Of a stretch of 35,011 bases of DNA, positions 1 to 35,011 are shown piece by piece. The translations under genes were made by a program, and so were the position numbers. The DNA comes from Blastococcus atacamensis (GTDB lineage Bacteria; Actinomycetota; Actinomycetes; Mycobacteriales; Geodermatophilaceae), in assembly GCF_002938425.1 (NCBI RefSeq), contig NZ_POQU01000036.1, positions 1-35,011 of the forward strand. Reading direction: 5' to 3'. The notes under the pieces are model-generated. The model was not told the DNA's origin and made no database searches. It saw nothing but the letters and a program-made list of their open reading frames with translations. Positions within the stretch are counted from its first letter, which is position 1; every line of letters begins with the position of its first letter.

Positions 1-19
1 ACAGGTGTATAAGATACAC
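1..19 (+). other. Residual Nextera mosaic-end adapter at the left contig edge
   Basis: The first 19 bases match the transposon mosaic end AGATGTGTATAAGAGACAG at 15 of 19 positions, including an uninterrupted run GTGTATAAGA. The right contig edge carries the complementary adapter, which makes a chance match unlikely. Genomic sequence therefore starts near base 20, and anything read across this point is artefact. Confidence 0.75.
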
Positions 20-21
20 CG

Positions 22-957
22 CCCACCTCCGGGTTGTGGGCCGAGGCCCCGGCCCCGGTTGCTGCTCCGGCTCCGGCTCCGGCTCCGTCCGCGGTCCTGG
101 TCACCGGCTCCGGGGGCCCGGCCGGGATCGCCGTCGTCCGCCGGCTGGTCGCCCTCGGGCACCGGGTCGTGGCCGCGGACGCCGACCCGGCCGCCGTGGG
201 CGGTGCGCTGGCCCAGGTGTCCGTGACCCTGCCGCACGCGGACCACCCGCGCTTCCTCGATGCGCTGCTCGGTGCCGCCGCGGGATATGGCGTGGACGCG
301 CTCATCGGCACGGTCGCCGAGGAGCTGCCGGTGCTCGGCGCCGGCGTCGACCGGCTGACCGCGGCCGCGGTGGCCACCTGGCTGCCCGACCCGACCGCGG
401 TCGCCATGTGCTGCGACGAGGGCGCCTTCGCCGAGCGCATGCAGCAGGCGGGGGTGTGCGTGGCCGGTCCCGACCTCGTCGCACGGACCCGGGAAGGTGT
501 CCGCGAGTTCACCGCCGACGCGCTGGTCGACCGGAACGGCCGGCTGCTCACCGTCGTCCCCCGCTGGCCGGACGGGACGAGGGCAGGGATCCCGGTCCAG
601 GGCACCACCTTCGAGTCCGCGACCGTCACCGACCTGGTGTCCGACGCGCTCGCGGCGGTCGGGCTGACCGGACCGGCCACCGTGCGGGGCTGCGTGGCCG
701 ACGACGGCACCGCCACGGTCGTCCGGATCGATCCGCGGTTCTCCGGCGGTCTGCCGCTCACCCTGGCGGCCGGCGCCGACGTCGTCGCCGCGTACCTGAC
801 CGGGATCCGCCATCCGCAGGCGCAGTTGCCCTTCCTCTATTTCACCGCCGGTGTGCGGATGCGCCGTTTCCTCGCCGAGACCTACACGGCCGCCGACGGC
901 TCACCGGTCGTCGACCCGTACGCGCCCGCCGCGGTGTCCGTCGAGGTGCCGGCATGA
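22..957 (+). CDS. ATP-grasp-like protein, 5' truncated, central nucleotide-binding module missing
   Basis: The frame is open to the contig edge, so the true start is probably lost; the first possible start inside is TTG at 34. After a Pro-Ala linker (about residues 5-18, counted from 34) comes a Rossmann-like pre-ATP-grasp fold beginning VLVTGSGG. The C-terminal ATP-grasp half ends in RIDPRFSGG, matching the INPRFSGG metal/nucleotide signature of carbamoyl-phosphate-synthase-like ligases. Between them the family normally has about 60 residues holding the KPR-GSGS loop and the E-x-x-x-G-x-E segment. Here the chain jumps from the domain border directly to EFTADALVDRNG (residue 158 on), so the ATP-binding lysine is absent. 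It overlaps the next gene by ATGA, so they are translationally coupled. Its role is probably with envelope sugar or nucleotide-sugar synthesis, but a catalytic role is doubtful. Confidence 0.6.
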   Translation, partial: PTSGLWAEAPAPVAAPAPAPAPSAVLVTGSGGPAGIAVVRRLVALGHRVVAADADPAAVGGALAQVSVTLPHADHPRFLDALLGAAAGYGVDALIGTVAEELPVLGAGVDRLTAAAVATWLPDPTAVAMCCDEGAFAERMQQAGVCVAGPDLVARTREGVREFTADALVDRNGRLLTVVPRWPDGTRAGIPVQGTTFESATVTDLVSDALAAVGLTGPATVRGCVADDGTATVVRIDPRFSGGLPLTLAAGADVVAAYLTGIRHPQAQLPFLYFTAGVRMRRFLAETYTAADGSPVVDPYAPAAVSVEVPA

Positions 958-2102
958 CCCGGCGCCGGCACGTGCTGGTGCCCTTCGGCACCCGCCCGGA
1001 GGTCGTGAAGCTCGCCCCGGTCGTCAGCGCGCTGACCGCCGCGGGGCACGAGGTCACCGTCGTCGACACCGGGCAGCACAGCGACCCCGCCCTGAGCTCG
1101 GAGCTGCAGGATGCGCTCGGGCTGGCGCCCACGCTGCGGTTCGTCCTGCCCACGGAGCAGCCCGCGCGCACCGGCGCCCTGCACGCCGACGCGGCCGCAG
1201 CGGTGGCGAGGTTCCGGCCCGACCTCGTGCTGGCCCTCGGCGACACCAACACCGTGCCGGCCTACGCGCTGGCAGCCCGGGGGGCAGGGGTGCCGTTCGG
1301 CCACGTCGAGGCCGGGCTGCGCAGCCTCAACCAGCGCAGCATCGAGGAGGTCAACCGCAAGGTGGCCGCCGCGTCCGCCCAGGTGCACTTCGCCCCGACC
1401 GCCCGCGCCGCGGTGTTCCTCGCCGCGGAGGGCGTCCCTGAGGAACGGATCTTCGTCGTCGGCAACCCCGTGATCGACACGCTCGTGGCGCGCGGCGTCG
1501 CCCCCCGTCCGGCCGCGGAGCGCGCCGGCGTCCTCGTCACCGCGCACCGGCCCACGAACGTCGACGACCCGGTCCGCCTGGCCCGGCTGGTCGCCGTGGT
1601 CCGCGGGCTGGCCGACACGATCGGCCCGGTCACCTTTCCCGTGCACCCGCGGACCGCCCGGCGGCTGGAGGAGACCGGCCTGGCCGCGGAGCTGGAGCAC
1701 CCCGGCGTCACCCTGACAGCCCCGCTGGACTACGACTCCCTGCTGGCGACGCTCGCCTCCTCCCGACTGGCGGTCACCGACTCCGGCGGTATCCAGGAGG
1801 AGGCGGCCTACCTCGGCGTGCCGGTGGTGGTGCTCCGCGCCTCGACCCCCCGCTGGGAGGGCGTGGAGGCGGGAACGACCACGCTCGCCGGTCTGGCCGA
1901 CGACGACGCCGCCGCCCAGGTGCTGGCCGCCGCGTCGGCGCACAGCTCCGCGGTCGGGCAGGAGCGTGCCGCGACCCTCCCGTGCCCCTACGGCGACGGC
2001 ACGACCGGCGTCCGCATCGCCGGCATCCTCGCCGACGAGCGCACCGACGACCTGCTCGCGCTCACCGAGCCCGACTTCACCGACGGGCACCTGCCGTGGT
2101 GA
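954..2102 (+). CDS. wecB: UDP-N-acetylglucosamine 2-epimerase (non-hydrolysing type)
   Basis: This 382-residue protein has the usual length of WecB/MnaA, which interconverts UDP-GlcNAc and UDP-ManNAc in the cytoplasm for wall or capsule polymers. Visible motifs are FGTRPEVVKLAPV near the N terminus, DTGQHSD, LGDTNTV, the catalytic-region HVEAGLRS, EEVNRK, TAHRPTNVD (normally TAHRREN, so the E is T here) and DSGGIQEEA near the C terminus. The ATG start at 954 overlaps the stop of the upstream ATP-grasp-like gene, and the stop overlaps the start of the HAD gene. The three form one tight operon. The family is clear; substrate specificity is inferred. Confidence 0.88.
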   Translation: MTRRRHVLVPFGTRPEVVKLAPVVSALTAAGHEVTVVDTGQHSDPALSSELQDALGLAPTLRFVLPTEQPARTGALHADAAAAVARFRPDLVLALGDTNTVPAYALAARGAGVPFGHVEAGLRSLNQRSIEEVNRKVAAASAQVHFAPTARAAVFLAAEGVPEERIFVVGNPVIDTLVARGVAPRPAAERAGVLVTAHRPTNVDDPVRLARLVAVVRGLADTIGPVTFPVHPRTARRLEETGLAAELEHPGVTLTAPLDYDSLLATLASSRLAVTDSGGIQEEAAYLGVPVVVLRASTPRWEGVEAGTTTLAGLADDDAAAQVLAAASAHSSAVGQERAATLPCPYGDGTTGVRIAGILADERTDDLLALTEPDFTDGHLPW

Positions 2103-2830
2103 GCCCGGCGTGGGACGGCCCGCCGCCCCTGGGTGTCGTCGTGGACCTCGACGACACGCTGTACCCGCAGGCCGCCTACCTCGCCGGAGCCGCGGTCTCG
2201 GTGGGCCGGGCCGCCGGCGACCTGGGGCTGGACGGCGACGCCGTCGCGACGGCGCTGGCCGCCTGCCTGGCTGCCGGCTCGGACACCGGCGGCACCATCG
2301 ACCGCGCGCTGCTCGCCGTCGGGGTGCCGGAGGCGGCGCTGCCCGACCTCGTGCCGCCGCTGGTCGCCGCGTTCACCGGGCACATCCCCGACCGGCTGGA
2401 CCCCTACCCGGGTGCGGCGGCCGCGCTGCGGTCGCTCCTCGCCGTGGCGCCGGTCGGCTGCATCACCGACGGCAACCCCGTCATCCAGGCGGCGAAGCTC
2501 GCCGCTACCGGTCTCTCGCCGCTGCTCCCCGCCGTCGTCATCACCGACGACCTGGGTGGCCGCGCGATGCGCAAGCCGCACCCCGCCGGGCTGACCGTGC
2601 TGGCGGAGCGGATGGGCGTGCCGGCCGACCGGCTGCTGGTCGTCGGCGACCGGCCGACCAAGGACGTCGCCGTCGCCGCCGCTGTCGGTGCCCGCGCCAT
2701 CCGGATCCGGCAGGGCGAGTACGCCGCTGCACCCGACACCCCGGAGGCCTGGGCGGTCGTCGACTCGTTCCCCGCGGCGGCCGAGCTGGCGCTGGGCGTG
2801 CTCGTGGCGCCCGCTCACTCCTTCGGATGA
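2099..2830 (+). CDS. HAD-superfamily hydrolase (phosphatase)
   Basis: The GTG start at 2099 overlaps the epimerase stop codon, giving a 243-residue protein. The four HAD motifs are present in order: DLDDTLY (nucleophile and acid/base Asp), ITDGN (motif II), KPHP (motif III Lys) and VVGDRPTKDV (motif IV). The cap inserted after motif I is all-helical, as in subfamily IA. In this operon it probably dephosphorylates a sugar or polyol phosphate intermediate, but the substrate cannot be read from sequence. A longer reading from 1982 is unlikely because it would sit inside the epimerase gene. Confidence 0.8.
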   Translation: MSPAWDGPPPLGVVVDLDDTLYPQAAYLAGAAVSVGRAAGDLGLDGDAVATALAACLAAGSDTGGTIDRALLAVGVPEAALPDLVPPLVAAFTGHIPDRLDPYPGAAAALRSLLAVAPVGCITDGNPVIQAAKLAATGLSPLLPAVVITDDLGGRAMRKPHPAGLTVLAERMGVPADRLLVVGDRPTKDVAVAAAVGARAIRIRQGEYAAAPDTPEAWAVVDSFPAAAELALGVLVAPAHSFG

Positions 2831-2919
2831 CGCCGGCCGCCGAGGGCTCCGGTCCGGGGCCCGAGGAGCCGATGGCGTGCTCATGGGTGGGTCAGCCGCC
2901 CCCGATCCGAGGTGGATGG

Positions 2920-3447
2920 ATGAGCAGGCAGCGGATCAGCCGCGCGAGCAGGTCGAGGGCGCTCGGCGTCCTCGTCGCGGTGTGCGTCGTCCTCGGGCTG
3001 TCGGCCTTGCCTGGCGTGGCCTCGGCCGCTCCGCCCCAGGTGACCCCTCTCGTGGACTGCTACCGGCAGAACACCGACGGGAGCTACACGGTCGTCTTCG
3101 GATACACGAGCACGCGCAAGTGGACGACGACCATCGACCACGGCTCGGACAACTACCTGTACCCGTACAAGTACCACGGCTCTCAGCCGGAGACCTTCGA
3201 GCCCGGCACGTACCAGGGGGTGTTCTCGCTCCGCGTCAGCGCCGCCGATGTCGCCACCTTCCGGTGGGAGCTCGACCGGACGACGCTGACGTACGAGTCG
3301 GCGGCATCGGCGCCCACGTGCTCGTCGTCCACCCCGTTGCCCGCGCTCGGCAACGGCACCGGCCTGGCGATCGCGCTCCTGGCCGGAGGCGTGTTCGGCG
3401 TCCTCTTCGTGCGCCGCATCATCCGCCGGGCCGCCGCCCGCGCCTGA
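2920..3447 (+). CDS. Small secreted protein with LPxxG-like C-terminal anchor
   Basis: I do not recognise the family. The ATG at 2920 is preceded by a GAGGTGG ribosome site. The 175-residue product begins with a basic segment and a hydrophobic core ending in VASA-APP, a standard Sec signal peptide cleaved after about residue 36. The middle (about 40-135) is Tyr/Thr-rich and could be a beta-sandwich. Two Cys (in VDCYRQN and APTCSSS) could form a disulfide. The C terminus has LPALG (140-144), a hydrophobic stretch and an Arg-rich tail, the layout of a sortase signal or a plain stop-transfer anchor. The LPALG deviates from LPXTG, so sortase processing is uncertain. Confidence 0.65.
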   Translation: MSRQRISRASRSRALGVLVAVCVVLGLSALPGVASAAPPQVTPLVDCYRQNTDGSYTVVFGYTSTRKWTTTIDHGSDNYLYPYKYHGSQPETFEPGTYQGVFSLRVSAADVATFRWELDRTTLTYESAASAPTCSSSTPLPALGNGTGLAIALLAGGVFGVLFVRRIIRRAAARA

Positions 3448-3666
3448 CACCGCGCGGACGGTCTCCCCTCGGCCACCGGCACGCCGCCTGTATCCGTCCA
3501 GCGCAACCGGAGGTGCATCACCTGGTGCTGCGATGCTGCCGGTGCGGATCGGCCGCCGTAGCATGGGCCCTCGCGTGCGGCGTCCGTGCGGCGAGCAGGG
3601 ATCTCGGCGAGCCTGGAGTTCCTACCGGTCGCCCGGCGAAGCAGTTCAGGCGCATGCGATCTGCTG

Positions 3667-3753
3667 GGAGGGCTCGCATAGTGGCCTAGTGCGGCGGTCT
3701 TGAAAACCGCTATGGGGTAACACCCATCGTGGGTTCGAATCCCACGCCCTCCG
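3667..3753 (+). tRNA. tRNA-Ser (anticodon UGA)
   Basis: The acceptor arms GGAGGGC and GCCCTCC pair perfectly. The anticodon stem GCGGT/ACCGC encloses the loop CTTGAAA with anticodon TGA (3701-3703), reading UCA serine codons. There is a long type-II variable arm and the T-loop GTTCGAATC in a GTGGG/CCCAC stem. The discriminator is G and CCA is not encoded. It is a normal tRNA-Ser: the acceptor and T arms have ordinary 7+5 pairing, so it is not a tRNA-Sec. Confidence 0.95.
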
Positions 3754-4064
3754 CTGCCGGTGCCGCGTCCCCCATGCGCCCCGGAGCGTTCGCGTGGGTG
3801 GCGGCCGACAGCGGGCTGATCCCAGTCCTCGGGATGTAGTCACACCAATCTGGTGGCGCCGGCCAGTTGCTCCACAAGGGTGAAGTCAGAGGTCGGGGCG
3901 GCAATTCTCGACCGACGGGCGCGAGCGGGGTGTGACCGGTCCGTCTCGGAGCGTAGACAGGGTTGCAGGGCTCACCTAACGTCCCCGACGGCCGCCCATG
4001 AGGGCCGTCGGTGACTCCCCACCGGCCGGCTGGACGGCCGTCCTCTGATCCAGGAGAACGTCCT
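3754..4064. other. Intergenic region between tRNA-Ser and protease, with a leader hairpin
   Basis: No convincing gene lies in these 311 bases. A perfect 9-bp inverted repeat CCGACGGCC/GGCCGTCGG with a 9-nt loop sits at 3985-4011, ending 53 nt before the protease start, so it would be in the 5' leader or act as a terminator for the tRNA transcript. No strong -10/-35 pair is visible. Confidence 0.5.
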
Positions 4065-6332
4065 TTGAAGAGAGCTCTGGCCGTCGTCGCCGGTGTCGCC
4101 GTGGTCATGGCGGTCCCGGTGACCGCATCCGCCGCTCCGCCGGTGGGCGACGCCCCCGCCACCCCCACCCGCTCGGATGACTTGTCGAGCCCGCTGTCGG
4201 ACAAGCAGCGCGAACTGCGCGCCGCCGCGGCCGAGAAGGTCGTCTCCGGTGAGGCCACCGCGCAGGGTGACAACAAGGTCGTCCAGGTCGCCAAGGGCCA
4301 GTACGTCGAGCTCGCTCGCGAGGACACCGACGCCATCTGGACCGTCCTCGGCGAGTTCAGCGACGTGCCGCACAACTCGATCCCCGAGCCCGACCGCTCG
4401 GTCGACAACACCACCATCTGGGCCGAGGACTTCTCCCAGCCCTACTTCGACGGGCTGCTCCACTCGCAGGAGCCGGGCGTCAACTCGGTCGCCAATTTCT
4501 ACGACGAGCTCTCCTCCGGCCGGTACACCGTCACCGGCGAGGTCGAGGACTGGGTGACGGTGCCAGGAAACGGCGTCTCGTACGGGGACAACGACCTGGG
4601 TGACGCGGTCACCTGGAAGTTCGTGAACGACACGATGAACACCTGGTACGAGAAGCAGCTGGACGCCGGGAAGACTATGGCTGAGATCGACCAGTACCTG
4701 TCGCAGTTCGACGTCTGGGACCGCTACGACTTCGACGGCGACGGCGACTTCGACGAGGCCGACGGGTACATCGACCACTTCCAGGCCGTGCACTCGGGCA
4801 TGGGCGAGGAGGTCGGCGGCGGGGTTCTCGGCGACGACGCCATCTGGTCGCACCGCTGGTACAACCAGACCACCCGCATCGGCGCCGGCGGGCCGACACT
4901 GGACGACGGCACGGTCGTCCCGAACGGTGGCGCGCGGGTCGGCCAGTCGAAGTACTGGGTCGGTGACTACACCGTCGAGCCGGAGAACGGCGGCGTCGGT
5001 GTCTTCGCCCACGAGTTCGGTCACGACCTCGGCCTGCCGGACCTCTACGACACCTCCGGCAACAGCGGCGGCGCGGAGAACAGCACCGCCTTCTGGACGC
5101 TGATGAGCTCCGGTTCCTACGGCAACAGCGGCATCCCGGCCGACGGCATCGGTACCAAGCCGATCCACATGGGCGCGTGGGAGAAGCTGCAGCTCGGCTG
5201 GCTGAACTATGACGTCGTGCAGCCCGGCGCCAGGGCCAACACCAAGCTCGGCCCGGCGTCGGCCAACACGAAGCAGGCCCAGGCGCTCATCACCCTGCTG
5301 CCCGACCGCGAGGTGACCACGACCGTGGGCACGCCGTTCGAGGGCCTCGACTTCTGGTACTCGGGCTCCGGTGATGACCTCGACAACAGCATGCTCGCTC
5401 CGCTCCCCCCGGGTGCGACGACGCTGGCGGCCGAGGTCAAGTACCAGATCGAGCAGGACTGGGACTACGCCTACGCGGTCTACTCGACCGACGGCGGCAC
5501 GACGTTCACGTCGCTGCCGACGAACCGCTCGACGACCACCGACCCCAATGGCCAGAACTTCGGCTCCGGCATCACGGGGAGCACCGGCGGTGAGTGGGTC
5601 GACCTCAGCGCCGACCTGACCGGCGTCCCGGCCGGCGCGCAGGTGGGCTTCCGGTACTGGACCGACGGCGCGGCCACCGAGCCGGGCCTGCAGGTCGACG
5701 CCGTGACCGTCGACGGCACCCCGGTGACCGATTGGACGTTGAACGGCTTCACCCAGACCACCGGCACGATGACCTCGTCCTACTTCAACGCCTACATCGC
5801 CGAGAACCGGACCTACACCGGGTACGACGACGGTCTGCGGACCGGCCCCTACAACTTCGGCGACCCGACCCGTCCGGACTGGGCCGAGCACTTCACCTAC
5901 CAGGACGGCTTGCTCATCAGCTACTGGAACGCCCAGTACTCCGACAACAACGTCGGGGCTCATCCGGGCGGCGGCCTGATCCTGCCGGTCGACGCGCACC
6001 CCGGTCTGCTCTACGAGCCGACCGACGACGAGGGCACGAACCGCACCGACGGCGAGAGCTGGCGGCCGCGGGTCCAGTCCTACGACTCCACCTTCGGGCG
6101 GCAGACGGCGGACCGGATCACCCTGCACGACCCGGACACGGGCGTGGCCGGCACCTACGGCGGTCTGGCCGCGGTGCCGACGTTCGACGACACCAAGGAC
6201 TGGTACGTGGCACCGGGTGAGCAACCGGACGCGAACGGCTGGACCGGGGTCGACGTGCCGAGGACCGGCACGAAGATCACCGTCGTGAGCACCAGCGCCC
6301 ACGACAGCTTCATGCAGGTCCGCGTGAACTGA
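4065..6332 (+). CDS. Secreted M6-family (immune inhibitor A-like) zinc metalloprotease
   Basis: TTG at 4065 is chosen because AGGAG (4052-4056) lies 8 nt upstream and the product then begins directly with a signal peptide (LKRALAVV ... VTASA, cleaved after about residue 23). The 755-residue exported enzyme has an N-terminal propeptide-like region, then the zinc site HEFGHDLGLPD at residues 316-326 (His316, Glu317, His320) and a MSSGSYG turn after it. A beta-rich region with WDYAYAVYSTDGG-type repeats follows, typical of the MAM/CUB-like tail of InhA. An Asp-rich segment DFDGDGDFDEADG (about residue 225) looks like a calcium-binding loop. It is monocistronic, between a leader hairpin and a strong terminator hairpin. 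Function: extracellular protein degradation. Confidence 0.9.
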   Translation: MKRALAVVAGVAVVMAVPVTASAAPPVGDAPATPTRSDDLSSPLSDKQRELRAAAAEKVVSGEATAQGDNKVVQVAKGQYVELAREDTDAIWTVLGEFSDVPHNSIPEPDRSVDNTTIWAEDFSQPYFDGLLHSQEPGVNSVANFYDELSSGRYTVTGEVEDWVTVPGNGVSYGDNDLGDAVTWKFVNDTMNTWYEKQLDAGKTMAEIDQYLSQFDVWDRYDFDGDGDFDEADGYIDHFQAVHSGMGEEVGGGVLGDDAIWSHRWYNQTTRIGAGGPTLDDGTVVPNGGARVGQSKYWVGDYTVEPENGGVGVFAHEFGHDLGLPDLYDTSGNSGGAENSTAFWTLMSSGSYGNSGIPADGIGTKPIHMGAWEKLQLGWLNYDVVQPGARANTKLGPASANTKQAQALITLLPDREVTTTVGTPFEGLDFWYSGSGDDLDNSMLAPLPPGATTLAAEVKYQIEQDWDYAYAVYSTDGGTTFTSLPTNRSTTTDPNGQNFGSGITGSTGGEWVDLSADLTGVPAGAQVGFRYWTDGAATEPGLQVDAVTVDGTPVTDWTLNGFTQTTGTMTSSYFNAYIAENRTYTGYDDGLRTGPYNFGDPTRPDWAEHFTYQDGLLISYWNAQYSDNNVGAHPGGGLILPVDAHPGLLYEPTDDEGTNRTDGESWRPRVQSYDSTFGRQTADRITLHDPDTGVAGTYGGLAAVPTFDDTKDWYVAPGEQPDANGWTGVDVPRTGTKITVVSTSAHDSFMQVRVN

Positions 6333-6349
6333 TCCGCCAGCACTCCGCG

Positions 6350-6381
6350 AACGGCCCGTCGGCACCCGTCGGCGGGCCGTT
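6350..6381 (+). terminator. Hairpin terminator after the M6 protease
   Basis: The perfect 9-bp arms AACGGCCCG and CGGGCCGTT enclose a 14-nt loop, beginning 18 nt after the protease stop. There is no U tract, as is usual in high-GC actinobacteria. The rest of the gap to 6665 shows no gene or repeat that I can support. Confidence 0.65.
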
Positions 6382-6665
6382 CCGCGTCCCGCGGAGGACA
6401 CGCCGCGACATGCCCGCCCGGAAACGTCACCGCCGGGACGACGCGGCCCGATCCGCCGCGTTTCCGCAGGTCAGACTGTCCCGTGTCGACAAGGCGCCGC
6501 CGTGGGAGCTGGGTCACCACGACGTCCCGGGGGGTGCCGCAACGATCCGGTGACGGGGCCCTCCGGGGTGGTACGGAACCGGCCGGTCGGGGGCCCGCGG
6601 AGCCGTAACTTCTGCACCACACCGCGGTACTTCCCGCCGCGGCCAGGGCGTCGAGGAGTTACCCC

Positions 6666-7508
6666 GTGACCATGGGCACGTTGTTGTTGTGGCCGACCAC
6701 CGCACTGCTTGGCTTCCTCCTGACCACAGCGGTGGTGGTGGTCCTCGGGGCGAGCTCGACGGCCCGCTACGAGTTCGAGCGCAACGCCGCCCGCACCTCG
6801 GAGGCGGCCATCGTCCGCAGCATGAGCAACCACCCGGCCGGCCGTCGCGCCGCCGGCAGCAACCGGGGCGGCGGCGCGTCGACGCAGCCCCAGACCCAGC
6901 CCCAGCCGCAGGCGGTCGCCCTCGCCGAGCGTCCCGAGCCGGCTCCGTCGCCCGCGGCCCCGACCTGGTGGCTGGTCGGCGAGACGGCCGAGGTGCTGAG
7001 CGGTCCCTACGACGACCGGCTCGACGCCGACTGGGCGGTCCTCGACTCCGACGTCCCCGCCGTGGCCGTCTTCGGAGCCCGGCGCGCCGACGGGACCGTC
7101 GCTCCGCGCCCCACTCCGGAGGACCGGGCGTGGCTGACCGAGCTGGGCGACCAGCTGGACCGGCTGCCCGAGGACTGGGACGCCCTGCTGTCGGACACCG
7201 ACCCGCTGACCACCCTGGTCGTGGAGATCGCCGCAGCGCTGCTCGAGGCGGGTCTGCCCCTCTACGACGCCGCGAAGGAAACCCCCTCCGGTGGGGTCTG
7301 GCTGGCTCCCGACGCCGGCAACTGCAGCGTCCTGGTCAGCTGGCGCACCCACTCCCGTATGAGCGTCTCCGGATCGCGGGGCCCCGAGGCCGACGCCGCC
7401 GTCCAGGGGCTGATGAACGAGACGGTCGCCGACGTCCTGACCCAGCTCGGGTTCGTCGTCCAGACCCTCGGCGAGGTCGGCTGCTCGATGGTGACCGCGC
7501 TGCGTTGA
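6666..7508 (+). CDS. Membrane-anchored protein of unknown function
   Basis: GTG at 6666 has a GAGGAG ribosome site 7 nt upstream; ATG at 6672 is the alternative. The 280-residue product has one N-terminal transmembrane segment (about residues 5-28) and a low-complexity Gly/Gln/Pro linker (about 58-100). A conserved-looking cytoplasmic or extracytoplasmic domain then starts TWWLVGETAEVLSGPYDDR. I do not recognise this domain. Its stop codon overlaps the start of the following GGDEF gene (TTGA), so they are co-translated and may work together or be remnants of one signalling protein. Confidence 0.65.
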   Translation: MTMGTLLLWPTTALLGFLLTTAVVVVLGASSTARYEFERNAARTSEAAIVRSMSNHPAGRRAAGSNRGGGASTQPQTQPQPQAVALAERPEPAPSPAAPTWWLVGETAEVLSGPYDDRLDADWAVLDSDVPAVAVFGARRADGTVAPRPTPEDRAWLTELGDQLDRLPEDWDALLSDTDPLTTLVVEIAAALLEAGLPLYDAAKETPSGGVWLAPDAGNCSVLVSWRTHSRMSVSGSRGPEADAAVQGLMNETVADVLTQLGFVVQTLGEVGCSMVTALR

Positions 7509-7987
7509 CCGGACCCACTCCTAGTGGGGTCCTCGACCAGGCGCTCACCAGCGCCCTGGCCCGCACCGGTCCCCAGGAGGGGGCGGCGCTGCTGCTCATG
7601 GACGTCGACGAGGTCAAGTTCATCAACGACGTGCACGGGCACCTGGCCGGTGACGACGCCCTGGTGCACCTCCCGTGGATCGTTCGGCTCCAGATGCGGT
7701 CCACCGACGCCGTCGTGAGCCGGATGGGCGGCGACGAGGTGGCGATCCTGCTGCGCTCCTGCTCCCGGGAGGCCGCCGTCCGCCGGGCCGGGCAGGTGCT
7801 GGACGCCGTGCGGGGGGAGCCGCTGGTGCTCCCCGACGGCACCCTCTACGGGCTCTCGATCAGCGTCGGGGTCGCCCACGCCGATTCCCGCACCGCCGAC
7901 CTGCGCTCGCTCTACGCCGCGGCCGACGAGGCGCTCTACGCCGCCAAGCGCGGCGGGCGCGGGCGGGTCGAGGCCGCGTTCGCCTGA
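7505..7987 (+). CDS. Stand-alone, N-terminally trimmed GGDEF-domain protein
   Basis: The only in-frame start that keeps the domain is TTG at 7505, overlapping the preceding stop. The 160-residue product is a GGDEF fold with nothing else. It starts at LTG, which corresponds to the middle of the usual D-x-LTGLxNR entry motif, so the first helix is missing. MDVDEVKFINDVHGH supplies the metal-binding Asp. The signature reads GGDEV instead of GGDEF, and the upstream RSTD resembles an inhibitory RxxD site but lies one residue further away than usual. Cyclic-di-GMP synthesis is possible but doubtful; it may act as a sensor or be a decaying cyclase. Confidence 0.7.
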   Translation: MTGPTPSGVLDQALTSALARTGPQEGAALLLMDVDEVKFINDVHGHLAGDDALVHLPWIVRLQMRSTDAVVSRMGGDEVAILLRSCSREAAVRRAGQVLDAVRGEPLVLPDGTLYGLSISVGVAHADSRTADLRSLYAAADEALYAAKRGGRGRVEAAFA

Positions 7988-7994
7988 TCCCCGC

Positions 7995-9110
7995 TCACCG
8001 CAGGCTCCGCGCCGCTGCGGTCAGCGCACGGGGTGTGAGCCGGCCGTCGGCCAGTCCGAGCGCGACGACGTCGTCGAACACCCGCTGGTCGCGCCCGGCG
8101 CCCCGGAGGACGGCGTCCATGAGCAGCGGCCACCGGCTGAGCCGGGACGCCGTCGACGAGTGGCGCAGGTGCCGGCCGAGCCGCCCGGTCAGCGCCTTCC
8201 GGTAGGCGGCTCCGGCGTCGGCGCCGCCGCCCGCAGCCTGCCCGGCCAGGGCCCCGGACAGCACCGCGTAGAAGATGCCCTCGCCGGTCAGCGGATTGAT
8301 CAGTGACGCGGCGTCGCCGGCCAGCAGCACCCGTCCGTCGGGCTGCCGGGGGCGGCCGGTGCTCAGCGGGAGGCGGTGCGCGCGCAGCTGCTCCGGCTCG
8401 ATGCCGGGGAGCAGCCGGTGCAGGCCCTCGAGCAGGCCGGCGCGCGTGGCCCCGCCCGACACCAGCTCGCCGTAGCCGACGTTGGCCCGCCCGTCGCCCA
8501 GCGGGAAGGACCAGGCGTAGGCCGGCCAGCGCTGCTCGGTCGTGGTGATGACCTGCACGCCCCGCTGCCCGGCCGGCTCGGGGGCGTACCCGCGGATCGC
8601 GACGGCGAGCTGGTCGGCCCGGTTGCGCCCCACGCCGAGCGCCCGGCGGACCACCGACTCCGCCCCGTCGGCGCCCACCAGCACGCCTGCGGTCAGCGCG
8701 CCGTCGATCTCCACGGCGTCGGGCCGCACGATCACGGTGCGGACGACGTGCCGGCGCAGCTCGGCGCCGGCGTCCTGCGCCGCCGCGATCAGCCGGGCGT
8801 CGAGGACGGCGCGTGGCACGACGTAGGAGGGCCGGGAGGTGGCCCGCTCGACGGTGCTGCCGCGGGGCGAGCGCATCCGCAGGCGCGGAACCGCGGGATA
8901 CCCAGCGGTGACCGCGGTGGGATCCAGGCCCAGGCCTGCCAGGACGTCCAGCCCCTCGGGGGCGATGCCGTCGCCGCACACCTTGTCGCGCGGGAAGTCG
9001 GCGCGGTCGAGCACCAGCACCCGGGCCGAGGGGTCGGCGCGGCGGGCGGCCAGCGCGCACGCGGCCCCGGCCGGGCCACCTCCGACGACGACGACGTCCC
9101 AGTGCTCCAC
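7995..9110 (-). CDS. Geranylgeranyl reductase family flavoprotein (MenJ-like)
   Basis: The 371-residue FAD enzyme starts at GTG 9110. It carries VVVGGGPAGAACA (FAD Rossmann loop), FPRDKVCGDGIAPEG (family-specific flavin contact) and LLAGDAASLINPLTGEGI (second FAD motif), the three marks of the geranylgeranyl reductase family. Such enzymes saturate isoprenoid double bonds; the mycobacterial member MenJ reduces the menaquinone side chain. A menaquinone role fits menB 3.6 kb away but is inference. A -10 element 7 nt upstream suggests its own leaderless promoter. It ends 7 nt from the convergent GGDEF gene. Confidence 0.85.
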   Translation of the reverse strand: MEHWDVVVVGGGPAGAACALAARRADPSARVLVLDRADFPRDKVCGDGIAPEGLDVLAGLGLDPTAVTAGYPAVPRLRMRSPRGSTVERATSRPSYVVPRAVLDARLIAAAQDAGAELRRHVVRTVIVRPDAVEIDGALTAGVLVGADGAESVVRRALGVGRNRADQLAVAIRGYAPEPAGQRGVQVITTTEQRWPAYAWSFPLGDGRANVGYGELVSGGATRAGLLEGLHRLLPGIEPEQLRAHRLPLSTGRPRQPDGRVLLAGDAASLINPLTGEGIFYAVLSGALAGQAAGGGADAGAAYRKALTGRLGRHLRHSSTASRLSRWPLLMDAVLRGAGRDQRVFDDVVALGLADGRLTPRALTAAARSLR

Positions 9111-9117
9111 GACGGGA

Positions 9118-9123
9118 ACGCTA
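9118..9123 (-). promoter_or_regulatory. Candidate leaderless -10 element (TAGCGT)
   Basis: On the minus strand TAGCGT fits TANNNT and ends 7 nt before the GTG of the reductase, so transcription would start at or next to the start codon. No matching -35 is evident. It is one of six such placements in the window. Confidence 0.4.
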
Positions 9124-9137
9124 GGCAGGCGCAGCGA

Positions 9138-10073
9138 TCACTGCCCGACGGGGCGCGGCACGCCGTCCCAGTTCTGGGCCAGCAACCGGCGCCAGCTGTC
9201 CAGGTCGTGCGCGGCGGGCTCGGTCGTGCCGATCCAGTCGAGCAGCACGTCGCAGAACCGGCCGGGCTCGTCGAGGTGCGGCCAGTGGCCCGCGCCCTCG
9301 AACACCTCGACCCGGGCGCTCGGCACGAGCGACCGCACGGCCTCGGCGTGCTGCGCGGGCACGATCGGGTCGCGGTCACCCCAGATCACGAGCATCGGCA
9401 CGGAGTCGGCGAGGTAGAGCCGGTCCAGCGCCGTGACCGCCTGGCCCTTGGCGTCCACCACACCGCGCAGCGTGCGCAGGAAGGCCCGCCGCGCCTCGAC
9501 GTCCTTGAGTGCCAGCAGCGCGTCGACCGCCTGGGCCAGGTCGCCGACCCGCCGCCAGCCCGTCACGCGCCCGACCTTCTCGACCGCCTGCAGCCCGGTG
9601 CGCAGCGGTCCGGACACCTGGGCCAGCGCGGTCACGACGACCTCGGCGCCGGGCAGGGTGGCCGCCCGCAGGCCCGCCGAGAGCTCCGGGCCCAGGCCGC
9701 CGCTGCCCACGAGCGCCAGCCGCTGGCAGCGCTCCGGGAACTGGTAGGCGAACTGCAGGGCGATGCCGCCGCCGAGGGAGTGGCCCACGACGGTCGCCTG
9801 CTCGACGTCGAGGATCGAGAGCAGGTCGCGCATGCCGTTGGCGTAGGCCGCGAGCGAGTAGTCGCCCCGGGGCTTGTCGGAGTCCCCGTGCCCGAGGAGG
9901 TCCGGCGCGATGACGGTGTGGGTCGCGGCGAGCCGGTCGATGACCTTGGCCCAGGTCCGGCAGTTGTTCCCGATGCCGTGCAGGAGGAGGAGCGCCGGGC
10001 CGTCGCCCGCCCGGACGAAGGCGCGCTTGTGCCCGTGGACCACTCGGCTGTCGGCGACCTGGCGGGTTGGCAT
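9138..10073 (-). CDS. Alpha/beta-fold hydrolase
   Basis: The 311-residue protein has the complete alpha/beta hydrolase set. LLLHGIGNN is the oxyanion loop, PDLLGHGDSDKP follows the second strand, VGHSLGGG contains the nucleophile Ser, WGDRDPIVP carries the acid and GAGHWPHLDEP the catalytic His. No signal peptide is present, so it is cytoplasmic. It belongs to the epoxide hydrolase/esterase-like class; the substrate is unknown. It lies 27 nt upstream of the flavin reductase on the same strand and 53 nt downstream of the LOG gene. Confidence 0.85.
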   Translation of the reverse strand: MPTRQVADSRVVHGHKRAFVRAGDGPALLLLHGIGNNCRTWAKVIDRLAATHTVIAPDLLGHGDSDKPRGDYSLAAYANGMRDLLSILDVEQATVVGHSLGGGIALQFAYQFPERCQRLALVGSGGLGPELSAGLRAATLPGAEVVVTALAQVSGPLRTGLQAVEKVGRVTGWRRVGDLAQAVDALLALKDVEARRAFLRTLRGVVDAKGQAVTALDRLYLADSVPMLVIWGDRDPIVPAQHAEAVRSLVPSARVEVFEGAGHWPHLDEPGRFCDVLLDWIGTTEPAAHDLDSWRRLLAQNWDGVPRPVGQ

Positions 10074-10126
10074 GAACCCCAGTCCACCACGTTTCGTGTT
10101 GCTGCGGGGTTACGTCTATCCCCGCG

Positions 10127-10699
10127 TCAGGACGACGGCGGCGTCTGCCACTTCCGCGGCGGGTGCTCGTAGCCCTCGACGAAGGCCAGCAGTCCGGCCG
10201 CGTCGTGCACCACGCCGAGCGCGTCGAGCCGTCGGGCGTCGAGGTAACCGTCGTCGACCATCCGGCGGAGCTGGGTGAGCAGCGGCTGCCAGAAGCCGTC
10301 GACGTCCAGCAAGGCCGTGGGCTTCGCGTGCAGGCCGAGCATCCCCCAGGTCCAGGCCTCGAAGAGCTCCTCGAGCGTGCCGGCGGCGCCGGGCAGGGCC
10401 ACGAAGGCGTCGGACAGCTCGGCCATCCGCGCCTTGCGCTCGTGCATGGTCTGCACGACATCGAGGCGGGGCAGCCGCGGGTGCGCGACCTCGTCGTCGA
10501 CCAGGTGCTGCGGCATGACCCCGATGACCTCGCCGCCGGCGGCCAGCGCGGCGTCGGCGACGACGCCCATCATCCCGACGTGCCCGCCGCCGTAGACGAT
10601 GCCGACGCCGGCCTCGGCCAGCCCGGTCGCGAAGGCGGCCGCAGCGTCGGCCTGCGCGGCCGGGCCGGAGTGGGAACCGGTGAAGACGGCGATCCGCAC
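10127..10699 (-). CDS. LOG/TIGR00730-family Rossmann-fold protein
   Basis: The 190-residue product, read from GTG 10699, begins IAVFTGS and contains YGGGHVGMMG and GVMP, all standard for the LOG family (nucleoside monophosphate phosphoribohydrolases, called cytokinin-activating in plants). The signature PGGxGTxxE is altered to PGAAGTLEE, changing the second Gly to Ala. The acidic residues are kept, so activity is possible. It starts 2 nt after the MaoC stop, so the two are co-translated. I chose the GTG because it gives the normal family N terminus; the open frame runs much further upstream only because of GC bias. Confidence 0.8.
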   Translation of the reverse strand: MRIAVFTGSHSGPAAQADAAAAFATGLAEAGVGIVYGGGHVGMMGVVADAALAAGGEVIGVMPQHLVDDEVAHPRLPRLDVVQTMHERKARMAELSDAFVALPGAAGTLEELFEAWTWGMLGLHAKPTALLDVDGFWQPLLTQLRRMVDDGYLDARRLDALGVVHDAAGLLAFVEGYEHPPRKWQTPPSS

Positions 10700-10701
10700 T
10701 C

Positions 10702-11160
10702 TCAGCCGCCGTAGTAGCGGTAGACCGGCTCGGCGATGCAGACCGGCTTGTCGCCGCCCTCGCGCTCGATGACGCACGAGAAGGTCAGCTGCTTGCCGCC
10801 GGTGATCTCCTCGACGCCGGTCAGCGTCGCGGTGAGCCGCACCCTGGAGCCCACCGGCACGGGGGAGGGGAAGCGCACCTTGTTCAAGCCGTAGTTCACG
10901 CCCATGACGGTGTCGGTGACCAGGAGGACCTGGCCGAACAGCGGGACCAGCAGCGACAGGGTCAGGTAGCCGTGGGCGATGGGGCCGCCGAAGGGGCTCT
11001 CCTTCGTGGCGCGCTCGACGTCGATGTGGATCCACTGGTGGTCGCCGGTGGCGTCGGCGAAGAGGTTCACGTGCTCCTGCGTGACGTCGTACCAGTCGCT
11101 GGTGCCGAGCTCGGTGCCGATCAGCCCGTTCAGCTCCGCCATGGTCGTCGTGGTGCTCAC
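10702..11160 (-). CDS. MaoC-family hot-dog dehydratase
   Basis: The 152-residue single hot-dog protein has DATGDHQWIHID (hydratase motif: catalytic Asp and His), FGGPIAHGYLTLSL and NKVRFPSPVPVGSRVR, all typical of MaoC-like (R)-enoyl-CoA hydratases. The GTG start at 11160 is preceded by GGAAGG about 10 nt upstream. It is the first gene of the minus-strand group and faces the NUDIX gene divergently across a region with a long inverted repeat. Role: fatty-acyl-CoA hydration; exact substrate unknown. Confidence 0.87.
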   Translation of the reverse strand: MSTTTTMAELNGLIGTELGTSDWYDVTQEHVNLFADATGDHQWIHIDVERATKESPFGGPIAHGYLTLSLLVPLFGQVLLVTDTVMGVNYGLNKVRFPSPVPVGSRVRLTATLTGVEEITGGKQLTFSCVIEREGGDKPVCIAEPVYRYYGG

Positions 11161-11208
11161 GTCGTCGTGTCCTTCCCAGGAGCCTGCGATGTCTTCCGCG
11201 AACAGTCT

Positions 11209-11236
11209 CCCTCTGCCCCATATGTGGGGCAGAGGG
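11209..11236. repeat. 28-bp inverted repeat between divergent MaoC and NUDIX genes
   Basis: The 12-base arms CCCTCTGCCCCA and TGGGGCAGAGGG match perfectly around TATG. It lies 49 nt upstream of the MaoC start and 65 nt upstream of the NUDIX start, so a shared operator is as likely as a transcript hairpin. Confidence 0.7.
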
Positions 11237-11301
11237 GGAGCGTGCGCAGAACACCATGCCGGGCCGGGCGCAGCGGCGCGCGACCGGGTTCACTGGGCGG
11301 C

Positions 11302-11793
11302 GTGCTGAGCCCGACCGACGGCTGGACCGTGTGCGCCGCGGGGCACCGCCACTGGGGCCTGGCGGGCGCGGCCGGGCTGCTGATCCACCGGGACGGCGGC
11401 GAGGGGCCCGAGCTGCTCCTGCAGCACCGCGCGCGGTGGTCGCACCACGGCGGCACGTGGGGAACGCCGGGTGGCGCACTGCACGCCGGCGAGGCGCCGA
11501 CGACCGGGGCGCTGCGCGAGGCGGGCGAGGAGCTCGGGCTGACTGCGGCCGACCTCGTGCTGGGCGCGCAGTCGGTCGACGACCACGGTGGATGGGCCTA
11601 CACGACCGTGCTGGCCACGCCCGCGCGCCCGTTCGAGGCCTCCGACCTGCGGCTGGACGGCGAGAGCGACGGCGTCGCCTGGGTACCCAGAGCGCGGCTG
11701 GGCGAGGTGGAGCTGCACCCCGGGCTGGCCGCATCGCTGGGACGCCTGTGGTTGCTGATGCGTCCGCGGAGCCCAGGCATGGATGGGTGCTGA
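11302..11793 (+). CDS. NUDIX hydrolase
   Basis: The 163-residue product from GTG 11302 contains a complete Nudix box: GGALHAGE followed by REAGEELGL (G-x5-E-x7-REUXEEXGU), which binds Mg and cleaves nucleoside diphosphate-linked substrates. The domain fills the protein, so it is a single-domain housecleaning-type enzyme. The substrate is not deducible. Longer upstream extensions are open only through GC bias and would cross the inverted repeat. A terminator hairpin overlaps the stop codon. Confidence 0.85.
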   Translation: MLSPTDGWTVCAAGHRHWGLAGAAGLLIHRDGGEGPELLLQHRARWSHHGGTWGTPGGALHAGEAPTTGALREAGEELGLTAADLVLGAQSVDDHGGWAYTTVLATPARPFEASDLRLDGESDGVAWVPRARLGEVELHPGLAASLGRLWLLMRPRSPGMDGC

Positions 11794-11807
11794 GGGGGGC
11801 ACCCATC
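11782..11807 (+). terminator. Terminator hairpin overlapping the NUDIX stop
   Basis: The perfect arms GATGGGTGC and GCACCCATC enclose an 8-nt loop that begins with the TGA stop codon. No U tract follows. Confidence 0.6.
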
Positions 11808-11868
11808 GTCCGATGCCCCGGCCCGATGGACGGGGGAGCACCACCGCACCGCCACGAAGGAGCCGGTC

Positions 11869-12648
11869 CTGTCCCGCCACGCCGCCGCCCCCACCGGACG
11901 CCACGGTTCCACCGTCACCGGTGGCGGTCGCCACGAGCGTCGTCCCCGTCGGGCCGGGTTGCTCCTGGCCATCGCCCTGCTCTGCGCCGGCTTGGTCATC
12001 GCCGTCCCGGTGACCCTGATGCTCATCGGCGGCGGTTCCGACAGTGACGGCAGCGGCTCCTCGCGCGACTCCGAGGGGGTCTTCGAGGGCAACGGTGCGA
12101 CGCCTCCCGGCGGCCCCGCTGGGATCACCACGGAGGCCTCGCGCACCCCGCCCGCCGGTGACACGCCGCTCGCTCCCGCCGGCGACGCCCAGCCCGGCTC
12201 CGACGCGGCCGCGGGTGCCGCGGGAGCCGGCGGTTCCTCGTCCGGCGTTTCCTCGTCCGGCGGCGCCTCGACCGGCGGCGCCTCGACCGGCGGCGGCTCC
12301 GCGGGCGGCGGAAGCCCCGGTGGTGGCGCCAGTCCCGCGGGGGGCGGCGGTGGCACGTCGCCGGGGTCGGGCGGCAGCGGCTGGAGCGCCGGTGGGCAGG
12401 CGGCCCCCGCGCCGACTCCCGCACCTAAGTCGCAGCCTGCTCCTGCTCCTGCTCCTGCACCGGCCCCTGCCCCTGCTCCTGCACCGGCCCCTGCGCCGAC
12501 TGCTCCGCCCGCATCCAACAACCCGCCTGAGGACGAGGAGGAGCCCTGCCTGTGCGAGACGGTCAAGAAGACCGTGTGCTCCCTGCCCGGCGTCTCGACA
12601 CTCCTGTGCGTGGCCAAGGGGGGCTCGCTCGTCCAGGTACCGGCCTGA
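11869..12648 (+). CDS. Low-complexity membrane-anchored or exported protein with Cys-rich tail
   Basis: The same frame is closed by the NUDIX stop at 11791. Up to the hydrophobic segment there is no ATG or GTG; only TTG 11959, which would begin inside the membrane segment, and CTG 11869, which has AAGGAG 6 nt upstream. I therefore prefer CTG. The product (about 259 residues) has a basic cytoplasmic N terminus, one transmembrane or signal segment (LLLAIALLCAGLVIAVPV), a Gly/Ser/Thr/Ala-rich stretch and a Pro-Ala repeat. It ends in an acidic patch and the tail CLCETVKKTVCSLPGVSTLLC with four Cys. The Pro-Ala repeat uses CCT and GCT codons, unlike the GC-ending codons around it. Likely an envelope-spanning stalk; function unknown. 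Confidence 0.6.
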   Translation: MSRHAAAPTGRHGSTVTGGGRHERRPRRAGLLLAIALLCAGLVIAVPVTLMLIGGGSDSDGSGSSRDSEGVFEGNGATPPGGPAGITTEASRTPPAGDTPLAPAGDAQPGSDAAAGAAGAGGSSSGVSSSGGASTGGASTGGGSAGGGSPGGGASPAGGGGGTSPGSGGSGWSAGGQAAPAPTPAPKSQPAPAPAPAPAPAPAPAPAPAPTAPPASNNPPEDEEEPCLCETVKKTVCSLPGVSTLLCVAKGGSLVQVPA

Positions 12649-12671
12649 TCCGTGCGATCCCGGCTCCCGGT

Positions 12672-12677
12672 TAGGTT
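12672..12677 (+). promoter_or_regulatory. Candidate leaderless -10 element of menB (TAGGTT)
   Basis: TAGGTT matches TANNNT and ends 6 nt before the menB ATG, leaving no room for a ribosome site, so the mRNA would start at the ATG. Confidence 0.45.
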
Positions 12678-12683
12678 CGGCGC

Positions 12684-13574
12684 ATGACCGCGCGCGACGA
12701 CGTCTCCGAGATCTTCGACAGCTCCGCGTGGGCGGAGGTCGAGGGCTTCGACTTCGACGACATCACCTACCACCGTGCCGTCGACGCCGGTGTCGTGCGG
12801 ATCGCCTTCGACCGCCCGGAGGTGCGCAACGCGTTCCGCCCGCAGACCGTCGACGAGCTGATCACCGCTCTGGAGCACGCCCGGCTGTCCACCGACGTCG
12901 GCTGCGTGATCCTCACCGGCAACGGCCCGAGCCCCAAGGACGGCGGCTGGGCGTTCTGCTCCGGCGGCGACCAGCGGGTGCGCGGCAAGTACGGCTACGA
13001 GCACGACAAGGGGCGTTCCAGCGGCCGGCTGCACATCCTCGAGGCGCAGCGGCTGATCCGCTTCATGCCCAAGGTCGTGCTGTGCGTCGTCCCCGGCTGG
13101 GCCGCGGGCGGCGGGCACAGCCTGCACGTCGTCGCCGACCTCACGCTGGCCAGCGCAGAGCACGCCCGGTTCAAGCAGACCGACGCCGACGTGGGCAGCT
13201 TCGACGGGGGCTTCGGGTCGGCGTACCTGGCCCGCCAGGTGGGCCAGAAGTTCGCCCGCGAGATCTTCTTCCTGGGCGACGAGTACACCGCCGAGGACGC
13301 GCACGCGATGGGCATGGTCAACCGCGTGGTGCCGCACGCAGAGCTGGAGGCCACCGCACTGGAGTGGGGGAAGAAGATCGTCGCCAAGAGCCCCACGGCG
13401 CAGCGGATGCTCAAGTACTCGTTCAACCTGATCGACGACGGCCTGGTCGGCCAGCAGCTCTTCGCCGGCGAGACCACCCGGCTGGCCTACATGGCCGAGG
13501 AGGCCGTCGAGGGCCGCGATGCGTTCCTGGAGAAGCGGGACCCGGACTTCAGCCAGTTCCCCTGGCACGTGTGA
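12684..13574 (+). CDS. menB: 1,4-dihydroxy-2-naphthoyl-CoA synthase
   Basis: The 296-residue crotonase-fold protein matches MenB in length and motifs. FDRPEVRNAFRP is the N-terminal acyl-CoA contact, GGWAFCSGGDQRVRG is the MenB-specific loop and first oxyanion site, VPGWAAGGGHSL carries the second oxyanion Gly, DADVGSFDGGFGSAYL holds the catalytic Asp and Ser-containing loop, and the protein ends DFSQFPWHV. It closes the second ring of menaquinone by Dieckmann condensation of o-succinylbenzoyl-CoA in the cytoplasm. No other men genes are in the window, apart from a possible MenJ-like reductase. Confidence 0.95.
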   Translation: MTARDDVSEIFDSSAWAEVEGFDFDDITYHRAVDAGVVRIAFDRPEVRNAFRPQTVDELITALEHARLSTDVGCVILTGNGPSPKDGGWAFCSGGDQRVRGKYGYEHDKGRSSGRLHILEAQRLIRFMPKVVLCVVPGWAAGGGHSLHVVADLTLASAEHARFKQTDADVGSFDGGFGSAYLARQVGQKFAREIFFLGDEYTAEDAHAMGMVNRVVPHAELEATALEWGKKIVAKSPTAQRMLKYSFNLIDDGLVGQQLFAGETTRLAYMAEEAVEGRDAFLEKRDPDFSQFPWHV

Positions 13575-13632
13575 GCCGGCCGATCCCCGGGGACCTTCCT
13601 GCACGGGAACCCCTGAGGAGATGGAGGACGCC

Positions 13633-13965
13633 GTGATCGTCGAGATCGTGACGGGCTCGGACGAGCGCCCCGAGGCGCGTGTGGTCGACGTCGACGACCT
13701 CGCCCGCCTGCACCTGGCGCTGGGCGTGGTCACCGACGAGGAGGCCGGCCAGGCGCTGGAGCGCGCGGGTCTCGGGCGGCTGCAGGACGCCGACACCGCC
13801 GTCCTCGACGTCGCCGCGCTGCGGGCTGCCGCCGAGCCGCGGGCGACGGCGTCGGACTGGGTGTCCCGGTGGGACGCGATGATCGCCTCGGCGCGCGCCC
13901 AGGGCTGGCTGTCCGCGGACGGAGCAGGGGTGCAGGTGCACGTGGAGAGCGCCGCCGGAGCCTGA
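13633..13965 (+). CDS. Small conserved-type hypothetical protein
   Basis: I do not recognise the family. GTG at 13633 is preferred because GGAGG (13623-13627) lies 5 nt upstream; ATG at 13621 has its purine tract directly abutting it. The product is about 110 residues, acidic and without a signal peptide. It starts IVEIVTGSDERPEARVVDVDDLARLH and contains a helical segment with a conserved-looking Trp pair (SDWVSRWDAMI). It follows menB by 58 nt on the same strand and could share its transcript. Confidence 0.55.
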   Translation: MIVEIVTGSDERPEARVVDVDDLARLHLALGVVTDEEAGQALERAGLGRLQDADTAVLDVAALRAAAEPRATASDWVSRWDAMIASARAQGWLSADGAGVQVHVESAAGA

Positions 13966-13980
13966 CCAGCGAATTGGTCA
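13963..13980. promoter_or_regulatory. Candidate TetR operator (TGACCA-6-TGGTCA)
   Basis: A perfect 6-bp inverted repeat with a 6-bp spacer lies 88 bp before the TetR gene and upstream of a weak promoter. Its symmetry suits a homodimeric regulator, perhaps autoregulation. The left arm overlaps the stop of the preceding gene. Confidence 0.4.
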
Positions 13981-14001
13981 CGGGATCTGCGCGCGAGATC
14001 G

Positions 14002-14030
14002 TTGTGGTCGCTCCATCCAGCGGCCACTAT
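14002..14030 (+). promoter_or_regulatory. Weak promoter TTGTGG-17-CACTAT
   Basis: A TTG-containing -35 and a CACTAT -10 with exactly 17 bp between them precede the TetR gene. Each hexamer matches only half of its consensus, so this is tentative. The predicted transcript would begin just before an ATG at 14043 that opens a 9-codon frame ending on the TetR start. Confidence 0.3.
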
Positions 14031-14068
14031 GTCCGGGTGCAGATGACCATCCGTGGCGGAGCCGCGTC

Positions 14069-14659
14069 GTGACCGGTTCTCCCGGCCGGCCGCTGAGCTC
14101 CGAGCTGTCGGAACAGTTGCTCGCCGTGGCCGTCGACATCCTGGCCGACGAGGGGTGGGGCCGGCTCAACAGCGACCGGATCGCCGCCCGCGCCCGCGCG
14201 GGGAAGGCGGGCATCTACCGCCGCTGGCCGACGATGGCCGCCCTCGCCCGCGCTGCCGTCGGCCGGTTCCGCCTGGTCGAGGTCCCCGAGGACCGCGGTT
14301 CGCTGCGTGCGGACCTGCTGGGTCTGCTGGAGCGCTGGACGCAGCCGCTGGACCGCGAGGAGCGCGCGGTCGCCAGCCTGGTGGGGGCCGCCTGCCACGA
14401 CGAGGAGCTGCGGGCCGGGCTCGACGACGCGCTGGTGCGCCCGCTCGGGAACGCCGTGCGCGAGCTCACCGCCCGCGCCGCCGACCGGGGCGAGGCCGTC
14501 CGCCCGGAGCGGCAACGCCTCCTCGCCACCGTGCTCGAGGCGTTCTGGTGGCAGCGGTACCGGCTCGCCGAGCCGTTGACGCCGGACGATCTCGCCTTCG
14601 TCGTCGACGAGGTGCTCACGCCGCTGCTGCGCGGGGTCGGGGAGCCGGTCGCGGCCTGA
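14069..14659 (+). CDS. TetR/AcrR-family transcriptional regulator
   Basis: The 196-residue protein has an N-terminal TetR DNA-binding domain (about residues 12-60) with ILADEGWGRLNSDRIAARA and the recognition helix region GKAGIYRRWPTM. A helical ligand-binding C-terminal domain follows. The IYRRWPTK-type helix is the common TetR_C_33-like arrangement. GTG 14069 overlaps the stop of a possible 9-codon leader ORF (14043-14072), which could couple its translation. It probably represses itself through the nearby inverted repeat; the ligand is unknown. Confidence 0.85.
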   Translation: MTGSPGRPLSSELSEQLLAVAVDILADEGWGRLNSDRIAARARAGKAGIYRRWPTMAALARAAVGRFRLVEVPEDRGSLRADLLGLLERWTQPLDREERAVASLVGAACHDEELRAGLDDALVRPLGNAVRELTARAADRGEAVRPERQRLLATVLEAFWWQRYRLAEPLTPDDLAFVVDEVLTPLLRGVGEPVAA

Positions 14660-14673
14660 GGGCCGTCGGTCGG

Positions 14674-15390
14674 TCAGCCGGCGCGCGGAGGGAAGCGGTT
14701 CGCCGGCGGCAGCGTCACGTCGCCGACCCGCTCCCGCACCTCGGGGAGGGTCGCCATGACCCCGTCGAACAGCCGCTCGGCCAGCAGTCCCAGCTTCTCG
14801 GCGACCTCGTGCGGGCAGGCGCCCTCGTGGACCCGGGTCCGCTGGCCGACGATGAGGGCGCGCACCGCGGCCGGCCAGGTCGCGGCGGTCAGCGTCGCCG
14901 CGGTCGCGGGGTCGGGCGGAACCGGCCCGTCACCGGGACGGACGTCGGTGGTCCACGCCTCGTGCAGGGCGTCGGACAGCAGCCGCTCGCACTCGTGGAC
15001 GAGTTCGCGCTCGCGGGCCAGCAGCGCCGCCGAGGTCTCGATGGTGCGGAGGTAGGTGCGCGACTCGGCCGCGGCCAGGGCGCCGAACCGGCCACGGATG
15101 AGCGCGACGAGGTAGTCGCGGAGAGCGTTCAGGGGCGGAACCCCGGAGGCGCGGTCGCGCACGGCCTCGGCCGCCCCGTGCACCCACGGCGCGCGGCCGT
15201 CGAAGAAGAGCTCCTCCTTGGTGGAGAAGTGGTTGAACACCGTCTGCACCGCGACGCCCGACTGCCGGGCGATGTCGGCGATCGTGACGGCGTCGAAGCC
15301 GCGGTCGGCGAACATGTGGTGGGCGACGCGGCGCACGTGCGCCCGGGTCTGCGCCTTCTTCTGCGCTCGTCGTTCGTTGATGTCACCCAC
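14674..15390 (-). CDS. TetR-family regulator divergent from alcohol dehydrogenase
   Basis: The 238-residue protein has a TetR helix-turn-helix at residues 8-57 (MFADRGFDAVTIADIARQSGVAVQTVFNHF, quoted here only as a region: key residues G29, T34, Q43, V48, F51). A longer ligand domain follows. It is transcribed away from the alcohol dehydrogenase with 158 bp between starts, the classic layout for a repressor of its neighbour. A -10 element TATGCT sits 6 nt before the GTG start, implying a leaderless transcript. A palindrome in the shared gap is the candidate binding site. Confidence 0.85.
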   Translation of the reverse strand: MGDINERRAQKKAQTRAHVRRVAHHMFADRGFDAVTIADIARQSGVAVQTVFNHFSTKEELFFDGRAPWVHGAAEAVRDRASGVPPLNALRDYLVALIRGRFGALAAAESRTYLRTIETSAALLARERELVHECERLLSDALHEAWTTDVRPGDGPVPPDPATAATLTAATWPAAVRALIVGQRTRVHEGACPHEVAEKLGLLAERLFDGVMATLPEVRERVGDVTLPPANRFPPRAG

Positions 15391-15396
15391 CGTACG

Positions 15397-15402
15397 AGCA
15401 TA
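15397..15402 (-). promoter_or_regulatory. Candidate leaderless -10 element of the TetR gene (TATGCT)
   Basis: TATGCT on the minus strand ends 6 nt before the GTG start, a placement that makes the transcript begin at the start codon. Confidence 0.45.
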
Positions 15403-15427
15403 GGCACGCTCAGTTCTTGCCCGCCAC

Positions 15428-15443
15428 CCGACTGGCCGGTCGG
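15428..15443. promoter_or_regulatory. Candidate operator palindrome in the TetR-ADH gap
   Basis: CCGACTGGCCGGTCGG is a 16-bp palindrome with a single mismatched pair. It lies 38 bp from the TetR start and 106 bp from the dehydrogenase start, where a TetR dimer could control both directions. Confidence 0.45.
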
Positions 15444-15548
15444 TATGTCGCCGCCGGGGGCCGCTGCGGCTGCTCGCCGCTGACCAGGCACCATGGCGCC
15501 GGTCGGCGCCCGAGAGGTCCGGCCGACCCGACCCCGAGGAGGACCCCG

Positions 15549-16664
15549 GTGCTCACCAGAGCCGCCGTGCTGCGCGAGCCGGACACCGAGTACGAGATCG
15601 TCGAGCTCGAGGTCCGCGACCCCGGGCCCGGCGAGGTGCTGGTGGAGATGGCGTTCTCCGGGCTGTGCCACTCCGACGAGCACCTGCGGCACTCCAACCC
15701 CGGAGGGCGCTATCCGATCGTAGGCGGCCACGAGGGTTCCGGCGTCGTCCAGGCCGTCGGTCCCGGTGTGACCGGCGTGGCGCCGGGCGACCACATCGTC
15801 ACGAGCTTCCTGCCGGCCTGCGGGCACTGCCGCTACTGCGCCTCGGGGCGGTCCAACATCTGCGACAAGGGCGCGACCATCGCCACCGGCCTGCTGCCGG
15901 GCGGCCAGTACCCCTACCGGCTGGACGGCGAGGAGCTGGGCGGCTTCTGCATGGTCGGGGCCTTCGCGCGGCACACGCTGCTCAGCGAGTTCTCCTGCGT
16001 GAGGATCGACCCCTGGCTGCCGCTGGACACCGCGGCCCTCACCGCCTGCAGCGTGCCGACCGGATGGGGCTCGGCGGTCTACGCGGGCGGGACGCGACCG
16101 GGCGACGTCGTCGTCGTGGTCGGCCTCGGCGGGGTGGGCGTGAACGCCGTGCAGGGCGCGGTGCACGCCGGCGCGATGCACGTCATCGGCGTGGACCCGG
16201 TGCCGATGAAGCGCGAGTTCGCCGAGTCGCTGGGCGCCACCCGCACCGTGGCGAGCACCGACGAGGCCGTCGACCTCGCCCGGGAGCTCTCCCGCGGCAC
16301 CGGGGCCGACGTCGTCGTCGTGACAGTGGGGAAGATGTCGGCGGAGGTCTACAAGGGCGCAGCGGCCTGCCTGGGCAAGGGTGGCACGCTGGTGCTGACC
16401 GCGCTGGGCGACCGGCCCTCGGACGGCTCGGTGACCCTGAACGGGCAGCTGGCCACGGTGTTCGAGCACCGGGTGCAGGGCTCGATGTTCGGCTCGTGCA
16501 ACCCGTTCACCGACATCCCGCGGCTGCTGCGCATGCACGAGGCGGGCCGGCTCGAGCTCGACCGGCTGATCACCCGTCGGTACTCGCTCGACGAGGTCAA
16601 CCAGGGCTACCGCGACCAGGCCGCCGGCGAGACCGTCCGCGGCCTCCTCGTCCACGCCGACTGA
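15549..16664 (+). CDS. Zinc-dependent alcohol dehydrogenase, NDMA-dependent (mycofactocin-linked) type
   Basis: The 371-residue medium-chain dehydrogenase starts at GTG 15549 with GAGGAGG just upstream. SGLCHSDEHL gives the catalytic zinc Cys, GGHEGSGVV the zinc His/Glu, and ACGHCRYCASGRSNIC the four Cys of the structural zinc. GLGGVGVNAVQGA is the NAD-binding loop. The overall pattern and the C-terminal NQGYRDQ resemble the TIGR03989 family, whose members hold NAD tightly and pass electrons to NDMA in vitro or to mycofactocin in vivo. No mycofactocin genes are in the window, so that link is family knowledge only. Confidence 0.85.
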   Translation: MLTRAAVLREPDTEYEIVELEVRDPGPGEVLVEMAFSGLCHSDEHLRHSNPGGRYPIVGGHEGSGVVQAVGPGVTGVAPGDHIVTSFLPACGHCRYCASGRSNICDKGATIATGLLPGGQYPYRLDGEELGGFCMVGAFARHTLLSEFSCVRIDPWLPLDTAALTACSVPTGWGSAVYAGGTRPGDVVVVVGLGGVGVNAVQGAVHAGAMHVIGVDPVPMKREFAESLGATRTVASTDEAVDLARELSRGTGADVVVVTVGKMSAEVYKGAAACLGKGGTLVLTALGDRPSDGSVTLNGQLATVFEHRVQGSMFGSCNPFTDIPRLLRMHEAGRLELDRLITRRYSLDEVNQGYRDQAAGETVRGLLVHAD

Positions 16665-16689
16665 GACCGGGCCCCTCGCCCGTCACACC

Positions 16690-16754
16690 CCGGGCATGGG
16701 AAGCGATACGTGCGTTTCAGGGCCCAGAACGCATGTATCGCTTCCCATGCCCGG
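16690..16754. repeat. 65-bp near-perfect palindrome
   Basis: Two 27-base arms begin and end CCGGGCATGGGAAGCG / CGCTTCCCATGCCCGG and have one mismatch, which would be a G-U pair in RNA. They flank an 11-base centre containing GGGCCC. It follows the dehydrogenase stop by 25 nt and precedes the HAD start by 35 nt. It could terminate transcription; its arms are much longer than a simple terminator needs, suggesting a mobile intergenic repeat. Confidence 0.85.
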
Positions 16755-16789
16755 TTGGCCGGGGCGGGCATCTGGGCAGTAAGCGGCCC

Positions 16790-17458
16790 ATGAGCTCCCC
16801 GCGCATCGCCGTCCTCGACGTCGACGGCACCCTCGTCGACACCAATTACCAGCACGCCCTCGCCTGGTACCGCGCCTTCCGGTCGCTGGGGGAGACCTTC
16901 CCCGTCTGGCGGATCCACCGGCTGATCGGCATGGGAGGCGACCAGCTGGTGGCCGCGCTCGGTGGCGACGACGTCGAGGAGCGGATCGGCGACGAGGCGC
17001 GCGAGCGCTGGGTAGCCGAGGCCGATCCGCTGATGGAGGAGGTCGCGGTGCTCCCCGGCGCCCGCGAGCTGCTGCTGGCGTTCAAGGAGCGCGGGCACCG
17101 GGTCGTCCTGGCCAGCTCCGGCAAGCCGCACCACGTCGACCACTCCCTCGACCTGCTCGACGCCCGCGACCTCGCCGAGGCGTGGACCACCAGCGAGGAC
17201 GTCGAGTCGACGAAGCCGGCACCGGACCTGCTGCAGGTGGCGCTCAAGAAGCTCGGTGAGCCGCTGGACGCCCCGAGCATCCTGATCGGTGACTCGGTCT
17301 ACGACGTCGAGGCGGGCAAGAACGCCGGGATGCCGTCGATCGTGGTGCGCTCCGGCGGGTTCGGCGACGACGAGCTGCGGGACGCGGGCGCGCTGGAGAT
17401 CTTCGACACCCCGGCCGACATCGCCGCCGCGCTGGACCGCCTCGACCTCACCACCTGA
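16790..17458 (+). CDS. HAD-IA hydrolase (phosphoglycolate-phosphatase-like)
   Basis: The 222-residue protein begins MSSPRIAVLDVDGTLVD (motif I). A helical cap follows (GMGGDQLVAAL), then VVLASSGKP (motif II Ser), KPAPD (motif III Lys) and LIGDSVYDVEAGKNAGM (motif IV). All catalytic residues are present. It resembles Gph/beta-phosphoglucomutase-like phosphatases; the substrate is unknown. Its stop is 2 nt from the convergent glycerophosphodiesterase. Confidence 0.85.
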   Translation: MSSPRIAVLDVDGTLVDTNYQHALAWYRAFRSLGETFPVWRIHRLIGMGGDQLVAALGGDDVEERIGDEARERWVAEADPLMEEVAVLPGARELLLAFKERGHRVVLASSGKPHHVDHSLDLLDARDLAEAWTTSEDVESTKPAPDLLQVALKKLGEPLDAPSILIGDSVYDVEAGKNAGMPSIVVRSGGFGDDELRDAGALEIFDTPADIAAALDRLDLTT

Positions 17459-17460
17459 GG

Positions 17461-18285
17461 TCAGGCACGCCCCAGGCGGCGCAGCACCTCGTCCGGGCGG
17501 TCGGTGATGAGGGCGTCGACGCCCAGGTCGACCAGGAAGTCGATGTCCTCGGGCTCGTTCGCCGTCCAGACGTGCATCTGCTTGCCCGCCGCGTGGGCCT
17601 GGGCCACGTAGTCGGGGTCGGCGCGCAGCAGCGCCAGCCCCGGCCCGACGGCGTCCATGGAGCCGGAGAGCAGCTCGGAGCGGACCGGGCGCAGCCGCTT
17701 GCCGATCAGCTGCACGGTCTGCACGCCGGGAGCCAGCGCCCGGGCCCGGCGGACGGCGAGCTGGGAGAAGCTCATGACGCGGAACGCGGGCCTGCCGCCC
17801 CACTCGACGGGGTCGTCGCCGTCGAGCAGGCCGTAGCGGCGCAGGCACCGCATCAGCTCCTGCTCGACCCGGTGCGCGTGCCGGGTGGGGTGCTTGGTCT
17901 CGATGGCCAGGCGGACGGTGCCGGGGGTGGCCGTCGCGTACTCGAGCAGCCGGTCGAGGGTGAGCACCGAGCCGTTCTCGACGTCGGGCTCGTCGGCGAC
18001 GGCGAGGATCTCGTCGTCCTTCCACCGGTTGAGCCGGCCGCGCCGGGGGCCGAACTGGAACTGCTCGAGCTCGGCGAGCCGGAGGGTGGAGACGACGCCG
18101 CGCCCGTTGGAGGTGCGGTGCACCCTGCGGTCGTGGACGCAGACCAGCACGCCGTCCCGGGTCATCCGGACGTCGCACTCGACGGCGTCCGCGCCGATCT
18201 CCACGGCGTGCCGGTAGGCGGCCAGGGTGTGCTCGGGTGCCTCGGCGGTGGCTCCTCGGTGGGCGACGACCTCGGGGGTGCTCAC
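17461..18285 (-). CDS. Glycerophosphodiester phosphodiesterase
   Basis: The 274-residue protein carries the GDPD signature: AHRGATAEAPEHT at the N terminus, GADAVECDVRMTRDG with metal-binding Glu and Asp, VHDRRVHRTSNG with the catalytic His, and LAIETKH. The C-terminal DALITDRPDE closes the TIM barrel. No signal peptide is visible, so it is the cytoplasmic (UgpQ-like) type that hydrolyses glycerophosphodiesters to glycerol-3-phosphate and an alcohol. It lies downstream of the GpgS gene on the same strand, separated by 80 nt. Confidence 0.9.
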   Translation of the reverse strand: MSTPEVVAHRGATAEAPEHTLAAYRHAVEIGADAVECDVRMTRDGVLVCVHDRRVHRTSNGRGVVSTLRLAELEQFQFGPRRGRLNRWKDDEILAVADEPDVENGSVLTLDRLLEYATATPGTVRLAIETKHPTRHAHRVEQELMRCLRRYGLLDGDDPVEWGGRPAFRVMSFSQLAVRRARALAPGVQTVQLIGKRLRPVRSELLSGSMDAVGPGLALLRADPDYVAQAHAAGKQMHVWTANEPEDIDFLVDLGVDALITDRPDEVLRRLGRA

Positions 18286-18365
18286 CTGTGGGAGGGACGG
18301 CGACGGGGGAGCGGCACGGAAGGATCCTGCCTGCCCGCCCGGCCCTCCGCAGCGGCGGCTGGCGG

Positions 18366-19388
18366 TCAGCCGGCGAGGCGGGCGCGGTACTCCGGGACGC
18401 TGACCATCGGGGGGCGCTCGGCGACGGCGACGTCGCTGGTCCGGGGCACGAAGCGGGTGCCGTCGTGCCGGAACCGGGTGAGCAGTCCGCTCGGCTCGCG
18501 CGAGGAGGCCGCCCGCGACAGCACGGTGGCCACCACCTGGCCGGCCATCTCGCCGAGGGCCTCGACGCCCTGGGAGGTGTGCCGGCGGGTGCCGAGGTCG
18601 ACCTGGGCGAGCGAGGCGAGCCCGCCGGCGTGCAGCAGGTCCACGAGCAGGCCGACCTCCACGCCGTAGGCGGAGACGAACGGCACCCGCTCCAGGGCGG
18701 AGCGGCGGCCGGCGTACTCACCGCCCAGTGGCTGGACGACGCCGGCGAGCTCGGGCCACAGCGCGTTCAGCAGCGGCCGCGCGGTCAGCTCGGTCACCCG
18801 GCCGCCGCCGGTGGGGACGACGGCGCCGTCGACCTCCAGCGGCCGGGTGTAGCAGCCCTTCACGTACCGCACCTGCGGATCGGCGAGCAGTGGACGCAGC
18901 AGCGCCGGGACGTAGTGGGTGACGTCGCCGAGCAGGTCGGCGTCGAGGAAGACGACGAGGTCGCCGGTGGTGGCGGCCAGCGACTTCCACAGCGCCTCGC
19001 CCTTGCCGGGCCGGGTGCCGTGGGCGGGCAGCACGTCGGTGGTGGCGACGACGTCGGCGCCGGCGGCCCGGGCGACGGCCGCCGTCGCATCGGTGGAGTC
19101 GGAGTCCATGACGACCAGCTCGTCGACGAGGGGGACCCGGCGCACCCAGTGCTCGCGGATGTCCGCGACGAGCCGGCCGACGGTGGCCTCCTCGTCGCGC
19201 GCGGGCAGCACGACGCTGACGCGGGAGCCGCCGCGCCGCTTCGCCCGCAGCAGGGCGCCGGGATCGAGGTCGGCCAGGGAGGTCGCGGTCGTGGTGCGGT
19301 CGGCGAACCAGGCTCGGGCGTCGGGTCTCACGGCTCCACTGTCGTCCACGCGGACCGGGGGGCACCAGGCAGGCAGCCCGCTGTTCAC
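18366..19388 (-). CDS. gpgS: Glucosyl-3-phosphoglycerate synthase
   Basis: The GT-A glycosyltransferase of up to 340 residues resembles mycobacterial GpgS along its length. It has VSVVLPARDEEATVG (nucleotide-sugar entry), DSDSTDAT, RPGKGEALWKSLAAT, FLDADL (metal DxD-like site), TGGGRVTELTARPLLNAL, QPLGGEYAGRR and AYGVEVGLLVDL. GpgS transfers glucose from UDP-glucose to 3-phosphoglycerate, the first step to glucosylglycerate and methylglucose lipopolysaccharides. The start is uncertain: GTG 19388 gives the longest form, while GTG 19331 gives an N terminus closer to family length. The phosphatase partner (GpgP) is not obviously here. Confidence 0.88.
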   Translation of the reverse strand: MNSGLPAWCPPVRVDDSGAVRPDARAWFADRTTTATSLADLDPGALLRAKRRGGSRVSVVLPARDEEATVGRLVADIREHWVRRVPLVDELVVMDSDSTDATAAVARAAGADVVATTDVLPAHGTRPGKGEALWKSLAATTGDLVVFLDADLLGDVTHYVPALLRPLLADPQVRYVKGCYTRPLEVDGAVVPTGGGRVTELTARPLLNALWPELAGVVQPLGGEYAGRRSALERVPFVSAYGVEVGLLVDLLHAGGLASLAQVDLGTRRHTSQGVEALGEMAGQVVATVLSRAASSREPSGLLTRFRHDGTRFVPRTSDVAVAERPPMVSVPEYRARLAG

Positions 19389-19421
19389 CGGACCGTCACG
19401 GCGGCGACGACCGGCGTCGGT

Positions 19422-21881
19422 TCAGCGGGTGGCGGGGGTGCGGCCGGCGGCCAGCCGCACCGCGAGGTCGTCGATGGTGAGGTCGTGGGGGAGCGCCCGC
19501 CCGTGCAGCAGCTCGAGGCCGGCGGCGATGGCGCCGTCGCGCTGCTCGGCGGTGGAGATGCCGCCGGCGATGGAGACCAGCCCCACGGAGGCGCTGGTGC
19601 GGGCGATGGACGCCAGCACCGTGAGCGCGCGGTCGGTGTCGTCGCGGGTGGCCAGGTTCCCCACCTCGACCCGCAGCATGTCCAGCGGGACGCGGGCCAG
19701 CAGGGCCCAGATGCTGTGGCCCATGCCGTAGCCGTCGAGGCACAGCCGCACGCCGGTGCGCCGCACGGCCTCGAGCTCGGGAACCAGGGCGGCCGACGAG
19801 GTCATCAGGGTCTCCCCGGTGAAGGAGAGCACCAGCCGCGAGGGCTCCAGGCCTGCGTCCCCGAGCGACGAGGCGACCTCCCGGGCGAGCCCTTCGGCCA
19901 CGAACGCACGTGGCGGCAGGCTGACGGCGAGGGTCAGTGACGGGTCGTCGAGCGAGGCGATCTGCGCGCAGGCGTTGCGCAGCAGCCAGCCGTGCAGGGC
20001 CGAGGTCTGCCCGTACCACTCGGCGGCGGTCCAGAGCTCGAGGCCGCGGGCGATGCCGCGCACGGGGTGCTCGTACACCGCGGTGGCGTGCACCAGGTCG
20101 ATGCGGCCGTCGGGAGCGCAGGCGGCGTCGAGACGGACGCTGGTCGTGCCCTCGACCTGGGCGAGCTCCAGGGTGATCCCGCCGACGGCGAGGGTGCTCT
20201 CCTCCCGCGCGATGCGCACGCAGCCCTTGCCGGCGCGCTTGGCCTCGCGCAGGGCGGCGTCGGCGGCGCGGAAGGCGGCCTGGCCACCGATGGTGGCGAG
20301 GGTGGAGACGCCGACGCTGGCGCCCACGGCGAAGGTGTGCCCGCCGGCGTGGAACGGCAGCCTCATGACGTCGACGACGCGGGAGGCCACCTCCTCGCCG
20401 TCGGCCAGGGAGCCGTTGAGCAGGACGGCGAACTCGTCGCCGCCGAGGCGGGCGATCAGGTCGTCGTCGCGGACGACCGTCCGCAGCCGCCGGGCGACCT
20501 CGACCAGGAGCTGGTCGCCGACCTCGTGGCCGGACATGTCGTTGACGGCCTTGAAGCCATCGAGGTCGAGCACCAGCAGCACGCGGGAGGAGTCGGAGAC
20601 GGCGCCGAGCTCGCGGAAGAGCAGGACGCGGTTGGGCAGCCCGGTGAGGTGGTCGGTGTAGGCCATGCGCTCGAGCTCGCGCTCGCGCAGCCGACGGGTG
20701 GTGACGTCGCGCAGGTGGAGCACGCGGCGGCTGCCGCCGGGGCGCTCGGAGAAGGTGACCTCGAGCTCGCGCTCCTCGGCGCCCTCGACCGGGACCCGGA
20801 AGTGCAGCGCGCCGCCACCGGCGTGGGCGCGCACGGTCGCGCGGTCCTCGCGGACGACGAGTGAGAGCAGGGAGACCTCCTGCTCGGTCGCGCCGTCGAT
20901 CCCCAGGAGGTCGCGGGCGGCGGGGGAGGTGAACAGCAGCCGGAAGTGCGGATCGATGATCGCGAGGCCGTCGGAGCTGGACTCGATGAGCTCGCGGAAG
21001 TCCTCCTCGCTGCGCACCAGGTCCTGGGTGACCCGGCTGTCCTCGCGGATGCGCAGCACCAGACGGATCCCCATGAGCAGCAGGACGGCGGCGATGCCGA
21101 GCTCGGTACCGGTGCTGACCTCCTCGCCCCGGAGGACGCCGGCCACGAGGGCTGCGGGCACGCCGAGCACGGCGGCGACGACGAGCACCAGGCCCGCGAC
21201 GCTGATCCGCGGGGTGGAGGCGCGGGCGGTGCGCTCGGCCCCGGTCACCGGGGCGCGGGAGGCGGCGAGGCCGGCGCAGAGCAGGGCTCCGGCGACGGCG
21301 CCGTCGGAGAGCGCCGTCCAGGTCCAGGACGGGGAGACGATGGCCATGGCCTCGGCGCCGGCCGCCCCGGCCTGCAGCGAGATACCGACGAGCAGCGTGG
21401 TGGCCGAGCGGCGCATCGCCGTCGTCGACACGGTGCACAGGGCGCCGGCGCCGCCCAGCACCAGGGCGGCGTAGGCGCCGTAGGCGAGCACGAGCGAGCG
21501 GAGGTCGTCGGGGGCGTCCGCCGGGGTGACGAGCGGGGTGCGCAGCACTTCGGTGACCACGACGATCGAGGCGACGACGACCGCGCCGTCGACGGCGAGA
21601 GCGCTCCAGCGGGCGCGGATGACCCGCCGGGCGAGGCAGGCGCAGGTGATCAGCGGCGAGGTGGCGGCGAGCAACAGGACGACGTCGTCGACGCCGAAGC
21701 CGTCGAACCGGGGGCCGGGGAACGAGCCGGCCAGGAACTGGGCGACGGCGAAGCCCAGGGCGCCGATCGCCGGCGGCCACCAGGGGCCGGCGGCGGCCCG
21801 GTCCATGACGCGCGGCAGGCGCAGCAGGAGCACCGCGCAGCTGATGGCGACGCAGCCCAGGACGAGCTCGTCCCACTGCAT
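19422..21881 (-). CDS. Multipass membrane PAS-GGDEF-EAL protein; active-looking cyclase, degenerate EAL
   Basis: About nine transmembrane segments (residues 5-280) precede a PAS-like domain (about 295-395), a GGDEF domain (about 400-560) and an EAL-like domain (about 580-810). The cyclase is intact: LTGLPNR, LDLDGFKAVND, an inhibitory RDDD site five residues before RLGGDEF (480-484). In the EAL part the signature is YEH (603-605), the usual EITES reads FTGET and DDFGTG reads DGYGMG, so phosphodiesterase activity is unlikely. ATG 21881 is the first standard start. The upstream in-frame codons to 21977 encode another hydrophobic helix with only a CTG as possible start, so the gene may begin there and overlap its neighbour. 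Confidence 0.88.
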   Translation of the reverse strand: MQWDELVLGCVAISCAVLLLRLPRVMDRAAAGPWWPPAIGALGFAVAQFLAGSFPGPRFDGFGVDDVVLLLAATSPLITCACLARRVIRARWSALAVDGAVVVASIVVVTEVLRTPLVTPADAPDDLRSLVLAYGAYAALVLGGAGALCTVSTTAMRRSATTLLVGISLQAGAAGAEAMAIVSPSWTWTALSDGAVAGALLCAGLAASRAPVTGAERTARASTPRISVAGLVLVVAAVLGVPAALVAGVLRGEEVSTGTELGIAAVLLLMGIRLVLRIREDSRVTQDLVRSEEDFRELIESSSDGLAIIDPHFRLLFTSPAARDLLGIDGATEQEVSLLSLVVREDRATVRAHAGGGALHFRVPVEGAEERELEVTFSERPGGSRRVLHLRDVTTRRLRERELERMAYTDHLTGLPNRVLLFRELGAVSDSSRVLLVLDLDGFKAVNDMSGHEVGDQLLVEVARRLRTVVRDDDLIARLGGDEFAVLLNGSLADGEEVASRVVDVMRLPFHAGGHTFAVGASVGVSTLATIGGQAAFRAADAALREAKRAGKGCVRIAREESTLAVGGITLELAQVEGTTSVRLDAACAPDGRIDLVHATAVYEHPVRGIARGLELWTAAEWYGQTSALHGWLLRNACAQIASLDDPSLTLAVSLPPRAFVAEGLAREVASSLGDAGLEPSRLVLSFTGETLMTSSAALVPELEAVRRTGVRLCLDGYGMGHSIWALLARVPLDMLRVEVGNLATRDDTDRALTVLASIARTSASVGLVSIAGGISTAEQRDGAIAAGLELLHGRALPHDLTIDDLAVRLAAGRTPATR

Positions 21882-21969
21882 GCCGGTGCCGTCGGGCGCG
21901 CTGAAGGGGACCGTGCAGGCCAGGCCGAGGACGGCGAGGACGACGGTCCAGCGGACCTGGGCGGGGAGC

Positions 21970-23865
21970 TCACGCAGGCACCTCGGGGGCGGCGGAGGCG
22001 ATGTCGGGAACGGTCCGCCACACGCCGGCGGCGAGCTGCTCGACCTCCAGCGGCCGGGAGAACGCGTAGCCCTGCACGTACCGGTGGCCCATGTCGCTCA
22101 TCAGCGCGAGCACGCCGGGGGTGGCGACGCCCTCGACGATGACCGGCAGGCCGAGGCTGGTGCCCAGCTGCAGGATCGCGCGGCACAGCGCCCGGCGCTG
22201 CGGATCCGTCTCGACGTCGGCGAGGAAGTGCTGGTCCATCTTGAGCAGGTCGACGGGCATGCCGACGAGGTAGGCCAGCGAGGAGAAGCCGGTGCCGAAG
22301 TCGTCGACGGCGATCCGCACGCCGAGCCCGCGCAGGGTCTCCAGATCCGCGGCGACGTGCTCGTCGAGCAGCATCGACTCGGTGATCTCCACGATCAGCC
22401 GGGAGGCGGCCAGCCGGCTGCTCTCCAGGGCGGCGACGACGTCGGAGACGAGCTCGCCGCTGCGGACCTGGCGGGCGGAGACGTTGACGGCGACGGACAG
22501 CTCGTCGTCGGTGGTGGCGACGGTGCCGCAGGCCTCGACGAGCACCCAGCGGCCGAGCTCGGTGATCAACGGCGACTCCTCGGCCAGGGGCACGAACTCC
22601 TGGGGGGAGACGTCGCCGAGCTCGGGGTGCCGCCAGCGCAGGAGTGCCTCCACCGACACGGTGCGGTGCAGGACGACGTCGACGACGGGCTGGAAGGCCA
22701 GCCGCAGCTCGCCGCGCTCGAGGGCGCCGGCGAGGTCGACGGCGAGGGTGCTGCGCCGGTCCTGGGCGTTGCGCAGGGCGTTGTCGTAGCGGTGCACGGA
22801 ACCGACGCCGGCGGTGCGGGCGCTGTAGAGGGCGATGTCGGCGCGGCGCAGGGCCTCGCCGGGGTCGATGTCGGGAGCCAGGCCGGTGACGCCGGCGGTG
22901 GCGGTGAGCGGGCCGGCCGGGGTGGCCAGGTAGCCGAGCGTGGTGATCAGCCGGGTGGCGACGACCTCGGCGTCGGAGACGGTGCCGTCGACCAGGACGA
23001 CGAAGTCGCTGTTCTTGCCGCGGGCCAGCCAATCCTCGCCGCGCAGTTCACGGGTGAGCCGGGCGGTGAGGACGCGGAGCACGGTCTCCTCGGTGCCGGG
23101 GCGGGCGGCCGCGGCGGCCAGGCCGTCGAGGGAGAGCAGGACCAGCGCCACCGGGGCGGTCGCCACCTGGCGTTGCACGGCGGCCAGCCGGCGGCTGAGC
23201 GCCGTCCGGTTGGGCAGGCCGGTGACGGGGTCGGTGAGGGAGAGCTCGAGCAGCTCGGGGTCGACGCCACGGCCGCGGGAGGTGACGTCGCGGCAGTGCA
23301 GGACGAGCGCGCCGGCGTCGGGGTCGGCGCGCAGGTCGCGGACGGTCGCCTGCACGAGGCGCCACTGCCCGTCGGCGGTGCGCACCCGGGCGGTGCGGAC
23401 GGCGAACTCGCCGTTCTCGCCGCGGGGGGCGTGCGTGCCGAAGAGGTTGCCGCGGTCGTCGGGGTGGATCGCCGGCTCGAGCGGGAGGCCGATCAGCTCG
23501 GCGGGCTCGTGGCCGAGCAGCGGCGCGATGCCCGGGGAGGCGAAGGTGACGCGCAGCCGCTGGTCGAGGATGACGACGGGGTCGACGCTGCTGCGCGCGA
23601 GCGTGCGGAACGCGGCCTGGCTGGCGCGAAGGTCGCTGCTCAGCCGGTGTGAACGGCGGCAGACGGCGGTGAGCGCCGCGGTGATCGAGACCAGGCCGAG
23701 CAGCGCGATCAGTGCCCGCAGCAGGGGGTGCCCGGGAAGGAACGGGGCGGCGACGGCGGCCAGCGCGATCCCGAAGGCGAGGACGGCGAGGAGCCCGGTG
23801 CGCCTCCGGTGAGGCGGAGCCGGGACTGCAGCCGCTGGCTGCCCCAGGTCGGGGGCGGTCGTCAC
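21970..23865 (-). CDS. Membrane PAS-GGDEF-EAL protein; degenerate GGDEF, intact phosphodiesterase
   Basis: From GTG 23865 the product is 631 residues; TTG 23901 is an alternative start. Two transmembrane helices (about 22-72) are followed by a PAS domain (RSSVDPVVILDQRLRVTF), a GGDEF-like domain whose signature is KNSDF (284-288), and a full EAL domain. The EAL part keeps every catalytic element: VEALLRW (406-408 EAL), NVSARQ, EITES, DDFGTGFSS, LKMDQ, VEGV and QGYAFSRPL. It should hydrolyse cyclic-di-GMP at the membrane, with the GGDEF part possibly a GTP or c-di-GMP sensor. It ends 88 nt before, or overlapping, the opposite-acting cyclase gene. Confidence 0.9.
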   Translation of the reverse strand: MTTAPDLGQPAAAVPAPPHRRRTGLLAVLAFGIALAAVAAPFLPGHPLLRALIALLGLVSITAALTAVCRRSHRLSSDLRASQAAFRTLARSSVDPVVILDQRLRVTFASPGIAPLLGHEPAELIGLPLEPAIHPDDRGNLFGTHAPRGENGEFAVRTARVRTADGQWRLVQATVRDLRADPDAGALVLHCRDVTSRGRGVDPELLELSLTDPVTGLPNRTALSRRLAAVQRQVATAPVALVLLSLDGLAAAAARPGTEETVLRVLTARLTRELRGEDWLARGKNSDFVVLVDGTVSDAEVVATRLITTLGYLATPAGPLTATAGVTGLAPDIDPGEALRRADIALYSARTAGVGSVHRYDNALRNAQDRRSTLAVDLAGALERGELRLAFQPVVDVVLHRTVSVEALLRWRHPELGDVSPQEFVPLAEESPLITELGRWVLVEACGTVATTDDELSVAVNVSARQVRSGELVSDVVAALESSRLAASRLIVEITESMLLDEHVAADLETLRGLGVRIAVDDFGTGFSSLAYLVGMPVDLLKMDQHFLADVETDPQRRALCRAILQLGTSLGLPVIVEGVATPGVLALMSDMGHRYVQGYAFSRPLEVEQLAAGVWRTVPDIASAAPEVPA

Positions 23866-24082
23866 ACGTTCGTTGTCGGGACGCGAGGACCGTTGCTGCA
23901 ATCGGCGTCATCGATCCGTCACCCGGAGGGGGGACCGTGCGATCCGCGGTTGCCGCCGAGCGGGCAGGTGCGGTCGGCGACACGGGGGACCCGCCGGAGG
24001 GCGCGACTCCGACTGCCCACTCGACCCTCCGGCTCCGGGACAGTCTGCCACTCCGCGCCACTGCGGAACGGCGTCGTCCGCG

Positions 24083-24088
24083 TAACCT
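24083..24088 (+). promoter_or_regulatory. Candidate leaderless -10 element (TAACCT)
   Basis: TAACCT fits TANNNT and ends 7 nt before the ATG of the SGNH-like gene, with no ribosome site between. Confidence 0.4.
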
Positions 24089-24095
24089 GGCCGCC

Positions 24096-24896
24096 ATGTT
24101 CCAGGGCTTCGAGCGGCCACCGTGGTGGGCGGTCGGTGTGATGGCCCTGTGCGTCGCGTTCCTGGCGATCGCACTGCCGATCGCGATCGACCGCGGGCGC
24201 GTGTCCCCGTCCGAGCTGGCGGCAGCCGAGTCGGCGGTCGGTTCTCCGACGACCTCGTCCCCGACCTCTCCCCCGGCGCCTCCGAGCCCGGGGGGAGAGC
24301 CCGCGACGTCGCCCGACGAGACGCGGATCGCCATCGCGGCCCTGGGTGACGCCTACACCGCGGGCTCGGCCATGGACTCGGGCGAGGGGCGGCGCTGGCA
24401 CGAGCTGCTGACCGCCCAGAACTCCTGGGACGTCACCCCGTACGCGGTCGAGAACTCGGGGTTCGCCGCCGGACGGGACGAGGGCAGGTCGTTCCCCGAC
24501 CGGGTCCCCGAGATCGTCGCCGCCCGCCCCGACGTCGTGGTCGTCGCCGGTGGGCACGACGACGTGGACCAGCCGCCGGCCCAGGTCGAGGAGGGCATCC
24601 GGCGCACTCTGGGCGACCTGCGAGCGGGGCTGCCCGACGCCCGCATCGTCGTCGTCGGCGTCCTGTGGCCGGGCACCGCACCGGCGGCCGTCTTCGGCAT
24701 CAACGGTGCGCTCCGTGAGGCGGCCGGCGGAGTCTCGGCCACCTTCGTCGATGCGCTCAACACGGGCTGGTTCGACGGCGCGAACCTCTCGCTCATCGGG
24801 CCGGACGGCACGTATCCGACCGACGAGGGGCACGTCGCGCTCGCGGATCGGATCGCCGCGGCGCTGGTGACGGCAGGGGTGCCCACGCAGGTGTGA
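24096..24896 (+). CDS. SGNH-hydrolase-like protein with catalytic Ser replaced
   Basis: The 266-residue protein has a transmembrane segment (about 12-31), a Ser/Pro/Thr linker (about 40-75) and an extracytoplasmic SGNH fold. Block I reads ALGDAYTAG, with Ala86 in place of the nucleophile Ser of GDS. Block III reads VAGGHDDV where GxND is expected. Block V DEGHVALAD keeps the Asp and His. Loss of Ser and Asn suggests a non-catalytic binding protein. It is expressed divergently from the phosphodiesterase gene. Confidence 0.75.
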   Translation: MFQGFERPPWWAVGVMALCVAFLAIALPIAIDRGRVSPSELAAAESAVGSPTTSSPTSPPAPPSPGGEPATSPDETRIAIAALGDAYTAGSAMDSGEGRRWHELLTAQNSWDVTPYAVENSGFAAGRDEGRSFPDRVPEIVAARPDVVVVAGGHDDVDQPPAQVEEGIRRTLGDLRAGLPDARIVVVGVLWPGTAPAAVFGINGALREAAGGVSATFVDALNTGWFDGANLSLIGPDGTYPTDEGHVALADRIAAALVTAGVPTQV

Positions 24897-24958
24897 CGGC
24901 ATGGCGGCCGCCGTCCCGCGGAGTAGCGGTGAGCCCGGTTCCGCCGCACCATCTCGTC

Positions 24959-25237
24959 ATGCCTTCAGCGCAGCGGCCCGAGCGAGTTCCGGCGCCCCGC
25001 GACGGACTGGGCGGCGGGTCGCCCGATCGCAGGCGACGGGTCGCCCTGCTGCTGGAGACCGCGGAGGTGCTCGCGGACCGCGCCCGCCGGACCGGGGACG
25101 CGACCCAGGCGCAGGTGCTGATGCGCCGGTCCGCCCAGCGGCGGGCGCAGGCCCTCCGGCTCGCCGCCGCCGAGCGCGTGCCGGAGCCGCGCAGGCTGCT
25201 GGGCGGGGCGTGGCCCGGGCGCCTCGCCCCCTCCTGA
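24959..25237 (+). CDS. Small Arg/Ala-rich hypothetical protein
   Basis: I do not recognise this 92-residue, basic, helical protein. ATG 24959 is taken; GTG 24893, overlapping the previous stop as GTGA, would add 22 residues and would be translationally coupled. The centre (RRVALLLETAEVLADRARRTGD to QALRLAA region, residues about 27-72) looks like a helical hairpin. It has no signal peptide. It may be a real small gene or a chance open frame in GC-rich DNA. Confidence 0.45.
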   Translation: MPSAQRPERVPAPRDGLGGGSPDRRRRVALLLETAEVLADRARRTGDATQAQVLMRRSAQRRAQALRLAAAERVPEPRRLLGGAWPGRLAPS

Positions 25238-25293
25238 GCGGACGACGCCCGCTGCCGGCTAGGGCTGACAGCAGGTCACCTACGCCTACCGGC

Positions 25294-25316
25294 CCTCCCG
25301 GCCGACCGGCGGGAGG
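25294..25316. terminator. Short GC hairpin before the formate dehydrogenase operon
   Basis: CCTCCCG and CGGGAGG pair around a 9-nt loop, 57 nt after the preceding stop. It could terminate the upstream unit. No strong promoter motif for the operon can be seen in the rest of the gap. Confidence 0.4.
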
Positions 25317-25454
25317 TTCACCGGCTGCCCGGGGTGTCCGGTGCGCCGTCCTCGCTGCCGGTCCTGCCGCTCTGAGCCGGGTCCCGGACGGTCTGGACAC
25401 GCACGGGGGACGGTCACCGCGCCGCCGCGGCGATCGGATGGCAGAGTGCTGGGG

Positions 25455-28400
25455 GTGAAGACCTGGCTCGATAGCTGGCCGGTGTACCGCCAGCTGACCG
25501 GCTCGGACCCGCTGGGGCGCGGCAAGGCCGCCCGCAGCAAGGGCACCGAGTCCGTCGTCTCGCGTACCGCTACCGCTGACCGCGTCGTCAAGAGCGTCTG
25601 CCCCTACTGCGCCGTCGGGTGCGGTCAGAAGGTGTACGTCCAGGACGAGAAGATCACGCAGATCGAGGGCGACCCCGATTCGCCGATCAGCCGCGGCCGG
25701 CTGTGCCCGAAGGGCAGCGCCAGCAAGCAGCTGGTCACCAGCCCCACCCGTGTCACCACGGTCAAGTACCGCCGTCCCTTCGGGACGGACTGGGAGGACC
25801 TGGACCTCGACACGGCGATGGAGATGATCGCCGACCGCGTCCTCGAGGCCCGCCGCAAGGGCTGGCAGCAGGTCGACGGCGGCAAGCGGGTCAACCGCAC
25901 CATGGGCATCGCCAGCCTCGGAGGGGCCACCCTCGACAACGAGGAGAACTACCTCATGAAGAAGCTGTACAGCGCGATGGGCGCTGTGCAGATCGAGAAC
26001 CAGGCCCGGATATAGCACTCCGCGACGGTGCCCGGTCTGGGTGCCTCGTTCGGTCGTGGCGGTGCCACGAACTTCCTGGAAGACCTCGCGAACTCCGACT
26101 GCATCGTCATCGAGGGTTCGAACATGGCCGAGTGCCACCCGGTGGGCTTCCAGTGGGTGGGTGAGGCCAAGGCCCGCGGCGCGAAGATCATCCACATCGA
26201 TCCGCGCTTCACGCGGACCAGCGCGATCGCCGACCTGCACGTGCCGCTGCGCATCGGCACGGACATCGCTTTCCTCGGCGGACTGATCAACTACGTGCTG
26301 AGCAACGACCTTTACTTCAAGGAGTACGTCACCGCCTACACGAACGCCGCCGCGCTCGTGGGGGAGGAGTACGTCGACTCCGAGGACCTCGACGGCCTCT
26401 TCTCCGGCTTCGACGCCGAGAACCGGCAGTACGACGAGGCGACCTGGCAGTACGAGCCGGAGGAGCCGCCGGACTCGGGCTCCGACAGCCCGGGCGAGGC
26501 CGCCGAGCAGAAGCGCACCGACCAGAACCCCGACGTGAAGAGCGCGGACCGCGCGCAGGCAGCCGGCAGCGGCGGACCACCGATCGCGTCGAAGCCGAAG
26601 CGCGACGAGACGCTGCAGGACCCGCGAACGGTCTTCCAGATCCTCAAGCGGCACTACGCCCGGTACACGCCGGAGATGGTGGCCGAGGTCTGCGGCATCG
26701 AGCCTGCGGTGTTCGAGCAGGTCGCGAAGTGGGTCACCGAGAACAGCAACCGCGACCGGACGACGGCGTGGGTGTACTCGGTGGGCTGGACGCAGCACAG
26801 CGTCGGCGCGCAGTACATCCGCACCTGCTCGATCCTGCAGACGCTGCTGGGCAACATCGGCCGCCCCGGCGGCGGGATCCTCGCGCTCCGCGGGCACGCC
26901 AGCATCCAGGGCTCGACCGACATCCCGACGCTGTTCAACCTGCTGCCCGGCTACCTGCCGATGCCGCACGCCCGGCAGCACGGAACGCTCGAGGACTACG
27001 TGGCCGACGCCGCGGGCAAGGCCGGGTTCTGGGGCAACAAGCGGGCGTACATGGTCAGCCTGCTCAAGGCCTGGTGGGGGGAGCACGCGACGGCGGAGAA
27101 CGACTTCGCCTTCGACTACCTGCCCAAGATCAACGGCGACCACAGCTCCTACCGGACGATCGCCGACATGATCGAGGGCAAGGTCTCGGGCTACTTCCTC
27201 GTCGGCGAGAACCCGACCGTGGGGCACCCGAACGGCCGGATGAACCGCTTCGGCCTGGCCAACCTCGACTGGCTCGTCGTCCGCGACCTGCAGATGATCG
27301 AGTCGGCCACGTTCTGGAAGGAGTCGCCGGAGATCGAGACCGGCGAACTGGCGCCGGAGACGATCGCCACCGAGGTCTTCTTCATGCCCGCGGCCACGCA
27401 CGTGGAGAAGGAAGGCACCTTCACCCAGACGCAGCGGGTGCTGCAGTGGCGGCACAAGGCCGTCGAGCCGCCGAACGACGCGCGCAGCGACCTGTGGTTC
27501 TTCTTCCACCTGGGCCGGATCCTCCGGGAGCGGCTCAAGGACTCCACCGACCCGCGTGACCGCCCGCTGCTCGACCTCACCTGGGACTACCCGGTCGAGG
27601 GCGAGACGGCCGACCCCAGCGCCGCCGCCGTGCTGCGCGAGATCAACGGCTTCGGCCCCGACGGCACGCTCCTGAACTCCTACATGCAGATGAAGGACGA
27701 CGGGTCGACCAGCGGTGGCTGCTGGATCTACTGCGGCGTCTACGCCGACGGCGTCAACCAGTCGGCCCGGCGCAAGCCTGGCAAGGAGCAGGGCCCGGTC
27801 GCCTCGGAGTGGGGCTGGGCCTGGCCGCTGAACCGCCGGATGCTCTACAACCGCGCCTCGGCCGACCCCGACGGCAAGCCGTGGAGCGAGCGGAAGAAGT
27901 ACGTCTACTGGGACGAGGAAGCCGGCGAGTGGACCGGCGCCGACGTCCCGGACTTCGAGAAGAACAAGCGGCCGGACTACGTGCCGCCGGAGGGTGCGAA
28001 GGCGCAGGACGCGCTGGCCGGCAACGACCCGTTCGTCATGCAGGGCGACGGCAAGGCGTGGCTGTTCGCGCCCGCCGGCGTCGTCGACGGTCCGCTGCCG
28101 ACGCACTACGAGCCGGTGGAGTCGGTGGTCGAGAACCCGCTGTACAAGCAGCAGGCGAACCCGACCGTCGAACGCATCCCCGGCCCGTGGAATCGGGAGA
28201 ACCCCTCGATGAGCGAGGTCTTCCCGTTCCAGGTGACCACCTACCGGCTCACCGAGCACCACACCGCCGGTGGGATGAGCCGCACGCTGCCCTACCTCTC
28301 GGAGCTCCAGCCGGAGTTCTTCGTCGAGGTCAGCCCGGAGCTGGCGGAGCTGCGCGGGCTGACCCACGGCGACTTCGCCACGCTGGTCAGCGCCCGCACG

Positions 28401-28748
28401 GCGATCGAGGCCAAGGTGCTGGTCACCGAGCGGGTTCGGCCGATCCGGCTCCGCGGCGGGCAGGTCGTGCACCAGATCGGCATGCCCTACCACTGGTCCT
28501 ACAGCGGCATCTCCACCGGCGACTCGGCCAACGACCTGCTGGGCATCGCACTCGACCCGAACACCCACATCCAGGAGGACAAGGTCAGCACCGCCGACAT
28601 CGTCCCCGGGCGTCGCCCGCGGGGGCCGGCGCTGATCGACTTCGTGGAGGAGTACCGCAGGCGGGCCGGCGTGGACTCGGGCCGGGTGGGGACCAACGGC
28701 CGCGACCCGGTCGGCGCCGACGCCGGAGAGGGCTCGACGATCTCATGA
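25455..28748 (+). CDS. fdhA: Formate dehydrogenase catalytic subunit, selenocysteine encoded by in-frame UAG
   Basis: Read through TAG 26013-26015, this is a 1097-residue FdnG/FdoG-type molybdopterin enzyme with Sec187. A [4Fe-4S] site CPYCAVGC plus LCPKG (Cys49, 52, 56, 84) precedes QARI-Sec-HSATV, which aligns with E. coli FdnG QARV-Sec-HGPTV. It is followed by FGRGGATN, HPVGFQWVGEAK, IDPRFTRT and GWTQHSVGAQ, in one frame and family order to the end. It oxidises formate to CO2 (or the reverse) at Mo-bis-MGD. No twin-arginine signal is present, so it should face the cytoplasm. An acidic, low-complexity insert lies at about residues 334-380. GTG 25455 is used; GTG 25446 is an alternative. A standard caller would split it into 25455-26015 and 26028-28748. 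Confidence 0.9.
26013..26045 (+). promoter_or_regulatory. UAG selenocysteine codon with SECIS-like hairpin
   Basis: TAG (26013-26015) is followed after exactly 18 nt by the loop GGTCT (26034-26038). The E. coli fdhF SECIS has the same 18-nt spacing and the same GGUCU loop. The loop is closed by a 7-bp stem, GGTGCCC (26027-26033) with GGGTGCC (26039-26045), containing two G-U pairs. A clear bulged U like that of fdhF is not seen; U26029 sits in a U-G pair. It would recruit SelB to decode UAG with a CUA-anticodon tRNA-Sec. Confidence 0.85.
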
Positions 28749-28773
28749 CGCACCAGAGAGGGAGGGCCGCCGC

Positions 28774-29847
28774 GTGACCTCGGTCAGTTCAGCCAGTCCG
28801 GGCCTCGGTGGCCTCCGTGACGTCAAGAACCGGCTGTTCGGGCCGCTGCCCGACGTCGCGGAGGAGGCCGGCTACGAGCCCGACCACCCCAAGCGGGTCG
28901 GCTTCTTCACCGACACCTCGGTCTGCATCGGCTGCAAGGCCTGCGAGGTGGCGTGCAAGGAGTGGAACACGCTCCCGATGGACGACTCGCACGGCCTGAA
29001 GGACGCCCTCGGCGACATCTCTGGGATGTCCTACGACAACACCGGTCAGCTGGGTGCGAACTCCTGGCGGCACGTGGCGTTCATCGAACAGTCCCGCGCG
29101 GTCGACCTGCCCATGCCGACCTTCGGCCGGCCCGGCGACGACCGGCACGACTCCGGCCCCTCGCCGGCGACGGCGGGCGACGACGTCAGCCTGGCGAACG
29201 CGCAGCAGAGCAGCGTGCTGAACGCCGAGGCGCTCAGCGAGTTCGATCCGCAGACCGGGCAGACCGGCGCGGACAAGCAGATCCGCTGGCTGATGTCCTC
29301 CGACGTCTGCAAGCACTGCACGCACGCCGGCTGCCTCGACGTCTGCCCGACCGGTGCGCTGTTCCGCACCGAGTTCGGCACCGTCGTCGTGCAGGGCGAC
29401 ATCTGCAACGGCTGCGGCTACTGCGTGGCGGCGTGCCCCTACGGCGTCATCGACCAGCGCAAGGACGACGGCCGGGTCTTCAAGTGCACGATGTGCTATG
29501 ACCGGCTGACCGACGGGCTGCAGCCGGCGTGCGCGAGCGCGTGCCCGACCCAGTCGATCCAGTTCGGCGACCTCGACGAGCTGCAGGAGCGGGCCGACGC
29601 CCGTCTGGCGACGCTCAAGGCGCAGGGCGTGGAGACCGCCCGGCTCTACGGCCGCGACGAGAACGACGGCGTCGGCGGAGACGGGGCATTCTTCCTGCTC
29701 CTCGACGAGCCGGAGGTCTACGGCCTGCCGCCGGACCCGGTCGTGACGACGCGGGACCTGCCGGCGATGTGGAAGGCGGCCGGCAAGGCCGCGGTGATGA
29801 TGATCGGGGTCGCGGTCACGGCCGTCCTCGGTTCGCGGAGGCGCTGA
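28774..29847 (+). CDS. fdhB: Formate dehydrogenase iron-sulfur subunit
   Basis: The 357-residue protein starts at GTG 28774 after a GGGAGGG ribosome site. Four ferredoxin-type Cys groups are visible: CIGCKACEVAC (51-61), CKHCTHAGCLDVC, CNGCGYCVAAC and CTMCYDR with CASACPTQS, as in FdnH. The C terminus has a single hydrophobic helix (AAVMMIGVAVTAVLG) ending in Arg-rich residues, also like FdnH, which would tether it to the membrane subunit. A Gly/Ser/Asp-rich insert at about 120-165 is longer than usual. It carries electrons from the Mo/Sec subunit to the membrane protein. Confidence 0.92.
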   Translation: MTSVSSASPGLGGLRDVKNRLFGPLPDVAEEAGYEPDHPKRVGFFTDTSVCIGCKACEVACKEWNTLPMDDSHGLKDALGDISGMSYDNTGQLGANSWRHVAFIEQSRAVDLPMPTFGRPGDDRHDSGPSPATAGDDVSLANAQQSSVLNAEALSEFDPQTGQTGADKQIRWLMSSDVCKHCTHAGCLDVCPTGALFRTEFGTVVVQGDICNGCGYCVAACPYGVIDQRKDDGRVFKCTMCYDRLTDGLQPACASACPTQSIQFGDLDELQERADARLATLKAQGVETARLYGRDENDGVGGDGAFFLLLDEPEVYGLPPDPVVTTRDLPAMWKAAGKAAVMMIGVAVTAVLGSRRR

Positions 29848-29848
29848 C

Positions 29849-30889
29849 ATGACCGGCGGTATCACCAGCCCCGGGGCCGGGTGGCGCCAGGCCGACGGCG
29901 GCCCGGCGACGCAGCGGACGGGGAAGAAGCGCCGTCGCGGTGGCGGTCGCGGCCGCGGCGAGGTCGCCATGGTCGACGACGTCGAGTTCACCTCGTACTA
30001 CGGCCGGCAGATCGTCAAGACGCCGGTGTGGAAGTCGCCGGACGTGCCGCTCTACCTGTTCCTGGGTGGCGCGGCCGGGTCCTCGTCGATCCTCGCCGCG
30101 ATCGCGGACCTGACCGACCGGCCGAAGCTGACCCGCGTCAGCCGGTACACCGCCGGGGTGGGCGCGATCCTCTCGGTGGTCGCGCTGGTGCACGACCTCG
30201 GGCGGCCCGAGCGGTTCCTGCACATGCTGCGGGTGCTCAAGCCGACGTCCCCGCTGTCGGTGGGCACCTACATCCTGTCGCCGTTCAGTGCGGCCGCGGG
30301 AGCGACGGCGGCGGTGGAGCTGCTGGGCTGGTTCCCCCGGCTCAAGCGCTTCGGGGGAGTGGTGTCGGCGATCTTCGGCGGACCGCTGGCCACCTACACC
30401 GGCGTGCTGCTGGCCAACACCGCGGTTCCGTCGTGGCACGCGGCCTACAAGCAGTTGCCCTACGTCTTCGGTGCGTCGGGGATGGCTGCCGGCGGCGGCA
30501 TCTCGATGATCTTCGTGCCGGTCGACGAGGCCGGCCCGGCGCGCAAGATGGCGGTCGCGGGAGCGGCGATCGAGCTCGCCGTGGTGCACAAGGTCGAGAA
30601 CGACCACGGAATCGTCAGCGAGCCGTTCCACGAGGGCCGGCCGGGAAAGCTGATGCAGGCGGCGAAGACGTGCACCGCCGCGGGCGCCGGACTCACCGTC
30701 GTCGCCGGGCGCACCCGGCTCGGCGCGATTGCGTCAGGAACGCTTCTCGCGGCCGGATCGCTGCTCACCCGGTTCGGCGTCTTCGAGGCCGGCATCGCGA
30801 GCACCAAGGACCCGAAGTACGTCGTGATCCCGCAGCGCGAGCGCCTCGCCGCCGGCACCAACGAGCACGCCTCCACGATCACCCGCTGA
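29849..30889 (+). CDS. NrfD-like membrane subunit of formate dehydrogenase
   Basis: The ATG at 29849 is 1 nt after the Fe-S subunit stop, giving 346 residues. ATG 29969 with GAGG upstream is an alternative that removes a very basic 40-residue leader. The rest has about eight hydrophobic helices, with HDLGRPERFLHMLRVLKPTSP and SVGTYILSPF, hallmarks of NrfD/PsrC-type quinone-interacting membrane proteins. It replaces the cytochrome b FdnI of E. coli: no heme-binding His pattern is apparent. It should pass electrons to menaquinone. This is the last gene of the operon and is followed by a bidirectional-type palindrome. Confidence 0.88.
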   Translation: MTGGITSPGAGWRQADGGPATQRTGKKRRRGGGRGRGEVAMVDDVEFTSYYGRQIVKTPVWKSPDVPLYLFLGGAAGSSSILAAIADLTDRPKLTRVSRYTAGVGAILSVVALVHDLGRPERFLHMLRVLKPTSPLSVGTYILSPFSAAAGATAAVELLGWFPRLKRFGGVVSAIFGGPLATYTGVLLANTAVPSWHAAYKQLPYVFGASGMAAGGGISMIFVPVDEAGPARKMAVAGAAIELAVVHKVENDHGIVSEPFHEGRPGKLMQAAKTCTAAGAGLTVVAGRTRLGAIASGTLLAAGSLLTRFGVFEAGIASTKDPKYVVIPQRERLAAGTNEHASTITR

Positions 30890-30906
30890 ACTCGCCGGGT
30901 GAGAGC

Positions 30907-30953
30907 GTGCGCTGATGTGCCGTTCCGAGGTTCGGAGCGGCACATCAGCGCAC
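30907..30953. repeat. 47-bp palindrome, copy 1 of a repeated element
   Basis: Two 22-base arms starting GTGCGCTGATGTGCCG pair with one G-U position around a 3-nt loop. It lies between convergent genes, 17 nt after the membrane-subunit stop and overlapping the stop of the minus-strand nuclease-like gene, so it can terminate both. A related copy lies at 31938-31984. Confidence 0.85.
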
Positions 30954-31865
30954 ACGGCTGCCGGAGAGGAGCCGCTGACGCGCCGCGTGGACGGCGAGGA
31001 TGTCGCGTCGGCAGGCGTCCGGTGAGCCCGTCATGCGAGCGAAGCCGAACCGCAGTGTCTGCCAGCCGACCGTGGCGACCAGGGCGTCTCGGCTGATGTC
31101 GCGCTCCCGCTGAGCGCGTGAGCCGTGCCAGGCGGCGCCATCCATCTCGACCGCGAGCAGGACGTCCTCGTAGGCGGCGTCGAGGAAGAACGTCCGGCCG
31201 GCGACGGTTACCCGCCGCTGCTGCACGAACGATGGCATGCCCGGTGCTCGCAGGACCTGGAGGCAACCCCAGATCTCCAGCTCGCTCTGGCACCCGTCGG
31301 CCAGCAGCGAGACGAGCCGGGAGAGCTCGGCGCGGCCGGGCAGCCGTGGTCGGGCGACCAGCTCCGCGGCCAGGTCTTGAGGGCGGCAGTGCCGCGTCCG
31401 GACGGCGGCGATCGCGGCGGCGCGGACCTCGGAGCGGGGGACGCCGCAGGCGCGCCCCCACGTCTCGACGACTGACCGCTCGACGGAGGTGGTCGCGAGA
31501 CCGTCCACCCGCCGGCGGTCGGCGACGGGGACGGGGGCCCGGTGCACCACGACGCCGGCCGGGCCGCGGCCGCTCCTGCCCGGCTCGACAGTGACGTGCA
31601 CCGGCCCGGGCGGGTGCGGTGCGAGCTCCCAGAGCGCCAGGGCGGTGGCGTGGCTGGCGACCGCTTCCCGGTTCTCGAGGGCAGCGGCGACGCGCGTGCG
31701 CCAGTGCGCGGCGGTGGACGGCAGAGCGAGCACGCCTGGCCGCAGCCGGACCAGGCGGCCATCGGCGACCCAGCGGGCGGCCGTGCGCCGGCTCACCCGC
31801 TCCAAAAGCTCGGGCACCGTCACCCAGCCGTCCGGCCCCACCACCGCCGACACGTCGAACGCCAC
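30945..31865 (-). CDS. AbiEi-like N-terminal plus DUF559/Vsr-like predicted nuclease
   Basis: GTG 31865 gives a 306-residue protein. The N terminus is a winged-helix-like segment (WVTVPELLERVSRRTAARWVADGRLVRLRPGVLAL) of the type seen in AbiEi antitoxins, given here as residues about 11-45. The C terminus (about 200-300) has the PD-(D/E)xK-like pattern of DUF559/Vsr proteins: SELEIWG, FFLDAAYEDVLLAVEMDG, WHGS, RD and GWQTLRFGF. Such fusions are common in actinobacteria with unknown function; DNA nicking or cleavage is inferred from fold. It is flanked on both sides by related palindromes. Confidence 0.75.
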   Translation of the reverse strand: MAFDVSAVVGPDGWVTVPELLERVSRRTAARWVADGRLVRLRPGVLALPSTAAHWRTRVAAALENREAVASHATALALWELAPHPPGPVHVTVEPGRSGRGPAGVVVHRAPVPVADRRRVDGLATTSVERSVVETWGRACGVPRSEVRAAAIAAVRTRHCRPQDLAAELVARPRLPGRAELSRLVSLLADGCQSELEIWGCLQVLRAPGMPSFVQQRRVTVAGRTFFLDAAYEDVLLAVEMDGAAWHGSRAQRERDISRDALVATVGWQTLRFGFARMTGSPDACRRDILAVHAARQRLLSGSRVR

Positions 31866-31937
31866 GAGGTGAGACTGCTGTAGGACGGCGCCACGGCGGG
31901 CCGAGCAGGCCCGATCTGTGGACGACGGCCCGACGCT

Positions 31938-31984
31938 GTGCGCTGATGTGCAGGAACCCGGCCCCCAGCGGCACATCCGTGCAC
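31938..31984. repeat. Diverged palindrome, copy 2 of the repeated element
   Basis: GTGCGCTGATGTGC and GCACATCCGTGCAC pair at 12 of 14 positions around a 19-nt centre. The arms share the GTGCGCTGATGTGC and GCGGCACATC cores with the copy at 30907-30953. It lies just downstream of the zinc-binding protein gene and upstream of the nuclease-like gene. Confidence 0.7.
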
Positions 31985-32003
31985 GCCGTCACCGGGGCAG
32001 GGG

Positions 32004-32798
32004 TCAGATCAGGGCGCTGTCGACCGTCTGCTGCCAGGCGAGCTCGTCGATGACGGCGCGCTTCTCGACGTCGTCGAACCGGATCTTCTTCCAGCCCTTC
32101 TCCGAGTCCGACGCCCCGTAGGCACCGCTGCGGTGCCACTCGCCCTTGCGCGTCAGGAACCACGAGCGGCCGTGGTAGTCCGCGCCCTCGAAGGCCCAGC
32201 CGGAGAGCCGGCTCAGGGCGCTGCCCCGCTTCTCGAAGTCGCGGGCGTAGGGGAGCAGGTAGAGGCAGACGTCGGTGAAGTCGGCGGCGGTGAGGCGGCG
32301 CAGGACGTGGACCGCGGAGCGGATCTCCTGCTCGGTGCGCTTCTGGTCGCGGGCGTAGAGCAGCCAGACGGCGTCCTCGTCGGCGAGCTCGAGCAGCTGG
32401 GTGCGCTGCCGGTGGCGCTCGGCCTCGGCGGCGGCCGCCTCGGCCTCGCGACGGCGCTCCTCGGCGAGGGCGGCCGCGCGGGAGCGCATGCGGGCGTTGG
32501 CCAGGTCGCGGTCGCAGACGCGCCAGCCCTGCCAGAGGTCGGAGTGGTCGGCGCAGACGGCGCGGGTGCACTCGGTGCACTCGCCGATGGCCGGGTCGCC
32601 GCAGCGGCAGGTGGCCGCCTCGTCGTCGGCGCGCGTCTGGATGTAGATGGTGCCGCAGCGCTTCGACTCGGCCGGAACGGTCGCGGACGGAGCGGCGGTG
32701 CCGACGAGTTCGCCGGCACGGACGACGGCGTCGCAGCGCCAGTAACCGGGAAGGATCTGCGTGCGTGCGTCCGTCGCCCCACAGGTGGGACAAGGCAT
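32004..32798 (-). CDS. Cys-rich zinc-binding protein with coiled coil, function unknown
   Basis: The 264-residue protein starts MPCPTCG at ATG 32798. The first zinc group is CPTCG with CD and CGT further on. A second, B-box-like cluster reads CRCGDPAIGECTECTRAVCADH (residues about 64-85: Cys, Cys, Cys, Cys, Cys, His). A charged Ala/Glu/Arg coiled coil follows (about 103-135). The C-terminal domain is Trp/Tyr-rich (WAFEGADYHGRSWFLTRKGEW) and may bind peptide or nucleic acid. No signal peptide. A -10 element 6 nt upstream implies a leaderless transcript. I do not recognise a named family. Confidence 0.7.
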   Translation of the reverse strand: MPCPTCGATDARTQILPGYWRCDAVVRAGELVGTAAPSATVPAESKRCGTIYIQTRADDEAATCRCGDPAIGECTECTRAVCADHSDLWQGWRVCDRDLANARMRSRAAALAEERRREAEAAAAEAERHRQRTQLLELADEDAVWLLYARDQKRTEQEIRSAVHVLRRLTAADFTDVCLYLLPYARDFEKRGSALSRLSGWAFEGADYHGRSWFLTRKGEWHRSGAYGASDSEKGWKKIRFDDVEKRAVIDELAWQQTVDSALI

Positions 32799-32804
32799 GC
32801 GCGA

Positions 32805-32810
32805 AGGATA
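32805..32810 (-). promoter_or_regulatory. Candidate leaderless -10 element (TATCCT)
   Basis: TATCCT on the minus strand fits TANNNT and ends 6 nt before the ATG of the zinc-binding protein. Confidence 0.45.
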
Positions 32811-32842
32811 GGAGCGGCCCGGTGCGCGCCCATCCCGGCTGC

Positions 32843-32895
32843 GGCACGTGTCGCTAACGCTTCGGCTCGCCCGTCACAGGCGACACGGGCGTGCC
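32843..32895. repeat. Interrupted inverted repeat upstream of the zinc-protein gene
   Basis: GGCACG and GTGTCGC on the left pair with GCGACAC and CGTGCC on the right, with extra GG on one side and about 25 nt in the centre. It lies between the VapC 3' end and the zinc-protein promoter and may terminate vapC. Confidence 0.5.
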
Positions 32896-32996
32896 GTAGG
32901 AGACCTCACGACCTGGCCTTCTCGCCGAGGACGGCGCCCCGCCGGCCGGCCGCGGCGCTGGTCGACGCGAGTGCGGCTCCGGTGGTCGTGGTCAGC

Positions 32997-33398
32997 TCAC
33001 ACGTCGGCGTCGAGAAGGAGGGCGACGTCGTCGTGCAACACGGCGAGCGCTCGGTCGAGGGTGGCCAACCGCCCGCCGCGGAACCGGGCCAGCCCGGCGA
33101 GGTAGGCGTCGGTGACCTGCTTGTGTCCCACGACTCCCCGCATGTCGATGTCGTCGTAGCCGAGGTCGTCCGGCCAGAAGTCGTGCGCCACCGCGGTGCG
33201 TAGCCCGCGGACGACATCGACGGCGTCGCGCGCAGTGGCGCCGCTCCGGAGGAGGAAGCGGACGAGTGCCCCCTGGGTGAGGGGGCAGGTGGCGAAGGGC
33301 TCCGACCGCCGGGACAGCCAGCTCTCCGCGAGGTCGTGGTGCACGTGGTCGGTCACCGTGACGGCGATGAGCACGTTGGCGTCGAGCAGAACCGTCAC
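32997..33398 (-). CDS. vapC: VapC-type PIN-domain toxin
   Basis: The 133-residue PIN protein starts LLDANVLIA with the first metal Asp6. Glu25 (in HDLAESWL), Asp97 (in QVTDAYL) and Asp115 (in LATLDRAL) give the remaining acidic site of a magnesium-dependent ribonuclease. Its GTG overlaps the antitoxin stop (GTGA), the usual antitoxin-first order. VapC toxins cleave specific RNAs such as tRNA when the antitoxin is degraded; the target here is unknown. Confidence 0.9.
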   Translation of the reverse strand: MTVLLDANVLIAVTVTDHVHHDLAESWLSRRSEPFATCPLTQGALVRFLLRSGATARDAVDVVRGLRTAVAHDFWPDDLGYDDIDMRGVVGHKQVTDAYLAGLARFRGGRLATLDRALAVLHDDVALLLDADV

Positions 33399-33622
33399 TC
33401 GTCGTCCTCCAGCGAGCGCACGTCGTCGCTGGTGACCACTCGGCCGATGGAGGCGACTCGCAAGCCGGTGCGAGAGCTGGTCGTCACCCGAACCGGCCCT
33501 GGAGCCGACAGCGCGGCGCGGAGCAGCCGCGTGACCGTCTCGCTCAAGGAGCTGCCGGAGTCACGGGCGATCGCGACGGCCACCCGGTGGATGTCTTCGG
33601 GCAGGTCGACCGTGGTGCGCAT
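33395..33622 (-). CDS. vapB: VapB-type ribbon-helix-helix antitoxin
   Basis: The 75-residue protein begins MRTTVDLPEDIHRVAVAIAR, with a beta strand and helix typical of ribbon-helix-helix DNA-binding antitoxins. The C-terminal acidic tail (TSDDVRSLEDDE) is placed to neutralise the toxin. It precedes and overlaps vapC. The ATG at 33622 lies 6 nt after a -10 TACGTT, so the mRNA is probably leaderless. A perfect inverted repeat just upstream is the likely self-binding site. Confidence 0.88.
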   Translation of the reverse strand: MRTTVDLPEDIHRVAVAIARDSGSSLSETVTRLLRAALSAPGPVRVTTSSRTGLRVASIGRVVTSDDVRSLEDDE

Positions 33623-33628
33623 GACCGC

Positions 33629-33670
33629 AACGTAGCACCGTGATGCGACGAGGATGAAACATGCATCACG
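33629..33670 (-). promoter_or_regulatory. vapBC promoter and operator
   Basis: On the minus strand the -10 TACGTT (33634-33629) ends 6 nt before the vapB ATG. Immediately upstream lies a perfect 8-bp inverted repeat, CGTGATGC (33639-33646) and GCATCACG (33663-33670), spaced 16 bp. This spans the -35 position and suits two ribbon-helix-helix dimers for autorepression. Confidence 0.6.
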
Positions 33671-33723
33671 ATGCGCAGGCGGCACCCGTGTCGGTGCCTG
33701 GCAGAGCCGAAGCCGGTCGGAGA

Positions 33724-34527
33724 TCAGGTGCCGGGCGGGTTGGCGAACTGCTCCGTGCGGTGGGACGTCGGCGCTCGCCACCCGGTGGTGTCGCGGCGCG
33801 GAGGCGACGATGGTTCCGGCCGGTCGGGCGGGGCGGCCTGCGGGTCGACCGTGCCGCGGGTCGGCGCCAGGTCGGCCGGTTCGACGGTGATCGAGCGGAG
33901 CACCCCGCGGTCGAGCGCCGGCACGAGGTCCGGACGGGCCGCGGGCACCTCGATTTCCGCCGTTTCCAGGACGAAGACGCACGGGGTGCTGGCCGGTGAG
34001 CCCAGGTACGGCTGGGAGGTCGCCCCCGCCATCGGCTGCCAGGGCAGGCCCAGGACGCGCAGTACCCGGAGCACTCGGTCGTCGAGGATGGTGACCAGAC
34101 CGGGGACGCCGCAGTTGCGGGCGTACCGCCAGATGCCGTGGCAGAGGGCGAGGGTGACCTCGGCACCGGCCGCCCCGGCGCGGTACCGCGGGTCCACGGC
34201 CAAGCTCGCCACGTCCCACACCGTCCGCGGGGTGAGCCCGACGGCTCCCAGGCTGTCGGCCACGGGCAGGCGCCACGGCTCGCCCGCCACGTCGACCAGC
34301 GTCTTCACCGGGCTCGAGTCGGCGACGATGAGCCGGGCGGCGCCCAGGGCGGACCCGCTCTCCTCGTCGATCACCGCGACGAACCGTGAGCGCGCCTCGA
34401 ACGGGCCGTACTCCTCCTCCATGACCTCCGGCGTGTTGCCGAAGGCGTGCAGGAAGACGGCGGCCTCCACCCGTCGCGCGGCGTCCCGTTCGCCAGGCAC
34501 GTGGGCCACCATTAGCCGCAGAGTCAC
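33724..34527 (-). CDS. GNAT-like N-acyltransferase
   Basis: GTG 34527 gives 267 residues; ATG 34512 is an alternative. The fold pattern is that of GNAT proteins close to autoinducer/N-acyl amino acid synthases: an N-terminal FGNTPEVMEEEYGPFE, SRFVAVIDEESGSALGAARLI, VWDVASLAVDPRYR and VTLALCHGIWRYARNCGVPGLVTI. The last ~50 residues are Pro-rich and disordered. It starts 1 nt after the AdoMet-decarboxylase-like stop, so the two are co-translated. The acyl donor and acceptor cannot be told from sequence. Confidence 0.55.
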   Translation of the reverse strand: MTLRLMVAHVPGERDAARRVEAAVFLHAFGNTPEVMEEEYGPFEARSRFVAVIDEESGSALGAARLIVADSSPVKTLVDVAGEPWRLPVADSLGAVGLTPRTVWDVASLAVDPRYRAGAAGAEVTLALCHGIWRYARNCGVPGLVTILDDRVLRVLRVLGLPWQPMAGATSQPYLGSPASTPCVFVLETAEIEVPAARPDLVPALDRGVLRSITVEPADLAPTRGTVDPQAAPPDRPEPSSPPRRDTTGWRAPTSHRTEQFANPPGT

Positions 34528-34528
34528 G

Positions 34529-34829
34529 TCAGAAGGATCTTGCGACGATCGTGCGGGCGGTGAAGAAGTCGGCGGTGAAGGCCGCCGCGACGTCCGGGTC
34601 GAACTCCTTGCACGTGTAGATGTCCACCGAGAAGAACAACCGCGGGCGCTCCCAGGCGTAGAAGTGCGCACCCGACGTCTCCCAGTGGATCCAGCCCGCC
34701 CAGCCGTACAGGTCGGAGCGGTGGGTCACGGGCTCCAAGAGCTGCACCATGTCCACCTCGCGGGACAACGCGGACAGGTACGCCCGGATCTGGGCGTCGT
34801 CCACGGGCCGGGCCGGGATGCCCTCGGTC
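34529..34829 (-). CDS. S-adenosylmethionine decarboxylase-like protein, 5' truncated by contig end
   Basis: About 99 C-terminal residues remain. HWETSGAHFYAWER followed by FFSVDIYTCKEFDPDVA aligns with the SpeH segment SESHLTIHTW...DLFTCG: the Ser that becomes the pyruvoyl group (codon 34673-34675) and the Cys of YTC are both kept. The His near residue 68 of SpeH is Tyr here, with a His two residues earlier. A true SpeH would decarboxylate AdoMet for spermidine synthesis. Coupling to an acyltransferase instead of spermidine synthase is unusual. Upstream residues reading MGIRDRT come from adapter and are not part of the protein. Confidence 0.55.
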
Positions 34830-35011
34830 CTGTCCCTTATACCCATCTGACGCTGCCGACGAAGAGGTTACGGTAGAGCTCGGTGCTAGCCTGATACTAA
34901 AATAAACATGAAGAGACTATCAGCGGAGGTGAACACTGAGACGTACGAACCACAAGCACAAACACATAACTCTTAGACTGCTAGTAGTAGCAACGCGATC
35001 GACAGACAGAG
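34830..35011 (+). other. Nextera adapter read-through and low-quality tail
   Basis: From 34830 the sequence follows the Nextera read-through adapter CTGTCTCTTATACACATCT plus GACGCTGCCGACGA with two mismatches. It is followed by an 8-base index-like AGAGGTTA and a degraded match to the next primer segment (to about 34900). The remaining bases are AT-richer and unlike the genome. Translations here give the well-known adapter peptides YTHLTLPTKR and MGIRDR. This is not genomic DNA. Confidence 0.93.

Follow-up and report, generated by a model that had tools for sequence, protein, structure and literature searches.

Can a gene for the catalytic subunit of a formate dehydrogenase (FDH) that is interrupted by an in-frame TAG encode a full-length selenoenzyme? 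The window analyzed here, i.e. the whole 35,011-nucleotide stretch from Blastococcus atacamensis, raises this question through the following features:

25455-28748, + strand: FDH catalytic subunit (NCBIfam NF041513; Pfam Molybdopterin, Molybdop_Fe4S4 and Molydop_binding)
26013-26015, + strand: in-frame TAG, the proposed selenocysteine (Sec) codon, from direct reading and from the site codon in relatives
28774-29847, + strand: 4Fe-4S subunit, FDH-beta-like (TIGR01582, 181.2 bits, below the cut-off of 334.7; Fer4_11 above its cut-off)
29849-30889, + strand: NrfD-like membrane subunit (PF14589 and PF03916 above cut-off)

A catalytic subunit followed by 4Fe-4S and NrfD-like membrane subunits is a usual gene order for such enzymes. 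By direct reading, the fdh frame extends from GTG at 25455 to a terminal TGA at 28746-28748, and its sole internal stop is the TAG, which corresponds to residue 187 of 1097 codons, lies in the protein context ENQARI-*-HSATVPG and is followed by 910 codons. Against NF041513 (cut-off 1400), the protein predicted by read-through reaches 1927.2 bits and covers profile positions 2-1067 of 1067. The genome contains one full copy of fdh; four other matches are partial, 28-40% identical and score 18 to 103 bits. Elsewhere in the window, two neighboring genes (19422-21881 and 21970-23901, both - strand) match diguanylate cyclase/phosphodiesterase families, the first with GGDEF and EAL domains in Pfam, and a VapC-like PIN-domain protein (TIGR00028, PF01850) is encoded at 32997-33398 (- strand).

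Relatives of the gene were obtained from one scan of genome contigs, from which the best 80 of 535 were retained. The first-pass annotation had claimed that the TAG is the only break in fdh and that it lies at the Sec site; both points hold up, and among these best 80 of 535 relatives the codon at the same place is TAG in 69 (L009-L077) and TGA in 11 (L078-L088). The occurrence of this TAG at an identical position in 69 relatives from this set means that it is due neither to chance nor to a sequencing error; the latter explanation, which these 69 loci from other assemblies refute, has a negligible probability. We also considered a pseudogene or the independent translation of two fragments, the second of which could be a 906-codon ORF beginning at GTG 26028, immediately 3' of the TAG. 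This is very unlikely, as the same stop is kept in an otherwise open frame in all 69 TAG relatives. The terminal stop of fdh is TGA in 68 of these 69 loci and TAG in one (L046). Two fdh copies were found in each of the genomes G060 (L070/L077) and G037 (L047/L076), and all four have TAG.

The first-pass annotation had read the UAG as Sec and had proposed to search the source genome for a tRNA-Sec with anticodon CUA and for selA, selB and selD. All four are present and adjacent, supporting that reading. Specifically, a tRNA-Sec gene at positions 15986-16077 of contig C95 (assembly G000) scores 65.8 bits against RF01852 (cut-off 47), matches the tRNA-Sec model across all 91 positions and has the anticodon cta according to ARAGORN, and it adjoins selA (TIGR00474, 425.4 bits), selD (TIGR00476, 388.4 bits) and selB (TIGR00475, 269.6 bits; cut-off 242.25). 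One further match in this assembly exceeds the tRNA-Sec cut-off (51.6 bits); it corresponds to the tRNA-Ser(tga) gene located in the window. ARAGORN nevertheless labels the CUA tRNA as tRNA-Pyl owing to its anticodon, which would make the UAG a pyrrolysine codon. We regard this alternative as extremely improbable, given that the tRNA exceeds the tRNA-Sec cut-off over its full length, that its neighbors are sel genes, and that relatives have UGA at the site or, in one case, Cys. Based on these sequence comparisons, we conclude that the UAG in the fdh gene of the window is very probably read as Sec at residue 187. By eye, the D stem of CUA tRNA-Sec genes (L001, L191 and others) seems to have an internal mismatch that is absent from UCA genes.

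Codon and anticodon agree throughout the relatives. In a tRNA-Sec search of 76 genomes (E 1e-11 or 1e-9), which cover the 80 loci except L021 and L045, a CUA tRNA-Sec was present in 65 of 65 TAG genomes, or 66 of 66 with the genome of the window, and a UCA tRNA-Sec in 11 of 11 TGA genomes. One TAG genome, that of Geodermatophilus LHW52908, has an extra UCA tRNA-Sec beside the CUA one. Two different CUA tRNA-Sec genes (L126, L151) were observed in the metagenome-assembled genome (MAG) G043. The names of the TAG loci are those of the Geodermatophilaceae or its genera except for L012 and L039 among the 69, and the 11 TGA loci are labeled Pseudonocardiaceae, Nocardioidaceae and Actinopolymorphaceae. 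In a protein tree of 88 rows, all TAG rows form one clade with a support of 99, so that a single change is needed; this tree was calculated by a quick method with a midpoint root for drawing and, in the part with the distant TGA rows, includes long branches. L012 and L039 (a Frankiales MAG) are placed inside the TAG clade. The L012 contig, which carries the unverified label Bacillus sp. AZ43, groups within Blastococcus, and this label is likely wrong. The concordance of codon and anticodon together with the single TAG clade suggests that both changed together and that the code apparently changed once, in an ancestor of the fdh-bearing Geodermatophilaceae.

Downstream of the Sec codon, we identified an element that may direct its recoding:

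26027-26045, + strand: putative bacterial SECIS hairpin with a 7-bp stem and a GGUCU loop, from covariation and consensus fold

Counted from the first base of the Sec codon, the 19-nt hairpin begins at a distance of 14 nt, and it is common to TAG and TGA fdh genes. In 39 of 81 rows, hand-picked for variety and 36 of them distinct, 249 of 252 cells (98.8%) are paired and three pairs are changed on both sides, while versions of the hairpin slid along the alignment are only 29-62% paired. None of 500 shuffles reached the observed value on any of five measures, although related sequences can beat shuffles without any structure. Folded as a single sequence, the hairpin of the window has an ordinary energy (z -1.08). 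In the Cys homologue L219, the stem is lost as judged by eye. The covariation of the hairpin also argues against a pseudogene and against two separately translated pieces.

The codon immediately 5' of the Sec codon is likewise conserved:

26010-26012, + strand: ATA codon before Sec, found in 70 of 70 TAG rows

With the window included, ATA precedes the Sec codon in all 70 TAG rows and ATT in all 11 TGA rows, and not one of the 81 rows has ATC. Crude ORFs of the TAG loci contain 16 ATA among 5742 Ile codons, and those of the TGA loci 16 ATT among 755. We rejected a one-to-one rule linking ATA to TAG and ATT to TGA, as ATA precedes the Sec codon in two of the distant TGA genes (L222, L223) and ATT in four. 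More likely, the rule concerns an A or U immediately 5' of the Sec codon, and this would also fit the TAT that precedes the TGA in locus L190 (see below). A single inherited change would account for the A of ATA; its retention despite the high GC content of these genomes suggests that the recoding context is under selection.

To what extent is the UAG shared by the family and the phylum? Among 112 genomes of the family, including that of the window, 100 have an fdh match at a threshold of E 1e-150, and by table count at least one match spans residue 187 in 98 of them. Each such match in these 98 genomes contains TAG and four also contain TGA, where the table gives the number of stops rather than their position and the DNA was read for some of the matches. 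TGA beside TAG in G084, G099, G104 and G183 was considered as a second Sec site and rejected: in the DNA (L192-L195) it is the terminal stop, 902-913 codons 3' of the TAG. The only fdh matches in G109 and G155 start after residue 187. In G155, both copies (L196, L197) appear to be missing the stretch that carries the Sec codon and the hairpin, as judged from the translations and, for L197, from the DNA of the junction, and this seems to be either a real loss or an assembly artefact. The 12 genomes without an fdh match include every genome of genera g5, g6 and g7, the assemblies of which comprise 190-550 contigs. Among 396 genomes of the phylum (own genome included), 104 have an fdh match, and the genome of the window alone has a TAG-only match covering residue 187. 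Five matches covering this residue in four genomes hold TAG and at least one TGA according to the number of stops, and the matches in G225, G427 and G548 contain no stop. The site codon in the seven phylum loci that were read (L218-L224) is TGA in six and TGC in one (G225).

Elsewhere in these genomes, UAG seems still to be a stop rather than reassigned: of 495 crude ORFs from the TAG loci, 75 terminate at TAG, compared with 17 of 59 for the TGA group, counts that come from a crude ORF caller and a small TGA-group sample. For these same reasons we do not conclude that TAG is rarer as a stop in the TAG group. A search for UGSC-motif proteins gave no match in the genome of the window, and the control genomes gave none either, so that this negative result is uninformative.

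In our working model, the CUA tRNA-Sec would be charged with serine by SerRS, SelA would convert Ser to Sec on the tRNA using selenophosphate from SelD, and SelB would deliver the Sec-tRNA to the UAG preceding the hairpin, where insertion would compete with release factor 1. These roles of SerRS, SelA, SelD and SelB are those of the established bacterial Sec pathway; in the present system, we infer these enzymatic steps as well as Sec insertion and the competition with release factor 1. The transition itself would have consisted of a matched change of the codon from TGA to TAG and of the anticodon from UCA to CUA with the hairpin kept. The UGA-Sec FDHs of other Actinomycetota (L078-L088) are the same enzyme with the same GGUCU-loop hairpin, and the 3' portion of the tRNA, comprising T arm and acceptor strand, is near-identical by eye, whereas the codon is TGA, the anticodon UCA, and the codon before Sec ATT rather than ATA.

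Geodermatophilus sp. LHW52908 (L057; listed as G. marinus; genome G047) may use a second Sec codon. Because contig, coordinates and score of its formate dehydrogenase are identical in G047 and G134, we took these to be one genome; G134 is 100% complete and 1% contaminated. The site codon of its fdh is TAG, and contig C11 (L191) carries a CUA tRNA-Sec together with selA, selB and a selD-like gene. Contig C17 (L190) carries the additional UCA tRNA-Sec (81.8 bits) next to an interrupted ORF:

L190:1169-2157 (G134/G047, contig C17): UCA tRNA-Sec and TGA-interrupted AhpD-like ORF in an IS-rich, lower-GC stretch

The AhpD-like ORF lies ~315 bp from the tRNA gene, has 192 codons with a single in-frame TGA in the motif CFY-*-MESH and terminates at TGA. 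It scores 112.6 bits against TIGR01926 (peroxidase-related; cut-off 81.8). Like the AhpD-related (seleno)proteins of NF041238 (CFYUT), it would contain CFYU with UGA, but at 51.8 bits it is below the cut-off of 175 for that family and meets TIGR01926 instead. The TGA site corresponds to the second Cys of a CxxC motif in 19 of 19 aligned homologues, which are loci returned from other family genomes (72 other genomes had a match). No close copy of the ORF was found in other family genomes, the next match being 40% identical and without the stop, and no relatives of the protein were found in plasmids (E 1e-20) or viral contigs. A hairpin that would suit a SECIS by its position, starting 13 nt from the first base of this TGA, has an ordinary energy (z -0.44 and -0.64). 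Also near the UCA tRNA-Sec, a JAB-domain protein (PF14464) is encoded at L190:2476-2916 (- strand).

The composition of contig C17 (69 kb) changes along its length. In 3 kb steps, GC is 0.62-0.73 in the first 18 kb and 0.71-0.79 in the rest, and the tetranucleotide correlation with two other stretches of LHW52908 is 0.89 for the first 5 kb, 0.96 up to 15 kb and 0.97-0.99 beyond, in a blunt test that also gives 0.98 for a Modestobacter locus. Domains of transposases were found at 6-15 kb, and further ones are visible by eye at the left end. An 8 kb piece past 20 kb is 71-92% identical to several separate places in G129 of the same genus, with a longest match of 3.1 kb at 85%. Thus, C17 looks native and the stretch with the UCA tRNA-Sec looks acquired; a misassembly at the transposases is conceivable. 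We tentatively suggest, as a possibility somewhat short of even, that LHW52908 reads both UAG and UGA as Sec. In this scenario, the CUA tRNA-Sec, selA, selB, selD and the UAG formate dehydrogenase would be the ancestral part, and a horizontally acquired cassette of UCA tRNA-Sec and UGA-containing AhpD-like peroxidase would borrow the resident SelA, SelB and SelD.

UAG-encoded Sec has reportedly been confirmed by experiment in Geodermatophilus and Blastococcus by Mukai et al. in 2016. With that system the window shares the family, the CUA tRNA-Sec and the UAG at the Sec site of FDH; different here are the genome, the wider family count (98 of 112) and the placement in one clade. PMC5330540 attributes the discovery to Mukai et al. 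2016, records three CUA tRNA-Sec genes among the genomes it surveyed, each from Geodermatophilaceae, refers to previously reported UAG formate dehydrogenases and UGSC-motif selenoproteins of this family and adds an AhpC with Sec-TAG from Blastococcus saxobsidens DD2. The UAG-Sec of the Geodermatophilaceae is, therefore, already known and the window is another case, as the first-pass annotation had correctly anticipated in stating that it is not the first example. Neither Geodermatophilus nor Blastococcus is named in the excerpts of PMC7609411, PMC6267555, PMC10778597, PMC13188914, PMC5424206 and PMC8318568. A family-wide count, the ATA rule and two Sec codons per genome were absent from the titles and abstract openings among the matches listed, which include few subscription journals and are weak evidence of absence.

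A change of Sec codon that is held family-wide with hairpin and machinery retained implies that codon and anticodon can change while the rest stays. Annotation with standard stops may truncate such enzymes, and ARAGORN labels the tRNA as tRNA-Pyl. The conserved rare ATA provides a testable context rule. LHW52908 offers a case in which the coexistence of two Sec codes within a cell can be tested; if the suggested double reading is true, two Sec codons would operate in one organism, and a lineage that left UGA could regain it.
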